A stretch of 64,000 nucleotides of DNA from Arsenicicoccus cauae (lineage in GTDB: Bacteria > Actinomycetota > Actinomycetes > Actinomycetales > Dermatophilaceae): the NCBI RefSeq assembly GCF_009707125.1, contig NZ_WLVL01000006.1:1-64000 (forward strand), in the 5' to 3' direction. Below are positions 1 through 64,000 of the stretch, piece by piece. The notes below the pieces were generated by a model. It worked only from the letters and a program-made list of their open reading frames with translations. It was not told where the DNA came from and searched no databases. The position numbers and the translations under genes were made by a program. Every line of letters starts with the position of its first letter. The stretch's first letter is position 1.

Positions 1-1
1 C

Positions 2-82
2 TACCTCTCCGAAGGCTCCATGGCCAAGCTCTACCCAACCCGCGATACTGAGACCGTCGCCCTCGAAAAGAGCGACCGGTAG
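2..82 (+). CDS. C-terminal end of an unidentified protein (5' end outside window)
   Basis: An open frame enters from the left edge and ends at a TAG at 80-82, giving 26 residues that finish ALEKSDR. The tail is polar and charged. I do not recognise the family. It could equally be a chance open frame, because only the last 26 codons are visible and no codon-usage test is possible on so short a piece. Confidence 0.25.
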   Translation, partial: YLSEGSMAKLYPTRDTETVALEKSDR

Positions 83-423
83 GCAACGAGCATCACCTCA
101 AAGCCCACCACTCAACGGGGCTCTATCCAGGGTAGTCCGCGTGTGCTTTCGGCTTCTTCCTGACGCCCCGTGGCCCCGGCAGCGTCATTGCGCGTGGACA
201 GGCCGCCCGGGATGAGCGGCGCGATGACAACCGACCCAGAGTGCGGTCCCTGTCCGCGGAGCCATCTGGGTCCAAGGAGGTAGGTCAGTTCCCCTGGGAT
301 CTGGGACCACCCGCCTCCTGGCACCGGTCCACAACTGACCGAGCCTGGAACGGGTCACTGGCCGCTGGGCTCGGCAGGTGCGGCGCCCCGCGATTGGATC
401 GGGTGTCGGAGCTCCTATTGGAC
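83..423. other. Gene-free stretch at the edge of the defence island
   Basis: No convincing gene, RNA or repeat is seen here. Short open frames exist on both strands but carry no recognisable motif. The stretch separates the left-edge reading frame from the decayed restriction-helicase fragment and is probably debris of earlier island rearrangement. Confidence 0.4.
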
Positions 424-663
424 TCAGTCGCCGAGGGGCGGCTCCGGAACGGATCGGACGATCCTCATCGTGTCGACGCTGACGCGGGTGACGCGCTTTA
501 CCAGGTCGATGATGTAGCGAGGGTCGTTGTGTTAGCGGGCCCACTCGTTGGGGTCGTTGACGATGCCGGAGGGCTTGTCGGTCTCGACCTGATATCGGTC
601 GATCAGCCACTCCAGCACGCCGATCTACTGGCCAAGGATCGCACCGCCATCGAACGCGCCGCC
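424..663 (-). pseudogene. C-terminal remnant of a type ISP restriction-modification / DEAD-box helicase protein
   Basis: Read on the minus strand, one frame gives VLEWLIDRYQVETDKPSGIV, then NDPNEW, then DPRYIIDLVKRVTRV, then SVDTMRIV before a TGA at 424-426. This is the characteristic C-terminal tail of type ISP restriction enzymes and the related DEAD/DEAH helicase-methyltransferase proteins (family knowledge). The frame carries two in-frame stops, TAG at 625-627 and TAA at 532-534, and nothing of the nuclease, helicase or methylase domains remains. It is therefore a dead fragment lying just downstream of the intact type I system, evidence that the site has held more than one restriction system. 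The stops and frame are visible; the family assignment rests on recognising the tail. Confidence 0.6.
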
Positions 664-743
664 AGCCAGCGCCTTAGGGCCCTGGAGCGCCACCCGACAC
701 CGGGATGGGGCCGGCCAGCCCACGTCCTGACCATGGAGTGGGT

Positions 744-3700
744 TCAGGCTGACTCGCGCAGCGTTTCCCAGAGCTTCATCATCCCCATGATGGTCAGGAT
801 CTCTTCGCGGGACCGGTCGGCGGCCAGGCGTTCAAGCCCGCGTTGCTGACTGTCGGTGGCCTCGACGATGACCTCCTGGATGGTGTGCCACAAGTCTGGC
901 CCGGAGAAGAAGTCGGGCTTGTTGTTGGCGACTGCTTGAGCGCGCAGGTCCTCGTTCTCGAGCATCTTGCGCAGCACCGTCTCGACCGCGGAGACCTGGT
1001 CGCCGTCGGAGAGGCCGTCGCCGTCGAAGAGGGTGTTGATGTGGGCCAGCACCTCCGACCATGGCACCAGGTCGGCCTCGTGGCGACCGCGGGATCCGGC
1101 TGCGAGGACAGACGCGAGCCCCTCGGCCTGCCCGGTCGCCAGGTCGAGTTCCTGCTCGGGCTGCTTGTGCAGCGCGTGGTGGGTCAGAGTGACATCGGAG
1201 AGGTCGATGGTGTCCTCGTGCCGGTTGGAGTCCTTGAGTGCCTCGGCGAGCAACCGCGCGAAGGTCACACGCTTCTCCAGGTCGACGTCGTCGTAGTCGA
1301 CGATCGAGCCGAGGAAGTCGTAGGTGCCGACGAAGGTGCGGAGGTCGCGGCGGAAGGTGTCGAGCCGGTCGGTCTCGCTGTCGTCACGACTCTGCAGTGC
1401 CCGCCGGTATGCCGTGTTGAACCTCTCCTTGACCGGCGCCAGAGCAGCGGACAGCTTCCCCTGATTGGGCTTGGTGGAGCCGTCGCCCCAGTAGGCCCTC
1501 GCGCAGGTGTCAACGTCGACGTCGTCGAAGAGACCGACACCGGCAAGCTTGTCCCACTGGTCGAAGACGATGTTGGGATCGCTGGCCTGCGTGAGGTAGG
1601 CGCCCTCGTAGTAGACCTTGAACGCGTCGAGGACGTCCTCGGCCTGGTTGACGAAGTCCAGCACATAAGTGGTCTTGCCCGGATACACCCGGTTGAGCCG
1701 GGACAGGGTCTGGACGCACTGCACACCGTCGAGCCGCTTGTCCACATACATCGCGCACAGCAGCGGCTGGTCGAACCCGGTCTGGTACTTGTTCGCCACG
1801 ATCAGCACCTGGTACTCGTCCGTCCCCAGCGCCTCCGGGATGGTGCGGCCGCGCAGGTCTCTGTTCATCGAGTGCTCGGTGAACTCTTCCGGCCCGGACT
1901 CGGAGTCCTCGACGGACCCGGAGAACGCGACCAGGGTCGCCACGTCCGTGAGGTGGTGCTCGGCGATGTACTTGTCCATCGCCAGCTTGTAGCGCACCGC
2001 GGACTTGCGGGAGTCTGTGACGACCATGGCCTTGGCGTTGCCGTCGAGCAGGGGCGCGACGTTGGCGCGGAAGTGCTCGACGATGACAGCGACCTTCTGG
2101 CTGATGTTGTACGGGTGCAGCTTGACCCACTGCATCACCGACCTCATCGCCTTCGACTTGTCGACCGTCTCAGAGTCGTAGTCCTGGCCGCCGTGGACCA
2201 GCCGGAATGCGGTCCGGTAGGTGGTGTAGTACTTGAGTACGTCGAGGATGAAGCCCTCCTCGATGGCTTGCTGCATCGAGTACAAGTGGAACGGGACCTT
2301 GTCGACCTCCTCCCCGGCCTGCGAGGTCCCGAACATCTGCAGCGTCTTGCCCTTCGGGGTCGCGGTGAACGCGAAGAACGACACGTTCGGCAGCGCGCCC
2401 CGCCCCTCGAGCTCGAGCCGGACCAGGTCGTCGACGCCGACCGTGCCGTCCTCGTCGGTGACGTCGTCGAGCACCTTGCCCGACAAGGTCTGTCGCAGCT
2501 TATTGGCCGACTCCCCGGTCTGGGAGGAGTGCGCCTCGTCGATGATCACCGCGAACCGCCTTCCGGCCAGCGCCTTGGACTCCCGGATCGCGTCCAGCGC
2601 GTACGGCACCGTCTGGATCGTGACGACGATGATCGCCCCGCCGTTGGTCAGCGCCTCGGTCAGGGCCTGAGACTTGGAGGAGAACCGCTTGGCGAAGTCG
2701 CTGTCGGTGCCCTGCCCGATCGGCAGCACCACGCCCCGCTTGTGGTCGATCTGGTAGATCGCGTCCTGCAGCTGGTCGTCCAGCACAGTCCGGTCGGTGA
2801 TCACCAGCACCGAGTCGAACACCTTGGTCGAGTCGGCGTCATGCAGGGTGGAGAGCTGGTGCGACAGCCACGCGATCGAGTTGGTCTTGCCCGACCCGGC
2901 CGAGTGCTGCACCAGGTACCGCTGCCCCGGCCCGTGCTTCTTCGCATCGGCCAGGAGCGTGGTGACCACGTCGTGCTGGTGGTACCGCGGGAAGATCACC
3001 GTCGAGGACCGGCTGACCTTGCCCGTCGCCGGGTCCTTGTGCTTGCTCACCTGCACATGCATGAACTTGCCCAGGATGTTCAGCCAGGTGTCCCTTGCCA
3101 GCACCTCTTCCCACAGGTATGCCGTGGCCGCCCCGTGCGGGTTCGGCGGGTTCCCGGCGTGGCCGGCGTTACCACGGTTGAACGGCAGGAAGCGGGTCTC
3201 CGGGCCCTCGAGTCGGGTGGTCATGTAGATCTCGGCGTTGTCCACCGCGAAGTGCACCAGGGCCCGGTGACCAGGCGTCAGCAGCGGCTCTCGGCGCCTG
3301 GTCTTGGGGTCCACCGGCGGACGGTCGTGGCGATACTGGCGGATCGCTTCGTGCACGTCCTGCTGGAACTCGCTCTTCAGCTCGGCGGTGGCGACAGGTA
3401 GCCCGTTGACGAAGAAGACCAGGTCGACCGAGTCGGTCTTGTTCTCCGAGTAGTACAACTGTCGTGCGACGCGCAGCCGGTTCTGGGCATACCGCCTCGT
3501 GGCCGTCGGGTTCATCGACTCCGCCGGCCGGAACTGGCACAGGTCCAGCTGCTTGGTGAACTTGAACCCGTAACGCAACGCCGCCAGGGTGCCGCCACCG
3601 GCGTCGAGGGGACGGTCCAGCGACTCGGCAAGCCGGTCCAGCAGTCGCTCCCGGTCCTTGTCGGTCTTCACCATTGCGGCGAGTGTTTCCGGCTGGGTGG

Positions 3701-3842
3701 CCTCCAGCCAGGCGAACAGGTCATCGGGCCACAGCGCCCGCTTCTTGTCGTAGCCGGTGGAGCCTGGCTCGTAGACCCACTCATGCGCCCCGAGGTGGTC
3801 GCACAACTCGTCCTCGAGCTGCCGCTCATGCTCCACCGCCAC
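744..3842 (-). CDS. hsdR: Type I restriction enzyme HsdR, translocase and endonuclease subunit
   Basis: A protein of 1032 residues, normal for HsdR. It cuts unmethylated DNA after ATP-driven translocation in complex with HsdM and HsdS. An N-terminal PD-(D/E)xK nuclease is seen, with D140 and the pair E154/K156 in the strand ATAELKSE. The superfamily 2 motor follows: Walker A SAGSGKT at 314-320, DEAH at 435-438, FTATP as motif III, and a motif VI segment ending QTLSRLNRVYPGKT. A helical C-terminal HsdM-binding region completes it. The gene lies 3 bases beyond the hsdS stop and is the last gene of the GIY-YIG - hsdM - hsdS - hsdR run. All key residues are present, so the subunit looks functional. 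Confidence 0.95.
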   Translation of the reverse strand: MAVEHERQLEDELCDHLGAHEWVYEPGSTGYDKKRALWPDDLFAWLEATQPETLAAMVKTDKDRERLLDRLAESLDRPLDAGGGTLAALRYGFKFTKQLDLCQFRPAESMNPTATRRYAQNRLRVARQLYYSENKTDSVDLVFFVNGLPVATAELKSEFQQDVHEAIRQYRHDRPPVDPKTRRREPLLTPGHRALVHFAVDNAEIYMTTRLEGPETRFLPFNRGNAGHAGNPPNPHGAATAYLWEEVLARDTWLNILGKFMHVQVSKHKDPATGKVSRSSTVIFPRYHQHDVVTTLLADAKKHGPGQRYLVQHSAGSGKTNSIAWLSHQLSTLHDADSTKVFDSVLVITDRTVLDDQLQDAIYQIDHKRGVVLPIGQGTDSDFAKRFSSKSQALTEALTNGGAIIVVTIQTVPYALDAIRESKALAGRRFAVIIDEAHSSQTGESANKLRQTLSGKVLDDVTDEDGTVGVDDLVRLELEGRGALPNVSFFAFTATPKGKTLQMFGTSQAGEEVDKVPFHLYSMQQAIEEGFILDVLKYYTTYRTAFRLVHGGQDYDSETVDKSKAMRSVMQWVKLHPYNISQKVAVIVEHFRANVAPLLDGNAKAMVVTDSRKSAVRYKLAMDKYIAEHHLTDVATLVAFSGSVEDSESGPEEFTEHSMNRDLRGRTIPEALGTDEYQVLIVANKYQTGFDQPLLCAMYVDKRLDGVQCVQTLSRLNRVYPGKTTYVLDFVNQAEDVLDAFKVYYEGAYLTQASDPNIVFDQWDKLAGVGLFDDVDVDTCARAYWGDGSTKPNQGKLSAALAPVKERFNTAYRRALQSRDDSETDRLDTFRRDLRTFVGTYDFLGSIVDYDDVDLEKRVTFARLLAEALKDSNRHEDTIDLSDVTLTHHALHKQPEQELDLATGQAEGLASVLAAGSRGRHEADLVPWSEVLAHINTLFDGDGLSDGDQVSAVETVLRKMLENEDLRAQAVANNKPDFFSGPDLWHTIQEVIVEATDSQQRGLERLAADRSREEILTIMGMMKLWETLRESA

Positions 3843-3845
3843 GCC

Positions 3846-5050
3846 TCAGCCCGCCTTCCCGTAGGTGGTGACGTCCAACCTGCCCTTGACCGCCGCCGTG
3901 ATCAAGGCCGCACGCCGCTCCTTCAGGTTGGCGCTCAGCTCCTGTGCCTTGCCCACCATCGCATCAACTTTGGGCGCGTCCTCCTTCAACGCCCGCGTCA
4001 CCGCGATCTGAGACGCCACGGGCGGCAATGACATCGGCAAGTTGAGCAAGTCCTCCTTGCTGACGTTCTGCATCGAGTGACTGGCCCCTGTTGCCTCCAG
4101 TTCGATCGCCTGACGCATGCGGGAAGTCCCAAGAAGCGTCGAGACGAACCAGGGATCGGCGACCCGTGGATCCACCGTGATCGCATACGTCTTGTCGCTC
4201 AGCATCAGTCGCGGGTACTCATCCTCCACCACCGCGGCACTCCCCACGAGGTCCTTCGTGCTTGCTCGCGATATCACGATCTCTCCGCGTCGGACGACGG
4301 CCTCGACGCGCGGTTCCACGTCAGCGGGGAGCAGCTTGTTCTCATCGGGCCGGAAGACCCCACCGTTGACACAGCCGGTCTTAAGCACGCCCCATTCGGT
4401 GACCCCGTCGGCTGGGACGGACTCGCACTGCGGGCTCGACCCCTGCCGCATCTCCGTCGCGAAGTGCTTGAGGCGTGTCCCAGACGAAGGATCGAGCACG
4501 GCCTCCACGGCCTGCGCGATCGATGACCGGTGGCGTTCGCGGAGGCGGGCGACCAGAGCATCCTGCTTGGCGACGAGCGCGTCGATCTTCGCTGTCTCAC
4601 GGTCCAGGAAGTCCACGATCACCGAAGCGCCCTCGATGCCAGGCCACGAAACTGTGGCGTGCAGGATCTGCGAGGCAGAGAGATGCTTGACCGTCGTGGC
4701 GTAGGTGACAGCGTTGATGGCCTCGAGTTCCTGCGGCAAGGCGTACAGGAGGAACCGAGCCGTGATTGCGTCCGTCCGCAGCAATGCCACCCGCTGATTG
4801 AGAAGCGCGTCCTCAGCTCCCAACCACTGACCGACCTTGAAGTCGCCGTCCATGCCTACGACCACGTCGCCACGCACAACCTTCGCGGCTTCGACGAACT
4901 CGCCGGTGTAGCGGATCTCTGTGGCGTCCGCTCCCACGTCTCGGATCCGAAGCAGCGGATAGCCGTTAGAGGTGTCGAACCGTTCGGAGTCGAACGGGTA
5001 GCCGTTCACCACTTCGGCGAGGTGCTGGACCCGGACCGGCTTGAAGCCGC

Positions 5051-5054
<4 letters not shown>
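3846..5054 (-). CDS. hsdS: Type I restriction-modification specificity subunit HsdS
   Basis: A protein of 402 residues that would set the bipartite target sequence for methylation and cleavage. It has the usual layout: an N-terminal target-recognition domain (about 1-150), a central conserved helical spacer (about 150-190, DFLDRETAKIDALVAKQDAL), a second target-recognition domain (about 195-345) and a C-terminal spacer helix. The ATG overlaps the hsdM stop by 4 bases (ATGA), so the two are translationally coupled. Target-recognition domains vary too much to read the target site from sequence. Both domains are complete and no frame damage is seen. Confidence 0.92.
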
Positions 5055-7063
<2,009 letters not shown>

Positions 7064-7176
7064 CCTCGCCCATCACCGAAGAGCCTCTGCGCAGCGGCCT
7101 TCCCGCGCCGCGACAGTTGCCGATTCACTGCTCGACAGATCGGCGTTGGACACCGGTCGCGCACCTGGTGGTTCCG

Positions 7177-7986
7177 TCAGTTGCGGTTGAGCCCGTGTCG
7201 GCGGGAGTCGAGTGCACGCTTGTAGTGGCTCTCGGCGGCGTTGATCTCCCGCGTCGGCGTGGCAGGGTCAAACACGCGCAGCACCGAGAAACGGAAAGTC
7301 ATCGGGTCCCGTCCCTTGAGCTCCACGTTCCCTCCGTGGCCGTTGGCCGCGTAGGCAGTCCAGCGCTGCAGCACACTCGCGGTGCCGTCTGCCTTGCCGA
7401 CGTACTGTCGACCGTCCCGGGTGTCGGTGATGAGGTAGATGCCCATGACCGATGAGAGCGCGGTTCGCCAGGTGGCGTACCGGTGCTCACGGACCACCGC
7501 CTGCAGCTGTGAGTAGTCCAACGTGAGCGCGTCGAAGCCGGGGAACCTCACAGGCTCGGCGTCGGCGATCTCCATGACCGGATAGCGCGCCGCCGTCGTG
7601 GCCTTGAGCGCCCAGGTGCGCGGTGACCTCCAACCGATCACCAGACGTGACTGCAGGTCGCTCAGCTGGTCCGACCGCTCCAGGTCGAACGTGCGCCTGA
7701 CGCCGTCGTTGGAAGTCTCACCATGACTCCGGACCACCGACCACAGGCGAGCACGGTCACCGCCCTCGGGCAGGAACACCACCCAGACGCCGGGCGGTGC
7801 GGCCGGGAAGGCGCGGGTGTTGGCCGACTGATTGCTGGTGTAACCCATGATCTCAGCATCAGAGGAGTCCCCGTGGATCCCCGCTGATCCGTCCCCGTGC
7901 TCACGCACGTAGGCGTGCCGAATCACCAACGCCTCCAACGGGTCGATACCGGCGCTGTCCATGACCTGCGCGAACGTAAGCGTCAT
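7177..7986 (-). CDS. GIY-YIG endonuclease-domain protein linked to the type I R-M genes
   Basis: A protein of 269 residues from the ATG at 7986, chosen because GGAGG sits 7 bases upstream; a longer frame starts at 8028. The C-terminal third is a GIY-YIG nuclease: GIYLIT at 182-187, YVGK at 195-198, R208, E252 and N267 fit the Tyr-Tyr-Arg-Glu-Asn catalytic set of the superfamily. The N-terminal 180 residues form a separate domain that I cannot name; it is mixed alpha/beta with no transmembrane segment and probably recognises DNA or a modified base. It is the first gene of the run leading into hsdM-hsdS-hsdR, which suggests an accessory restriction activity. The nuclease fold is clear; its place in defence is inferred from position. 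Confidence 0.8.
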   Translation of the reverse strand: MTLTFAQVMDSAGIDPLEALVIRHAYVREHGDGSAGIHGDSSDAEIMGYTSNQSANTRAFPAAPPGVWVVFLPEGGDRARLWSVVRSHGETSNDGVRRTFDLERSDQLSDLQSRLVIGWRSPRTWALKATTAARYPVMEIADAEPVRFPGFDALTLDYSQLQAVVREHRYATWRTALSSVMGIYLITDTRDGRQYVGKADGTASVLQRWTAYAANGHGGNVELKGRDPMTFRFSVLRVFDPATPTREINAAESHYKRALDSRRHGLNRN

Positions 7987-8075
7987 AGGCCTGCCTCCGT
8001 GTCGATCAGCACACCGCTGAAGCAACACTCATAACGAAAAATGATGAAGATCGCTCTTACGGATAACCGTGGGGA

Positions 8076-8103
8076 ATGTTACATAGGGACGGTCGCTGCG
8101 CAA
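8076..8103 (-). promoter_or_regulatory. Candidate promoter for the GIY-YIG - hsdMSR run
   Basis: Read on the minus strand, TTGCGC (8098-8103) and TAACAT (8076-8081) are 16 bases apart in the AT-richer gap 8029-8194. The gap is the only sizeable spacer upstream of the defence run. The assignment is by sequence likeness only. Confidence 0.3.
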
Positions 8104-8194
8104 GATTGGCTGCATCTCGACATGAGACATGAACGACGAATAGTCCAATCGACACGCCGTCCGGCGACTATGCAACATACGAGCGATCTCGACA

Positions 8195-10831
8195 CTAAAA
8201 GTTGGTGGCCATGTTGGTGAAGCGGGAGTAGTGGCCCTGGAAGGCGACCACGATCGTGCCAGTGGGACCGTTTCGGTGCTTGGCCACGATCACGTCAGCC
8301 TCGCCCTCGCGGGGAGATTCCTTCTCGTACATCGACTCTCGGTGCAGCAGCACGACCATGTCGGCATCCTGCTCGATCGAGCCCGATTCGCGCAGGTCGG
8401 AGACCATCGGCTTCTTGTCGGTGCGCTGCTCGGGCCCACGGTTCAGCTGCGACAAGGCGATGACCGGCACCTCGATCTCCTTGGCCAGGAGCTTGAGGGC
8501 GCGGGAGAACTCCGAGACCTCCTGCTGGCGGGACTCGACGCGCTTGCCGGAGCTCATCAGCTGCAGGTAGTCGATGACCACGAGCTTGAGGTTGTTGCGC
8601 TGCTTGAGCCGGCGGCACTTGGCGCGGATCTCCATGAGGGACATGTTGGGCGAGTCGTCGATGAAGAACGGCGCCTCGCTGAGCCGCCCGGTCGTGCGGG
8701 CGATCTTGGTCCAGTCGTCGTCCTGCAGCTCGCCCTTGCGCAGCTTCTGCAGCTGGATCGAGGCCTCGGCCGAGAGCAAACGCATGGTGATCTCGGTCTT
8801 GCTCATCTCGAGGCTGAACAGGACGGTGGCCTGCTGGTTGTGGATCGCCGCCGACCGCGCGATGTCAAGCGCGAGCGTGGAGTTGTGGGTCGGGATCATT
8901 GACCTGCCGGCGAGATACAGGTGGTCGTCGTTGCTCACCTGGATGCAGCGCACGGGCACCGAGGCGATGGGCTTCACCTTCGTGATGAAGCGGGAGTTTC
9001 TCCGCTGGAACTGGCGGCGACGAAGCTCCTTGTGCAGCAGCCTCTTGCGCTCCAGCACGAACACGTCCTCGTCCGAGGAGAAGGTGATCGTGAAGGCCGT
9101 CGAGCTTGCCGCCGAGCGGCCGCGCACCTTCTTGCGGCACATGCCACTTCGGTAGCCCAAGCCGGAGATGAGTTCATGTACGTCCTCGGCGAGGCGCAGG
9201 CTGGTGGTGGTGAATTGCACGCACCCGCCTGCAGACACGGTCCCGTCGGTGTCGAGGAGGCCAGCCAGCAGGGCGCGCCGCTGGGACTCGCTGGCCCGCT
9301 GGTACTCAACGGGGATGTGCTTGTCGCCGAGGACGCCGATCGTCCGGAGGCGGGCCTGGAGGGTTCCATGATGCTTCCGGCATGCCATGCACTGGCGGCC
9401 CGTCGTGGTGGGGCCGCCGCAGTCGGGGCAGACTGGCGTGGCGATCGGCTTCTGAAACGCCTTGAGGCGCCCCCCGCACGACTTGCCACACGTCCTGACG
9501 TAGGCAACGGGGTTGGTGAACGACGTCCCACACACGGCGCAGCTCCTCTGCTCAGCGACCACCTCGGTGGCGAGCTGCATGAGATAGCGCATCGGGGACG
9601 ACGTCTTGGTCACGACCAGTCCATCGGCCTCGAGCCTCATCACGATCTCGGGGTCCGCCATCATGATCTGCGCAGCAGCAGACGTCCCGTCTCCCAGCCA
9701 GGCCCCCAGCGTGTACGGCTGGACCAGGAGCTCCCGCTCCGCGAGGGCGAGCGCAGCCGCCAGCGGCACGCTGTGGTTGAGGCGTGCGTCGGCTGTGCCC
9801 GTGCGCACCGTCGCAGCAATCTCCTCCGTGGTCCGGATCGCGGCGAACGTCCGCTGATTGCGCTGACCGTTCCTGCCGTCACGAGCGGCCTGAAGAGACT
9901 TGCGGCTGGCGCGCGTATCCGTCAGCCACTGGTGCTGGGCATCGGCCACGATGGTCGAGCCGTCCGAGAAGGACACCTCGTAGCAGGGTCGGTCGGTCAT
10001 GACCTCGGTCGCAGCGACCACGCGGGTCGGACGACCGTCGGCCCCAATGACCTCGTCACCGACCTGAACCTCACCCATCGTGGTCCAGCCGGCCGGCGTC
10101 ACGAGGGGGGTGTCGAGCGCAAGCGCCTTGCCGACGGCCGGTCGAGCGGCGATCACGATCATCTGGCCGGGGTGCAGACCGTTGGTGAGCTGGTCGAGCT
10201 CGGTGAAGCCGGTGGGCACGCCGACCATCTCGCCGTTCTTGCCCGAGGCGTGCTCGATCTCGTCGATCGTGGCCTCGAGCACCTCGCCGACAGCGATGTA
10301 GTCCTCGCCGCCGCGCTTGTCGGCGACCTGGTAGACCTCGGCCTGCGCGGCGTTGACGATGTCCTCGACGTCGCCGCCCTGGCCATAGCCCATCTGCACG
10401 ATGCGCGTGCCCGCGTCGACGAGGCGCCTCAGGACGGCGCGCTCCTGCACGATCTCGGCGTAGTAGCCCGCGTTGGCCGCCGTCGGCACGGCGTCGATCA
10501 GCTGGTGCAGGTAGGCCTGGCCGCCGATGCGCTGGATCTCGCCGCGCTTGGTGAGCTCGTCGGCGACGGTGATGGCGTCGGCCGGCTCGCCGCGACCGTA
10601 GAGGTCGATGATCGCCTCGTAGATCGTCTCGTGCGCGGGGCGATAGAAGTCGAGCCCGCGCAGCGTCTCGACGCAGTCGGCGATCGCGTCCTTGGACAGC
10701 ATCATCGAGCCGAGGACGGACTGCTCCGCGTGCACGTCCTGGGGCGGCACGCGGTCGTCGCCACCGCCCCCACCAGGTCCCCCCACCGCGGGGCCGTAGT
10801 CCCGACGGTCGTCCAGCTCGGCGATCGACAC
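8195..10831 (-). CDS. dnaB: Replicative DNA helicase DnaB, precursor with an intein in the P-loop
   Basis: The precursor is 878 residues. Removal of the intein at residues 236-650 leaves about 463, normal for DnaB. The mature protein is the hexameric fork helicase. An N-terminal DnaB domain (about 32-135) precedes the RecA-like helicase domain; Walker A is rebuilt as ARPAVGK plus STLALD across the splice site, and Walker B is LVVIDYLQLM. The start is a GTG at 10831 with GAGGGAG six bases upstream. Helicase activity depends on splicing, because the intein splits the ATP-binding lysine from the following Ser-Thr. The promoter region holds a cluster of DnaA boxes. The usual neighbours rpsF, ssb, rpsR and rplI are not seen in this window. 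Confidence 0.97.
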   Translation of the reverse strand: MSIAELDDRRDYGPAVGGPGGGGGDDRVPPQDVHAEQSVLGSMMLSKDAIADCVETLRGLDFYRPAHETIYEAIIDLYGRGEPADAITVADELTKRGEIQRIGGQAYLHQLIDAVPTAANAGYYAEIVQERAVLRRLVDAGTRIVQMGYGQGGDVEDIVNAAQAEVYQVADKRGGEDYIAVGEVLEATIDEIEHASGKNGEMVGVPTGFTELDQLTNGLHPGQMIVIAARPAVGKALALDTPLVTPAGWTTMGEVQVGDEVIGADGRPTRVVAATEVMTDRPCYEVSFSDGSTIVADAQHQWLTDTRASRKSLQAARDGRNGQRNQRTFAAIRTTEEIAATVRTGTADARLNHSVPLAAALALAERELLVQPYTLGAWLGDGTSAAAQIMMADPEIVMRLEADGLVVTKTSSPMRYLMQLATEVVAEQRSCAVCGTSFTNPVAYVRTCGKSCGGRLKAFQKPIATPVCPDCGGPTTTGRQCMACRKHHGTLQARLRTIGVLGDKHIPVEYQRASESQRRALLAGLLDTDGTVSAGGCVQFTTTSLRLAEDVHELISGLGYRSGMCRKKVRGRSAASSTAFTITFSSDEDVFVLERKRLLHKELRRRQFQRRNSRFITKVKPIASVPVRCIQVSNDDHLYLAGRSMIPTHNSTLALDIARSAAIHNQQATVLFSLEMSKTEITMRLLSAEASIQLQKLRKGELQDDDWTKIARTTGRLSEAPFFIDDSPNMSLMEIRAKCRRLKQRNNLKLVVIDYLQLMSSGKRVESRQQEVSEFSRALKLLAKEIEVPVIALSQLNRGPEQRTDKKPMVSDLRESGSIEQDADMVVLLHRESMYEKESPREGEADVIVAKHRNGPTGTIVVAFQGHYSRFTNMATNF
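8882..10126 (-). mobile_element. DnaB intein, class 3 type, with LAGLIDADG homing endonuclease and Cys-rich insert
   Basis: The insert is 415 residues (A236-N650 of the precursor), lying between the P-loop Lys and Ser. It begins with Ala, not Cys or Ser, and ends Thr-His-Asn followed by Ser. The Trp in AQHQWLTD (block B), the Cys in VRCIQV (block F) and the Thr in PTHN (block G) match the Trp-Cys-Thr set that defines class 3 inteins, in which the block F Cys is the first nucleophile (family knowledge; mycobacterial and phage DnaB inteins are examples). Two LAGLIDADG motifs are seen, LGAWLGDG and LLAGLLDTDG. Between them lie four CxxC/CxxxC-type pairs (430-484), unusual for this enzyme type. 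The endonuclease acidic residues are intact. Confidence 0.92.
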
Positions 10832-10947
10832 GTCCGCTCCCTCGTCCTAGCCCTGCGCTGCCCGGTCCCTGCTCGTCAGTCCACCACCGACCTCTGACAG
10901 ACCCTCCACCGGCGCCTCCGAGGCCCCCTGGGAGGGCCTCGCGCGCG

Positions 10948-11395
10948 TGTGGACAAACCTGTGGACAAGTCGGATGGCCCTGGGCGAACGACATCACCCG
11001 GACGGGCTGCTGCGCCACGTTAGGGGCCGGGAGGAGACCCGGGCAAACGGGGGCTGTGGACAAGGTGGGGACAACACGCCGTGGCGTGTGCGCAACCCTG
11101 GGGACAAGCCTGTGGAGGGAGTGTGACTTTGCCGTGACCTATCGCTTCACCATCGCTGTGACCAGCCCCTACGCCGTCCACCGCCTGTGCACAGAAGATT
11201 TGTGCGGGAGGTTAGGCCATTTGAGGACGCCGCCGCGCGGTGTGGACAAACCGTCTCATCACCGACACGCCGACCCCCGCCCTGCCGCGCCGGATCTCGC
11301 TCAATGTCACCGGTACAACACTCACAGCAACCGTCCGGGCTTCTGACCTGCGACTTCCCACATGGGGCCGACGGACCTGTCACATCTGTGGACAA
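10948..11395 (+). promoter_or_regulatory. Cluster of DnaA boxes upstream of dnaB
   Basis: TGTGGACAA, the complement of the high-GC DnaA box TTGTCCACA, occurs exactly at 10948-10956, 10960-10968, 11055-11063, 11241-11249 and 11387-11395. One-mismatch copies (TGGGGACAA) are at 11066-11074 and 11099-11107. All seven point the same way. The rest of the 660-base gap between dnaB (start 10831) and the MATE gene holds no open frame I can support. The cluster could let DnaA regulate dnaB, or titrate DnaA. It is not oriC by gene content. Confidence 0.7.
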
Positions 11396-11479
11396 CGACA
11401 CACCCGAAACCCGCAGGTCACCGCCCCGTCACCAGACTCACCCCCTGACACCGACTGGGGGCGCACACCGCCGCCCACC

Positions 11480-11485
11480 TATGCT
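11480..11485 (+). promoter_or_regulatory. -10 box for a leaderless MATE transcript
   Basis: TATGCT lies six bases before the GTG at 11492, so transcription would begin at or next to the start codon. No good -35 is seen. Confidence 0.5.
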
Positions 11486-11491
11486 CGGCGG

Positions 11492-12841
11492 GTGACGAGC
11501 GACCGGGGGGCCCAGCCGCCGCCCTCCCCCGCCCGCGAGATCCTGCGCCTCGCCGTCCCCGCCTTCCTCGCCCTCGTCGCCGAGCCGCTCTTCCTCCTCG
11601 CCGACAGCGCCATCGTCGGCCACCTCGGCACCCCGCAGCTCGCCGGCCTCGGCGTCGCGAGCGCCGCCCTGCTGACCGCGGCCAACATCTTCGTCTTCCT
11701 CGCCTACGGCACCACCAGCATCGTGGCCCGCCACGTCGGCGCCGGTGACGAGCGCGGCGCCGTCGCCAACGGCCTCGACGGCGTGTGGCTCGCCGCGGCC
11801 CTCGGGCTCGTCACCAGCCTGCTGGTCGCGGCCTTCGCCCGCCCCCTCGTGGCGGCGTTCGGCGCGAGCCCGGACGCCCTCGTCCACGCCGAGCACTACC
11901 TGCGCGCGAGCGCCGCCGGCATCCCCGCGATGCTCGTGGTCCTCGCCGCCACCGGCATCCTGCGCGGCGTCCAGGACACCACCACGCCCCTGGTCGTGTC
12001 CGTCGCCGGTTTCACGTGCAACGTCGCCCTCAACGTCCTGCTCGTCTACGGCCTGCACCTCGGGATCGTCGGCTCGGCCATCGGCACGGTGATCAGCCAG
12101 TGGGGTATGGCGGTCGCCCTGCTCCTCGTCGTGGTGCGGGCAGCGCGGCGGCTCGACGCCTCCCTGCGCCCGCATCCGGGGCGGGTGCTGGTGGCCGCGC
12201 GGGGCGGCATACCGCTGCTCGTCCGCACGCTGGCGCTGCGCACGGTCCTGCTGCTGACCACGTGGGTCGCGGCGGGTCTGGGTGACGTGCCGCTCGGCGC
12301 CTACCAGGTGAGCGCGACGGTGTGGAGCTTCCTCACCTTTGCCCTGGACGCGCTGGCGATCGCCGCGCAGGCCCTGACGGGCAAGGCCCTCGGCGCCGGG
12401 GACACCGCAGGCACCCGCGCCGCCACCACCCTCATGATCCGCTGGGGCCTCATCGGCGGCGCGGTCCTCGGCGCCCTGGTCCTCGCGCTGCACACCGTGC
12501 TGCCACACCTGTTCACGAGCGACCCCGAGACCCAGGCCGCCCTCGCCGCCGGCCTGGTCGTGGTGGCGCTGTCGCAGCCGATCTCGGGGTGGGTCTTCGT
12601 CCTCGACGGGGTGCTGATCGGCGCCGGCGACACCCGCTGGCTGGCGTGGGCGCAGCTCGCGCTCCTCGTGGCCTATGTCCCCGTCGTGCTGGTCGTCCGG
12701 CACGTCGCCGGCCCGCTCGACGACCCCGCGGCCGTGGTGTGGCTCTGGGTCGGGTTCAGCATCTTCATGACCCTGCGCGGCATCGCGCTCGGCCTGCGCG
12801 CCCGCTCCGACGCCTGGCTCGTCACCGGCGCCACCCGCTGA
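11492..12841 (+). CDS. MATE family multidrug / metabolite exporter
   Basis: A protein of 449 residues from the GTG at 11492, the usual size for MATE. The open frame extends to 11240, but the upstream part crosses the DnaA-box region and lacks coding character, and a TATGCT -10 box sits six bases before the GTG, so a leaderless start is preferred. About twelve hydrophobic segments are present in two halves. The first begins ILRLAVPAFLALVAEPLFLLAD, containing the conserved P and the LADSAIVGHLG signature of the DinF-like branch. It would export cationic or other compounds using a Na+ or H+ gradient. It is transcribed away from dnaB. The substrate is unknown. Confidence 0.88.
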   Translation: MTSDRGAQPPPSPAREILRLAVPAFLALVAEPLFLLADSAIVGHLGTPQLAGLGVASAALLTAANIFVFLAYGTTSIVARHVGAGDERGAVANGLDGVWLAAALGLVTSLLVAAFARPLVAAFGASPDALVHAEHYLRASAAGIPAMLVVLAATGILRGVQDTTTPLVVSVAGFTCNVALNVLLVYGLHLGIVGSAIGTVISQWGMAVALLLVVVRAARRLDASLRPHPGRVLVAARGGIPLLVRTLALRTVLLLTTWVAAGLGDVPLGAYQVSATVWSFLTFALDALAIAAQALTGKALGAGDTAGTRAATTLMIRWGLIGGAVLGALVLALHTVLPHLFTSDPETQAALAAGLVVVALSQPISGWVFVLDGVLIGAGDTRWLAWAQLALLVAYVPVVLVVRHVAGPLDDPAAVVWLWVGFSIFMTLRGIALGLRARSDAWLVTGATR

Positions 12842-12893
12842 CCCCAGCCCGAACCGACCCGGGATCAGGCGCCCACAGACTCCTGGGTCGGGC

Positions 12894-13106
12894 TCAGCGC
12901 CAGCACTGCACGACGAAGCGCGGCAACGACCGCAGGGCCACCAGCGAGGCCACCCACGCGAGACCGTCGCAGCCGAGCCCGAGCACATAGGCGGGGTGCC
13001 GGACCACGCCCGCCCCGGTGGCCCGGGACGCGGCGTAGCCCTGCGAGACGGAGGCGACGGCATACATCAGCATGCCGACCACCGAGGCGACGAAGCCGAG
13101 GATCAC
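12894..13106 (-). pseudogene. Truncated N-terminal piece of a DMT-like membrane transporter
   Basis: A frame of 70 residues starts at a GTG that overlaps the mtr stop (GTGA) and ends in TGA at 12894-12896. It holds two hydrophobic helices separated by a short loop, with GLGCDGLAWVASLVALRSLP near the end, which resembles the first two helices of actinobacterial EamA/DMT-type permeases. Such proteins run to about 280-300 residues, so most of the gene is missing; only 52 bases separate the stop from the MATE gene end. The open frame is clear and coupled to mtr, so a short protein may be made, but a transporter cannot be. Alternatively it is a genuine small two-helix protein. Confidence 0.5.
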
Positions 13107-14491
13107 AGCTCGAGACCCAGCAGGGCGTTCTCGACGACCTCCATGATCGCGGGGTGGATCCAGTACTGCCCGCGCGCCATCTCGGGCACGGGCGTCCCCA
13201 GCGACATCGCCTGGATCAGCGGCTGGATCAGGTTGCTGGCCTGGTAGCCCATGAGGTGGGCGCCCAGCAGCAGCCGGGTCTCGGGGTCGGCGAGCAGCTT
13301 GACGACGCCCACCTGGTCCTCCATGGCCCAGCCGTACGCCGTGCCGCCGTAGTCCTGGACCTTGACGACGTAGTCGCGCCCGGCCGCCTGCAGCTCGCGC
13401 TCCGTCAGGCCGACCGACGCGATCTGCGGGTGGGTGAACACGGCGGCAGGGACGTAGCGGTGGTCGCTGGACCGCAGGTCTTCGGGGTGGGCGAGGTTGT
13501 GCGCGACGACCCGCGCCTCGTGGTTGGCGACGTGCTTGAGCTGCCAGTGGCTGCTGATGTCGCCGAGCGCCCAGACCCCCTCGACGCTGGTGCGCTGCTG
13601 CTCGTCGACCCACAGGCGGGGTCCGTCCATCCGATAGCCGACCTCCGCGAGGCCGAGCTGGTCGGCGTTGGGCACGCGCCCGGTGGCGACGAGGACGGCG
13701 TCCGCCACGACCTCGCCCGACCCGGAGGGCCCGGTGGTCGTGAGGTGCCACGCGCCGTCCCGGCGCTCGGCCGCGCTGATCTGGGTGCCGAGCCGCAGGT
13801 CGTAGCGCTCGGCCGCCAGCTCCGTGAACCGCCCCGAGATCAAGTCGTCCTCCTTGCGCAGCAGGCTGCCGCTGCGCTGGAGCCAGGTCACCTCGACGCC
13901 GAACGCGTCGAAGATGTGGGCGAACTCGGCCGCGACGAAGCCGCCGCCCACGACCGTCAGGCGCCTCGGCAGCTCCTCCATCCGCATCACGCTGTCGCTC
14001 GTGTGCACGCCGAGCGAGGGGGCCGCCTCGCGCAGGCCGTCGACGTCGAGCATCGACACGCGCGAGCCGGCGGCCACGACGATCTGGTCGGCCGTGATGG
14101 TGGCGCCGGTGCCGGTGTCGATCTCCTTGGGCCCGACGAACCGCGCGCTCCCGTCGAACACCGTGATGTGCGGGTCCTGGCGGCGGTACTGCTCGCCGCC
14201 CGCGGCGATCTGGTCGATCCGCCCGGCAAAGATCCGGTCGCGGATCTCGCGCCACCGCACCTGCGGGTCGCACGGGAAGGACGCGCCCAGGCGGTCGAGG
14301 TGCTGCGCGGAGGTGATGACGTCGGCCGGGTAGGCGTACATCTTGGTGGGGATGCAGCCGACGTTGAGGCAGGTGCCGCCGAAGGTGCCCCGCTCGAGGA
14401 TCGCGATGTCCTGGTCGGCCAGCTCGGGGGTGATGAGCGAGTTGCCCGAGCCCGTGCCGATGATGATCAGGTCGAAGTGACGGTCAGCCAT
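13103..14491 (-). CDS. mtr: Mycothione reductase
   Basis: A protein of 462 residues of the FAD-dependent pyridine nucleotide-disulfide reductase family. It reduces mycothiol disulfide with NADPH, keeping the actinobacterial thiol pool reduced in the cytosol. The FAD-binding GTGSGN lies at 12-17, the redox-active CLNVGC at 41-46 in the family setting GGTCLNVGCIPTKM, an NAD(P) fold at VVGGGFVAAEFA, a second FAD segment WALGDIS, and the dimer-interface HPAIMEVVENAL with the catalytic His. The GTGS variant in place of GAGS is typical of Mtr. TAGGCT lies seven bases before the ATG, suggesting a leaderless message. It is followed by an overlapping short membrane frame. Confidence 0.92.
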   Translation of the reverse strand: MADRHFDLIIIGTGSGNSLITPELADQDIAILERGTFGGTCLNVGCIPTKMYAYPADVITSAQHLDRLGASFPCDPQVRWREIRDRIFAGRIDQIAAGGEQYRRQDPHITVFDGSARFVGPKEIDTGTGATITADQIVVAAGSRVSMLDVDGLREAAPSLGVHTSDSVMRMEELPRRLTVVGGGFVAAEFAHIFDAFGVEVTWLQRSGSLLRKEDDLISGRFTELAAERYDLRLGTQISAAERRDGAWHLTTTGPSGSGEVVADAVLVATGRVPNADQLGLAEVGYRMDGPRLWVDEQQRTSVEGVWALGDISSHWQLKHVANHEARVVAHNLAHPEDLRSSDHRYVPAAVFTHPQIASVGLTERELQAAGRDYVVKVQDYGGTAYGWAMEDQVGVVKLLADPETRLLLGAHLMGYQASNLIQPLIQAMSLGTPVPEMARGQYWIHPAIMEVVENALLGLEL

Positions 14492-14498
14492 GCTCCCG

Positions 14499-14504
14499 AG
14501 CCTA
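14499..14504 (-). promoter_or_regulatory. -10 box for leaderless mtr
   Basis: TAGGCT on the minus strand, seven bases before the mtr ATG. Confidence 0.45.
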
Positions 14505-14544
14505 GACGTGCAGCCTGACCCCAGGCTGCCTCCAGGACCGGTCC

Positions 14545-15570
14545 TCAGGACTCCCCGGCCAGGCGGTCGCCCGTCACGGCCCTCACCTGGTCCATCGCCT
14601 CGAGGGTCGCGATGGTCGCGTCGAGGGGCCGTATGCCGCTCTCCACCCGCCCCTCGCCGAGGCAGTGCGCGACCTCCAGCGCCTCCCAGTACAGCCCGTC
14701 ATGAGCGGTCGCCGCCTCGAGGTGGCGCAGCTGTCCCCCGTCGCGTCCGTGCAGGGTGAACGACCCCGGCTGGTACCACGGCCCGTCCAGCGACACCCAC
14801 GCGTCGGTGCCGCTGATCGCGGCGACGGTGGGGGTCTCGACCAGGGCGCTCGCGTGCAGCGCCGACTGCGCGTCGCCGTGCCGCAGCGTCATCGTCGTCT
14901 GCGCCATCGTGCCCGTCGGCCCCCGCACGCCCTGCGCGGCGACCTCGGTGGGCGCCCCCAGGACCCACGTCGCGAGGGTGAGCGGATAGGTGCCGAGGTC
15001 CATCATCGCGCCGCCCGCGAGCGCCGGGTCGTGGATGCGGTGGGCGTCGGGGAAGTACTCGCCGATGTCGGCGGACACCATCGTCGGCTCACCCAGGACG
15101 CCGTCGTCGAGCAGCCGGCGGAGCACGCGGAACTTCGGCAGGCACAACGACCACATCGCCTCCATCGCGAGGACGCCGGCGGCGCGGGCGGCCTCGGCGA
15201 TGCGCCGGGCCCCCGTGGCGTCGATCGCCATGGGCTTCTCGACGAGCACGTGCTTGCCCGCCGCGATGGCGAGCAGGGCGTGCTCGACGTGCTGCGGGTG
15301 GGGGCTCGCGACGTAGACGACGTCCACGCGCGGGTGGGCGACCAGCTCGGCATACGACCCCAGCGGCTCGCCCCCGAGCCGCCCGGTGAAGCGCTGCGCG
15401 CCCTCCTCGGACCGGGAGCCGACCGCCACCACCTGGTGGTTCGTATGCCGGAGGACGGACGCGGCGAACCGCTCGGCGATCCACCCCGTGCCGAGGATGC
15501 CCCAGCGCAGGGCGGGGCCCCCGGTGGGATCCGGCAGGCGGGGCTCGGGCAGGCTGTGCGGGAAGGACAT
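14545..15570 (-). CDS. Gfo/Idh/MocA family oxidoreductase, DLGxY type
   Basis: A protein of 341 residues. The Rossmann fold starts at LRWGILGTGWIAERF (about 21-35), EKP places the catalytic Lys at 112, and GGAMMDLGTYP gives D191 and Y195. In inositol dehydrogenases the last position is His; Tyr is typical of the trans-dihydrodiol dehydrogenase / 1,5-anhydrofructose reductase / glucose-fructose oxidoreductase side of the family. This one may therefore act on a different sugar or polyol than its IolG neighbours. AAGGAG precedes the ATG by eight bases. It is divergent from iolG, sharing an 84-base promoter region that contains a TGTCAG..CTGACA inverted repeat. Confidence 0.85.
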   Translation of the reverse strand: MSFPHSLPEPRLPDPTGGPALRWGILGTGWIAERFAASVLRHTNHQVVAVGSRSEEGAQRFTGRLGGEPLGSYAELVAHPRVDVVYVASPHPQHVEHALLAIAAGKHVLVEKPMAIDATGARRIAEAARAAGVLAMEAMWSLCLPKFRVLRRLLDDGVLGEPTMVSADIGEYFPDAHRIHDPALAGGAMMDLGTYPLTLATWVLGAPTEVAAQGVRGPTGTMAQTTMTLRHGDAQSALHASALVETPTVAAISGTDAWVSLDGPWYQPGSFTLHGRDGGQLRHLEAATAHDGLYWEALEVAHCLGEGRVESGIRPLDATIATLEAMDQVRAVTGDRLAGES

Positions 15571-15612
15571 CGGCGTCGCTCCTTCGACCGTTGCTGGACA
15601 GTGGCCGGTTCA

Positions 15613-15630
15613 TGTCAGATAGTACTGACA
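15613..15630. promoter_or_regulatory. Candidate operator between the DLGxY dehydrogenase and iolG
   Basis: Perfect six-base arms TGTCAG and CTGACA flank the six-base spacer ATAGTA. The following bases, ATCGTCC, resemble the TTTGTCC half-site seen at other inositol promoters in the window. It lies 25 bases before the iolG start. Confidence 0.5.
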
Positions 15631-15654
15631 ATCGTCCAACGAAGGAGATCGAGC

Positions 15655-16668
15655 ATGCCCCTGCAGCCCGTCCGCATCGGTCTGATCGGCTGCGGCCGCA
15701 TCGGCCGGGTCCACGCCCTCAGCGTCACCGCGGCCCCTGGGGCCGTGCTCACGACCGTCGTCGACGCTGTCCCCGCCGCCGCGGAGTCGCTGGGCGAGCT
15801 GCACGGCGCCCGCGTCGCCGCCACCCCCGCGGAGGTGCTGGCGTCCGCCGACGTCGACGCCGTCATCATCGCGTCCCCCACCGCCACGCACGTCGACCTC
15901 ATCGATGCCGCGATCGACGCCGGCAAGCCCGCCCTGTGCGAGAAGCCCATCGACCTCGACATCGCCCGCGTCGAGGCGCTGCGCGGCAAGGCGTCGGCCG
16001 CGACCACGCCGATCATGCTGGGCTTCAACCGGCGCTTCGACCCGCACTTCGCGACCCTGCACGCGCGCGTCGCCGCCGGCGAGATCGGCCGCCTGGAGCA
16101 GCTGTCCATCATCAGCCGCGACCCCGCGCCCGCGCCGACGGACTACCTCGCGGTGTCCGGCGGGATCTTCCGCGACATGACGATCCATGACTTCGACATG
16201 GCGCGGCACTTCGTGCCGGACGTCGTCAGCGTGTTCGCCTCGGGGACGGCGCAGTTCAGCGAGGACATCCGCGGTCTCGGCGACTACGACTCCGCGGTGG
16301 TGGTGCTGACGGGCCGCGAGGGCCAGCAGGTGACGATCACCAACTCGCGGCACGCGGCCTACGGCTACGACCAACGGCTGGAGGCCTTCGGCTCGGAGGG
16401 GCTGCTCGAGGCCGGCAACGTCACCGACACGGTCGTGCGCCGCTGGACCGCCGACGCGGTCGAGGTGCGCGAGCCCTACCAGAACTTCTTCCTCGAGCGG
16501 TATGCCGCGGCCTACCAGCGCGAGCTCGCGGCGTTCGTCGCCGCCATCCGCGAGGACGCTCCGGTGCCGGTGGGCTTCCACGACGGGTGGGCCGCCCTCG
16601 TGCTGGCCGACGCCGCCGCCCGGTCCGCCGCCGAGGGTCGCGTCGTCGAGGTCGACCTCGACGCCTGA
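15655..16668 (+). CDS. iolG: Inositol 2-dehydrogenase (IolG type)
   Basis: A protein of 337 residues that would oxidise myo-inositol to 2-keto-myo-inositol (scyllo-inosose) with NAD+. The nucleotide-binding GLIGCGRIGRVHA opens the protein. The catalytic triad is seen as K97 in CEKP, and D174/H178 in GGIFRDMTIHDFD; K97 is the same number as in the Bacillus enzyme and D/H are two residues on. The ATG follows AAGGAG by seven bases. The gene stands alone facing a LacI gene, whose stop lies beyond its own. With two other IolG-like genes in the window the substrate could be another inositol isomer, but this copy looks most like the classical enzyme. Confidence 0.82.
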   Translation: MPLQPVRIGLIGCGRIGRVHALSVTAAPGAVLTTVVDAVPAAAESLGELHGARVAATPAEVLASADVDAVIIASPTATHVDLIDAAIDAGKPALCEKPIDLDIARVEALRGKASAATTPIMLGFNRRFDPHFATLHARVAAGEIGRLEQLSIISRDPAPAPTDYLAVSGGIFRDMTIHDFDMARHFVPDVVSVFASGTAQFSEDIRGLGDYDSAVVVLTGREGQQVTITNSRHAAYGYDQRLEAFGSEGLLEAGNVTDTVVRRWTADAVEVREPYQNFFLERYAAAYQRELAAFVAAIREDAPVPVGFHDGWAALVLADAAARSAAEGRVVEVDLDA

Positions 16669-16677
16669 CCCGTCCGG

Positions 16678-17739
16678 TCAGGCCGGGTCGATCCACCGCG
16701 TCGGCAGGTTGTAGCGCGTGATGATCTCCAACGACGCCGGCACGGTCAGCGGGGCGCCCGACACCAGCCGGTGGTGCCTCAGCACCTGACGGACGGCCCG
16801 ACGGCAGTCGCTCTGCAGGTCGTGGTGGATCACCGCGTCGATGGCGCCCGAGCGGAGCAGCGCGACGTTGTCCTCGTCGAGGTCGTGCGCGACGTAGGCC
16901 TCCACCCGTCGCCCCCGGCGCCGCAGCTCGGCGAGGGTGGCGCGGTTGCCACCACCGACGGAGTAGACCGCGCACACGCCCGGCTCCTCGTCGAGCGCCG
17001 GCCCGACCAGGTCGCCCGTGGCGGCATCGAGCCCGTCCGCGTCCGACACCACGAGCACGGGCTCCTCCGGCCGGAGCACCGCCAGCTCGTCCTCGAACGC
17101 CCGCACCCGCTCATGCTCCCCCAAGAAGGTCGAGCGGCTCATCGTCACCAGCACCCGCCGCCCCTCGCCGTCACCCACGCCTCGCGGGGTCAGCCAGCGC
17201 GACACCAGGAAGGCTGCCGTCGCCCCCGCCTGCTGGTTGTCCAGTCCGACATACGCCACCCGCCTGCTGCTCGGGACGTCGGTGACCAGGGTGACCACCG
17301 GTATGCCGCGCCCCGCCGCCCGGTCCACCGCCGCCGCGATGGCCGGGTCGTCCGGCGCCTTGAGGAGCAGCCCCTGCGAGGTGCGGCCTCCCGACCCGAC
17401 CCGGTCAATCGTCTCCACGAGCTCCTCGACGTCGGCCCGCTCGCGCAGGTGGAACCTCGCCCGCACGGCCGCTGGCCGCACCCACGCCAGCTCGGCCTCG
17501 AGCGCCGTCCGCACGGCGCCCGTGAACCGCGCCGGCGCCTGCATCACGACGTCCACCAGCACGGTGCGGGCGCCGAGCCGCAGCTGCGACTGCTGGCGGT
17601 CGAGCTCGAGCACGGCCTGCTCGACGGCCCGCACGGCCGCGGCGCTCACGTTGCTGCGCCCGTGCAGCGCGCGATCGACGGTGGCCTCGGACAGGCCGGC
17701 CTGGGCGGCGATGTCCTTGAGGGGGTGCGGCGGCCTCAT
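16678..17739 (-). CDS. LacI family transcriptional regulator
   Basis: A protein of 353 residues. The helix-turn-helix spans about 8-35 (IAAQAGLSEATVDRALHG), followed by a hinge region and a periplasmic-binding-protein-like effector domain (about 62-340) of the type that binds sugars. The frame stays open for a further 1.2 kb upstream, but that part is antisense to the dioxygenase gene; the ATG at 17739 is preceded at six bases by TACCGT, fitting a leaderless start. It is divergent from the dioxygenase - SDR pair 115 bases away and probably controls it and itself. The effector is unknown; an inositol-related ligand is likely from context. Confidence 0.88.
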   Translation of the reverse strand: MRPPHPLKDIAAQAGLSEATVDRALHGRSNVSAAAVRAVEQAVLELDRQQSQLRLGARTVLVDVVMQAPARFTGAVRTALEAELAWVRPAAVRARFHLRERADVEELVETIDRVGSGGRTSQGLLLKAPDDPAIAAAVDRAAGRGIPVVTLVTDVPSSRRVAYVGLDNQQAGATAAFLVSRWLTPRGVGDGEGRRVLVTMSRSTFLGEHERVRAFEDELAVLRPEEPVLVVSDADGLDAATGDLVGPALDEEPGVCAVYSVGGGNRATLAELRRRGRRVEAYVAHDLDEDNVALLRSGAIDAVIHHDLQSDCRRAVRQVLRHHRLVSGAPLTVPASLEIITRYNLPTRWIDPA

Positions 17740-17745
17740 CCCCCG

Positions 17746-17751
17746 ACGGTA
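17746..17751 (-). promoter_or_regulatory. -10 box for leaderless LacI gene
   Basis: TACCGT on the minus strand, six bases before the ATG at 17739. Confidence 0.4.
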
Positions 17752-17853
17752 GGCCTGATCGTGACTGAGGTCTATCTGAGGTCTTTGACCCCAGCCGACG
17801 GCCGGTCCCCGAGCCACCATGGAAGGGAAGGACCACGACGACGAGGAGACGCC

Positions 17854-19089
17854 ATGCCGACCACGACCCGCCCGGCGCCCAGCCCGACCTACACGGCGCA
17901 GGACTGCCGCCTCGAGGACCTGCGCGCGGTGCTCGAGGCCCGCACCGACGTCACGGCATACCCGCACGCCCAGGCCGTCGAGCAGGAGGTGCTGCTCTAT
18001 CGCGCCGACCGGCTGCGCGAGGCGCTCGGCAACGGGCCCGAGGCCGCCCGCGAGGTGCAGGCCGAGCTGGCCCGCGCCCTGTCCGAGGGGCCGGGGATCG
18101 TGGTGCTGCAGGGCGCCTTCGAGCACGACGTGGTCGACCGGGTCAGCGACGGCTTCCGCACGATCATCGAGGAGCAGCGCGCCTCCGGCCGCGTGGCGGG
18201 CGACCACTTCGCCAGGCCCGGGGCCAACGACCGCGTCTGGAACGCCCTCGAGAAGCTCGCCGTCTCCGACCCCGAGGCGTTCGTCGACTACTACGCCAAC
18301 GACCTCGTGGCGCTGGCGGCGACGGCCTGGCTGGGTCCTGGCTACCAGGTCACCTCGCAGGTCAACGTGGTCAACCCGGGAGGCGCCGGCCAGACCGTGC
18401 ACCGCGACTACCACCTGGGGTTCCTCGGGCCGGAGGTCAGCGAGCGCTACCCCCGGCACGTCCACATGATGTCGCCGATGCTGACCCTGCAGGGCGCCGT
18501 GGCGCACGTCGACATGCCCGTCGAGAGCGGCCCCACCCTCTACCTCCCCCACTCGCACCGCTACGAGCCCGGCTACGTCGCCTACTGGCTGCCGGAGTTC
18601 CAGGACTACTTCCGCGAGCACCGCGTGCAGCTGCCGCTCGCCAAGGGCGACGCCGTGTTCTTCAACCCCGCGCTGTTCCACGCCGCCGGCACCAACCACT
18701 CGACCGACATCCTCCGCATGGCCAACCTCCTGCAGATCTCCTCGGCGTTCGGCCGGGCCATGGAGCGCGTCGACCGGCGCCGCGTGGTCGAGGCCGTCTA
18801 TCCGGTCCTGCTCTCCCGCCAGGACGCCGGTATGCCGACCGCCCGCCTCCACGACGCGATCGCCGCGTCGGCGGAGGGCTACGCCTTCCCCGCCGACCTG
18901 GACGTGGAGCAGCCCGTCGACGGGATGGCGCCGCCCACGCAGGCGGACCGGGTGCGGGACGCGCTGTCTGCTCGGCTCCCGCTGACCGAGCTGGCCGCGG
19001 CGCACGGCGCCCCGACGACCGGTCCGCTCGCGAGCGCACCGACCGAAGCCGCCACGGCCGCGGGCCCCACCACCGGGGGCGCGGCCTGA
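17854..19089 (+). CDS. Phytanoyl-CoA dioxygenase (PhyH) family Fe(II)/2-oxoglutarate oxygenase
   Basis: A protein of 411 residues from the ATG at 17854 (GAGGAG six bases upstream). The iron-binding facial triad is seen as H183 and D185 in TVHRDYHLG and a distal His at 276 in NPALFHAAGTNHS, with R288 as the likely 2-oxoglutarate anchor. The N-terminal 75 residues and an Ala/Thr-rich tail extend the PhyH core. Its stop overlaps the SDR start (TGATG), so the two are coupled, and a divergent LacI gene sits upstream. Enzymes of this family hydroxylate or demethylate small molecules in the cytosol. In this setting an O-methylated inositol or other polyol is a reasonable but unproven substrate. Confidence 0.82.
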   Translation: MPTTTRPAPSPTYTAQDCRLEDLRAVLEARTDVTAYPHAQAVEQEVLLYRADRLREALGNGPEAAREVQAELARALSEGPGIVVLQGAFEHDVVDRVSDGFRTIIEEQRASGRVAGDHFARPGANDRVWNALEKLAVSDPEAFVDYYANDLVALAATAWLGPGYQVTSQVNVVNPGGAGQTVHRDYHLGFLGPEVSERYPRHVHMMSPMLTLQGAVAHVDMPVESGPTLYLPHSHRYEPGYVAYWLPEFQDYFREHRVQLPLAKGDAVFFNPALFHAAGTNHSTDILRMANLLQISSAFGRAMERVDRRRVVEAVYPVLLSRQDAGMPTARLHDAIAASAEGYAFPADLDVEQPVDGMAPPTQADRVRDALSARLPLTELAAAHGAPTTGPLASAPTEAATAAGPTTGGAA

Positions 19090-19874
19090 TGCGCGAGCTC
19101 CTCCAGGACCGGGTGGTCCTCGTCAGTGGCGGCACCCAGGGCGTGGGCGCCGCCGTGGCGCGGGCCGCCCTGCGCGAAGGCGCCCGCGTCGTCGTCACCG
19201 GGCGCCGCGCGGACGTCGGGTCGGCGGCGGCCGACGAGCTGGCACGCGAGCACGGCTCGCACCGCGCGGAGTTCGTGCAGACCGACCTGGCCGACGTGGA
19301 CCAGGCACGCGCCTCGGTCACCGCGACGGTCGAGCGCTTCGGCCGGGTCGACGGGCTCGTCAACGCCGCCGGCCTCACCTCGCGCGGGTCGCTGCTCGAC
19401 ACCACCCCCGAGCTGCTGCAGCAGCACCTCTCGGTCAACCTCGTGGCGCCGTTCTTCACGATGCAGGCGGCCGTCGAGGACATGCGCCGCCGGGGCGCCC
19501 CCGGCACGATCGTCAACGTGCTGACCATGTCCTCCCACGGCGGCCAGCCCTACCTCGCGCCCTACGTCGCCGCCAAGGCCGGGCTGGCCGGACTCACCCG
19601 CAACGCGGCGTACGCCCACCGCTTCGACCGCATCCGCATCAACGGCCTCAACATCGGCTGGACCGAGACGCCGGGCGAGGACGAGGTGCAGCGGCGCTTC
19701 CACGGTGCGCAGGACGGGTGGCTCGAGGAAGCCTCCGCCGCCCTCCCCATGGGCAAGCTGGGGCAGGTCGACGAGATCGCCGACATGGTCGTCTACCTGC
19801 TGTCCGACCGCAGCGGCGTCGTGACCGGCTCCGTCATCGACTGGGACCAGACGGTGCCCGGCGCCCACGACTGA
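19089..19874 (+). CDS. Short-chain dehydrogenase/reductase
   Basis: A protein of 261 residues, standard for a classical SDR. The cofactor loop GGTQGVG is at 14-20, NAAG at 92-95, and the catalytic set S149, Y159, K163 is present in SSHGGQPYLAPYVAAK. The C-terminal part includes a lid region with WTETPGED. An acidic or neutral residue is not obvious after the second strand (VTGRRAD), so NADP is slightly favoured. It starts inside the stop of the PhyH-like oxygenase gene, which suggests the pair carries out consecutive steps, for example oxygenation then oxidation of the product. It is followed by a hairpin and then the convergent MFS gene. Confidence 0.9.
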   Translation: MRELLQDRVVLVSGGTQGVGAAVARAALREGARVVVTGRRADVGSAAADELAREHGSHRAEFVQTDLADVDQARASVTATVERFGRVDGLVNAAGLTSRGSLLDTTPELLQQHLSVNLVAPFFTMQAAVEDMRRRGAPGTIVNVLTMSSHGGQPYLAPYVAAKAGLAGLTRNAAYAHRFDRIRINGLNIGWTETPGEDEVQRRFHGAQDGWLEEASAALPMGKLGQVDEIADMVVYLLSDRSGVVTGSVIDWDQTVPGAHD

Positions 19875-19917
19875 CGCCTGCTGCCTCCACGCCCCGGCCG
19901 TCCGGAGGTGACCACTC

Positions 19918-19956
19918 GGCGGGGGGTGCGGGGCGCCGGATCGCCGACACCCCGCC
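19918..19956. terminator. Hairpin between convergent SDR and MFS genes
   Basis: GGCGGGGGGTG pairs with CACCCCGCC across a 19-base loop, in the 96-base gap between two stop codons that face each other. It could end transcription from both sides. Confidence 0.5.
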
Positions 19957-19970
19957 TCTCGGCATACGGC

Positions 19971-21401
19971 TCAGACGAACTCGCCCCGGGAGAAGCTCTC
20001 CTCGAGCTCCTCCAGGGAGCGGCCGCTGGTGTTGGGCAGCATCTTCCAGAGGAAGAAGATCGCGGCGAGCCCGATCACGAAGAACAGGCCGAACATCCCC
20101 TGCAGGCCGGCCTTGCCCACGATCACGGGGAAGGAGAAGGTCAGCGCGGCGTTGACCAGCCACATACACAGGATCGAGATCCCCATCCCGAAGCCCCGGA
20201 TCCGTAGCGGGAACATCTCGGACAGGGCGACCCAGACCGGCGCGTTGAGGCAGCACTGCATGAAGAACACGAAGGTCACGCAGAGCACCAGGATCACCCA
20301 GGCGCGGGTGGTGCCCGCCGGGAGGATCGTCGCCGCGAGGGTGATCAGGCCGTGGATCGTCGTCGTGGCGCAGAACCCGATGATGATGAGCTTGCGGCGG
20401 TGGACCTTGTCGATCACCACGAACAGGCACAGCGCCGTCCCGACGACCGCGAGGACCCCGTTGGCGACGTTGGCGATGATCGCCGCGCTGGCCGAGAAGC
20501 CCGCCTCGGTGAGCAGCTGGGTGCCGTAGTACATGATCGAGTTGATGCCCGTGACCTGCTGCGCGGCGGCCAGGCCGCAGCCGATGATCACCAGTCGACG
20601 GATCCACGGGACGGCCATGTCGGACCAGCCGCCCTTGTGGGACTCGGCCTCCTCATCGGCCAGTTGCTCCACCTCGCCGAGCTCGGCGCGGGCGCGGTCC
20701 TCGTTGCGGACCTCCATGAGCACCTGCAGCGCCTCGTCGTAGCGACCCTTCGAGATGAGCCAGCGCGGGGACTCCGGCATACGGAGCATCCCGAAGAACA
20801 GGAACACCGCGGGGACGGCGCACACCGCGAGCATGTAGCGCCAGACCCCCTCGTGCTCGCCCCAGACGCTGGCGATGATCGCGTTGATGATGAAGGCGAG
20901 CATCTGCCCGAGCACGATCGCGAGCTCGTTGCGCCCGCTGAGGGTGCCACGGCGCTCGGTGGGGGCGAGCTCCGACAGATAGACGGGGACCGTGGCGGAT
21001 GCCGCGCCGACCGCCACGCCCAGGACGAAGCGGGACGGGAGCATGACGCCGAGCCCGGGGGCGAAGACGCAGCCGAGCGTGCCCACGAAGAACACGACGG
21101 CGATCAGGGTCAGCGTCCGCTTGCGGCCCAGCCTGTCGTTGAGCACGCCGGAGACGAGCGCCCCCACCGCGGCGCCGATGAGCAGCGTCGCCGTCACGAG
21201 ACCCTCGGTGACGGTGGTCAGGCCGAGGTCCTCCTTCATCGGCTCGAGGGCGCCGTTGATCACGCCCGTGTCGTAACCGAACAGCAGGCCGCCGAACGTC
21301 GCGACGACGGCGATCAGGTCCAGGCGCCGCTGGTGCGGGCCCGGGCGGAGCGGCGGGAGCGTCACCCCGCCGTGGCTGCTGGTGGGACTGCCGTGGGACA
21401 T
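19971..21401 (-). CDS. MFS sugar porter, probable inositol transporter (IolT-like)
   Basis: A protein of 476 residues with twelve hydrophobic helices. Family signatures are DRLGRKR (89-95), YLSELAPTERRG (141-152) and PESPRWLISKGR (209-220) after helix 6, and QQVTGINSIMYYG in helix 7, which together mark the sugar porter subfamily (proton symport). The bacterial inositol porters IolT belong here. It is divergent from a xylose-isomerase-like TIM-barrel gene, with a TTGTCC-containing operator candidate between them, which supports a role in inositol uptake. Glucose or xylose cannot be excluded from sequence. No frame damage is seen. Confidence 0.82.
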   Translation of the reverse strand: MSHGSPTSSHGGVTLPPLRPGPHQRRLDLIAVVATFGGLLFGYDTGVINGALEPMKEDLGLTTVTEGLVTATLLIGAAVGALVSGVLNDRLGRKRTLTLIAVVFFVGTLGCVFAPGLGVMLPSRFVLGVAVGAASATVPVYLSELAPTERRGTLSGRNELAIVLGQMLAFIINAIIASVWGEHEGVWRYMLAVCAVPAVFLFFGMLRMPESPRWLISKGRYDEALQVLMEVRNEDRARAELGEVEQLADEEAESHKGGWSDMAVPWIRRLVIIGCGLAAAQQVTGINSIMYYGTQLLTEAGFSASAAIIANVANGVLAVVGTALCLFVVIDKVHRRKLIIIGFCATTTIHGLITLAATILPAGTTRAWVILVLCVTFVFFMQCCLNAPVWVALSEMFPLRIRGFGMGISILCMWLVNAALTFSFPVIVGKAGLQGMFGLFFVIGLAAIFFLWKMLPNTSGRSLEELEESFSRGEFV

Positions 21402-21483
21402 CCTCGTCTCCTTCTGCCTTCCGCAGCACGCGGATTCGTAGCGTCCGTGCTCGTATCGCTATCACAAGTGAAGAGGCCGGTGT

Positions 21484-21505
21484 GGACACTGTCAATAGAT
21501 TGTCC
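21484..21505. promoter_or_regulatory. Candidate operator between the MFS porter and the TIM-barrel gene
   Basis: GGACA and TGTCC bracket a 12-base spacer containing CTGTCAATAGAT. The same 12-mer recurs at 31762-31773 before another TIM-barrel gene. It lies in the divergent promoter region 21402-21545. Confidence 0.5.
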
Positions 21506-21545
21506 TTACATTTGCCACAAACCGTTGCACGACGAAGGAGTCCGC

Positions 21546-22363
21546 ATGACCCTCACCGCCGGACCGTCCGAGCAGGTCTCGCAGCACCCGGGGTTCGACC
21601 TCGCGGTGTGCTCCGAGATGCAGCTGCTCGATCTGCCCCACCTCGACCGCGTGCGGCGGCTGCACGCGCTGGGGTTCGCCGTCGAGCTGTGGGACTGGAC
21701 GGCGCTGGACGTCGACGCGCTGGCGGCGACGGGTGCGCGCTTCACCTCGATGACGGGCTACACGCGGGGCGAGCTGATCGACCCCGCGGGCGCGGACGAG
21801 CTGCTGCGCACCGCCCAGGAGTCCGTCGCCGTCGCCCATCGCCTCGGCGACCCGCACCTCAACCTGCACGGCACGGCCTCGGAGACGGCGGTATGCCGAA
21901 CCGCCCGCAGAGCGTGGTGACCCCTCGCGACTGGCTCGCCGCCGAGCGGACGCTGCGTCGTGTGGCCGCCCTCGGCGAGAGCGAGGGCGTGACCTTTCAG
22001 CTCGAGAACCTCAACCTGGACGTCGACCACCCCGGCGTGCCGTTCGCGCGGGCGGCGGACGTGATCACGCTGCTGGAGTCCGTCGGGTCGCCCGCGCTGC
22101 GCATGAACCTCGACCTCTACCACGCCCAGATCGGCGAGGGGAACCTCATCGAGCTGTGCCGCCGGGCCCTGCCCCTCGTCGGCGAGATCCAGGTCGCCGA
22201 CGTGCCCGGGCGGTGCGAGCCGGGGACGGGCGAGATCAGCTATCCCGGCATCGCCCGGGCCCTCGCCGAGATGGGGTATGCCGGGGTGGTGGCCCTCGAG
22301 GGGTGGGCGTCCGGCGACAGCGAGGTGGCGCTCGAGCGCTTCCGGGACGCCTTCACCCTCTGA
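21546..22363 (+). pseudogene. Xylose-isomerase-like TIM-barrel protein (hydroxypyruvate / inosose isomerase type), frameshifted
   Basis: The ATG at 21546 follows AAGGAG by five bases and the frame runs to HLNLHGTA at about 21878. Homology then jumps to another frame, GDGGMPNRPQ, and continues to the TGA at 22361-22363. Codon phase shows one base missing at about 21879-21880. The rejoined protein would be about 272 residues, normal for this family, with the AP-endonuclease-2-type barrel motifs LENLNLDVDHPG, NLDLYHAQIGEGN and EISYPGIARAL. Such proteins act as hydroxypyruvate isomerase or as isomerases/epimerases in inositol breakdown. As written the gene is broken; a single-base assembly error is the simplest alternative, since the rest is undamaged. 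It shares its promoter region with the MFS porter. Confidence 0.8.
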
Positions 22364-22394
22364 CCCGACCCCCGCCCCACCCCGCATCACCCCG

Positions 22395-22582
22395 CCGCCA
22401 AGGCGAGCCGCTGCTCACGCGCGAGAGGGCAACGATGGTCCCCACCACCGCGCGGGAGCAGCCATTCGTGCCCACTCACCCCGGCAGGCCGCCAAGGCGA
22501 GCCGCTGCTCTCGCGCGAGAGGGCAAAGATGGTCCCCGCCACCGCGCGGGAGCAGCCCTTCACGCCCACCCACCGCGCCCCA
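22395..22582. repeat. Two tandem copies of a 94-base hairpin unit
   Basis: The units begin at 22395 and 22489 with CCGCCAAGGCGAGCCGCTGC and differ at few positions. In each, GCTGCTCnCGCGCG can pair with CGCGCGGGAGCAGC about 25 bases on, so each unit is a hairpin. They lie between convergent genes. Confidence 0.75.
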
Positions 22583-22585
22583 ACG

Positions 22586-22648
22586 CGTTGAGAGGCGACA
22601 CATGGGGGTTATCGGGTGCGGATAACCCCCATGTGTCGCCTCTCAACG
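22586..22648. terminator. Perfect 28-base-arm palindrome between convergent genes
   Basis: The left arm 22586-22613 and right arm 22621-22648 are exact complements with a 7-base loop. The arms begin CGTTGAGAGGCGACACATG. It follows the tandem 94-base units and precedes the stop of the inositol ABC ATPase gene. It may act as a bidirectional terminator or be a mobile palindromic repeat. Confidence 0.7.
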
Positions 22649-22685
22649 AGGGGACGGGCGGGACGAGGCGGGCTGCCTGGGAGCC

Positions 22686-23576
22686 CTAGTCGCGGACCTT
22701 GGGGAGGTCCACGGTGGGTGCGTCGATCGAGCCGTGCTCGACGGTGCTGGGGTCGACGACCTTGCCGGGATCCGCGGCGCGCAGCTCGTGCGACAGGTCG
22801 GCGAGCTCCTTGCCGCCCGCCATCTCCTCGGTCAGCTCGTCCAACGAGACCTCGTCACGGTGGGCGTCCAGGACCACGCGCCCGAGCTTGAGGATGACGA
22901 AGTGGTTGCCGACGAGGTAGGCGTGGTGCGGGTTGTGGGTGATGAAGACGACGCCGAGGCCGGCGTCCCGCGCCTTCATGATGTACTTCAGCACCACGCC
23001 GGACTGCTTGACGCCGAGCGCCGCGGTGGGCTCGTCGAGGATGATCACCTTGGCGCCGAAGTAGATCGCGCGGGCGATCGCGATGCACTGCTTCTGACCG
23101 CCGGAGAGGCTGCCGATGGGGCGGTCCAGGTCGGGGATGACGATCCCCATCTTGGTGAGCTCCTCGCCGCAGACCCGCTTCATGGTGGCGATGTCCATCC
23201 CGAAGAGCCCCTTCTTGACCTCGTTGCCGAGGAAGAAGTTGCGCCACACCGACATCAGCGGGGCGAGCGCGAGGTCCTGGTAGACGGTGGCGATGCCGCT
23301 GCCGAGGGACTCGCGCGGCGACGAGAAGTGCCGCTCCTCGCCGTTGACGTACATCTCGCCGGCGTTGTAGTCGTGCAGCCCCGCCATGATCTTGATGAGC
23401 GTGGACTTGCCGGCGCCGTTGTCGCCGAGGACGCAGGTGACCTTGCCCTGCCGGACGGACATCGAGACGCCGCGCAGCGCCTGGATGTTGCCATAGCTCT
23501 TGCCGCAGTCACGCATCTCCAGGATGGCCGTGGTGGGGCCACCCTCGTGCGTCGGCGCGGTCTTGGTCGCGCTCAT
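22686..23576 (-). CDS. Sugar (inositol-type) ABC transporter ATP-binding protein
   Basis: A protein of 296 residues with one nucleotide-binding domain: Walker A GDNGAGKST at 51-59, signature LSGGQ at 157-161, Walker B VIILDEP at 177-183, and a switch His in FITHNPHH. Single-domain ATPases of this kind serve the CUT2 class together with one permease and a periplasmic-binding-protein lipoprotein; most CUT2 ATPases have two domains, so this belongs to the FrcA-like short type. It overlaps the permease gene by 4 bases (ATGA). The operon order is binding protein, permease, ATPase. Inositol as substrate is inferred from the surrounding genes. Confidence 0.88.
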   Translation of the reverse strand: MSATKTAPTHEGGPTTAILEMRDCGKSYGNIQALRGVSMSVRQGKVTCVLGDNGAGKSTLIKIMAGLHDYNAGEMYVNGEERHFSSPRESLGSGIATVYQDLALAPLMSVWRNFFLGNEVKKGLFGMDIATMKRVCGEELTKMGIVIPDLDRPIGSLSGGQKQCIAIARAIYFGAKVIILDEPTAALGVKQSGVVLKYIMKARDAGLGVVFITHNPHHAYLVGNHFVILKLGRVVLDAHRDEVSLDELTEEMAGGKELADLSHELRAADPGKVVDPSTVEHGSIDAPTVDLPKVRD

Positions 23577-24646
23577 GCCGCGTCCGCCCTTCTCTTGACG
23601 TACATGTTGACCAAGGTCGCCACGAGCAGCAGCACCCCGAGGAAGGTCCGGAACCAGTCCGGGTTCCAGTTGGCGTAGTTGATGCCCAGCTGGGTCATGC
23701 CGAACACCAGCGCGCCGATAGCGGCCCCGACCACGGAGCCGTAGCCGCCGGTGAGCAGGCAGCCGCCGACCACCGCGGCGATGATGAAGATGAACTCCTT
23801 GCCGACGCCCTCGCCGGACTGCACCACGGAGTACTCGAACAGCAGGTGCATGCCGAGCATCCAGGCGCAGAACCCGACGAACATGAACATCCCGATCTTG
23901 ACCGCGGTCACGGGGACACCGACGGCGCGGGCCGCGGCGGCGTCGCCGCCGACGGCGAAGATCCAGTTGCCGACGCGGGTGCGGAGCAGCACGTACGCCG
24001 CGATCGCGGTCAGCACGATCCAGAACAGCACCAGCATCTTGATGCTGACCGTGCCGATCGTGAAGGTCGTGGCGAACACCGCCTTGGCGGAGTCCCATCC
24101 CTGCATGTCGGTGATCGACGTCGAGGCGACGTTGCCGGTGACCAGTCGGGTGATGCCGAGGTTGGCGCCCTGCAGCACGAAGAAGGTGCCGAGGGTGACC
24201 AGGAAGCTCGGCAGGCCCGTCCGCATCAGCAGCCAGCCGTTGAAGGCGCCGATCGCCAGGGAGATGACGAGCGCGAGGATCACGCCGACCCACACGTTGA
24301 GGCCGAAGTTCCACGAGGCCAGGGCCGCGGTGAGCCCGGAGGTCGTGGCGGCGACGCCGGTGGACAGGTCGAACTCGCCGCCGATCATGAGGACGGCGAC
24401 GCCCACGGCCATGATCCCGATCGTGGCGGAGCCGTAGAGGATGGTGCCGACGTTGCTGATGTTGCGGAAGGCCGGTGCGATGGCCACGAACAGCGCGAAC
24501 ACGGCGAGGGCACCGATGAGGGAGCCGATCTCGGGGCGGCGGAGCAGCAGGTTGACTGGGGACCGGCGCGCGACGCGGTCGTCGCCGGCCGGTGCCTGTG
24601 TCGCCGGCTCGGGTGCCGTAGAGGGAGTGGTGGTGGAGGTCGACAT
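23573..24646 (-). CDS. Sugar (inositol-type) ABC transporter permease
   Basis: A protein of 357 residues from the ATG at 24646, a start giving a short cytosolic Thr/Pro/Ala-rich N-terminus before helix 1. It has about nine to ten hydrophobic helices and the BPD_transp_2 (RbsC-like) layout, with GGEFDLSTGV after helix 3 and NGLL/NGWL and TLGTFFVLQG segments typical of CUT2 permeases. It forms a homodimeric membrane channel. The start lies 3 bases beyond the binding-protein stop and its end overlaps the ATPase start, so all three are one operon. Confidence 0.9.
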   Translation of the reverse strand: MSTSTTTPSTAPEPATQAPAGDDRVARRSPVNLLLRRPEIGSLIGALAVFALFVAIAPAFRNISNVGTILYGSATIGIMAVGVAVLMIGGEFDLSTGVAATTSGLTAALASWNFGLNVWVGVILALVISLAIGAFNGWLLMRTGLPSFLVTLGTFFVLQGANLGITRLVTGNVASTSITDMQGWDSAKAVFATTFTIGTVSIKMLVLFWIVLTAIAAYVLLRTRVGNWIFAVGGDAAAARAVGVPVTAVKIGMFMFVGFCAWMLGMHLLFEYSVVQSGEGVGKEFIFIIAAVVGGCLLTGGYGSVVGAAIGALVFGMTQLGINYANWNPDWFRTFLGVLLLVATLVNMYVKRRADAA

Positions 24647-24648
24647 GG

Positions 24649-25635
24649 TCAGCGCTTCCCGTTGGCGGCGAACTTCTCGACGGCGGCGACGTTGCTGCTG
24701 TCCACGAAGGACGGCCCTGTCAGGACGGCCTGGCCGCCGCCGATCTCGTTGCCGTTCGTCTTGTGCAGCCACAGCGAGTCGACCGCGAGGTAGCCCTGCA
24801 GGTAGGGCTGCTGGTCGACGGCCCAGACAACCTTGTTGGCCTTGATCTGGGCGACGATGTCCTTGTTCATGTCGAAGGTCACGAGCTTGGACTGGCTGCC
24901 GGACTCCTCGATCGACTTGATCGCCGTCATGGCGAACGGTGCGCCGAGCATCATGACGTGCGAGACGTCCTTGTCCTGCTGGAGCTTGGCGGTGACCTTT
25001 GACTGGACGTCACCCATGTCGGTGCCGTTCACGTAGAGCTTCTCGGTCTGGGGGAAGCCGGCCTTGACTCCGTCGCAGCGAGCCTCCAGACCAACGTGGC
25101 CCTGCTCCTGGATCACGCAGAGCACCTTCTTGCCACCCTCCTTGGTGAGCCGTTCGCCCGCGGCCTGGCCGGCGACCTTCTCGTCCTGGCCGAAGAAGCT
25201 GGTGACGCCCATGGCCTTCCACGCGTCGCTGCCGGCGTTGAGGGCGACGACCGGGATCTTGGCGTCGGTGGCGGCCTTGACGTTGCCGGCCATGGCCTCG
25301 GGCTTGGCGAGGGTGACGGCGATGCCGTCGACCTTCTTGTCCACGGCCTGCTTGACGAGGTTGGCCTGGTTGGCGCCGTCCGGGTCGGAGGTGTAGGTCA
25401 GGGTCACGCCGTCGTTGGCTGCGGCGTCCTCGGCACCCTTGCGTACGAGGTCCCAGAAGGTGTCGCCGGCGGCGGCGTGGGTGACCATCGCGACGGTCAT
25501 CGTCTTGGCCTTGGCCGCGCCCCCGGCGGCCGATTCGGTGGTCTGCTTGCCGCCGGTCGAGCTGCAGGCCGCCATGGTGAGGGCGGTCGAGGTGGCGAGC
25601 GCCAGGGCGAGGGTGGTGGTGACGGTGCGGTTCAT
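24649..25635 (-). CDS. Sugar (inositol-type) ABC transporter substrate-binding lipoprotein
   Basis: A protein of 328 residues. A lipoprotein signal peptide ends at the lipobox MAAC with Cys24, so the mature protein is anchored outside the membrane. The rest is a periplasmic-binding-protein type 1 fold of the RbsB/IatB kind, with MVTHAAAGDTFWDLVRKGA at the start of the mature domain and VVALNAGSD, the family's ligand-side segment. The ATG at 25635 follows a GAGAGG site. It is the first gene of the three-gene operon, and an almost perfect palindrome GACAAAC..GTTTGTC lies 56 bases upstream, a likely regulator site. Ligand identity is inferred from context. Confidence 0.9.
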   Translation of the reverse strand: MNRTVTTTLALALATSTALTMAACSSTGGKQTTESAAGGAAKAKTMTVAMVTHAAAGDTFWDLVRKGAEDAAANDGVTLTYTSDPDGANQANLVKQAVDKKVDGIAVTLAKPEAMAGNVKAATDAKIPVVALNAGSDAWKAMGVTSFFGQDEKVAGQAAGERLTKEGGKKVLCVIQEQGHVGLEARCDGVKAGFPQTEKLYVNGTDMGDVQSKVTAKLQQDKDVSHVMMLGAPFAMTAIKSIEESGSQSKLVTFDMNKDIVAQIKANKVVWAVDQQPYLQGYLAVDSLWLHKTNGNEIGGGQAVLTGPSFVDSSNVAAVEKFAANGKR

Positions 25636-25690
25636 CGTGGTGCCTCTCGTGCGGCGGAGCAGCGTGCTCCTGGCTGGTGATGTGGTTGCT

Positions 25691-25709
25691 GACAAACTAA
25701 GCGTTTGTC
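25691..25709. promoter_or_regulatory. Operator candidate for the inositol ABC operon
   Basis: Perfect seven-base arms GACAAAC and GTTTGTC flank TAAGC. The right half extends to CGTTTGTCC (25702-25710), which is found inverted as GGACAAACG at the iolC/GntR promoter (37753-37761). Confidence 0.65.
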
Positions 25710-25761
25710 CTGCCGGTCGGGGTGTCGGTGGTGGCGGGTCGGGAGAACCGTTGGCGAGTCG

Positions 25762-26766
25762 TCATCTCGCGTCGAGGATCTCCTCGAGACGGACGGGTGC
25801 GCCACGGCGGCGGGAGAGGTCGCAGGCCTCTGCGAGCCGCTGCGCCTCGAGGCCGTCCCGAGCGGTGCAGGGTGACGGCGCGCCGCCGATCGAAGCGACG
25901 AAGGCCTCCAGCTCGGCGGCGTAGGCCGGCCGGAAGCGATCGAGGAAGGACCAGTGCCGCGGACCGTGGGTGAGGGTGACCCCCGGCTCGGCGGAGTCCA
26001 GGGCGAGGGACTGGTCCAGACCCACCGCCATCGCGCCCCTGCTGCCGGTGACCTCCAGGCGGACGTCGTGCCCCGCGCCGTTGTAGCGCGTGGCCGACAG
26101 CAAGGCGAGCGTGCCGTCCGCCATCGTGAGGATGGCCGCGGCCGTGTCGACGTCGTCGGCGTCGACGAAGGACCTGTCGCCCTTGTTGCCCCCGGCGGCG
26201 CTGACCGTCACGGCCTCCTGGCCGGTGACGAACCGGACGACGTCGAGGTCGTGGATCGAGCAGTCGCGAAAGATCCCGCCGGAGACGGGCAGGTAGGCCG
26301 CGGGGGGCGGGGCCTGGTCGTGGGTGATCGCCCGGACGAGGTGCACGGTGCCCAGCTCGCCGCCCGCGACGGCGTCCCGCACGCGGCGGTAGCCCGCGTC
26401 GAACCGCCGCTGGAAACCCACCTGCACCGGCACGCCCGTCTCGCGCTCGAGCCCGGCCAGGGCCACGGCGCCAGCGAGGTCACGCGCGACCGGCTTCTCG
26501 CAGAATGCCGGCACGCCCGCACGCATCACGGTCTCGAGCTGCTCGGCGTGGGCGGTGGTCGCGGACGCGATGACGCAGCCGTCGACCCCTGACCGAAGGA
26601 CGGAGCCGAGGTCGTCGGCCACCGACACCTGCAGCTCGTCGGCCACCGCCTGCGCGACCCCGGGGACCGCGTCCGAGACGACCACCTCGCCGACCTCGGG
26701 GAGGTCGCGCAGGTTCTCGGCATGGAGGCGGCCGATGCGGCCGACTCCGATGACTGCGATGCGCAT
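25762..26766 (-). CDS. Inositol 2-dehydrogenase-like Gfo/Idh/MocA protein
   Basis: A protein of 334 residues. The N-terminal nucleotide fold is RIAVIGVGRIGRLHAENL, the catalytic Lys is K91 in FCEKP, and D168/H172 are in GGIFRDCSIHDLD. The segment around the triad is almost the same as in the IolG at 15655, so an inositol substrate is likely, perhaps scyllo- or D-chiro-inositol. It precedes the ABC operon on the same strand with a 126-base gap containing that operon's operator, so it is probably a separate unit. Its own upstream region contains TGTCCGGACA nested in a long inverted repeat. Confidence 0.85.
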   Translation of the reverse strand: MRIAVIGVGRIGRLHAENLRDLPEVGEVVVSDAVPGVAQAVADELQVSVADDLGSVLRSGVDGCVIASATTAHAEQLETVMRAGVPAFCEKPVARDLAGAVALAGLERETGVPVQVGFQRRFDAGYRRVRDAVAGGELGTVHLVRAITHDQAPPPAAYLPVSGGIFRDCSIHDLDVVRFVTGQEAVTVSAAGGNKGDRSFVDADDVDTAAAILTMADGTLALLSATRYNGAGHDVRLEVTGSRGAMAVGLDQSLALDSAEPGVTLTHGPRHWSFLDRFRPAYAAELEAFVASIGGAPSPCTARDGLEAQRLAEACDLSRRRGAPVRLEEILDAR

Positions 26767-26836
26767 GCCTCTCCTTTGAGACGTGGGCGAGGGCTCGCCC
26801 GGGCTGGGACCACCTTCACCGAGCGACCGGGGTCAC

Positions 26837-26871
26837 GTCAAGACTTTGTCCGGACATTTACACGTCTTGAC
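26837..26871. promoter_or_regulatory. Operator candidate upstream of the second IolG-like gene
   Basis: GTCAAGAC (26837-26844) and GTCTTGAC (26864-26871) are exact inverted arms. Between them is the ten-base palindrome TGTCCGGACA (26847-26856), preceded by TT to give the TTTGTCC half-site. It lies about 70-105 bases before the start codon at 26766. Confidence 0.55.
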
Positions 26872-26918
26872 CAGACCGGGACGGCGCGGCCCGTGACCCT
26901 TACTCATTCGTCATACGT

Positions 26919-26948
26919 TTGCCAAGCCCGGAGGCTCGTGCGTACACT
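26919..26948 (+). promoter_or_regulatory. Promoter of the small membrane-protein pair
   Basis: TTGCCA (26919-26924), an 18-base spacer and TACACT (26943-26948) precede the ATG at 26954 by five bases, predicting a leaderless message. Confidence 0.55.
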
Positions 26949-26953
26949 TATAT

Positions 26954-27274
26954 ATGTCAGCACATGAGCTGGCACCCCACGATGGCCGTGCAGGGCGGCC
27001 CCGCCGGGATCCGCCCGTGCGCGGCGGAGAGCAGGATGAGTTGCCCCGCCACCTGACCGACCTGGCGGCCCCCGCGCAGATCGACGCCGAGGCCGTGGCC
27101 GCCACCCGCCCCGCCCTGAGCCTGGCCGTCACCCTGACCCTGATCACCATCGCCCTCGTGGTCGCCGGGACGCTGCTCGCGTCCCCCCACCTGCTGGTCG
27201 CCGCCATCGTGCCCGCCGCGGGCACGGTGGTCCTGGCGGGCGTCGCGAGCTATCAGGGCGTCTTTCGCGCCTGA
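26954..27274 (+). CDS. Small two-helix membrane protein of unknown function
   Basis: A protein of 106 residues with a charged N-terminal half (about 1-52, rich in Arg, Glu, Pro, Ala) and two hydrophobic helices at about 55-77 and 80-100. The second half, GTLLASPHLLVAAIVPAAG, is closely matched by GGVLASAPILLSALLPLAG in the next gene, so the two are paralogues. A good promoter sits directly before the ATG. No enzyme or transporter motif is present. It could be a small subunit, an anchor or a stress-related membrane peptide; nothing in the sequence decides this. Confidence 0.6.
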   Translation: MSAHELAPHDGRAGRPRRDPPVRGGEQDELPRHLTDLAAPAQIDAEAVAATRPALSLAVTLTLITIALVVAGTLLASPHLLVAAIVPAAGTVVLAGVASYQGVFRA

Positions 27275-27302
27275 GGGCGACCCCACCCCGAGAGAAGGAA
27301 CC

Positions 27303-27521
27303 ATGACCACCACCCACGTCGCCGACGCCCGCACCACGCAGGCGCCGACCCACCGCACCCTCGCCGTGCAGGCCGCGCTGCTGGCTGCTCTGGCCGTCGT
27401 CCTGACCGTCGTCGGGGGCGTCCTCGCCTCCGCGCCGATCCTGCTCAGCGCCCTGCTGCCGCTCGCCGGCACCGTCGCGGCGTTCCTCACCTGGAACGCT
27501 CGCGAGCTCAGCCGCGCCTGA
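27303..27521 (+). CDS. Small two-helix membrane protein, paralogue of the preceding gene
   Basis: A protein of 72 residues: a Thr/Ala-rich N-terminus (about 1-18) and two hydrophobic helices (about 20-42 and 46-66), with the shared pattern G-x-L-A-S and P-x-A-G-T-V. The ATG at 27303 has GAGAAGGA six bases upstream. It lies 28 bases after the first gene and before a strong hairpin, so the pair forms a two-gene operon. Function is unknown. Confidence 0.6.
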   Translation: MTTTHVADARTTQAPTHRTLAVQAALLAALAVVLTVVGGVLASAPILLSALLPLAGTVAAFLTWNARELSRA

Positions 27522-27535
27522 CCGGGCTAGCTCTC

Positions 27536-27570
27536 GTGAGCCCCCTCTCCCGGCCGGGGAGGGGGCTCAC
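27536..27570. terminator. Bidirectional terminator hairpin
   Basis: GTGAGCCCCCTC and GAGGGGGCTCAC are exact 12-base arms around a short GC loop. It sits between the stop at 27521 (plus) and the stop at 27575 (minus). Confidence 0.8.
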
Positions 27571-27574
27571 GGCA

Positions 27575-28759
27575 TCAGGCGTCGTATGTCGTCCGCCCGC
27601 TCACCTGCGGGACCGGCTCCCACGCGCGGCTCGCCGCAGCCCGGACGACCGCCTCGTCGACCTCGGCCGCCGACCAGGCGTCCGCCGCGGAGGGGGCGAC
27701 CTGCTCGCCCGTCAGCACCGACTGCACGAAGTCCCGCCCCTCCACGACCTTGAGGTCGTCGAAGGAGAGGTTCTGGCCCGGCCCCGGCTGGAAGCGGGCG
27801 TACTCGCCGTGCTGCGGCCCGGCCATGACGGTGGTGTAGCCGTGCACGTCCCCGCCGTCGCCGAGCAGCACCTGCACCTTGGACATGTCCTCGAAGCTCC
27901 AGCGCACGGACCCGCCGGTGCCGTAGACCTCCACGACGTACTCCGCCCGCGGGCCGCGCGCCACGCGGGATGCCTCGAGCGTGCCGACCACCCCCGAGTC
28001 GAAGCGGGCGAGCATGCCGACGTAGTCCTCGTTGCCGACCGGGCCACGCTCGTCCGAGACCCGCACCTTGGCGTGGCCGACTCCCTGCTCCAGCGGGATG
28101 GGGCGGTCGGTGATGAAGGTGTCGGTCAGGGCGGCGACCTCGGCGACCCGGCCGACGAGGAACTGCGCGAGGTCGATGCCGTGGGACAGGAGATCGCCGA
28201 CGACGCCGGCCCCCGCGCGCTCGCGGTCATAGCGCCAGGTCAGCGGCCCGTCCGGGTCGCTCGCGTAGTCCGCGATCAGCCACACGCGCACGTTGGTGAC
28301 CCGCCCCAGCCGGCCGTCGCGGATCAGCTGCCGCGCGAACTGCACCCCCGGCGCCTGGCGATAGTTGAACCCCACCCCGGTCACGAGCCCGGCCTCCGCT
28401 GCGGCGCAGGCGATCTCGCGCGACTCGTGCGCCGAGACCCCCATCGGCTTCTCGATCCAGAAGGGCTTGCCCGCCGCCACCGCGGCCAGCGCGATCTCGC
28501 GGTGCAGGTAGTTGGGCGCGCAGATCGACACCGCCTCGACGGCGGGGTCGGCCAGCAGGTCGCGGTGGTCGGCATACGCCTCGGCGAAGCCGAACTGCTC
28601 GACGGCGGCCTCCCGCGCCCCGGCCACGGGGTCGGCGACCGCGACGAGCCGCGGGCGGACCCGCAGCTCGGGATAGCGCTCGGGCAGGGAGGCATAGGCG
28701 CGGGTGTGCAGCCGCCCCATCCACCCGAAGCTGATGACCCCGACCCCCAGCTCACGCAT
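27575..28759 (-). CDS. Gfo/Idh/MocA family oxidoreductase
   Basis: A protein of 394 residues from the ATG at 28759; the frame extends to 28846 but that would overlap the upstream gene. The fold starts VGVISFGWMGRLHTRAY, K104 is in IEKP, and D189/H193 are in VGDLLSHGIDL, so the full triad is present. It is longer than the IolG copies by about 55 residues, with an extended C-terminal sheet like that of the broken dehydrogenase at 58243. It follows a TIM-barrel gene by 5 bases and that gene follows an IolG-like gene by 44 bases, making a dehydrogenase - isomerase - dehydrogenase operon. The substrate is probably a keto-inositol or related polyol. Confidence 0.85.
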   Translation of the reverse strand: MRELGVGVISFGWMGRLHTRAYASLPERYPELRVRPRLVAVADPVAGAREAAVEQFGFAEAYADHRDLLADPAVEAVSICAPNYLHREIALAAVAAGKPFWIEKPMGVSAHESREIACAAAEAGLVTGVGFNYRQAPGVQFARQLIRDGRLGRVTNVRVWLIADYASDPDGPLTWRYDRERAGAGVVGDLLSHGIDLAQFLVGRVAEVAALTDTFITDRPIPLEQGVGHAKVRVSDERGPVGNEDYVGMLARFDSGVVGTLEASRVARGPRAEYVVEVYGTGGSVRWSFEDMSKVQVLLGDGGDVHGYTTVMAGPQHGEYARFQPGPGQNLSFDDLKVVEGRDFVQSVLTGEQVAPSAADAWSAAEVDEAVVRAAASRAWEPVPQVSGRTTYDA

Positions 28760-28764
28760 CGCCC

Positions 28765-29631
28765 TCACGCGCCCAGCTCCTGCTCGATCCGCTCGCGCAT
28801 CCGCACGTGGATGGCGTCCATGTCTTCCTCCCAGCCAAAGACGCACACGGACACCGGCCCGTCATAACGGGTCTCGCGCAGGTAGCCGAAGACCTCGTCC
28901 CACGGCACCTCGCCGTTGCCGATCTCGTTGTGCTGGTGGATCCGCGCGTCGACGCCGGGCGGGTTGACGATGTAGCGGTTGCCGACGTTGGCCAGGTGGT
29001 TGTAGACGTCGGCGAGGTGCACGTGCCGCAACCGGTCCCCGGCATACGCCATCATCGCCCGCGCGTCGCCCGACCCCTGGGACAGGTGGAACATGTGCGG
29101 GCAGCAGAACTCGTAGTTGAACCACGGCTTGTTGACGCCGCGGACGATCTGGACGGCGCGGTCGTTGGTCTCGACGAAGTCGTAGGGGTGCGCCTCGATC
29201 GTGCACTCGATGCCGTGCCGATCGAAGTCGGGGATCAGCTCCTCGATGCTCCTGTAGAGCTGAGCCTCGCTGCGCAGCGGGTCGTTCGGGTCGCCGGACA
29301 GCTCGGTCGCGATCATCGGGACCTCGAGGTCGTCGGCGATCTGGAGCAGCCGGCGCAGGCAGCGCACCGCGTGCTGACGGTCCTGCTCGTCCGGCGCCGA
29401 CCAGTTGTAGACCGGGTTGAAGCTCCAGATCCGCACGCCCGTCTCGGCCATCGCCCGCCTGACCTTGGCGATCTCGGCGTCGTCGACCTTCGGGTAGTGG
29501 TGCCACTCGTGGAAGTCCGCCCGCGGCGACAGCTCGATGAACTCGTAGCCGAGGTCCGCGGCCTTGCGGCACTCCTCGGCGACGGTGAGCTGAGGGTGAT
29601 ACATGGACGGGTCGAGCAGGATCTTGACCAT
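28765..29631 (-). CDS. Xylose-isomerase-like TIM-barrel sugar isomerase/epimerase
   Basis: A protein of 288 residues. Barrel strands and metal-ligand segments of the AP-endonuclease-2 superfamily are seen: FIELSPRADFHEW near the first strands, TELSGDPND, TIEAHPYDFVETND with the metal Glu, and RHVHLADVYNHLANVG near the C-terminal strands. It is close to the IolH/IolI group that handles keto-inositols. GGGAG precedes the ATG by six bases. It lies between two Gfo/Idh/MocA genes in one operon; a partner role, rearranging the keto product of one of these dehydrogenases, is likely but not proven. Confidence 0.82.
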   Translation of the reverse strand: MVKILLDPSMYHPQLTVAEECRKAADLGYEFIELSPRADFHEWHHYPKVDDAEIAKVRRAMAETGVRIWSFNPVYNWSAPDEQDRQHAVRCLRRLLQIADDLEVPMIATELSGDPNDPLRSEAQLYRSIEELIPDFDRHGIECTIEAHPYDFVETNDRAVQIVRGVNKPWFNYEFCCPHMFHLSQGSGDARAMMAYAGDRLRHVHLADVYNHLANVGNRYIVNPPGVDARIHQHNEIGNGEVPWDEVFGYLRETRYDGPVSVCVFGWEEDMDAIHVRMRERIEQELGA

Positions 29632-29675
29632 CGTTGTCTCCCAGAGGTCGTGGCCGTATGACGAACGCGTGGCGG

Positions 29676-30680
29676 TCAGGCGTAGAGGGCGGGCTTGTCG
29701 ATCATCTCGACGTCGACCTCCCCATCCTCGGTGAGGGCCCGCACGCCGGCGTCGCACACGCACGCCGCCGCGTAGCCGTCCCACGCGCTGGACCCCGTGT
29801 GCTCGTCCCGGGAGACCGCGGTGATCCACTCCTGCACCTCGCGGACGAAGGCCCCGCCGAAGCGCTCGTTGTGGTCCATCGTCAGCGCGTTGCAGCGGCC
29901 GACCGTGCCGGTGCGCTCGATCAGGTGCTGGTCCGAGAGGCGGATCGTGCCCGACTCGGCCACGGCCTCGCACTGGATGTCGTAGGAGTGCTGGTTGTTG
30001 ACGAAGATCTCGTCGTCGATCCAGATCCCCGACTCGGTGTGCATGATGAGGATCAACGGGTCCTGCAGGTGCTCGAACCGCTTGCTCGTCTTCTTCGGGG
30101 TGTCCACGCGCACCCGCACGATCTCCTCGCCGGTGAGCCAGCGCATGGTGTCGATCTCGTGGATCCCGGTGTCGTTGATCGCCATGTCCCACGTGTAGCG
30201 CGCAGGCACCGTGGGGTTGCGGTGCCGGTTGTGGATGATCAGCGTCTCGCCGACCTCGCCGGAGTCGAGGATCGCCTTCATCTGGCGGTAGGACTCGTCG
30301 AAGCGCCGCATGAAGCCCACCGTCACGAGCTTGCGCCCGGCCCGCTGCTCGGCCTCCATGACGTTGAGGGCACCCTGGGCGTCGGGGGTCATGGGCTTCT
30401 CGCAGAAGACGCGCTTGCCGGCCTCGATGCACGCGATGATGTCGGCCTCGTGCGCCGGTCCGAACGAGCAGATCATCACCGCGTCGACGTCGGGGTCCGC
30501 GATGAGCTCGGCGCTGTCGGTGTACCCCTTGACGCCATACGTGTCCGACACGGTCCTGACGTTGTCCTCCGCGATGTCCGAGACCGCCACGACCTCGCCG
30601 CCCGCGATGACGCTGCGGATCCGGTCGATGTGGGCCTGCCCCATGCCGCCGGGGCCGATCATGCCGATGCGCACAGTCAT
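29676..30680 (-). CDS. Inositol 2-dehydrogenase-like Gfo/Idh/MocA protein
   Basis: A protein of 334 residues. The N-terminal fold is VRIGMIGPGGMGQAHIDRI, K95 lies in FCEKP, and D170/H174 in INDTGIHEID. The region after the triad (TMRWLTGEEIVRVRV) matches the IolG/scyllo-inositol dehydrogenase branch. It heads the operon 30680-27575 and follows, 48 bases downstream, an IolE-like gene, so all four may be co-transcribed from the promoter region near 31700. It is the third IolG-like enzyme in the region; which inositol isomer it prefers cannot be read from sequence. Confidence 0.85.
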   Translation of the reverse strand: MTVRIGMIGPGGMGQAHIDRIRSVIAGGEVVAVSDIAEDNVRTVSDTYGVKGYTDSAELIADPDVDAVMICSFGPAHEADIIACIEAGKRVFCEKPMTPDAQGALNVMEAEQRAGRKLVTVGFMRRFDESYRQMKAILDSGEVGETLIIHNRHRNPTVPARYTWDMAINDTGIHEIDTMRWLTGEEIVRVRVDTPKKTSKRFEHLQDPLILIMHTESGIWIDDEIFVNNQHSYDIQCEAVAESGTIRLSDQHLIERTGTVGRCNALTMDHNERFGGAFVREVQEWITAVSRDEHTGSSAWDGYAAACVCDAGVRALTEDGEVDVEMIDKPALYA

Positions 30681-30728
30681 GAGCTTGCTTGTCCCTTCGA
30701 GTGCTTCAGGTCTCGTCGACTACGTCGA

Positions 30729-31679
30729 CTACTTCAGGCCGAGGCCGCAGGACGCGAGGTACTCGCGGGTGCGGATCGCGTTGGGGAGCGGGTAGGACGG
30801 GTCGCAGCCGTACATGTCCTGCTCGCAGATGACGTAGAGGTCCTTGTCGAGGCGGGCGAGCGCGTCGATCAGGGTGGGCATGTGCGGCTCGCCCGCCGGC
30901 GGCGCCACCGACACGCCCTTGTGGACCGCCGCCACGAACGGCCAGTCGTCGTCGTGGGCCTGCTTGACCAGCTCTGGGTCCATCGCCTTGATGTGGACGT
31001 AGTCGATCCGCTCGGGATAGCGGTCGATCAGGTCCACGCAGTCGCCCTGGCCGTAGACGATGTGCCCGGTGTCGAGGCAGAAGCCCACGTAGCTCGGGTC
31101 GGTCGCGGAGAAGATGCGGTCGATGTCCTCCGGCGTCTCGATGTGGGAGTCGCCGTGCGGGTGCAGGACCATCCGCAGGCCGTAGTCCTCCTTCATCATC
31201 CGGCCGAGGCGGTCGGCGTTGGTGACGTAGAGGTCCCACGCCTCGCCCGTGAGGGTGCGCTCGTCGGTGAAGTCACCGGTCTTCTCGTCGCGGAACATCG
31301 GGGGCAGGTGGACGACGTACTCCGCGCCGACCGCGGCGTGGGTCTCTCCGATCGCGCGGAAGGTGCGTTCGGTGTCGGCCCAGGCCTCGGCCTGGTGCAG
31401 GATCCCCCAGCCGGTGCCGGCGACGACGCGGAAGCCGCGCTGGGCCATCTCGTCCGCGAGACGCTTGGGCTCGGTCGGGAAGTAGCCGAACGGACCGGTC
31501 TCCATGACGCTGAAGCCGGCCTCCGCCATCTCGTCGAGAGCCTGCTGCCACGGGATCTGCTGCGGGTCCTGCGGGAACCACACGCCCCACTGGTCGGGGC
31601 AGACGCCGATCGTGAGCCTGGCGTAGCGCGGGTTTGCGGTGTTGCGCGACCGGTCGGTGCGGGACGGGTTCTCGGCCAT
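30729..31679 (-). CDS. IolE-like TIM-barrel protein (inosose dehydratase or isomerase)
   Basis: A protein of 316 residues from the ATG at 31679, where GAGGA lies seven bases upstream; the frame extends to 31718 without a better site. The start of the barrel is IGVCPDQWGVWFPQDPQQI, like the IolE opening. LHPHGDSHIETPEDI, VGFCLDTGHIVYGQGD and IDYVHIKAMDPELV supply the metal-binding His/Asp/Glu set. It is a paralogue of the plus-strand gene at 32076, its divergent neighbour. One of the two is expected to be the 2-keto-myo-inositol dehydratase the pathway needs. CTGTCAATAGAT, also seen at 21489, lies 83 bases upstream. Confidence 0.78.
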   Translation of the reverse strand: MAENPSRTDRSRNTANPRYARLTIGVCPDQWGVWFPQDPQQIPWQQALDEMAEAGFSVMETGPFGYFPTEPKRLADEMAQRGFRVVAGTGWGILHQAEAWADTERTFRAIGETHAAVGAEYVVHLPPMFRDEKTGDFTDERTLTGEAWDLYVTNADRLGRMMKEDYGLRMVLHPHGDSHIETPEDIDRIFSATDPSYVGFCLDTGHIVYGQGDCVDLIDRYPERIDYVHIKAMDPELVKQAHDDDWPFVAAVHKGVSVAPPAGEPHMPTLIDALARLDKDLYVICEQDMYGCDPSYPLPNAIRTREYLASCGLGLK

Positions 31680-31761
31680 GAGCGGTCCTCGGTCTCGTGT
31701 CGTCGTCGACGCGGGCATCGTCTCGCCCCCGTACTCGCCACGCTAGCCAGGGCCCTATGTC

Positions 31762-31773
31762 CTGTCAATAGAT
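31762..31773. promoter_or_regulatory. Candidate operator upstream of the 31679 operon
   Basis: CTGTCAATAGAT, identical to 21489-21500, followed by CAAACC. Confidence 0.4.
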
Positions 31774-31783
31774 CAAACCCTAA

Positions 31784-31933
31784 CCGGGGGTAAGGGCATC
31801 GACCGGCCTTCGTTCGCCAGGTCGATGATCCCGCCGGGGGTAAGGGCATCAGCCGGGGTTCGTTCGCCAGGTCGATGATCCCGCCGGGGGTAGGGGCATC
31901 GACCGGCCTTCGTTCGCCAGGTCGATGATCCCG
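31784..31933. repeat. Three tandem copies of a 50-base palindromic unit
   Basis: Units start at 31784, 31834 and 31884 with CCGGGGGTAAGGGCATC or a near match. Inside each, CATCGACC and GGTCGATG can pair around a 15-base loop (the middle unit has a changed left arm). A related single copy lies at 34776-34835, with the loop inverted, and a partial one at 33178-33215. The rest of the 396-base gap 31680-32075 holds operator-like sequences and no gene. Confidence 0.8.
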
Positions 31934-31976
31934 CCCCCGGCGAATCTCGGGGGTCCCGTCGACCCGGCGCGCCCGT

Positions 31977-32004
31977 CATGTCAGTATGTCAGAGCAAACT
32001 TGTC
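31977..32004. promoter_or_regulatory. Candidate operator for the IolE-like gene at 32076
   Basis: CATGTCAG at 31977-31984 matches the start of the iolG operator (15611-15618), and CAAACTTGTC follows within 20 bases. It lies about 72 bases before the ATG, beside a short run of CGACC repeats (32030-32064). Confidence 0.4.
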
Positions 32005-32075
32005 GTACGGCCTGGTCGTCAGACCGAGCCGACCCGAGCCGACCAGACCGACCCGACCGACCGAGGAGCGCATCG

Positions 32076-32945
32076 ATGAGGATCGCCACCGCCCCCTGCA
32101 ACTGGAACAACGGGGACATCCCCGACTTCCGGCCCTACACAGCGCCTGGCCCGATGATGGACGAGATGGTCGAGGCGGGCTACACCGCGACGGAGTGGGG
32201 GCCGGGTATGCCGGACGACCCCGCCGTGGTCCGCGCCGAGATGTCACGACGGGGGCTGCAGATGGTGGGGGCGTTCGTGCGCCTGGGCTACCGCGACCGC
32301 GAGCGCTGGGACGAGGCCGACGCCGCCGCCCTGGCCGTCGCCGAGCGCGTCCGGGCTGCCGGCGGGTCGATCCTGGTGGCCGCAGAGCTCGGGGACGAGC
32401 GCCGCGATGCCGAGGCCGGCCACGTCGACGAGTCCCGCGGCCTGACCGACGAGCAGTGGCGCAACCTCGCCGACGGCCTCGCCCACCTCGCGGACCTGCT
32501 GGAGCCCATGGGCATGCGCGTCGTCCTGCACAACCACGTCGGGACGTATGTCGAGACGGCCGCCGAGACGCGACGCTTCCTCGACGAGACGGATCCCGCC
32601 AAGGTCGGCTGGTGCCTCGACGTGGGCCACCTCAAGTACGGCGGCGGTGATGCGCTCGACTTCCTGCCGACCTATGGCGACCGCGTCGCGCACGTCCACC
32701 TCAAGGACGTCGACCCCGAGGTGCTGCGCCGCGCCCAGGCCGAGCGGTGGAGCTTCGGCGACGCGTTGCGCGGCATCATCTTTCCCGAGCTCGGGGACGG
32801 CCTCGTCGACATCGCCGGCGTCGTGCGGTGGCTGCGACAGCGCGGCTACGACGGGTGGATCGTGCTCGAGCAGGACACCACGCACAAGCACCCCAAGGAC
32901 GCGGCCCGCATCAACCGGGAGTATGTCGAGAAGCTCCTCGTCTGA
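32076..32945 (+). CDS. IolE-like myo-inosose-2 dehydratase / TIM-barrel isomerase
   Basis: A protein of 289 residues from the ATG at 32076, with GAGGAG eight bases upstream. The opening ATAPCNWNNGDIPDF matches the APINWGNDDLPEF-type start of IolE. VGWCLDVGHLKYGGGD and VAHVHLKDVDPEVLRR carry the conserved metal ligands, and GLVDIAGVVRWL and WIVLEQD complete the barrel as in IolE. It would dehydrate 2-keto-myo-inositol to 3D-(3,5/4)-trihydroxycyclohexane-1,2-dione for IolD. It is the best IolE candidate in the window. It is transcribed alone and ends at a hairpin facing mmsA. Confidence 0.8.
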   Translation: MRIATAPCNWNNGDIPDFRPYTAPGPMMDEMVEAGYTATEWGPGMPDDPAVVRAEMSRRGLQMVGAFVRLGYRDRERWDEADAAALAVAERVRAAGGSILVAAELGDERRDAEAGHVDESRGLTDEQWRNLADGLAHLADLLEPMGMRVVLHNHVGTYVETAAETRRFLDETDPAKVGWCLDVGHLKYGGGDALDFLPTYGDRVAHVHLKDVDPEVLRRAQAERWSFGDALRGIIFPELGDGLVDIAGVVRWLRQRGYDGWIVLEQDTTHKHPKDAARINREYVEKLLV

Positions 32946-33093
32946 CCGGCAGGTCGGGGCGGGTCTGGTGGCCCTGACCACCCGAACCGCCCCGATCTGC
33001 GGTCCACACCGCCTCGCGCCCCGCCCCCATCGATGGGGCGGCCCGATGCTGGGGCAACGCCAGACGCAGCCACCACCAGACCCGCACCAGCGC

Positions 33094-33127
33094 GAGGCGC
33101 CCGGCCCCGCGTGGGGTCGGGCGCCTC
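33094..33127. terminator. Terminator hairpin between the IolE-like gene and mmsA
   Basis: Fifteen-base arms starting GAGGCGCCCGGCCCC, with one G-T type mismatch and a 4-base loop, in the 270-base gap between convergent stop codons. Nothing else but a partial copy of the 50-base repeat (33178-33215) is seen in the gap. Confidence 0.75.
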
Positions 33128-33215
33128 GGCATACGGCACTCGGGGCACGATCAGCCGGCCTTGGTCCCATCAGCCTGCTGGACGAAGGCCGGCGGATGCC
33201 CCGGCCCCCGGTAGG

Positions 33216-34715
33216 TCAGTCGTTCTGGGGGAAGCCGAGGTTGAGGCCGCCGTGCGACGGGTCGAGCCAGCGCGCCGTGACCGCCTTGGTCTTGGTGAAG
33301 AAGTGCACGCCCTCCATGCCGTGCGCGTGCGTGTCGCCGAACAGCGAGTTCTTCCACCCACCGAAGGAGTAGTAGGCCATCGGCGTCGGGATCGGCACGT
33401 TGATGCCGACCATGCCGACCTGCACCTCGTTCTGGAACCGCCGCGCCGCGCCGCCGTCATTGGTGAAGATCGTCGTGCCGTTGCCGAACGGGTTGTCGTT
33501 GATGAGCCGCAGGCCCTCGTCATACGAGCCGACCCGCACGACCGACAGGACCGGCCCGAAGATCTCGTCGGTGTAGATGGACATCGGCGGCGTGACCTTG
33601 TCGAAGAGCGTCGGCAGCAGGAAGAAGCCGTCGGGAGTGCCCCCGACCCACTCGCCCGAGCGGCCGTCGACGACGAGCTCGGCGCCCTCTGACACCCCCG
33701 CGTCGACATAGCCGCGGACCTTGTCCAGGTGCGCCTTGGTGACGAGCGGCCCCATGTCGACGCCCTCGCCGTTGCCCTCACCGGTCGTGAGCTGCGCCAT
33801 CCGCTCGGTGATCTTGGCGATGAGCTCGTCCGCCACGGAGTCGACCGCCAGCAGCGCGGAGATCGCCATGCAGCGCTCCCCGGCCGCACCGAAGCCGGCG
33901 TTGACCGCGGCGTCGGCCGCCAGGTCGAGGTCGGCGTCGGGGAGCACGAGCATGTGGTTCTTGGCGCCGCCGAGGGCCTGGACGCGCTTGCCCGCCATGA
34001 CGCCCCGCTCGTAGACGTAGCGCGCGATCGGCGTGGACCCGACGAACGAGATGGACTTGACCTGCGGGTTGTCCAGGAGCGCGTCGACGGCCTCCTTGTC
34101 GCCGTGGACGACGTTCATGACGCGGTCGGGCAGGCCGGCCTCGCGCCACAGGTCGGCGATGAGGTTCACGGCGGTGGGGTCCTTCTCCGACGGCTTGATG
34201 ACGACGGCGTTGCCGCACGCGACCGCGACGGGCACGAACCACAGCGGCACCATGGCCGGGAAGTTGAACGGGCTGATGACACCGACGACGCCGAGGGGCT
34301 GCAGGATCGAGTACGCGTCGATCTGGGTGGAGACGTTCTCGGAGTAGCCACCCTTGGTGATGTGCCCGATCCCGCAGGCGAACTCGACGACCTCGAGGCC
34401 GCGGTTGATCTCGCCGACGGCGTCCGGATAGGTCTTGCCGTGCTCGGCGACGATGGCCTTGGCGATCTCGCCCTTGCGCGACTCCAGCAGCTCGCGGAAG
34501 GCGAACAGCACCCGGGTGCGCCTGGCGATGGAGGTCTGACCCCACTCCTTGGCGGCCTCGGCGGCCTGGGCGACGACCTCGTCGACGAGCGCCTTGCTGG
34601 CCAGGTCGAGGGTGCCGGTGACCTCGCCGGTGGCGGGGTTGTAGACCTCGGAGGTGCGCTCGGCCGTGCCCTCCCACGAGGAGTGGCCGATCAGGTGGGT
34701 GATGCGGGTGGTCAT
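33216..34715 (-). CDS. mmsA: Methylmalonate-semialdehyde dehydrogenase (acylating)
   Basis: A protein of 499 residues of the CoA-dependent aldehyde dehydrogenase branch (IolA/MmsA). It converts malonic semialdehyde to acetyl-CoA and CO2 (and methylmalonic semialdehyde to propionyl-CoA), the last inositol step. The NAD-binding SFVGSTPIARYV lies at about 223-234 and the catalytic Cys is C282 in GERCMAIS; the usual general-base Glu position is occupied by the family-type ALGGAKNHMLVLPD segment, as expected in MmsA. The ATG is preceded by AAGGA at nine bases. It follows iolB by 121 bases containing a palindromic repeat, so it may have its own promoter. Confidence 0.93.
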   Translation of the reverse strand: MTTRITHLIGHSSWEGTAERTSEVYNPATGEVTGTLDLASKALVDEVVAQAAEAAKEWGQTSIARRTRVLFAFRELLESRKGEIAKAIVAEHGKTYPDAVGEINRGLEVVEFACGIGHITKGGYSENVSTQIDAYSILQPLGVVGVISPFNFPAMVPLWFVPVAVACGNAVVIKPSEKDPTAVNLIADLWREAGLPDRVMNVVHGDKEAVDALLDNPQVKSISFVGSTPIARYVYERGVMAGKRVQALGGAKNHMLVLPDADLDLAADAAVNAGFGAAGERCMAISALLAVDSVADELIAKITERMAQLTTGEGNGEGVDMGPLVTKAHLDKVRGYVDAGVSEGAELVVDGRSGEWVGGTPDGFFLLPTLFDKVTPPMSIYTDEIFGPVLSVVRVGSYDEGLRLINDNPFGNGTTIFTNDGGAARRFQNEVQVGMVGINVPIPTPMAYYSFGGWKNSLFGDTHAHGMEGVHFFTKTKAVTARWLDPSHGGLNLGFPQND

Positions 34716-34775
34716 GGGGAGTGGTCCTTTGCTCGATGCCGTATGACGGGACGCTGGGTGCGGGGCTCAGACCCG

Positions 34776-34835
34776 CCGGGGGTGGGGGCATCGGCCTGGC
34801 GAACGACGGCCGGTCGATGCCTCTACCGGGGGTAG
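34776..34835. repeat. Single copy of the palindromic repeat found at 31784-31933
   Basis: It starts CCGGGGGTGGGGGCATCGGC, has the loop sequence in the opposite sense, and closes with GGTCGATG. It lies between iolB and mmsA and reaches the iolB stop. Confidence 0.65.
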
Positions 34836-34836
34836 G

Positions 34837-35733
34837 TCAGGGGTAGGGGAGGCGGGGGTCGACGGACTGGGCGTCCCAGGTGCCGCGCACCCAGGCGTGG
34901 GAGGGGTCGTCGCAGATGAGCCAGGCGCGCTCGTCGCCGGGCCCGGCCATGACGTTGAGGTAGTACATGTCGTAGCCGGTCGGTGCCATCGCCGGCCCGT
35001 GCCAGCCGTGCGGCACGAGCACCACGTCGCCGGAGCGGACCTCGGCCAGCACGTCGATCGGGCGGTCGTCGGTGCCGTAGACGCGCTGGTAGCCGATCGG
35101 GTCCGGAGCGCCTGCGCCCCCGTCACGGCCCGGGCCGCCGCCACGCTCGGTCTGCATCTCGAAGTAGTAGATCTCCTCGAGCGCCGTCTCCTCGCCCGAC
35201 CGCTCCTCGTCGTGCTTGTGCGGCGGGTAGGACGACCAGTTGCCGGCGGGCGTGATGACCTCGCAGGCGATGATCGAGTCGGCGTCGAGGACATCCGGCG
35301 TGCCGAAGTTCTGCACCTGCCGGCTCGCCTGCCCGGCCCCGCGCAGCTCGACGGGGATCTCCGCCCTGCGCAGATGTTTCACGGGGAACGCGCTGCGAGC
35401 GGTCGCGTGGCACAGCGCGATCCGCCCACCCCGCGGCGCGGTGACGGTGAAGCTCGCATCGCGCCCGACATACAGGCAGTCCGCCGGCCCGGCGAAGACC
35501 GAGGGTCGACCCTCCAGCTCGTATGCCGAACCGCCCGTCTCGACGACCGCCGCCTCGCAGGCGAGCGGCACGACGACGAACTCGTGCTCGCCGGTGGCGA
35601 CCTCGCGGGACTCGCCGGGCTCGAGGTCGGCGACGAGCAGACCGGTGTGGGCCCAGCCGGGGTCGCCCGGTCGGATCCGCACCGGGTAGTCGTCGTCCCC
35701 GGTCGTGCGCCAGGGCTTGAACCAGTCTCTCAT
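34837..35733 (-). CDS. iolB: 5-deoxy-glucuronate isomerase
   Basis: A protein of 298 residues, a bicupin. It isomerises 5-deoxy-D-glucuronate to 2-deoxy-5-keto-D-gluconate in the cytosol. The second cupin holds the metal ligands in YPPHKHDE and EEIYYFE, with a later His in VPHGWHGP, as in the family. GGAGGAG lies just before the ATG, which overlaps the aldolase stop by 4 bases (ATGA). The operon order is iolC - aldolase - iolB, on the minus strand. A Gly-rich insert of about a dozen residues (TERGGGPGRDGGAGAPDP) in the second half is unusual but keeps the frame. Confidence 0.92.
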   Translation of the reverse strand: MRDWFKPWRTTGDDDYPVRIRPGDPGWAHTGLLVADLEPGESREVATGEHEFVVVPLACEAAVVETGGSAYELEGRPSVFAGPADCLYVGRDASFTVTAPRGGRIALCHATARSAFPVKHLRRAEIPVELRGAGQASRQVQNFGTPDVLDADSIIACEVITPAGNWSSYPPHKHDEERSGEETALEEIYYFEMQTERGGGPGRDGGAGAPDPIGYQRVYGTDDRPIDVLAEVRSGDVVLVPHGWHGPAMAPTGYDMYYLNVMAGPGDERAWLICDDPSHAWVRGTWDAQSVDPRLPYP

Positions 35734-36659
35734 CGTGCTCCTCCAGCGGGTGGTCGGTTGGCGGGGACAGGGTCGCCGTGGACGAGGCGGGCCGCGACGT
35801 CGACCGCTGCAGCGACGTCCCCGTCGGGTGGATAGAGCAGCGCCCGGCCCACGACGAGGCCGGCGGCGTTCGGGCAGGTCAGGGCGTCGGCCCAGGTGGT
35901 ATAGGTGTCCTCGGGATCGCCGGCGGGGTCGCCGCCGAGGAGCAGCGCGGGCATGGTCGAGGCGTCCAGGACGCGGGCCATGTCGTCGACGACCGGCAGC
36001 TTGAGCCAGGTGCGGGCACTCGTGGCCCCGAGGCCTGCGGCGACGTGGATCGAGCGGATCACCGCGTCGGGGTCGAGGTGGTTGACCACCCTCCCGTCGG
36101 CGCCCCGGGAGCTCCAGAAGGGCTCGACCATCGCCATCAGGCCCGCGTCGGCGAGCTCGGTCACGGCCCGGGCGCTGGCCTCCAGGGTGGCCACGGTGCC
36201 CTCGTCGGACAGGGCGATGCGGGTGAGCATCTTGCCGCCGTCGAGCCCGCGTCGCGCGAGGTCGGCGGCGCCGTAGGCCGTGAACCGGTCGTCAAGCTCG
36301 AACGAGGATCCTTGCAGGCCACCGCGATTCATCGACCCGATGACGACCTTGTCATCGAGCAGGCCGAGCAGCAGCAGGTCCTCGAGGATGTCGGGGGTGC
36401 CGAGCACGCCGTCGACGCCGGGGCGTGACAGGGCCGTGGCGAGACGCTCCAGCGTGTCGATGCGGCTGGCCATCGCCATACGGTCGTCGCGGACCCCGAG
36501 GGCGCCACGGGCCGGGTGGTCGCAGGCGACCAGGAGCAGGCGGCCGTCGTCCCCGACGAGGGGGCGGCGCCGGCGGGCCGCCCACAGGAGGTCGATCCGC
36601 TCGGGCTCGCGCAGGCGGGTCCTGGTGAGGGCCCGGACGTCGACGCCGGCGCGGTCCAT
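35730..36659 (-). CDS. Class I (DeoC/LacD-like) aldolase, probable IolJ function
   Basis: A protein of 309 residues. It starts at the ATG overlapping the iolC stop (TGATG) and ends inside the iolB start. The sequence is a Cgl0159/DeoC-type TIM-barrel aldolase: LLLVACDHPARGALGVRD near the start and RTWLKLPVVDD with the probable Schiff-base Lys, then LLLGGDPAGDPEDTY near the phosphate-binding loop. Its place between iolC and iolB suggests it cleaves 2-deoxy-5-keto-gluconate 6-phosphate to dihydroxyacetone phosphate and malonic semialdehyde, which in Bacillus is done by the unrelated class II enzyme IolJ. That role is inferred from operon position. Confidence 0.82.
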   Translation of the reverse strand: MDRAGVDVRALTRTRLREPERIDLLWAARRRRPLVGDDGRLLLVACDHPARGALGVRDDRMAMASRIDTLERLATALSRPGVDGVLGTPDILEDLLLLGLLDDKVVIGSMNRGGLQGSSFELDDRFTAYGAADLARRGLDGGKMLTRIALSDEGTVATLEASARAVTELADAGLMAMVEPFWSSRGADGRVVNHLDPDAVIRSIHVAAGLGATSARTWLKLPVVDDMARVLDASTMPALLLGGDPAGDPEDTYTTWADALTCPNAAGLVVGRALLYPPDGDVAAAVDVAARLVHGDPVPANRPPAGGAR

Positions 36660-37669
36660 CACCGGTCTCCGTCGCGCTCGGCGAGCAGCTGCTCGACCTC
36701 GTCGGGCGTGGGCATGGCCGTGGAGCACTCGAGCCGACCGACGACCAGGGCGCCGGCCGCGTTGGCGAAGCGCAGAATCCGCTCGAGCCCCCAGCCCTGG
36801 AGCAGGCCGTGGCAGAAAGCGCCGCCGAAGGCGTCCCCGGCCCCGAGCCCGTTGACGACGTCCATCAGGATCGGCGGGACCTCGACGCGCTCGTCCCGGG
36901 TCTTGGCGAGCACGCCCTGGGGCCCCCGCTTGACGACGGCCAGCTCGATGCCGCGCTCGAGCAGCGCGTCCGCGGCGCGTTCCGGGTCCTCCTCGCCGAC
37001 GGCGACGCGACACTCCTCGCGGTTGCCGACGGCCACGGTGCAACGGTCGAGGACGGCCTCGACCTCGCGGGTCGCGGTGACCTCGTCGGGCCAGAACATC
37101 GGGCGGTAGTCCAGGTCGAGCACGGTGTGGGCGCGGCGGTCGCGGGCGGCCCAGGCGGCGTGGTGCGCGGCGCGGCTCTCCTCGTGCGAGAGACCGGTCA
37201 CCGTGGCCCAGTAGATGCGCGCTCCCGCGATGGCGTCGAGCGGCATCTCGTCGGCCCGCATCACGAGGTCCGGCGCCTGGGGGTAGCGGTAGAAGTAGAG
37301 CGGGAAGTCGTCGGGCGGGAACATCTCGCAGAAGGTCACCGGCGTCGGCAGGCCCTCGACAGGGGTGACGAAGCGGTCGTCGACGCCGAGTCGCCGCAGC
37401 TCGCGGTGCACGAACCGGCCGAACGGGTCGTCGCCGGTGCGGGTGATGACGGCGGAGCGGTGGCCGTGCCGGGCGGCAGCGACGGCGACGTTGGTGGCGC
37501 TGCCGCCGAGGAACTTGCCGAAGGTCTCGACGTCCTCGAGCCCCACGCCGATCTGGTGGGGATAGATGTCGATGCCGACCCGTCCGATGGTCAGCACGTC
37601 GAACGGCTCGGGCCCGTCGGCCCGCTGGGGCCGCTCGGCGCTCGTCGCGTCGGAGGGTGCGTCAGCCAT
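36659..37669 (-). CDS. iolC: 5-dehydro-2-deoxygluconokinase
   Basis: A protein of 336 residues of the PfkB/ribokinase family. It phosphorylates 2-deoxy-5-keto-gluconate with ATP. GKFLGGSATNVAVAAARHG is the N-terminal substrate motif, VLDLDYRPMFWP matches the IolC-type nucleotide-side strand, and NGLGAGDAFGGAF is the anion-hole and catalytic Asp motif. The ATG at 37669 follows AAGGGA by five bases; a GTG one codon upstream is an alternative. It is the first gene of the iolC - aldolase - iolB operon. The palindrome GTTTGT..ACAAAC 76 bases upstream lies between it and the divergent GntR gene. Confidence 0.93.
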   Translation of the reverse strand: MADAPSDATSAERPQRADGPEPFDVLTIGRVGIDIYPHQIGVGLEDVETFGKFLGGSATNVAVAAARHGHRSAVITRTGDDPFGRFVHRELRRLGVDDRFVTPVEGLPTPVTFCEMFPPDDFPLYFYRYPQAPDLVMRADEMPLDAIAGARIYWATVTGLSHEESRAAHHAAWAARDRRAHTVLDLDYRPMFWPDEVTATREVEAVLDRCTVAVGNREECRVAVGEEDPERAADALLERGIELAVVKRGPQGVLAKTRDERVEVPPILMDVVNGLGAGDAFGGAFCHGLLQGWGLERILRFANAAGALVVGRLECSTAMPTPDEVEQLLAERDGDR

Positions 37670-37744
37670 CACAATCCCTTGTGCGTCGGTGTCACGTCGG
37701 TGGGAACACGCCCAGCCTGCCTCAGCGCTCGCAACCCTGTCAAG

Positions 37745-37760
37745 GTTTGTTAGGACAAAC
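37745..37760. promoter_or_regulatory. Operator candidate between iolC and the GntR gene
   Basis: Six-base arms GTTTGT and ACAAAC flank TAGG. It extends to GGACAAACG, the inverse of the site before the inositol ABC operon (25702-25710). A consensus TTGACA is at 37785-37790 and TACCAT at 37800-37805. Confidence 0.65.
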
Positions 37761-37813
37761 GGACTTTAGTGAGTTGGTGACACTTTGACATATTGCTATT
37801 ACCATCACGGACT

Positions 37814-38554
37814 GTGACCATTCAGCTCCCCGTGATGATCGACCGCACGAGCCCGGTGCCGTTGTACCACCAGCTCGCGCAACAGCTCACGGCGGCGATC
37901 GAGGGTGGCGCGCTCAAGCCCGGCGACGCGTTCGAGAACGAGCTGTCCCTCGCCGAGCGCCTCGACCTGTCCCGCCCCACGGTGCGCCGCGCCATCGGCG
38001 AGATGGTCGCCCGCGGCCTGCTGGTGCGCCGCCGCGGCATCGGCACGACGGTGGCCAACGAGGTCATCCACCGCCGCGACGAGCTCACCTCGCTCTACGA
38101 GGACCTCCAGCGCTCCGGTCGGGCCCCGGTCACCACGGTGCTCTCGTATGACGCAGAGGCCTACAGCGAGCGCGCGGCCGAGGCACTCGGCCTGCCCCCC
38201 GACACGCCCATGCTCTCCATCGAGCGGCTGCGCTATGCCGGCGACATCCCCCTGGCGCTGCTCCACAACTGGCTGCCGCCGCGCTTCGCCGACATCACCG
38301 AGGCCGAGCTGACCGAGCACAGCCTCTACGAGCTGCTGCGCGACCGCGGCGCCAAGATGGTCGTCGCCCAGCAGACCATCGGCGCCCGCTCCCCCGGTGG
38401 CCGCGAGCGCAAGCTGCTCGAGCTCGCCAAGTCCGACCCCCTGCTCACCATGACCCGCAAGGCGTATGCCGGCGACGGCGTGGCCGTGGAGTTCGGCGAC
38501 CACTGCTACCGCGCCGACCAGTACGCCTTCGACATCACCGTGCACGAACGCTGA
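37814..38554 (+). CDS. GntR/HutC family transcriptional regulator, probable inositol regulator
   Basis: A protein of 246 residues from the GTG at 37814. The frame opens at a TTG at 37793, but TACCAT eight bases before the GTG suggests a leaderless or near-leaderless start; an ATG at 37835 is also possible. The winged helix-turn-helix (about 10-75) includes PLYHQLAQQL and LSRPTVRRAIGEMVARGLLV. The UTRA ligand domain follows (about 90-240), ending DHCYRADQYAFDI. It is divergent from iolC across a palindromic operator, the usual arrangement of an autoregulated pathway repressor. It is the first candidate for the protein that binds the TTTGTCC-type sites in this window. Confidence 0.88.
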   Translation: MTIQLPVMIDRTSPVPLYHQLAQQLTAAIEGGALKPGDAFENELSLAERLDLSRPTVRRAIGEMVARGLLVRRRGIGTTVANEVIHRRDELTSLYEDLQRSGRAPVTTVLSYDAEAYSERAAEALGLPPDTPMLSIERLRYAGDIPLALLHNWLPPRFADITEAELTEHSLYELLRDRGAKMVVAQQTIGARSPGGRERKLLELAKSDPLLTMTRKAYAGDGVAVEFGDHCYRADQYAFDITVHER

Positions 38555-38570
38555 CCCGCGGGGCCGCACC

Positions 38571-38771
38571 TCAGGATCGCGCTCGCGTCGACCTGTGTGC
38601 CACCGTCACGGTGACGGCGAGGTCGTCACACTCACGCCTCGTCCGGACCGCGTCGACCACCGCGGCCTCGACCTGATCGAGGCGCTCGGCCTGGGTGAAC
38701 GCACCCGGCACCTCAGGCACCTCGACCGCCCACCAGGCGCCGGACCTGGATACTTCGGCGGTCACCTCCAT
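38571..38771 (-). CDS. HicB-like small protein without HicA partner
   Basis: A protein of 66 residues. The strand-helix pattern EVTAEVSRSGAWWAVEVPEV, then PGAFTQAERLDQVEAAVVDA, is that of the partial RNase-H fold of HicB-like antitoxins. GGGAG lies eight bases before the ATG. No HicA toxin frame is seen on either side: the GntR gene faces it and decayed sequence lies upstream. It may be an orphan antitoxin or a stand-alone member of the fold with another role. Confidence 0.6.
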   Translation of the reverse strand: MEVTAEVSRSGAWWAVEVPEVPGAFTQAERLDQVEAAVVDAVRTRRECDDLAVTVTVAHRSTRARS

Positions 38772-38834
38772 GACCTGGCTCCCGTCTGATCGAAGACCGG
38801 ATGAGCGGGTGGCTCGCCCCCCTCACGTCCGATG

Positions 38835-39117
38835 TCAGAGACTCACGACTACTGCTGCAACGATGGAACAGGTGATCGTGCCGCACATGACTGTTTTGGA
38901 CCGCCGTGCAGTCGCGGGGTCATCCTCGGCATCCCCCGCCAACAGCTCGCCCATGATCAAGGCTGGTCTCCCACCACTGAGGACAATCAGGCAGACGGAG
39001 AGGTCGGTGGCCTCACCCGGAGCATCGACGCATTGTCGGAGGGATCGGCGGAGTTGCGGATCGCAGCAGCGACGAAGAGCAGAACGAGACCGGCCACGCC
39101 TATGATCCGCGAACCAC
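38835..39117 (-). pseudogene. Possible frameshifted small membrane protein gene
   Basis: On the minus strand one frame gives IIGVAGLVLLFVAAAIRN, a clear membrane helix, and a neighbouring frame continues as DLSVCLIVLSGGRPALI and ends TCSIVAAVVVSL before a stop at 38835. Joining them needs one shift near GCGTCGATGCTCC. Composition and hydrophobicity suggest a decayed two- or three-helix protein. No family is recognised. The rest of 38772-39221 shows nothing else. Confidence 0.25.
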
Positions 39118-39221
39118 CATCTTGTAGCGTCCTGCGGTCCAAAGATCATGCGAAGTGAATAGCAAAGCTCCCCAAGACGAACCCTGGCGGGGTGTCGCGC
39201 CTGACGACAATCTTCAGTCAT

Positions 39222-39262
39222 GGGCCCCGTTGCTGAGGGTCGATGACGTCGTCTGCCACGAC
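39222..39262 (+). repeat. Left copy of a 41-base direct repeat flanking the IS1634-type element
   Basis: The 41 bases beginning GGGCCCCGTTGCTGAGGGTC are repeated exactly and in the same sense at 41027-41067. Confidence 0.85.
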
Positions 39263-39270
39263 CCGAGTTT

Positions 39271-40975
39271 GGTCATTTCGTTAGTGCGTGAGCCCGCCCC
39301 GGTGGATGGCCTTGAGGATGGCCTGCTTGTCGGCGGGGATCTGGGGCGGGAAGATCTGGCTGGTGGCGTTGATCGCGATGGTGGCTGAGCGCAGCGGGCG
39401 GAGCTGGCGGACGACGTTGCGGATGGTCAAGCCGGTGCGGTTCTGGACCTCGCGTGACACCGCCAGGGCGGTGAAGACGATGGTCAGGTGCGCCTCGATC
39501 GCGTCACGTTTCCGGGCGAACAGCGGCCGGGCCTTGAGGTATGTCTTGGACATCCGGAACGAGGCCTCGACGTGCCACAGGTCGTGGTAGGAGGAGACCA
39601 CCTCGCCGGCAGGCATGACCGTGGCAGGGATGTTGGTGACGTAGCCCTTCAGCCCGACCAGCCGCCGGGCTCTGGCCAGGGACGCCTCGTCGAGCACGGT
39701 GGCCCCGCCGTTCTTCTTCACGAATCGTGGCGTGCGGGCGGCCTTCTCCCCGGCGATGACGGCCTTGGCCCGGTTCTCCTGCAGGGTGAGGGTCTTGTGG
39801 TCGCGCGCGGCACGCTTGGCCGCGTAGGCCCACACCGCCCGCCAGGAGGCCACGTGCTCGTCGGGGTCCCACGAGGGCTCGGCGCGGACCTTGACATCGT
39901 TGTCGCTTTTGCGGCCGGTTCGCGGCGTGGTGGTGTCGATGACCTGCCCGTCGGTGAACGCGTCCCCGTGCCAGCGGAAGTGGGAGGCGAGGTCGATCGG
40001 GGCCTTGGTCACCCCGGAGCCGACGATGAACCGTAGGTTGGCCTCGTCGAGCTGGCGCAGGTTGGTCGCCGAGAGCATCCCGGCGTCGGCGACCACGACC
40101 ATGTCAGCCAGGTCGTGCCGGGCCTGGAACGCCTCGATGATCGGCACGATCGTGGAGGTCTCGGCCTTGTTGCCCTCGAAGCAGATCTCCAGCGGGAAGC
40201 CGTTGCGGTCGACCAGCAGCCCGACGACGATCTGCGGGTCGACCCGGCGTTCCTTGGAGAAGCCGACCTTGCGCAGGTCGTCCTCCTTCTCGGCCTCGAA
40301 GTACAAGGTGGTGACGTCGGAAATGACCAGCGAGACGTCACCGCTGGTCATGTACGACTGCTCGAAGCAGGCCGTGGCGACCTGGTCGCGGTATCCGCGT
40401 TCCCTGGCGCGGGTCAGGGTGCGCCCCATCGTCTTGTAGCTGGCAGCCTCCTGACCCAGATCGGCCAGCACCCGGGCGGCGTCCAGCAGCGAGGTCAGCT
40501 CCACGACCCGGGCCAGCACCAGGTCGGCAAACACCTCGTCCTCGAGCACGCCGAACCCCAGCTGGGCGTACACCGCGGCGAGGGCCTCGAACAGCACCCG
40601 GCTGTCCGTACCCACCACCCGCCCCGGACCGGTGCGTACCGCCAGCCCAGACGCAGGCGACGGGTTGAGCAGCGCCGGCTCAGGAGCCGGCGCCACCAGC
40701 GCCGCCGAGGGCGGGCTCGGTTCCACCCCCAGCTCCAGGACGCCCTGGTCGCGGTCATCCAGCAGCTCACCGGCCCGGGCCAGCAGCACCCCGAGCTCGG
40801 CCTCGGTGTGCGCCGAACCGACGTGCTTGAGGATCCGCTGACGCCCAGCGGCGTACTCGGCGATCTGCACGGCCGTCGCCCCCGACTTCGTCCGCACCCG
40901 CCTGATGAACGCCACACCAGGAGGCTAGACGCACCCAGTTAGTGCGTGAAACTGCCCAACCCCCAGGAAATCACC
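39271..40975 (-). mobile_element. IS1634-type insertion sequence
   Basis: It contains one full transposase gene. Imperfect ends GGTCATTTCG (39271) and, inverted, GGTGATTTCC (40966-40975) are proposed as terminal repeats because they bracket the gene closely. No short target duplication is evident. The boundaries are tentative; the transposase itself is certain. Confidence 0.5.
39281..40915 (-). CDS. IS1634 family transposase (DDE type)
   Basis: A protein of 544 residues from the GTG at 40915. The N-terminus FIRRVRTKSGATAVQIAEY is the IS1634 signature. The catalytic set is seen as VISDVTTLYFEA (first Asp), MVVVADAGMLSATNL (second Asp) and LWHVEASFRMSKT (Glu, with the YREK-like context of the IS4 group). 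There is no internal stop or shift, so the element may be active. It sits in a 4-kb zone of decayed insertion sequences between the inositol region and the RHS gene. The C-terminus ends with a TAA at 39281 close to the proposed left end. Confidence 0.92.
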   Translation of the reverse strand: MAFIRRVRTKSGATAVQIAEYAAGRQRILKHVGSAHTEAELGVLLARAGELLDDRDQGVLELGVEPSPPSAALVAPAPEPALLNPSPASGLAVRTGPGRVVGTDSRVLFEALAAVYAQLGFGVLEDEVFADLVLARVVELTSLLDAARVLADLGQEAASYKTMGRTLTRARERGYRDQVATACFEQSYMTSGDVSLVISDVTTLYFEAEKEDDLRKVGFSKERRVDPQIVVGLLVDRNGFPLEICFEGNKAETSTIVPIIEAFQARHDLADMVVVADAGMLSATNLRQLDEANLRFIVGSGVTKAPIDLASHFRWHGDAFTDGQVIDTTTPRTGRKSDNDVKVRAEPSWDPDEHVASWRAVWAYAAKRAARDHKTLTLQENRAKAVIAGEKAARTPRFVKKNGGATVLDEASLARARRLVGLKGYVTNIPATVMPAGEVVSSYHDLWHVEASFRMSKTYLKARPLFARKRDAIEAHLTIVFTALAVSREVQNRTGLTIRNVVRQLRPLRSATIAINATSQIFPPQIPADKQAILKAIHRGGLTH

Positions 40976-41026
40976 ACAGGTTAGCGGTCCGTCACCTCCA
41001 GATCCCGCACTACCTGTCCAAAGTCA

Positions 41027-41067
41027 GGGCCCCGTTGCTGAGGGTCGATGACGTCGTCTGCCACGAC
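41027..41067 (+). repeat. Right copy of the 41-base direct repeat
   Basis: An exact match to 39222-39262. It lies 51 bases beyond the proposed right end of the IS1634-type element. Confidence 0.85.
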
Positions 41068-41737
41068 AGCGCCGCCGTTCACGAACGACAACGCCACCGC
41101 CCTCGCCGCCCTCGACACGCGGGGGGGGTACCCGACGACCTGCCCAGACTGCCCTATGCCGCTAGAGGCGACCCCCACCGTGGGGGAAATGCGAGGTGGA
41201 CCCTATCTGCCCTGCAACGGCGGTGCCGCTGGGGCGGTATCGATGGGGTGTACCCCATCCCCCAGCACCGTGCGTCGGCGTGCGCGAGCTGGTGAGCCAA
41301 AAGCCCCTCCTCGCGACCGGTGGATTACGGAGGGCGGCGAGTTACCCGAACGGACCCCACGCGGCCCTACGGCGCGGCCTGACAGCCCGCGCGACGAACC
41401 TCGGGACACGCACCTACGCCCACCGGATGCGCGACCAGACGCAAGGCCGTGAGCGTAACCGAGAGCCCGGGCGGTAGGTGCAGCAGCCCCCCCACCGGAA
41501 TGAGTGGCCGCGTACACTCTCTAAATTCGATGACTATTTGAGGTGTACGCGACCACTTTCGAATCTAGGTCTACTGTCGATTGATTCTGTCGACACGGGT
41601 GGTGTCAACTTCAGTGGAGTCCCGTGAGCGTAGGTGGCCAATTCTCTATCGAATCAAAATTACTAGTACAGATAGAACAGCCACTAGTACAATCAGTTCG
41701 AACGCGGTGATCTCAAACATCAGGCATTGCCCCTATC
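41068..41737. other. Gene-free accessory stretch with AT-rich core
   Basis: Several overlapping frames exist on both strands but none has a recognisable motif or a convincing start. From about 41515 to 41710 base composition falls well below the neighbourhood, with runs such as CTCTAAATTCGATG, which suggests foreign DNA or insertion-sequence ends. Confidence 0.4.
41504..41556. repeat. Inverted repeat in AT-rich accessory DNA
   Basis: GTGGCCGCGTACAC (41504-41517) and GTGTACGCGACCAC (41543-41556) pair at 13 of 14 positions around 25 bases. It may be an insertion-sequence end or a terminator. Confidence 0.5.
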
Positions 41738-42052
41738 GTGGCGTTCGGGCCGGCGGTCCGCAAGGTGATCTACACGACGAACTCGATCGAGTCGTTGAAC
41801 TACCAGCTGCGCAAGATCATCAAGACCCGCGGCCACTTCCCCTCCGACACGGCCGTCATCAAGTTGTTGTAGCTGGCCATCCGCAACATCGAGGACCGCC
41901 GAGCCCGAGAACGCGCCAAGGAAGCCGGCAAACCCCGCGACCAACGCAAAGCCAGCGGGCGCCTCGTCGAAGGATCCACCGTCCACGACTGGAAAGCCGC
42001 CCCGGGCGAGCTCGCCCTCATCTACCCCGGCCGCTTCACCGCCCACCTCTAA
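41738..42052 (+). pseudogene. C-terminal fragment of an IS256 (mutator) family transposase
   Basis: The frame reads [20 protein letters not shown], then [15 protein letters not shown], and ends LIYPGRFTAHL with TAA at 42050-42052. This is the conserved C-terminal quarter of IS256-family transposases, including the Glu-side helix NSIESLN. The TGG expected after IKLL is TAG (41870-41872), a nonsense change. The first three-quarters of the gene is absent. The fragment is inert. Confidence 0.85.
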
Positions 42053-42091
42053 ACCCATTGAGAACCATTCCATTTACACAGACAAATTGAC

Positions 42092-42538
42092 AGGCTCCGC
42101 GACACGACCGGGGTCATCTTCCACGCCGACCTCGGCTGCCAGTACACCTCAGACCAGTTGGACCGTGCCGGGGTCAGCCCCGGGTTTGTTGACCTGTCAA
42201 CCAAACCCGGGCAGACCCTTCCGCACGCTGCTTGACATAGGGGACTCAACGCCCTGACGGAGTGCATCAACGGCCTGTACAAGACCGAGTGGATCCGCAC
42301 GACGATCTTCCACGCCGGGCCGTACAAGACCGTTGGCAACGTCGAGTATGCCACCGCCGGATGGGTCAGCTGTTACAACCACCGGCGCCTGCGCAGCGCG
42401 CTGGGCTACGTTCCCCCGACCGAGTACGAGATCGCCCACTACGCTGCCCTCAACCCCGAGCCGCAGCCCGCATGCGAGCGGCAAAGACCTCAGGCGGTTC
42501 ACCCACCTTGCCGTCAGCACGCTGAAGTGACCCGGTGA
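42092..42538 (+). pseudogene. Fragment of an IS3 family OrfB transposase with an internal hairpin insert
   Basis: One frame gives GVIFHADLGCQYTSDQLDRA, is broken by a segment ending in TGA (42233-42235), then resumes in phase as LTECINGLYKTEWIRTTIF and runs through YNHRRLRSALGYVPPTEYE to a TGA at 42536-42538. These are the rve-domain Asp and Glu regions of IS3 transposases. The expected SVGDAYDN-type segment between them is missing and is replaced by about 65 bases holding a strong hairpin. The N-terminal half is absent. Confidence 0.82.
42179..42211. repeat. Hairpin inserted in the IS3 remnant
   Basis: CCCGGGTTTGTTGAC pairs with GTCAACCAAACCCGGG, leaving one bulged base and a loop of about two bases. 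It interrupts the transposase homology precisely where the central motif should be. Confidence 0.65.
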
Positions 42539-42569
42539 GGCATGGGCACAATCGAGGAACTTTGGCGGG

Positions 42570-42722
42570 CTACTGCGTGAAGAAATATCCAACCAGCATC
42601 AAGCTCGTGTATAGCATCGAAGCCAACACCGGCCATACTGACCACTTGTCGTTGCTCCAGGAGATCACCGCCTTGAACATGACCATAATCCCAAGGGCGG
42701 CCAAGACTAGGAAAACCCCCAT
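42570..42722 (-). CDS. Tiny two-helix membrane protein directly after the RHS gene
   Basis: A protein of 50 residues whose ATG at 42722 lies 2 bases beyond the RHS stop, with AGGAGG about 13 bases upstream inside the RHS 3' end, so translation is probably coupled. It has two hydrophobic helices (MGVFLVLAALGIMVMFKAVI and VWPVLASMLYTSLMLVGYFF) joined by a short polar loop, SWSNDKWS. Genes in this position after RHS proteins usually encode immunity proteins (family knowledge), and a membrane immunity protein would suit a membrane-acting toxin tip. The family is not recognised. Confidence 0.6.
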   Translation of the reverse strand: MGVFLVLAALGIMVMFKAVISWSNDKWSVWPVLASMLYTSLMLVGYFFTQ

Positions 42723-42724
42723 GT

Positions 42725-45700
42725 CTAGTCGTCTCCTCCTGTGCTCTTGCCAAACTTTCCGACCGCGCGGCCTATGAAACCCGCAGCCGCACCGCTTGCG
42801 CATGACAAGGCGACGTCTCCTCCCGATGTTCTTTCTCCATCGATGTAGTTGCCAATTCCTTCCGCGGCTACTCCTGCGATGCACCCTCCTGCGAGAGCAA
42901 CGCCTAAGCCCACGGGTCCAGCCTTTGAGACCAATCCCAGACCCGCTCCGGCAACCTCGCCAGCCACGTCTCCAACTGCGTCTCCGATGGACTTCTTCCC
43001 TGACCGATCAGTGGCGTTGCTGGGGTTGCCTGCGGCGTAGAGGTAGGGGTTGGTTTCGTAGGCGGTGGTGTCGGGTTGGGTGAAGCGCCCGGTGGTGGGG
43101 TCGTACCAGCGGGTGTCGGTGCGGTATAGGCCGGTGGCGTCGTCGTAGAGCAGGCCGTGGAACTGGATGCGGTTGGCCTTGGTGCCGCCGTCGTAGTGCT
43201 CGTCGGCGACGCGCCACTCGCCGTAGGGGGAGTATCGGTAGACCGCGGCTTCGAGGCCGTGATCGCCGGTTGCGGTGCTGGTGATCGAGCCTTGTCGGTC
43301 GGTCAGGTAGTAAAGGCCGGGGTCGGTCTTCCAGTCCCCGCCGTTGGGGGCCCACTTGTAGGCCAGGGGCTTGCCGGACGGGGAGAGCAGGTACTTGGTG
43401 GTGCCGGCGTTGTCGGTGCGGGTGGTGTCCAGTCCGATGGGGGATCGCTGCTGGGTGGAACCGTGGTTCCACCACATGAGGTTGCCCTGGTTGCTTTGCT
43501 GGACGTACCCGTACTCGTAGCGGTCGCTGGTGTTGGTGGTCATCGCTGTGGCCACGTGGTCAGCGGTCCACTCACTGGCGTGGTTGGGCACCCCGACGGC
43601 GGTGTCTCCGGCGGCGGTGAGCTCGTTGCCGTCCGCGTCGTAGGAGAACTTGCTGGCGTCGCCGTTGAGCGTGGTCAGCTGGTCCGCAGCGTTGTACCCG
43701 TAGCTGGTGGTGCCGGGCTGCCCGGCACCTCCCAGGTTCCCCGACCGGGTGTAGCTGGTGCGGTTGCCGTTCTTGTCATACGCGTACGTGAACGACGCCG
43801 ACGCCGCCCCGGCGGGGGTCTTCTCGACCGCGCTGGTCAGGCGCTTGAGGGAGTCGTAGCCGTAGCTGGTGACCGCGCCCTTGGCGATGACCGTGGCGCC
43901 GTTGGCGGTGTACCCCACGTGGTCGGTCATGGTCTGCACCTGGGTGCGGTCCGCGCCGGCGGCGGTGTACGTGTACGCGAAGTCGTTCAGGAGAGCCTGG
44001 TTCGGCGAACCCGCCTTGGTGCGGGTCACCCGGGAGGAGTTGTCGTAGGTGACGTCCTGCACGACGTTGGCGGGCATGACCCGCTTGTTCTCCAGGCCGT
44101 TCGCGTTATAGCCGAACTTGACGCACCCGGCCTGCGAGACCAGGTCCTGGGCGCAGGTGGCGCCGGGGAACCCGGCCGTGGTGACCTGGTTCGCGGCGTC
44201 GTAAGTGTACGTGGTGACGTTGCCGTCGGGGTCGGTGGAGGTGGTGACGTTCCCGGCCGGGTCATAGCCCACGGTCGAGGGGTTCGCGTGCGCCGGGGTC
44301 TTCATCGACACCAGCCGGTTCAGCGCGTCGTACTCCAGCGTCGACTGGTTGTAGGTGACGTTCCCGTCGGCGTCGTAGGTCAGATAGTTCGTCCACGGGT
44401 TCCCCGCGGGGGTGTCCGGGATGGAGTAGCTCACCTTCCGGTCCTGGTTGTCCCAGGTGTACGTGATCCGGTGCCCGCGGCCGTTGACCGAGGCCGTCAT
44501 CCGGCCCAGGGAGTCGTACTCGAAGGACTGGACTCCCAGCGGGGACGGGGGCGTGATCTTGGTCAAGTCCCCGTTCGCGTTGTATGTGTACCGGGTGACG
44601 TTGCCGTTGCCCTTGGTGATGGTGCACAGCTGGCCCGCGAACGGGGAGCAGTTCTCCGTGCCGTCCGTCGAGCCGGGCACGCTCCACGTGTACTTCAACG
44701 CGGCCCCGCCGGTCGCGGTGGTGTCGGTCTTGCTGGTCAGGTTCCCGACCGCGTCATAGGCCATCGACGTCTTGTTGCCCGCGTCGTCGGTGAGGCACTT
44801 GGGCCGGTCCGGGTTGGCCGAGTCCGTCGAGGCGCACGCCCCACCGGTGGTGTACACCGCCGAGGTGACCGCCCCGGTCGGGATCTGCACCTGGGTCGGG
44901 TTGTTCGCCGTGTCCCACGTGTACTTGGTGATGTTCCCGCCCGTCCCGCCAGCACCCATGGCATCGGTCGTGGTCGCGATCATCGAGTTCGCCGTCCACG
45001 ACGCCGACCGTGCCCGCCCCAACGGGTCGGTGACCTTGGTGACCCGCCCCACCGCGTCGATGGCGTAGGTCCACTTCTTCCCGTTCGGGTTCGTCTGCGT
45101 CGAGGACCCGGCCGCGTACGCGAAATCGGTGCCGTTCGCGGTGCCGTTCGCGTTCATCCCCGTCCACCGGTTCACGCGCCACACGCGTCCGCCGGCCTGG
45201 TAGCCGATGGTCAAGGTCACGCCACGAGCCGTGGTGATTCGGGCGAGGCGCCCGTTCGCGTCGTAGGTGTAGCTGGTGGTCTCGCCGTTGGCGTTGGTGT
45301 CCGAGGCCAGGCGTCCCGCCGCGTCGTAGGCGTACGTGATCGCCCGCCCCGCCGAATCAGTCAGCTTGGTGATCCGCTTGGCCGCGTCGTACGTGAACGT
45401 CGACGTGCGGCCCGCCGCGTCGACGACGCTCTGGATCTGTGTGGTCGACCCGTAGTAGAACTTCAGGCCGACCCCGTTGCGGTCGTTGTGCTGGATCAAG
45501 TACCCGCCCGCGGTGAACTTCAGCGTCTCTCCGGTGCCGTTGGTACGCACCGACTAGGACCCGTCCGCGTTCTTGATCAGCTTCGCGTTCACGCCCGTCG
45601 GCGCCGTCCACGTCGACCCCGACCCGGTGAACGTGGCCCGGAACCCCGACGGGCCCCGGAACACGACCGTGGAGGTCCCGACCTCCAGGCCCACGTCATG

Positions 45701-46348
45701 CCCACCCGACAGGGACCACTTGCCACCAAACGCGCCCGTGCGCGTGGCCAGGCCGTTGTAGAACCGGTCCCAGCTCGTCCCGATCCCCGGCCCGTTGAAC
45801 TTCAAGTCCGTCGACCGGACCACCAGATTCCCGTTGGCCACGTTCACCGCGACCGACAGCCCCTCGCGGATCTTGAACTCCTCCATCCCGTAGTGCCCCT
45901 GCACCCCCAGACCCGGCGCCGCGACAGCCTCGTCCGGGTCCACCGCCGCGACCCGCTCCGGCGCAGCCACGTGAGGAGCCGCACGTCCACCCGTGGCCTG
46001 CACCACACTCTCGAGACCATCACCGCTGCCCTCGTACGTCCACCGCGCCGACGGCGGCGGGACCATCCCCACTGCACCCCTGCGCACCTGACCCGGCGCG
46101 CTCCAGCGGCTCTTGGCGACCTTGTCCTTCACCCACCCCGGCGCCTCCGGGTGGGTCGGGGCCTTCTTGCCCTTGTCCCCCGGGTTCGGGCCCACTTTCG
46201 ACCTCGAATGCCCCGGGGATGGCGGCTTCGGATCCGCCCCCACAGCCCCGGCGGTACCACCCAACGACGTCGCGACCAACGACACCGTCGCAGCAGTCAC
46301 CAGCACCGACTTCCGAGTACGACCCGTCCACGATGACGAACCAGCCAT
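42725..46348 (-). pseudogene. Secreted RHS/YD-repeat protein gene interrupted by a single amber codon
   Basis: The ATG at 46348 follows GAGGAG by six bases and gives a signal peptide (SVLVTAATVSLVATSLGG). The frame ends at a TAG (45554-45556) after about 264 residues and continues open in the same phase for 943 more codons. Without that TAG the protein would be about 1207 residues, in the normal range. More than a dozen YD repeats of the kind YDAAGRLASDT and YDSLGRMTASV follow, then the RHS core LYRTDTRWYDPTTGRFTQPD. After NATDRSG comes a variable tip of about 92 residues that is rich in Gly/Ala (GLGLVSKAGPVGLGVALAGG) and looks membrane-active. The damage is one codon, so the loss is recent or a base-call error, or the part after the TAG is re-initiated at the GTG at 45550. 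Confidence 0.82.
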
Positions 46349-46460
46349 AACGAGCTCCTCAGGCTTAGACACGCTCAGTGATCACGCAGAACCTGTGTGT
46401 CACTGCAACGTGCGCCTCGCACCAGGCCACGTCAACCAGGGTAAACGAAGAATCACCCAC

Positions 46461-46688
46461 ATGGACCTCACCCCCCCCGTGGCGGTCGTGGCGGCCGACG
46501 CGCTCGTCCTCCTGGCGCCAGCCAACCGCGACCGGCTCGCGCTGTGCGCTTCACCAACCTGCCAAGAGATGTTCGTTGACAACAGCCAGAGCCACACCCG
46601 CCGCTGGTGCGACATGAACATCTGCGGCAACCGGAGCAAGAAGGCCCGCCATCGCGCCGCAACCCGACCACCTCGATCGGGCGCCTGA
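46461..46688 (+). CDS. CGNR zinc-finger protein, N-terminally short
   Basis: A protein of 75 residues carrying the zf-CGNR domain: LCASPTCQEMFVDNS with the first Cys pair, then RRWCDMNICGNRSKKARH with the second pair and the name-giving CGNR. Members are usually about 180 residues with an N-terminal ABATE domain, which is missing here. The ATG at 46461 has no clear ribosome site. It is probably the surviving end of a regulator gene cut by the accessory insertion that brought the RHS gene. A working zinc-finger fragment cannot be excluded. Confidence 0.55.
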   Translation: MDLTPPVAVVAADALVLLAPANRDRLALCASPTCQEMFVDNSQSHTRRWCDMNICGNRSKKARHRAATRPPRSGA

Positions 46689-46704
46689 ACCCCGCGGCCG
46701 TCCG

Positions 46705-47592
46705 TCAGAGACTGTGCTCCAGGAAGCCGACGAGAGCGGCTACGACTTGGCTCGGGTTCTCCTCTGCCATGTGGTGCCCGCTGTCGATGCGTGCGGTCGT
46801 GATCGGCCCAGCCACCCAGTCCCTCCACAACGCGGCCGGGTCCCCGTAGAGCTGTTCCAGGTCGTCGCGGATGGACCAGCCGACCAGGGTCGGGCACGGG
46901 ATCGTGCGGCCTTCGGTGCGCGCCGCGCGGTCGTGGTCCAGGTCGGCGCTCAGGCCTGCTCGATAGTCCTCGAGCATGGCGCGGATGGTGTCGGGGCGCC
47001 GGATCGCCGCGGCCACGTAGTCGAAGTTCTCCGGCCCCATCGCGGCCCGCTTGTCGGCGTCGAGCTCGTACCACGCGTCGGGATCGGCGGTGATGACCCG
47101 TTCGGCGTGCGGGGAGCCGGTGTAGAAGAACCAGTGCCACCACTCGGTGGCGAAGCGGGTGTTGACCCGCTCGTCCGCTTCGAGGCGCGGCACGGCGTCG
47201 AGAACCCCCAGCGCCGTGACTCTTCCGGGGTGGTCGAGGGCACACGTGTAGGCCACTCCCATGCCTCGATCGTGGCCGATCACGGCGAATCGGTCATGAC
47301 CGAGGGCCTCCGCAAGCGCCACCGTGTCGCCGGCCTTCGCCTCGGCGCAGTAGACCTTGTGCGCCGCGTCCGGGGTGGGCTTGCTGGAGCGTCCGTAGCC
47401 CCGCACGTCCGGGCAGATCACCGTGTAGCCGGCATCCGCCAGACGGGGAGCGACCTGGTACCACGTGGTGTGCGCCCGAGGATGACCGTGCAGCAGCACC
47501 ACCGCCGGACCCTCACCTCCCGAGCGTCCGTGAAGCGTCACCCCCGTCTCCAGGGACAGGTCCCACTCGTCGAAGCCGCCGAAGAAGGTCAC
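46705..47592 (-). CDS. Alpha/beta hydrolase, haloacetate (fluoroacetate) dehalogenase-like
   Basis: A protein of 295 residues from a GTG. VLLHGHPRAHTTW is the oxyanion loop, VIGHDRGMGVAY holds the nucleophile Asp, and DSGHHMAEENP the catalytic His. WWHWFFYTGSP matches the halide-pocket His-Trp of fluoroacetate dehalogenases. Those enzymes bind the carboxylate with two Arg in the pattern D-R-G-A-R; here the second Arg is replaced by Gly (D-R-G-M-G), so the substrate may be an epoxide, ester or different haloacid. TAGCGT lies six bases before the GTG, fitting a leaderless start. It is not part of a visible operon. Confidence 0.78.
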   Translation of the reverse strand: MTFFGGFDEWDLSLETGVTLHGRSGGEGPAVVLLHGHPRAHTTWYQVAPRLADAGYTVICPDVRGYGRSSKPTPDAAHKVYCAEAKAGDTVALAEALGHDRFAVIGHDRGMGVAYTCALDHPGRVTALGVLDAVPRLEADERVNTRFATEWWHWFFYTGSPHAERVITADPDAWYELDADKRAAMGPENFDYVAAAIRRPDTIRAMLEDYRAGLSADLDHDRAARTEGRTIPCPTLVGWSIRDDLEQLYGDPAALWRDWVAGPITTARIDSGHHMAEENPSQVVAALVGFLEHSL

Positions 47593-47598
47593 GAGCTC

Positions 47599-47604
47599 AC
47601 GCTA
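47599..47604 (-). promoter_or_regulatory. -10 box for leaderless hydrolase gene
   Basis: TAGCGT on the minus strand, six bases before the GTG at 47592. Confidence 0.4.
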
Positions 47605-47820
47605 GCCGCGGATGAGGTCGTGCGGGGGGCCTCGCCAGGACCCGCGAGGCAACCGCTTCTGGGGATCGCGATCACGCGACCTTTTGTCACCGGTGCCGAA
47701 GCAGCGCAGCCGCTGAGGCGACCCCGACACCGGGGAAGGATGGTGACGCTATGGCGACACCGAAGCTCCCCAAAGATGGGGCGGCGGTGGCGGGGGGTGA
47801 GGGGGTCAGGTGGTGGCCCT

Positions 47821-47852
47821 CAGGGGCGCCCACCATGCGGTGAGCGCCCCTG
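47821..47852 (-). terminator. Terminator hairpin after the PIG-L gene
   Basis: CAGGGGCGC and GCGCCCCTG are exact nine-base arms around 14 bases, 13 bases beyond the stop at 47865. The remaining 47605-47820 shows no gene. Confidence 0.65.
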
Positions 47853-47864
47853 CAGCACCAGGGA

Positions 47865-50693
47865 TTACCGACGCGGACGCGACGGGGTGACGGAGGACGA
47901 CAGGGTCGTGTCGCCCGGGCCGTCCCACCCGACCAGCGCGGTCGGCGTGCCGACCGACGGGCGCGTGACCGGCACCCGCACCGCGAGCGTCCCGCGACCG
48001 GGCACCTCGACGGTCCGGCGGCCGAGCACGCCAGAGGCGTCCATCAGCGAGACGTGGGCCACGCCGGCGCGCGCCGCACGCACGGTGACCACGGCCTCGC
48101 CATACGCCGGTCGCACCGACTCGATCCAGCCACCGGTGCGCAGGGTCGCCGACGGACCACCCGCGAGGGCGACGTTGTCGACGACGGCCTGGGCCACGGA
48201 CTGCGGCGAGTCGAGCGAGGACAGCGCCTCGAGCGGGATCACCGGCTCGGTCGGCGTGGTCGAGCGACCGGCCGGAGGGGTGTAGCCGTCGAGCCGCACC
48301 TGACCCCAGCGGTAGGGGTCACCCTGCACGCCGCCCCACACGGACCAGCCGATGCGGGTCTGCCCGGTCTTGTCCTGCGTGTCGGAGTCGTAGGGAAGGA
48401 TGTTGAGCCCCAGGTGAGCCGGGTCCACGGCTGCCGGAAGCTCGCTCATCGGGATCGCCACCTCGGCGGTGTAGCCGCCACCGACACCGCTGGGCTTGAC
48501 CGCCCACCGCATGCCGGGCGCCGTCTGCGCGGCCGGCCCCTGGTGGTTGTCGGCGTCACGCAGCGCGCACGCCGGCCCCTCCGCGGTGAACGGCAGGATC
48601 GCGGCCTTGAAGGTCGTCGACGTGTTCTCCGAGGTGCCGCGCGGGTCGATCGCGATCTCCAGGGAGTCGGTGCGCCAGTGCCGCTTGCAGTCGTTGGTGG
48701 CGAGCGCCGTGCCCTTGGTGTCGTCGACGACGGTGGCGGCGACGTAGAGCGTGTCATCGTCCCAGCTGACCCACGCCTGGCCAGAGCAGTCGGCGGCCGA
48801 GTCGCAGGCCGCGCCCTCCCAGACGCGCGAGATGTCCAGCGCCGCACCGGGATACTCCCCGGCGGAGACGACGCCGTCGAGGGTCGGCTTGGCCCTGGGC
48901 GCCACGGTCTGCGGGACGAGCTCGAGGGCCTGCGGGGTGCTGGCGGTGCCCGTGGAGCTGGTCGTCTCGAGGGTGTAGGCGTAGTCCCCGCCCGGCGCGC
49001 CCGTCTTGAGCGTCGCCTCGGTGTTGGTCACGGTGAAGGTCACCGTGGCGCTGGCCCCGGGCGCGAGCGGCCCGTACGCCCGGCTGGCCGGGGCGACGGA
49101 GAAGCCCGCCGGTGGCTTGAGGGTCACCTGGCCGGACTGGGTGCTGCCGGAGGAGTTGGTGACCACCACCGGTATGTCGCGCCGCCCGCCGCTGGCCACG
49201 GTGAGCACAGGGGCGACGGTGCCGCTCAGCTGGGGCACCTGCACGTCGCGGGTCCAGGCCTCGAACTGCTCCACCTGCGGCAGCCACTGCTGGTGGGCGG
49301 TGACGGCCGGGGCGACGAGGATCGACCGGTCGACATAGCCGCTTCCCTGCGCCGACGTGAGGCGCACCGCGAGGCGCGAGCGCGCGCCCGTGGCCGCACC
49401 GCTCGGCGCGGTCAGGGTGAAGCGCACCTGAGCGGTTCGGCCCGCCGCGAGGCGGGTCGGGAGGGTGCCGGCCTGCACGGTCCACCCGTCGGGGAGGGTC
49501 GGCTGAGCCTGCAGTCCGGTGAGGGCCTGCGCGGCGGGGGCGGTCACCGTGAGCGTGCCGGTGACCCGGCCGCCGGGCTGGATGTAGGCCTGGTCGGTGG
49601 TGAGGACGGCGCCGGTGCCGAGCGGCAGGGCACCGGCGGGGCGGGTGAGCGCCCCGGCGATGGCGCCGTCAGCGGCCGTCGCGGCGGCGGAGCCGGGCTC
49701 GGGGATCGGCACCCGCGACTCGATCTGCGTCATCGTGTCGCAGCCGATCTTGGTCGGGTCGGTCGGCACGTCGGGGAAGCCGGCCCAGCCCTGGGTGACG
49801 TACTGCCGCTGGGCCTCACGCTCCACGGCGGCCCAGGTGCGCCCGTCGGGGGCGCGCTCGCCGCCCCACACGCCATAGACGTCACGCGTCGCGTCCCGCG
49901 GCACCAGCGTGGAGCCGCAGGTGGGGCCGGTGGACGAGGTGCCGGCGAAGGACCGGGTCAGCAGCCGCGAGGGCGCCCAGGGCTTGAGGCCCTCCGTGGT
50001 GATCTGCTCAGGGAAGCGCGCCGGGTCACCGGCGGCGCGGTAGGCCTCGACGGCGAGGCGCGCGGCCTCCTGGTGGTTGCCGTGGTTGCCCGGCGACGGG
50101 GCTGGGTCCATGGTCATCAGCACCTCGGGCCGGGTCTGGCGGATGATGCGGACGGTGCGGGCGAGGGTGTCGTCGTGACCCCAGACCTTGCGGGTCAGCG
50201 GCTCGGAGACGGTGTAGTAGAAGTCGACCTTGTCGAGGTTGTAGACGTTGGTGATGCCGGCCTTGCCGACGGCCCGCCGCTCCTCCGCCTCGCGGAGCAG
50301 ACCGAGGGCCGGACCCTCCTCGGGCCCGGCGGCGTTGCCGCCGCCCTCCCCGCGCGTGACGGTGACCACGCCGCTCTTCACGCCATACCGCTGGCGCCAG
50401 AGCCCGAGCGTGGACAAGGTGCCCGCCTCGTCGTCGGGATGGGCTCCGATGTAGAGCAGGCCGAGGTCCACCGGAGTCCCGATGGACGTGTCCCGGACCT
50501 GCTGGCCGGGCCCGCGGGCGAAGGCCTGGAGGCTGCCGTTGCGGGCGTCGGAGCGGGCGTCGGCGTGGTCGTCCGAGGGGGCGGCGACCGCGCTGCCGAT
50601 GGCCGTGGTGCCGGCCGTGAGAGCTGCCGTGACGGCGGCCAGGGTGGTGAGTGCGGCGCGTCCTCGTCGACGTCCCGCGGGATGTGGTGCCAT
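47865..50693 (-). CDS. Secreted PIG-L deacetylase with NEW3-like and CBM9-like domains
   Basis: A protein of 942 residues. An Arg-rich signal peptide (1-38) ends near AVAA. The PIG-L/LmbE N-acetylglucosamine deacetylase domain runs from about 78 to 290, with the zinc motif AHPDDE at 84-89 and a later His in GNHGNHQEA. Two beta-rich modules follow (about 360-580), the second of the NEW3/alpha-galactosidase-associated type (VTNSSGSTQSGQV). A family 9 carbohydrate-binding-like domain spans about 605-790 (WVSWDDDTLYVAATVVDD). AAGGAG precedes the ATG. It is the fifth gene after PfkB, binding protein and two permeases, with a 30-base gap, so it probably trims an N-acetylated glycan outside the cell before uptake. 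Confidence 0.88.
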   Translation of the reverse strand: MAPHPAGRRRGRAALTTLAAVTAALTAGTTAIGSAVAAPSDDHADARSDARNGSLQAFARGPGQQVRDTSIGTPVDLGLLYIGAHPDDEAGTLSTLGLWRQRYGVKSGVVTVTRGEGGGNAAGPEEGPALGLLREAEERRAVGKAGITNVYNLDKVDFYYTVSEPLTRKVWGHDDTLARTVRIIRQTRPEVLMTMDPAPSPGNHGNHQEAARLAVEAYRAAGDPARFPEQITTEGLKPWAPSRLLTRSFAGTSSTGPTCGSTLVPRDATRDVYGVWGGERAPDGRTWAAVEREAQRQYVTQGWAGFPDVPTDPTKIGCDTMTQIESRVPIPEPGSAAATAADGAIAGALTRPAGALPLGTGAVLTTDQAYIQPGGRVTGTLTVTAPAAQALTGLQAQPTLPDGWTVQAGTLPTRLAAGRTAQVRFTLTAPSGAATGARSRLAVRLTSAQGSGYVDRSILVAPAVTAHQQWLPQVEQFEAWTRDVQVPQLSGTVAPVLTVASGGRRDIPVVVTNSSGSTQSGQVTLKPPAGFSVAPASRAYGPLAPGASATVTFTVTNTEATLKTGAPGGDYAYTLETTSSTGTASTPQALELVPQTVAPRAKPTLDGVVSAGEYPGAALDISRVWEGAACDSAADCSGQAWVSWDDDTLYVAATVVDDTKGTALATNDCKRHWRTDSLEIAIDPRGTSENTSTTFKAAILPFTAEGPACALRDADNHQGPAAQTAPGMRWAVKPSGVGGGYTAEVAIPMSELPAAVDPAHLGLNILPYDSDTQDKTGQTRIGWSVWGGVQGDPYRWGQVRLDGYTPPAGRSTTPTEPVIPLEALSSLDSPQSVAQAVVDNVALAGGPSATLRTGGWIESVRPAYGEAVVTVRAARAGVAHVSLMDASGVLGRRTVEVPGRGTLAVRVPVTRPSVGTPTALVGWDGPGDTTLSSSVTPSRPRR

Positions 50694-50723
50694 GCCGTGC
50701 TCCTTCTGGGGGTTGGAACCGGA

Positions 50724-51524
50724 CTACTCGCGGACGGCGCCCTCGAGCATCCCGGCGATGAAGTGGCGTTGCAGGAAGAGGTAGACGATGACCACCGGCA
50801 GCGCGACGAGCACGGCGCCGGCGGCGAGCAGGGTGAAGCCCTGGGTGTACTGCCCCTGGAAGAACGCGAGCCCGAGCGGTGCGGTGCGCAGCTCGTCGGT
50901 GCTGGCCATGACCAGCGGGATGAGGAACTCGTTCCAGGTCCACATGAAGGTCAGGACCAGCAGGGTCGTGATCGCGGGGCGGGCGAGCGGCACGAGGACG
51001 CGCCACAGCGTCTGCCAGCTGGTCGCGCCGTCCAGGCGGGCCGCCTCGACGATCGAGCGGCTGGAGGAGCGGAAGTAGGTGCGCAACCAGAAGGTCCCGA
51101 AGGCGACCGACTGCGCCACCTGCGGCAGCACGATCGCCCAGATGGTGTTGGTCAACCCCAGCGAGCGCAGGTCGTAGTAGAGCGGCACGATGATCGCCTC
51201 CGCCGGCATCATGATGCCCAGCAGGAAGACGTAGAACAGCACCGTCTGCCCGCGGAAGCGCAAGGCGCCCAGGGCATATCCCGCCATGATCGACAGCGGC
51301 GTCGCGATCGCCAGCACCAGCGCCGAGACGAGCACGCTGGTGCGCATCAGGCTCGCGAAGTGCCCCTGCTCCCAGGCCGCCCCGACGTTGGCGAGACCGC
51401 CCGGCGAGCCCGCGTCGTGCCCGAAGGCGCCGATGACGACGGTGAGGATGGGATAGATCGCGAAGAGGGCGAAGACCCCGAGGATGACGTAGTTGGCGAG
51501 CTGCTCGCCGCGGCTGATCCTCAT
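50724..51524 (-). CDS. Carbohydrate ABC transporter permease, second subunit (MalG-like)
   Basis: A protein of 266 residues with six hydrophobic helices, of the CUT1 type. The EAA loop is EAARLDGATSWQTLWRVLVP, which contacts the ATPase. The ATG overlaps the stop of the first permease by 4 bases (ATGA). No ATPase gene is in the operon; CUT1 importers of actinobacteria commonly share the housekeeping MsiK-type ATPase, which is expected elsewhere in the genome. The partner is the permease at 51521-52438. Confidence 0.9.
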   Translation of the reverse strand: MRISRGEQLANYVILGVFALFAIYPILTVVIGAFGHDAGSPGGLANVGAAWEQGHFASLMRTSVLVSALVLAIATPLSIMAGYALGALRFRGQTVLFYVFLLGIMMPAEAIIVPLYYDLRSLGLTNTIWAIVLPQVAQSVAFGTFWLRTYFRSSSRSIVEAARLDGATSWQTLWRVLVPLARPAITTLLVLTFMWTWNEFLIPLVMASTDELRTAPLGLAFFQGQYTQGFTLLAAGAVLVALPVVIVYLFLQRHFIAGMLEGAVRE

Positions 51525-52438
51525 GACTCCCCCCGCTCGACGACCCGGGTGATCAGGAAGGAGATGGCGAAGACGATCACCGTCAAGGTCACCCCGATCG
51601 CGCACGCGAGCCCGACCTGCCCGGTCTCGAAGGCCCGGTGGTAGACCTCGTAGGACGGGACGGAGGTCTGGTTGCCGGGGCCGCCGCGCGTCGTGACGTA
51701 GACGAGGTCGAAGGTCTTGAGGGCCGCGATCACCGTCAGGGTCAGGGCCACCGAGATCTCGCCGCGCACGGCCGGCAGGGTGATCGCGAAGAACTCGCGC
51801 ACGGGCCCCGCGCCGTCGAGGCGGGCCGCCTCGTAGAGCGCCTTGTCGATCTGGCCCATCCCCCCGAGCATCAGCACCGTGACCAGCCCCGTCTCGAACC
51901 ACGTGCCGATGAGGCCGACGGCCGGCAGGGCCAGCGCGTAGTCGCCGAGCCAGGCCCGCCCCAGGTCGCCGAGACCGACCGCTGACAGCACCGAGTTGAG
52001 CGTGCCCTCGGGGGCGTAGATGCGCCGCCAGGCCACCGCCACCACGACCATCGCCACGACCTGCGGGAGGAAGACGACCGTGCGGAAGAAGGTCAGCCCC
52101 CGCACCTTGGCCCGGTTGAGGATCGCGGCCAGGAGCAGGCCGACGACCAGGGGTATGACGGCGAAGAACACGATGAGGACCAGCGCGTGGCCGAAGGCCG
52201 CCCGCAACCCCTCGTCCTGCACCACGCGGGCGTAGTTGTCCAGCCCCACCCACGTGCCGAGCGTCAGCCCGTCCCAGTCGTAGAGCGAGATCTGGACCGA
52301 TCGCAGCAAGGGGTAGAGCAGGAAGGCGCCATACACGAGCAGGGCGGGAGCGGCATACGCCCACCCGATCGCCCGAGGCTCGCCCGGGGGACCACCGGAC
52401 CGCCGGGAGAGCCTCGGGCTGCGGGTGCTCGCGCTCAT
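51521..52438 (-). CDS. Carbohydrate ABC transporter permease, first subunit (MalF-like)
   Basis: A protein of 305 residues from the ATG at 52438, one base beyond the binding-protein stop. Six hydrophobic helices are present, the first at WAYAAPALLVYGAFLLYPLL, and the EAA loop is EAARLDGAGPVREFFAITLP. It is a CUT1 sugar permease and pairs with the next gene. The five upstream codons of the frame (MARAD) overlap the binding-protein gene and were not used. Confidence 0.9.
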   Translation of the reverse strand: MSASTRSPRLSRRSGGPPGEPRAIGWAYAAPALLVYGAFLLYPLLRSVQISLYDWDGLTLGTWVGLDNYARVVQDEGLRAAFGHALVLIVFFAVIPLVVGLLLAAILNRAKVRGLTFFRTVVFLPQVVAMVVVAVAWRRIYAPEGTLNSVLSAVGLGDLGRAWLGDYALALPAVGLIGTWFETGLVTVLMLGGMGQIDKALYEAARLDGAGPVREFFAITLPAVRGEISVALTLTVIAALKTFDLVYVTTRGGPGNQTSVPSYEVYHRAFETGQVGLACAIGVTLTVIVFAISFLITRVVERGES

Positions 52439-52439
52439 G

Positions 52440-53804
52440 TCAGCCCTGGCCACCCGTGAAGTCCGCGTAGTCCTTCTGCAGCTTGTCGAGCGTCTGGTCG
52501 GGCGTGGCCTTCTTGGCCATCATGTCCTGCAGCGCCGCCCCGATCGTGTCGCTCATCGTCGGGGTCGCCCAGTCCAGGTAGGGCAGCAGCGCGTCGTCCT
52601 TGGTGGTCGTGGCGAACGCCGTGAAGACCTGCTGGCCCAGGGGGTTCGGAGCCTTCTGCTCGGCCGTGTCGACGACGGGGAGGTTCTCCGTCTCGGCGAT
52701 GACCTTCATCGCCTCCGGGGTGGTGATGTGGTTGATGAAGGCCGCTGCGGCGTCGGGGTTCTTGGCCTTGCTGGTGATCGCGAAGGGCTGACCCGAGGCG
52801 CCGGTCGTGTAGGTCTTGCCGCCGGCCTGCGCGGGCGGGGGCAGCATGAACTCGACCTTGTCGCCCATGGCCTTGGAGATGTCGGCCTGCAGCCACGTCC
52901 CGGCGATCAGGTAGGCCCCCTGACCCTTGGTGAAGGCCTGCCAGGCCGGGTCGTAGTCCTGACCGTTGAAGCCCTGGTTGAAATAGCCCTTGTCCACCCA
53001 CTCGACGAGCTTGCCGGCGGCCTGCTTGTTGCCGTCGGAGGTGTATGACGCCCCCGGGTTGCCGAAACCGAGCTTGCGGATCTCGTCCGGCTTGGCGAGC
53101 TGCCCCTGCAGGACGCCGAAGACGTGCACGGCCGGCCACTTCTCGAGGTTGCCGAGCATCAGCGGGGTCTCGCCCTTGCCCTTGAGCGTCGCCAGGGACG
53201 ACTCGAAGGACGCCCAGTCCGTCGGCGGCTGCAGGCCGGCCTTGGCGAGCTTGTCCTTGTTGACGTAGACGCCGACGACCTCGCCCACCTGCGGCAGGCC
53301 GTAGAGGTTGCCCGAGCCGAAGGTCTTGCCGTCCGGGGAGTAGGACACGACCGAGCGCAGCGACTGGCTGTAGCGCTTGTCCCAGCCGTAGGCCTTCATC
53401 CACGGGTCGAGGGGCACGAGCTGACCGCCCTTGACGAACTGCCCCATCTGCGAGCGCGTGTTGTTGGCCTGCACGATGTCGGGGGCGTCGTTGCCGGTCA
53501 GGGCCAGGCGCAGCGTCTTGACCAGGTCGTCGAAGGACCGCGAGACCCGCTTGATCTTGATGTTGGGGTACTTCGCCTGGAAGCTCGCGATGTTCTTGGT
53601 GAGCTGGGCGTTGCCGCCGCCGCGGACCTCCTGGTCCCACAGCGTCAGGGTGACGTCGCCGAGCTGGGCGGCGTCGGTCTTGACCGCGCGCTCGGTGCTC
53701 TGGGAGGACGCGGCGCTCCCCCCGGAGCCGGACGAGCCCGGTGCGCAGGCCGCGAGGGCCGTCCCGGCGACCGCGACCACGGCGGCACATGCCTTGCGAT
53801 TCAT
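52440..53804 (-). CDS. Extracellular sugar-binding lipoprotein (CUT1 type)
   Basis: A protein of 454 residues. A lipoprotein signal ends at LAAC with Cys20; a Ser/Gly-rich linker follows. The mature part is a bacterial extracellular solute-binding protein type 1, with VTLTLWDQEVRGGGNAQL at the start and QANNTRSQMGQFV in the first lobe. AAGGAG lies five bases before the ATG, which overlaps the kinase stop by 4 bases. Such proteins bind oligosaccharides of two or more units. The ligand is unknown; the operon partners point to an amino- or beta-linked sugar. Confidence 0.9.
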   Translation of the reverse strand: MNRKACAAVVAVAGTALAACAPGSSGSGGSAASSQSTERAVKTDAAQLGDVTLTLWDQEVRGGGNAQLTKNIASFQAKYPNIKIKRVSRSFDDLVKTLRLALTGNDAPDIVQANNTRSQMGQFVKGGQLVPLDPWMKAYGWDKRYSQSLRSVVSYSPDGKTFGSGNLYGLPQVGEVVGVYVNKDKLAKAGLQPPTDWASFESSLATLKGKGETPLMLGNLEKWPAVHVFGVLQGQLAKPDEIRKLGFGNPGASYTSDGNKQAAGKLVEWVDKGYFNQGFNGQDYDPAWQAFTKGQGAYLIAGTWLQADISKAMGDKVEFMLPPPAQAGGKTYTTGASGQPFAITSKAKNPDAAAAFINHITTPEAMKVIAETENLPVVDTAEQKAPNPLGQQVFTAFATTTKDDALLPYLDWATPTMSDTIGAALQDMMAKKATPDQTLDKLQKDYADFTGGQG

Positions 53805-54946
53805 GCTGACTCCTTCGAGAGGGCCGCGGTCGCGTCGGACCGTCGGGCAATGGTGGCAGCCGCCCGGCGCACCGCGCTCGGCGGGACGTCGGGGACCAGG
53901 TCGTCCAGGAACGAGTATCGACGCAGCACCGCCTTGTGCAGCGCCGTCGGGGACGGGGACTGGCGCTGCGCGTGCCACCAGTCCGCGATGTCGCCCCACC
54001 CGGGGGCGGCGAGGGACCCGCCGAACTGCTGGACCGCGAGCGCCGAGCACAGGGCGGCGAAGGCGAGGCGGTCATCGAGGCGCCAGCCGGCAAGGGTGCC
54101 GAGGGACAAGGCCGCGCAGAAGACGTCGCCCGCCCCCGTCGGGTCGATCGACTCGACGCGCAGCGCCGGGACCATGGCCTCCTCGCCGGTGGACCCGTCG
54201 ATGGCGAGCGCGCCGTGGGCGCCGTTGGTGACGACGGCGAGCGGCACCCGGTCGGCCAGCGCGTAGAGGGCGTCGTAGGCGGTGTCGGTCCGGGTGTAGG
54301 CCATCGCCTCGACCGCGTTGGGCGTGAACGCGTGGCAGCGGTCGAGCGGCTCAAGGACGCGCTGGTCCCACCGGCCCGTGCCGTCGAAGCCCACGTCGGC
54401 GAACAGCAGCGACCCCTGCTCGCGCGCCGCGTCGATCCACTGCAGCTCGTCCGGGGCGTCGGCGGGCGGCAGGTCGAACAGCACGGACCGGCTGCGCGGC
54501 GGGGTGCCGATGAGGTCGTTGGCCGACATGGGGGCGTCGTGCCCGTGGGTGATCATCCGCCGGTCCCCGGCGTGGGACACCGAGACGGTCACCGGCGTGT
54601 GCCAGTGCTCGAAACGGCGGGAGCAGCCGAGGTCCACCCCCTCCTGGTCCTGCAGCGTGCTCCACAGGAAGTCGCCGTAGGCGTCGTCGCCGAACGCCGC
54701 CGCCAGGCCGGTGCGCAGCCCCAGGCGGGCGCTGGCCACGGCGAGGTTGGCGGACCCGCCCGGGCAGGACCCCATGCCGTCGGCCCAGATCTCCTCGCCG
54801 CCCTCGGGGATGCGGTTCAGCCCGCTGAAGATGATGTCGAGGAAGACCATCCCGTGCAGCATCACGTCGATCTCGGGCTCGCCGGGATGACGCAACCCCG
54901 CGAGCGGGTCGAAGGACGTGCCGGAGGGGCCGGTCTGGCCAGTCAC
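53801..54946 (-). CDS. PfkB family carbohydrate kinase
   Basis: A protein of 381 residues from the GTG at 54946, with GAGG seven bases before it; an ATG at 54985 in the same frame lacks a good site. GSCPGGSANLAVASARLG is the N-terminal PfkB motif and DPTGAGDVFCAAL the C-terminal motif with the catalytic Asp. The C-terminal 80 residues (from GWGDIADWWHAQ) go beyond the usual ribokinase length and are unplaced. It is the first gene of the ABC import operon, so it probably phosphorylates the imported sugar, giving the phosphorylated substrate needed by the GH4 enzyme encoded divergently. Confidence 0.88.
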   Translation of the reverse strand: MTGQTGPSGTSFDPLAGLRHPGEPEIDVMLHGMVFLDIIFSGLNRIPEGGEEIWADGMGSCPGGSANLAVASARLGLRTGLAAAFGDDAYGDFLWSTLQDQEGVDLGCSRRFEHWHTPVTVSVSHAGDRRMITHGHDAPMSANDLIGTPPRSRSVLFDLPPADAPDELQWIDAAREQGSLLFADVGFDGTGRWDQRVLEPLDRCHAFTPNAVEAMAYTRTDTAYDALYALADRVPLAVVTNGAHGALAIDGSTGEEAMVPALRVESIDPTGAGDVFCAALSLGTLAGWRLDDRLAFAALCSALAVQQFGGSLAAPGWGDIADWWHAQRQSPSPTALHKAVLRRYSFLDDLVPDVPPSAVRRAAATIARRSDATAALSKESA

Positions 54947-55051
54947 GTGTCTGCCTCGCTGTCTGCCTGGCTGTCTGCCTCGCATCGCTGAGAGGGACGG
55001 ATCAAAAGGTGGTCACATGATCGTCCGTGCGCTGCGCGGATGCAAGCAAAA

Positions 55052-55080
55052 GCGAGCACTAGTTGCACGGTTGTGCTCGC
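55052..55080. promoter_or_regulatory. Operator candidate between the kinase operon and DeoR
   Basis: GCGAGCAC (55052-55059) and GTGCTCGC (55073-55080) are exact eight-base arms around 13 bases. It lies 33 bases before the DeoR start in the divergent promoter region and is a likely DeoR binding site. Confidence 0.6.
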
Positions 55081-55100
55081 CCCTGATCGCCGGTGAGCGC

Positions 55101-55106
55101 TACCCT
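55101..55106 (+). promoter_or_regulatory. -10 box for leaderless DeoR gene
   Basis: TACCCT lies six bases before the GTG at 55113. Confidence 0.5.
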
Positions 55107-55112
55107 GGGCCC

Positions 55113-55877
55113 GTGAAGCAGCTGCGCCAGGCCACCCTGATGCAGCACCTGCGCGCCCACGGGCTGACCACCGTGGCCGACCTCGCGTCGCGGGCGGGGG
55201 CCAGCGCGGCCACCATCCGGCGCGACCTGGCCGAGCTGGAGCGGACCGGGCGGCTCGTCCGCGTGCACGGCGGGGCCCGGCTGCCACCCGACGACCTGGC
55301 GCGTGACGAGCCGGTCCCCTTCGAGCGGGTGGCGACCCACGAGCTGCGCCACAAGCACGCCATCGCCCGTCGCGCGGCCCAGCTGGTGTCCGACGGCGAC
55401 GTCGTGCTCCTCGACATCGGCACCACCACGATGCTGCTGGCGCGCGAGCTGCGCGGCCGGCGCATCACGGTCCTCACGAGCTCGCTGGCGGTCCTCGACG
55501 AGCTGCGGCACGACCGCACCGTGGAGCTGGTGCTGCTCGGCGGCACCGTGCGCCGCGCCTATCACTCGCTGGTCGGCGTCCTGACCGAGGACGCGCTGCG
55601 CCAGGTCCGCGCCGCCACGGCCTTTCTCGGCACGAGCGGGATCACGACCGACGGCGACGTCCTCGACACCACCCTCGTCGAGGTCCCCGTCAAGCGGGCC
55701 ATGATGCGCAGCGCCGACCGCGTGGTGCTGCTCGCGGACCACAGCAAGCTGCCCGGCCACGGCACCCTGCGCGTGTGCGGGGCGGACGGCATACACACCC
55801 TGGTGACGGACGACAGGGCCGACCCGCAGGTGCTCGCCGCCCTTGCGGAGCGCGGCACGGAGGTGATCACGGCATGA
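55113..55877 (+). CDS. DeoR family transcriptional regulator
   Basis: A protein of 254 residues from the GTG at 55113. An upstream extension of the frame to 54918 crosses the divergent promoter and operator and was rejected. The helix-turn-helix is TTVADLASRAGASAATIRRD (about 16-35), and the sugar-phosphate-binding DeoR C-terminal domain follows, with DIGTTTMLLARELRG and FLGTSGITTDG typical of the phosphate-binding loops. Such regulators respond to phosphorylated sugars, which fits a locus encoding a kinase and a phospho-glycosidase. It overlaps the GH4 start (ATGA) and probably represses both divergent operons. Confidence 0.9.
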   Translation: MKQLRQATLMQHLRAHGLTTVADLASRAGASAATIRRDLAELERTGRLVRVHGGARLPPDDLARDEPVPFERVATHELRHKHAIARRAAQLVSDGDVVLLDIGTTTMLLARELRGRRITVLTSSLAVLDELRHDRTVELVLLGGTVRRAYHSLVGVLTEDALRQVRAATAFLGTSGITTDGDVLDTTLVEVPVKRAMMRSADRVVLLADHSKLPGHGTLRVCGADGIHTLVTDDRADPQVLAALAERGTEVITA

Positions 55878-57211
55878 GACTGACCATCCTGGGCGGTGGG
55901 GGATTTCGCGTCCCCCTCGTGTACGGCGCGCTCCTCGGCGACCGGCACGACCGCCGCGTCGACGAGCTGGTGCTGCACGACGTCGACGCCGGCCGCCTGG
56001 GGGTGATCGAGCGGGTGCTGCGGCAGATGGCGGCGGGCCGGGAGGACGCCCCGACGGTCACGGCCACCACCTCGCTGGACGAGGCCCTGGAGGGGACGGA
56101 CTTCGTGTTCTCCGCGATCCGGGTCGGCGGGCTCGAGGGGCGCACCTGCGACGAGCGGGTGGCGCTGGACCTCGGCGTGCTCGGTCAGGAGACGACCGGG
56201 CCGGGCGGCCTGGCCTATGGGCTCCGCACCCTCCCGGTGGCGCTCGACATCGCCTCGCGCGTGCAGCGACTGGCGCCGGACGCGTGGTTCATCAACTTCA
56301 CCAACCCCGCGGGGATGATCACGCAGGCGATGCAGACCGTCCTCGGCGACCGCGTGATGGGCATCTGCGACTCACCGCTCGGGCTCGGGCGCCGCGCTGC
56401 GCACGCGCTCGGGCTGCCCGGCGACGCGACGCGGTTCGGCTACTCCGGGCTCAACCACTGCGGCTGGCTGCAGACCCTCGTGCATGACGGTGTCGACGTC
56501 CTGCCCACGCTGCTCGACCGGCCGGACCTGCTGCTGACCACCGAGGAGGGGCGGCTCTTCGGCCCCGAGTGGCTGCAGACCATCGGCGCCATCCCCAACG
56601 AGTACCTCTACTACTACTACTTCACCCGCGAGGCGGTCGCCGGGATCCGCGGGTCCGCCGAGACGCGCGGCGAGTATCTCCTGCGCTCCCAGGCGGACTT
56701 CTATCGTGCCGTGGGGGACTCACCGGATCGGGCGCACGAGCTGTGGGTGCGGACCCGGCGCGAGCGGGACGAGACCTACATGGCCGAGGCGCGGTCCGAG
56801 GGCGAGGAGCGGGACGCCGCGGACGTGGCGGGCGGCGGCTACGAGGGTGTGGCGCTCGCGCTGATGGCGGCGATCGCCCGCAACGAACGCGCAGCCATGC
56901 TGCTCAACGTGCGCAACGGCACCACCCTCCCCGGCCTGCCCGCCGACGCCGTGGTCGAGGTGCCGTGCGTGGTGGACGCGTCGGGCCCGCAGCCGCTGTC
57001 GGCCGTGCCCCTCACCGGTCACCCGCTGGGACTCGTGCAACAGGTCAAGGCGGTGGAGTCGTTGGCCATCCGCGCGGCCCAGGAGGGGTCGGAGGCGCTG
57101 GCGCTGCAGGCCTTTGCGCTGCACCCGCTGGTCGACTCGGTCGTGACGGCGCGGCTGCTGCTGGCGGGCTACCGCGAGCGGATCCCGTCCTTGGACGCCG
57201 TCTTTCGCTGA
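55874..57211 (+). CDS. Glycoside hydrolase family 4, probable 6-phospho-glycosidase
   Basis: A protein of 445 residues. GH4 enzymes use NAD+ and a divalent metal to cleave phosphorylated disaccharides by an oxidation-elimination route. The NAD fold starts LTILGGGGFRVPLVYGAL, NFTNPAGM is at 141-148, the metal Cys and subgroup tetrad is CDSP at 165-168 (ICDSPLGLG), and metal His195 is in GLNHCGW. Known tetrads are CNVP/CNIP for 6-phospho-beta-glucosidases and CDMP for 6-phospho-alpha-glucosidases; CDSP is neither, so linkage is open. Its ATG overlaps the DeoR stop. It is normally a partner of PTS uptake, but no PTS gene is seen here. Confidence 0.9.
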   Translation: MRLTILGGGGFRVPLVYGALLGDRHDRRVDELVLHDVDAGRLGVIERVLRQMAAGREDAPTVTATTSLDEALEGTDFVFSAIRVGGLEGRTCDERVALDLGVLGQETTGPGGLAYGLRTLPVALDIASRVQRLAPDAWFINFTNPAGMITQAMQTVLGDRVMGICDSPLGLGRRAAHALGLPGDATRFGYSGLNHCGWLQTLVHDGVDVLPTLLDRPDLLLTTEEGRLFGPEWLQTIGAIPNEYLYYYYFTREAVAGIRGSAETRGEYLLRSQADFYRAVGDSPDRAHELWVRTRRERDETYMAEARSEGEERDAADVAGGGYEGVALALMAAIARNERAAMLLNVRNGTTLPGLPADAVVEVPCVVDASGPQPLSAVPLTGHPLGLVQQVKAVESLAIRAAQEGSEALALQAFALHPLVDSVVTARLLLAGYRERIPSLDAVFR

Positions 57212-57240
57212 CCTGCGCGCCCGCGCCCCGCGGCACGACC

Positions 57241-57277
57241 GGGACGTTCATGCTCGGATCCCGGGCACGGACGTCCC
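57241..57277. terminator. Hairpin between convergent GH4 and lacI
   Basis: GGGACGTTCATGC and GCACGGACGTCCC pair at 10 of 13 positions around 11 bases. A closely related hairpin is at 60300-60346. Confidence 0.55.
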
Positions 57278-57304
57278 CACTCGCGCGGTGGCGGAGGGGG
57301 ACGC

Positions 57305-58242
57305 TCAGGTCGTGCTGCGTATGACGATCCGCGGCGGCACGACCACTGCAGCCTCGCCGGCCGCGTCGCTCACACCGGAGCCGCTCACACCGGAGCCGCT
57401 CACACCGGAGCCGCCGGCGCGGGCCACCGCCAGGAGCAGGGCCTCCTCCGCGAGGCGGGCAGGGTCCTGCGAGACGGTCGTGAGGGCGATGCTCGACAGC
57501 GCGCCCAGCCGTGTGTCATCGTAGCCCGCCACCGCCAGCCCCTCCGGCACGGCGACCCCGGCCGACCGCAACGCCAGCAGCAGGCCGGTCGCGATCATGT
57601 CGTTGTGGGCGAGCACGGCCGACGGGGGTGACTGGCGTCGCAGCAGGGCGGCCGCCGCGCGCACGCCCGCGTCCTCGCTGGGATCGCCTGGCAGCACGTC
57701 GATCTCGCGCTCAAGGCCGTGGGCCCGCATCGCCCGGCGGTAGCCCTCGCGGCGCGTGGCGCTCATCGCGGCGTCCCCGCCATCCACGAAGCTGATGGTG
57801 CGGTGGCCCCGCTCGTGGAGGTGACCCACGAGCAGCGCCATACCGGCGTCGTCGTCCGCCCGGACCGTGTCGACACCCGGCGCGGTCAGGTCGGAGCCGA
57901 CCACCACGGTCGGCTGCCGGGAGCCGAGCTCGGCCAACGTGCGCGCGTCGACGTCGGGGCTGACCAGCAGCACCGCGTCGCACCGCTCGTGCCGGAGGCT
58001 GTCCACGGCGGCGGTGACGTCGCGAGCGGGTGTCGTCGCGCTGAGGACCAGGTCGAGGCCCTGGCCGGCTGCGGCGGCATACAGGCTCTCGACCAGGGCC
58101 GCGTGGAAGGTCTGGCGCAGGCTGAGGGTCACCCCGACCACCCGGCTGCGTCGCTCCCGCAGCCCGCGGGCGCGCCGATCGGGCTGGTAGCCAAGGCGAT
58201 CCGCCGCGGCCAGGACCAGGCTGCGGGTGGCCTCGGAGACGC
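57305..58242 (-). pseudogene. LacI family regulator lacking its N-terminal DNA-binding start
   Basis: Read from 58242 the frame gives VSEATRSLVLAAADRLGYQP and then RRSRVVGVTLSLRQTFH, that is the second half of the LacI helix-turn-helix, the hinge and the whole sugar-binding domain to a stop at 57305. The first 30 or so residues, including the recognition helix, are missing because the sequence passes into a dehydrogenase gene on the other strand. The C-terminus carries a 15-base unit repeated three times (57369-57413), adding GSGVS repeats. A start inside the remaining part (GTG at 58141) would give only an effector domain. It was presumably the regulator of the adjacent dehydrogenase. Confidence 0.82.
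57369..57413. repeat. Three tandem 15-base units inside the lacI remnant
   Basis: CTCACACCGGAGCCG is repeated three times without change, keeping the frame. Confidence 0.85.
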
Positions 58243-59256
58243 TGGCAGGAGATCGTCGACGACCCCGACATCGACGTCGTCTCGATCGTCGTCGGCAACG
58301 ACCTGCACCGTCCGATCGCCGAGGCGCTGGTGCGCGCCGGCAAGCACGCCTTCTGCGAGAAGCCGCTCGCGGGCACGCTCGAGGACGGGCGCGCGATGGC
58401 CGAGCTCGAGGGGGGCGCCGCGCGCGAGGCGGGCGTGGTGACGGGCGTCGGCTTCACCCATCGCCGCAACCCCGCCATGGCCCGCGTCGCCCAGCACGTC
58501 GCCGACGGCGACCTGGGCCCGCTGTCGCTGGTGGAGGGACGCTACGACTGCGACTACGCGTGCGATCCGCGCGGTCCCCTGACCTGGCGCTTCACCGGCC
58601 CGCTGGGCAGCGGCGCGCTCGCGGACGTCGGGGCCCACCTGATCGACCTTGCCGAATTCGTCTGCGGGCCCATCGAGTCCGTCGCCGGCGGCACCTTGTC
58701 GATCCAGGTCGGCGAGCGCCCCACGCCGCTCGGCTTCGTCGTCGGCCACGGGGCCGCGCCCGTGTCGGACGAGATGGGGCCGGTGACCAACGAGGACACC
58801 GCGACCTTCACGGCGCGCTTCGCCGGCGGCGCGGCGGCCACGCTCGCCTGCTCGCGCACGGCCTTCGGGATGCCGAACGGCCTGCGGCTCGAGGTCTACG
58901 GCCTCAACGGGCGTGCGGCGGTCGACTGGCACCGTCCCGCGGAGTACGTCTATGACGACGAGCAGCCCGCCGCGGCCACCCGTGGCGAGCGCCGGATCAT
59001 CGCAGGCCCGCACCTGCCCTACTTCAACGGCGGCTACCCGATGCAGGCCGCCGGCAACGGCGGCGGCAACGCCGAGATGTTCGCCTACGAATGCCGCGCC
59101 TTCCTCGACCAGGTGCTCGGGATCGACGGCGGCACGCCGCCCAACGCGTCCTTCACCGACGCCTACCGCACGATGCTCGTCGTCGACGCCGTCGTGCGGT
59201 CCCACCGGTCCGGCGGCGCCGCCGTCACCGTCCCCTCCCCCGGAAACGAGCTGTGA
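58243..59256 (+). pseudogene. Gfo/Idh/MocA dehydrogenase lacking its nucleotide-binding start
   Basis: Homology begins abruptly at 58243 with WQEIVDDPDIDVVSIVV, about 60 residues into the normal protein, so the glycine-rich NAD loop is missing. The rest is intact: CEKPLAGTLEDG with the catalytic Lys, LADVGAHLIDL with D and H, and a complete C-terminal sheet to the TGA at 59254-59256. It resembles the long dehydrogenase at 27575. The ATG at 58456 or the GTG at 58330 might start a shorter product, but none could bind cofactor. The break coincides exactly with that of the divergent lacI gene. The following TIM-barrel gene starts 2 bases later. Confidence 0.82.
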
Positions 59257-59258
59257 CC

Positions 59259-60251
59259 ATGAAGCTCGGCGCCTACACCGCCTGCCTGGCCGACCAGTCC
59301 GTCCCCGAGATGCTCGACACCCTGCGCGGCCTCGGGCTGACGTCGGTCGAGGTCAACTCCGGCGGCTTCATCCCCGTCCCGCACCTCCACGTCGACGGCC
59401 TGCTCGCGTCGGCCTCCGCGCGCGAGGACTACCTCGGGCTGTATGCCGAGCGCGGCATGGAGCTCACCGCCCTCAACTGCAACGGGAATCCCCTGTCCCC
59501 CAACGCCTCAGACGGGCCCAAGCACGACCACGACCTGCGTCGGTCGATCGAGCTCGCCGCGCTGCTCGGGGCCGAGCACGTCATCACCGTGTCCGGCCTG
59601 CCCGGTGCCGAGCCCGGCGCCACGCTGCCGACCTGGGTGGTCAACGCCTGGCACGGCCAGGACCAGCAGATCCTCGCCCACCAGTGGCCGATCGCCGTGG
59701 CCTACTGGCGCGAGATCGACCGCTTCGCCCGCGACCACGACGTGCGCGTCGCCCTCGAGCTGCACCCGCGCAACCTGGTCTTCAACACCACGACCTACCA
59801 GCGGCTGCTGGACGAGACCGGCGCCACGAACGTCGGTGTGGAGATGGACACCTCGCACCTGATGTGGCAGCAGATGGACGTCCCCACGGTGATCCGCACG
59901 CTCGGCGACCGGGTCTTCTTCGCGGCGGCCAAGGACGTCGCGCTGTTCGACGGGGTCCGGACCAAGGGGGTGCTCGACGTCGACTTCGGCGCCGTCCCGC
60001 CCGACGCGGAGGACAAGGTGCCCGTGGGCTACCACCACTGGTGCGCGTCCTGGCCCGACGACCCGGCATGGCGGTTCGTGGCAGTCGGGGCCGGCCACGG
60101 GGTCGACTACTGGGTCGAGGTGCTGCGCGCGCTCAAGGAGGTGGACGAGGACATGGTGATCAACATCGAGCACGAGGACGCCGCCATGTCGACGATGGAC
60201 GGCCTGCGTATGGCGGCCACCACCCTCCTCGAGGCCGCCGCCCGCACCTGA
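59259..60251 (+). CDS. Xylose-isomerase-like TIM-barrel sugar isomerase/epimerase
   Basis: A protein of 330 residues from the ATG at 59259; a GTG two codons earlier overlaps the preceding stop and is also possible. LGAYTACLADQSVPEMLD starts the barrel, SVEVNSGGFIPVPHLHVD, ALNCNGNPLSPN and ALELHPRNLVFN hold the first metal ligands, and VGVEMDTSHLMWQQMD and VINIEHEDAAMSTMDGL the last. The HPRNLVFN and DTSHLMWQ segments are those of a large actinobacterial group found with Gfo/Idh/MocA dehydrogenases. It forms an operon with the broken dehydrogenase, so its expression may also be lost. Confidence 0.82.
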   Translation: MKLGAYTACLADQSVPEMLDTLRGLGLTSVEVNSGGFIPVPHLHVDGLLASASAREDYLGLYAERGMELTALNCNGNPLSPNASDGPKHDHDLRRSIELAALLGAEHVITVSGLPGAEPGATLPTWVVNAWHGQDQQILAHQWPIAVAYWREIDRFARDHDVRVALELHPRNLVFNTTTYQRLLDETGATNVGVEMDTSHLMWQQMDVPTVIRTLGDRVFFAAAKDVALFDGVRTKGVLDVDFGAVPPDAEDKVPVGYHHWCASWPDDPAWRFVAVGAGHGVDYWVEVLRALKEVDEDMVINIEHEDAAMSTMDGLRMAATTLLEAAART

Positions 60252-60299
60252 CCCATCCCCCTCTCGCCGCCACCCCTCTCGCCGTCACCTGGCGGACCG

Positions 60300-60346
60300 C
60301 AACGGGGACGTTCGTGCCCGCCCAGCGAGCACGGACGTCCCCGTTG
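60300..60346. terminator. Bidirectional terminator between TIM-barrel and sigma genes
   Basis: CAACGGGGACGTTCGTGC and GCACGGACGTCCCCGTTG pair at 17 of 18 positions around 11 bases, between two facing stops. Confidence 0.8.
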
Positions 60347-60355
60347 CGCCGCCGC

Positions 60356-61492
60356 TCAGCCCCGAAGCCTGGCCGCCTCGCCGGTCAGGTGGACCCTCTC
60401 GGCCGCGTTCGTGGCCGAGCGCGCTGCCGCGAGATAGAGCTCGGCCGCCTTGGCGGCGTTGCCGGCCTTCGCCTCGAGATAGGCGCGCACAGCGGTGTGG
60501 CGCGGCAGACCCGGGTCCAGCTCGGCCAGAGCGGCCAACCCCGCAGCTGGGCCGTCCGCCTCGCCCACCGCGGCCGCCCGGTTGAGGCGGGCCACCGGCG
60601 AGGAGGTGAGCGCCACGAGCTCGTCATACCACTCGACGATCTGCACCCAGTCGGTCTCGTCGGCCCGCTGGGCGTCCGCGTGCAGCGCTGCGATGGCGGC
60701 CTGAGCCTGGTACTCCCCCAACCGATCTCGCGCGAGCGCGCCCTGCAGGAGGTCGACGCCCTCGGCGATTAGGGCGGTGTCCCACAGCGTGCGGTCCTGC
60801 TCGGCCAGCGTGACCAGAGCCCCGGCTGCGGTCCACCGGGCAGGGCGGCGCGCGTGGTGCAGCAGCATGAGGGCGAGCAGGCCGATCGCCTCAGGGTCGT
60901 CCGTGAGGGCGACGAGCTGGCGGGTCAGCCTGATGGCCTCCGCCGCGAGGTCGACCGACCCCGAGTAGCCCTCGTTGAACACGAGGTAGAGCACCCGCAG
61001 CACGGTGCCCACGTCGCGCGGCTCGCCGGCGAGGTCGACCGAGACGAGACGGGCCTTGGCGCGGCTGATCCGCTGCGCCAAGGCCCGCTCCGGCACGAGA
61101 TAGGCCTCGCTGATCTGCCGCGTCGTCAGTCCGCCGACCGCGCGGAGCGTGAGGGCGACCGCGGACGCCGGCGTGAGCGAGGGGTGCGCGCACAGCGCAT
61201 AGAGCTGCAGGGTGTCGTCGACCGACGTGACGCCGCCCGGCGGGGGTTCCTCGTGGACGAGCACCTCCCGCGCCTGGCGCGCCTGGTCGGATCGGACGGC
61301 GTCGACGTGCTTGCGCCACGCCGCGGTCACGAGCCACGCCCGCGGGTCGCGCGGCGGGTCCGTCGGCCAGACCTCCAGGGCCTTGACCAGCGCTTCCTGC
61401 ACGGCGTCCTCGGCCGACGCGAAGTCTGCTCCGCGCCGGACGAGGACGCCGATCACCGCGGGGATCAGCTCCCGCAGCGTGACGTCGTCCAT
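60356..61492 (-). CDS. RNA polymerase ECF sigma factor, ECF42 type with C-terminal TPR extension
   Basis: A protein of 378 residues, about twice the usual ECF length. Sigma region 2 (about 5-75) includes DAVQEALVKALEVWP and region 4 (about 105-155) TLRAVGGLTTRQISEAYLVP. The rest (about 170-378) is helical and repeat-like, with LYLVFNEGYSGS and EAKAGNAAKAAELYLAA, as in the tetratricopeptide-like extension of ECF42 factors. No anti-sigma gene is present. It follows a DGPF/YCII gene by 22 bases, the conserved partner of this group. The extension is thought to control activity. Target genes are unknown but probably include the partner gene. Confidence 0.88.
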   Translation of the reverse strand: MDDVTLRELIPAVIGVLVRRGADFASAEDAVQEALVKALEVWPTDPPRDPRAWLVTAAWRKHVDAVRSDQARQAREVLVHEEPPPGGVTSVDDTLQLYALCAHPSLTPASAVALTLRAVGGLTTRQISEAYLVPERALAQRISRAKARLVSVDLAGEPRDVGTVLRVLYLVFNEGYSGSVDLAAEAIRLTRQLVALTDDPEAIGLLALMLLHHARRPARWTAAGALVTLAEQDRTLWDTALIAEGVDLLQGALARDRLGEYQAQAAIAALHADAQRADETDWVQIVEWYDELVALTSSPVARLNRAAAVGEADGPAAGLAALAELDPGLPRHTAVRAYLEAKAGNAAKAAELYLAAARSATNAAERVHLTGEAARLRG

Positions 61493-61514
61493 GGACCGAC
61501 TCGTCTCGTCCCGC

Positions 61515-61928
61515 TCACTCGGTGACGGTCGGCGCGGACTCCAGCAGCGGCCGCAGCTCCAGCCACTCGCGGTATGGCGTCCCGCCCTCTCCCGGCGCCG
61601 CCGACAGCTCGCCCGCCAGCTCGATCGCCCGGTCCTGCGAGTCGACGTCGATGATCATCCACCCGGCGATCAGCTCCTTGGTCTCGGCGAACGGCCCGTC
61701 CGTCACCGGCGGCCTCCCCTCACCGTCGTGGCGCACCCACAGGCCGTCCTGGGCGAGCGCCCGGCTGTCGACGAGCTCACCGGACTCGCGCAGCCGGTCG
61801 GCGAAGTCGTTCATGTACTGCATGTGCGCGTCGACCTCCGCCGGCGTCCACCGGTCCATCGGGACGTCGTGCTCGGCGTCGTCGGGCTTGGTGCTCCGGT
61901 AGTGCTTCAGCAGCAGGTACTTGGCCAT
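61515..61928 (-). CDS. YCII/DGPF domain protein, partner of the ECF42 sigma factor
   Basis: A protein of 137 residues. A ferredoxin-like YCII fold is seen, starting KYLLLKHYRSTKP, with the DGPFAETKELIAGWMIID motif at about 76-93. GAGGAG lies six bases before the ATG. Genes of this family occur next to ECF42 sigma genes in many actinobacteria and are their usual targets (family knowledge); the biochemical function is not established. Confidence 0.88.
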   Translation of the reverse strand: MAKYLLLKHYRSTKPDDAEHDVPMDRWTPAEVDAHMQYMNDFADRLRESGELVDSRALAQDGLWVRHDGEGRPPVTDGPFAETKELIAGWMIIDVDSQDRAIELAGELSAAPGEGGTPYREWLELRPLLESAPTVTE

Positions 61929-62060
61929 GGCTGTCTCCTCGTCGCCGGTGCCGCCATTGTGACCGCACTCACCCCAGGGACGGAGCCGCGGGAGCGTTCT
62001 CGACATCGGCTCACCGCTCCAGCCGTATGTCGTCCGCGCCGTCCCTGCATCGTGGTGGGG

Positions 62061-62795
62061 TCACAGGACGGCGAGCTGCACCGCGCTGACCGCCACGAAC
62101 GCCGTCACGATCCGCGCGAACCACACCTGGTCGATCCGCGCCACCACCTGCCGCCCGAGCCACGCACCCACCAGCACGACCGGCGCCAGCAGCGGCAGCA
62201 ACGCCAAGCCGCGCCCCGTCACGAGTCCCAGCCCCACCATGAACGGCAGCTTCACGAGGTTGACCGCCAGGAAGAACCACGCCGTCGTGCCGAGGAAGGT
62301 CCACTTCTCGTAGTTCTCGCGCAGGAGATAGAGATTCATGGCGGGACCTCCGGCGTTGGCCACCATGGTCGTGAAGCCGGCGAGCGCGGCATACGCCCGC
62401 CCGACAGCGCGAGAACCCTGACGCGGCGCCGGGCGTCGCGCGCTCCACAGCTGGATCCCCAGCAGCACCAGCAAGATCGCGCCGATCACGCGCCGCAGCA
62501 CGAGGTCGTCGACGACCGCCAGGAAGCCCACGCCCAGTCCCACGCCGAGCAGCACCGGCAGCACGAGCCGCACCAGCAGGCCCCGATCGACCGTATGCCG
62601 GTACGCCCGCGTGGCCACCAGGTCGCCGACCAGCAGGAGGAGCAGGAGCGTCCCCGTCGACTCCTTGGCCGGCAGCGCGAGAGCGAAGAGCCCGACCGCC
62701 ACCATCGCGGCGCCGCCGATCGCCGTCTTGGAGAAGCCGACGACGAGGGCGCCGGCCACCAGCAGCGACCAGGCGAGGGGGCTGAGCTCCGGCAT
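62061..62795 (-). CDS. TauE/SafE (TSUP) family membrane transporter
   Basis: A protein of 244 residues from the ATG at 62795. Seven to eight hydrophobic helices are present, and the paired family motifs are GFSKTAIGGAAM near the N-terminus and FTTMVANAGGPAMNLYLL in the second half. TSUP proteins export sulfite, sulfoacetate or other organic anions. The frame continues upstream antisense to no gene but overlaps the iolD end, so the ATG was chosen. The substrate is unknown. Confidence 0.88.
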   Translation of the reverse strand: MPELSPLAWSLLVAGALVVGFSKTAIGGAAMVAVGLFALALPAKESTGTLLLLLLVGDLVATRAYRHTVDRGLLVRLVLPVLLGVGLGVGFLAVVDDLVLRRVIGAILLVLLGIQLWSARRPAPRQGSRAVGRAYAALAGFTTMVANAGGPAMNLYLLRENYEKWTFLGTTAWFFLAVNLVKLPFMVGLGLVTGRGLALLPLLAPVVLVGAWLGRQVVARIDQVWFARIVTAFVAVSAVQLAVL

Positions 62796-62812
62796 ACGGC
62801 CTCGTGCTCTGG

Positions 62813-64000
62813 TCAGAGGTGGTGGCGCTGGGCCGTCTTCTCCTCGGCGTACTCCGCGTGGGCCCGCTGCGTGGACTCCAGCTCGGACACCTCCGAGACC
62901 GGCACGTCCCACCAGGCGTGACCGGGCGGGTTGGGGCCGCACAGGTCGGTCTCGATGTAGAGCACGACGGGGCCGTCCGCCGCCGCGGCCGTGGCGTAGC
63001 CGGCGCGGAACTCCTCGATCCCGTTGCAGCGCAGCACCTCTGCGCCCCAGGACGCTGCGTTGGCGGCGAGGTCGAAGGGGACCTTGTCGCCGTCGAGCCG
63101 ACCGGACTCGCGGTTGCGCATCCGATAGCTCGTCCCGAAGCGCTGCGAGCCGCGCGACTCCGACAGTGCCCCGATGGACGCGAAGCCGTGGTTCTGCAGG
63201 AGCACGACGATGACCTTGAGGCCCTCGGACACGATGGTCGCGAGCTCCATCGGCATCATCTGGTAGGTGCCGTCGCCGACGATCGCCACGACCTGACGGT
63301 CCTCGTGGCCGTCGCTGTCGAGCGCGAGCCGGACGCCCATCGCCGCGGGGATCTCGTAGCCCATGCAGGAGTAGGCGTACTCCAGGTGGTACTGCTCGGG
63401 GGTCCGCGCGCGCCAGAGCGCCTGCAGGTCCCCGGGCATCGAGCCGGCCGCGTTGATGACGACGTCGTGGTCGCCCATGAGCTCGTTGAGCGCGCCGAAG
63501 ACCTCGGTCTGCGCGGGGAGCGGCTGGTGGTCGCGGTGGTAGCACTCGTCGATGACCTGGTCCCACTCGGCCCACAGGTCCGCGGCGCGCTGCTGGTATG
63601 CCGGATCGGTGGTCCAGCCGTCGAGCGCGCCCTGGAGCGCGGTCAGCGCCTCGCGCGCGTCCGCCACCACCATCGTCGCCGCGTGCTTGGCGGCGTCGAA
63701 GGCGAGCACGTTGACGTTGACGAATCGCACGTCGGGAGAGGCGAACACGGTGTGCGACGCCGTCGTGAAGTCGCTGTAGCGCGTCCCCACCCCGATGACC
63801 AGGTCGGCCTCGCGGGCGAGGGTGTTGGCGGCACTGTTTCCCGTGGAACCAACCCCGCCGACGGACAGCGGGTGCTCCCAGCTGATCGCGCCCTTGCCGG
63901 CCTGGGTGTCGGCGACGGGGATGCCCGTGGCCGTGGCGAACTCACGCAGTGCCTCGCTCGCCCCGCTGTAGATCGCGCCCCCGCCGGCCACGAGCAGCGG
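62813..64000 (-). CDS. iolD: 3D-(3,5/4)-trihydroxycyclohexane-1,2-dione hydrolase, 3' part
   Basis: The last 395 codons are in the window; the 5' part continues beyond 64000. It is a thiamine-diphosphate enzyme that opens the inositol ring to 5-deoxy-glucuronate. The central domain has GGVGSTGNSAANTLAREADL and VIGVGTRYSDFTTASH. The cofactor domain has VGDGTYQMMPMEL and VVLLQNHGFASIG, the GDG-to-N metal motif with the family's NHG ending, and the IolD segment GTSYRMRNRESGRLDG. It completes the inositol pathway but lies about 25 kb from iolB-iolC. The gap to the TSUP gene is 17 bases, so the two may be co-transcribed. Confidence 0.93.
   Translation of the reverse strand, partial: PLLVAGGGAIYSGASEALREFATATGIPVADTQAGKGAISWEHPLSVGGVGSTGNSAANTLAREADLVIGVGTRYSDFTTASHTVFASPDVRFVNVNVLAFDAAKHAATMVVADAREALTALQGALDGWTTDPAYQQRAADLWAEWDQVIDECYHRDHQPLPAQTEVFGALNELMGDHDVVINAAGSMPGDLQALWRARTPEQYHLEYAYSCMGYEIPAAMGVRLALDSDGHEDRQVVAIVGDGTYQMMPMELATIVSEGLKVIVVLLQNHGFASIGALSESRGSQRFGTSYRMRNRESGRLDGDKVPFDLAANAASWGAEVLRCNGIEEFRAGYATAAAADGPVVLYIETDLCGPNPPGHAWWDVPVSEVSELESTQRAHAEYAEEKTAQRHHL

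Follow-up and report, generated by a model that had tools for sequence, protein, structure and literature searches.

The replicative helicase gene dnaB of Arsenicicoccus cauae is preceded by an array of seven DnaA boxes, and DnaA likely activates dnaB transcription directly through this same-strand array, tying helicase supply to the level of the initiator. DnaA control of helicase supply had been put forward by the first-pass annotation, which saw the letters alone. It is now supported by the persistence of the array at dnaB loci that have no transporter neighbour, by an 11-bp phasing of the boxes to a conserved promoter, and by binding and expression data from mycobacteria (excerpts of PMC7738170).

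The box array and its genomic setting

In the window, i.e. the whole stretch of 64,000 nucleotides that was analysed, positions 10948-11395 carry five exact copies of TGTGGACAA and two one-mismatch copies, TGGGGACAA, all in a single orientation, so that the seven boxes originally reported upstream of dnaB are all found again. On the minus strand, which is the coding strand of dnaB, these copies read TTGTCCACA and TTGTCCCCA, respectively, and TTGTCCACA is the DnaA-box form that is repeated at oriC of the same genome. The array sits inside the 660-nt gap separating dnaB from a divergent gene encoding a MATE-family transporter (Table 1). Directly 3' of dnaB, the window carries type I restriction-modification genes (HsdR, specificity subunit and HsdM) and a gene with a GIY-YIG domain (744-8028); a lone exact DnaA box is found at 1738, within hsdR. 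The LAGLIDADG intein of dnaB directly follows an ARPAVGK motif, and the dnaB open frames of relatives range from 456 to >1400 aa, which suggests that the intein insert was gained and lost among them.

Table 1. Features of the dnaB upstream region and flanking genes (window coordinates; -35 and -10 refer to the predicted dnaB promoter)
Feature	Position	Strand	Remarks
dnaB, replicative helicase, 878 aa, LAGLIDADG intein inside	8195..10831	-	PF00772, PF03796, PF14528
DnaA box, exact	10948..10956	-	predicted dnaB 5' leader; common to L006, absent in L005 and L007
DnaA box, exact	10960..10968	-	predicted dnaB 5' leader, downstream of start point; TTATCCACA or TTGTCCACA there in 4/4 aligned genus members
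Predicted -10 hexamer TAACGT (family consensus TAgcgT)	11017..11022	-	18-nt spacer; predicted start ~11010
Predicted -35 hexamer TTGCCC	11041..11046	-	alignment of relatives
DnaA box, exact TTGTCCACA	11055..11063	-	first base 17 nt 5' of -35; centre ~-49 from predicted start; kept in genus and family
DnaA box TTGTCCCCA, one mismatch	11066..11074	-	first base 28 nt 5' of -35; centre ~-60
DnaA box TTGTCCCCA, one mismatch	11099..11107	-	first base 61 nt 5' of -35
DnaA box, exact	11241..11249	-	first base 203 nt 5' of -35; kept in L005, L006 and L007
DnaA box, exact	11387..11395	-	349 nt 5' of -35; nearest box to MATE gene; kept in L006 and L007, altered in L005
MATE-family transporter gene, divergent	11492..12841	+	PF01554; own TATGCT ~10 nt 5' of start codon

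The genome-wide count that had been proposed gives 27 exact copies of TTGTCCACA in 3,423,857 bases, five of them at the dnaB array, three at oriC and the others scattered. The array is thus the densest exact-box cluster of the 3.42-Mb genome, exceeding oriC, and nowhere else, unrelated promoters included, does the density come close. At the genome density, 0.0035 copies are expected in 448 bp (P(>=5) = 4.6e-15, or about 1.6e-8 after correcting for every start position), in agreement with the earlier estimate that chance would give almost none. The oriC genes, recorded as absent by the first-pass annotation, are indeed absent from the window but not from the contig, where dnaA, dnaN and oriC are located at 96.7-99.2 kb. 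This oriC (C55:98635-99001) lies about 87 kb from the array, between dnaA and dnaN, and carries boxes in both orientations.

Some of the remaining exact copies belong to a different, composite element, of which they form one half, so that true DnaA clusters are even scarcer than the count implies. They are found at dnaB, at oriC, in the rpmH-dnaA gap (96785-96866, one-mismatch boxes) and upstream of crgA (from C55:122986). The cluster adjacent to crgA (L135 1489-1587, i.e. C55:122986-123084) comprises five DnaA boxes in both orientations, the gene being identified by PF06781; we take Rv0011c to be crgA. This cluster matches the Rv0010c-Rv0011c DnaA site of M. tuberculosis (excerpts of PMC7738170), which suggests that this site is conserved beyond mycobacteria.

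The composite element, found on checking the other TTGTCCACA copies, has the form GTCCACAG-N2-3-G(T/A)CGCGT-spacer-GTCCACA with halves 31 bp apart, and its half-site resembles the DnaA box. In A. cauae, it occurs at C8:14285, C8:53617, C11:46234, C14:69419, C14:86291, C16:44109, C31:66193 and C53:33963 (L239-L248), upstream of comEA-comEC, yraN-comM-dprA, an SSB paralogue and genes encoding a PD-(D/E)XK nuclease, a SAF-domain (Flp-pilus-like) protein and a DUF2695 protein; another SSB gene is preceded by a 40-bp variant. It recurs before these genes in further members of the genus and, with a different spacing, in G020, and its occurrences in relatives include L250, L252, L253, L262, L264, L267, L269, L271, L272 and L275. 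An open pattern search in 39 genomes (A. cauae and relatives) again returned comEA, yraN-comM, the nuclease gene and the SAF-domain gene, as well as an ssb relative in a single genome; the control gave one match over all 39 genomes. The element looks like a candidate operator of an actinobacterial competence (natural-transformation) regulon; for Micrococcus luteus, a 2026 paper describes the competence regulon as unknown (PMC12849477). Two families, f36 (G131, G150, G169, G178, G187, G160) and f31 (G068, G086), harbour many dispersed same-strand TTGTCCACA pairs away from dnaB, with a near-constant spacing (29 nt in f36 and about 27 nt in f31) and variable intervening DNA. These pairs are possibly the same kind of element.

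Conservation across the class and phasing to a predicted promoter

The comparison with related genera that had been suggested was run on the 1000 nt located 5' of dnaB in 50 relatives and about 60 more genomes of the class, box counts accepting at most one mismatch and being compared with those of shuffled sequences. The dnaB loci of the family (33 loci) contain 143 boxes against 6.5 in shuffles, those of the order (17 loci) 60 against 1.9, and those of the class (62 loci) 158 against 9.1. Boxes on the dnaB strand outnumber those on the opposite strand at each level (119:24 in the family, 43:17 in the order and 120:38 in the class), and most of the >110 class loci have same-strand boxes 200-500 nt ahead of the dnaB start. 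Judged by these alignments and counts, the box arrangement at dnaB is conserved across the actinobacterial class. In 20 dnaB loci taken from the remaining classes of this phylum, zero or one box is present, and once two. Two order-level dnaB loci, L047 (G041) and L048 (G046), are without any box; G046 also has the largest dnaB-dnaA distance among those computed (268 kb), a single case. In the Streptomyces-type loci (L056-L066 and L069), a genus-conserved TTATCCACA on the opposite strand lies about 14 nt 5' of the dnaB -35, and the action of this box might differ from that of the phased boxes on the dnaB strand.

An alignment of 20 relatives reveals a conserved sigma-A-type promoter, TTGnnn-N17/18-TAgcgT, directly 3' of the box-rich stretch. 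For each sequence, the best promoter was picked by its -35 and -10 alone, box positions being unused, and the boxes were then measured from the -35; the -10 score favoured TANNGT, which was chosen after viewing the family alignment. Among 73 promoters, 69 have a same-strand box at most 110 nt 5' of the -35, and the 150 nt 5' of the -35 contain 172 boxes, compared with 4 in a distant 300-nt control. Box positions fall on an 11.0-bp grid relative to the predicted -35 (R=0.84 for these 172 boxes), whereas, when each sequence is jittered by at most 5 bp, R averages 0.10 and does not exceed 0.34. The phasing is also found with exact boxes alone (R=0.87), with one sequence per family outside the order (R=0.73, 28 boxes) and in a second set that partly overlaps the first in its genomes (Knoellia, Pedococcus, Arthrobacter, Cellulomonas, Streptomyces, Jiangella and others; R=0.89). 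Rayleigh P values overstate the significance, as the sequences are related. Spacings between same-strand boxes in the dnaB upstream regions of relatives likewise peak at 11/12, 22, 33, 44/45, 55/56 and 66. Since the boxes are 11 bp or multiples of 11 bp apart, they lie on the same face of the DNA.

Relative to the predicted start, box centres cluster near -48, -59, -70, -80, -92, -103, -114 and -125, and the slot occupied by box 11066 in A. cauae (-27/-28/-29 relative to the -35) is the most used box position class-wide. A protein bound to one helix face at about -60, -70 and -80, 5' of an intact -35, has the usual geometry of a class I activator, which contacts RNA polymerase. Centres from -48 to -103 are typical activator positions on one DNA face. 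Three of the seven A. cauae boxes (11387, 10960 and 10948) are off strict phase, two of them (10960 and 10948) being downstream of the predicted start; these leader boxes and the far box 11387 may have another role, e.g. repression at high DnaA.

A model for dnaB activation and its alternatives

Taken as a whole, the control of dnaB can be pictured as follows. DnaA would bind the same-strand boxes spaced by 11 bp or multiples thereof, and therefore one DNA face, directly 5' of the sigma-A-type -35. DnaA at about -49 and -60 would be able to touch RNA polymerase, and further DnaA on the upstream boxes would stabilise the complex cooperatively. Transcription of dnaB would then go up with active DnaA, linking helicase supply to initiator level, while the two leader boxes seen in this genus may add repression when DnaA is high. 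For A. cauae itself, we infer that DnaA binds the array, contacts RNA polymerase and activates dnaB instead of repressing it; the arrangement probably lets DnaA control helicase supply.

More tentatively, the dnaB promoter of all Actinomycetes could be a dedicated DnaA-activated promoter, at which an oligomer on 11-bp-phased boxes acts in a class I-like manner. Transcription of dnaB would thereby read out DnaA assembly and couple helicase supply to initiation potential, and the leader boxes found here would turn this response into a pulse.

Among the other explanations, the array could be a titrating or inactivating site like datA of E. coli and the clusters of B. subtilis and S. coelicolor, which would soak up DnaA after an early duplication and delay re-initiation, its adjacency to dnaB being incidental. 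This seems unlikely, although the array is the densest exact-box cluster in the genome and is, as expected of datA and titration clusters, located outside oriC and near the origin. Titrating clusters do exist in S. coelicolor and B. subtilis (excerpts of PMC5742627). In every complete genome with a computed distance, dnaB lies 24 to about 270 kb from dnaA and is thus duplicated early; dnaA was located there with a generic DnaA-like query, used for locating only (83% identity to the A. cauae dnaA, which adjoins dnaN). The distance from oriC cannot separate activation from titration, as dnaB is near the origin in all the complete genomes compared. However, titration needs neither a single orientation, nor a promoter phase, nor a tie to one gene, and many relatives hold just 2 to 4 boxes, which is not enough to make a strong sink. 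Titration by the array may rather be a side effect of dnaB activation.

Alternatively, DnaA could repress dnaB by binding over or around the promoter and blocking RNA polymerase at high DnaA-ATP. Boxes are indeed located on both sides of the promoter in this genus, including the two downstream of the predicted start, and in E. coli, DnaA acts as a repressor of dnaA and, when abundant, of nrdAB (PMC8203912). Such a role as the main one has a slim chance, as the boxes conserved class-wide are 5' of the -35 and not over it, and as weaker DnaA binding accompanies lower dnaB expression in M. tuberculosis (excerpts of PMC7738170).

That the boxes control the divergent MATE gene is very improbable. 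The gap is common to both genes and about 97 nt separate box 11387 from the MATE start, but a MATE neighbour was found beside dnaB (flanks of 1.5-2 kb) in only 49 of 115 loci, so that the array goes with dnaB; most of the 66 loci without this neighbour have the array, and box position and phase follow the dnaB promoter. The array therefore belongs to dnaB and not to the MATE gene. A second replication origin or helicase-loading site is scarcely credible: a DnaA-box cluster does adjoin dnaB, but the contig has a normal oriC between dnaA and dnaN, the boxes of which occur in both orientations, neither of these genes is adjacent to the array, and the segment has no long AT-rich stretch (GC >=0.59 in every 100-nt window). 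A DnaA-reactivating sequence (DARS), the core of which consists of facing DnaA boxes, was also considered and rejected, as all seven boxes point in the same direction.

If the activation of dnaB by DnaA holds, the initiator would, across a large bacterial class, also set the supply of the helicase that it loads, by means of a promoter design kept throughout the class.

Relation to known DnaA-binding sites

The closest counterpart is the dnaB site of M. tuberculosis (Rv0057 region) and its M. smegmatis homologue, an extra-origin DnaA site at the same gene in the same class (this and the mycobacterial data below are from excerpts of PMC7738170). By IDAP-seq in M. tuberculosis and ChIP-seq in M. 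smegmatis, DnaA was mapped to five regions, including oriC, rpmH-dnaA, Rv0010c-Rv0011c and the dnaB upstream region, and the M. tuberculosis DnaA variant I282T, which binds more weakly upstream of dnaB, uniquely under-expresses dnaB. The phased architecture offers a mechanism for this lowered expression. The other top mycobacterial sites (oriC, rpmH-dnaA and crgA upstream) also bear box clusters in the A. cauae genome. Compared with the mycobacterial dnaB site, the A. cauae array has more and stronger boxes; the boxes, phasing and promoter architecture of the mycobacterial site are not described in these excerpts. DnaA at the dnaB promoter is thus already known for mycobacteria. A class-wide, promoter-phased box architecture, of which no description was found in the literature searched, may be new.

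Outside the phylum, dnaB of C. crescentus belongs to the DnaA regulon, with predicted DnaA boxes upstream, as in A. cauae, and DnaA-dependent expression (Hottes 2005, cited in PMC8203912, seen in excerpt). Within actinobacteria, S. coelicolor also has DnaA-box clusters on its chromosome away from oriC, to which the repression of untimely initiation is ascribed (Smulczyk-Krawczyszyn 2006, cited in PMC5742627, seen in excerpt). With datA of E. coli and the B. subtilis clusters, the A. cauae array has in common that it is a non-origin DnaA-box cluster near the origin; unlike those of these clusters, its boxes are phased to a promoter and tied to dnaB.
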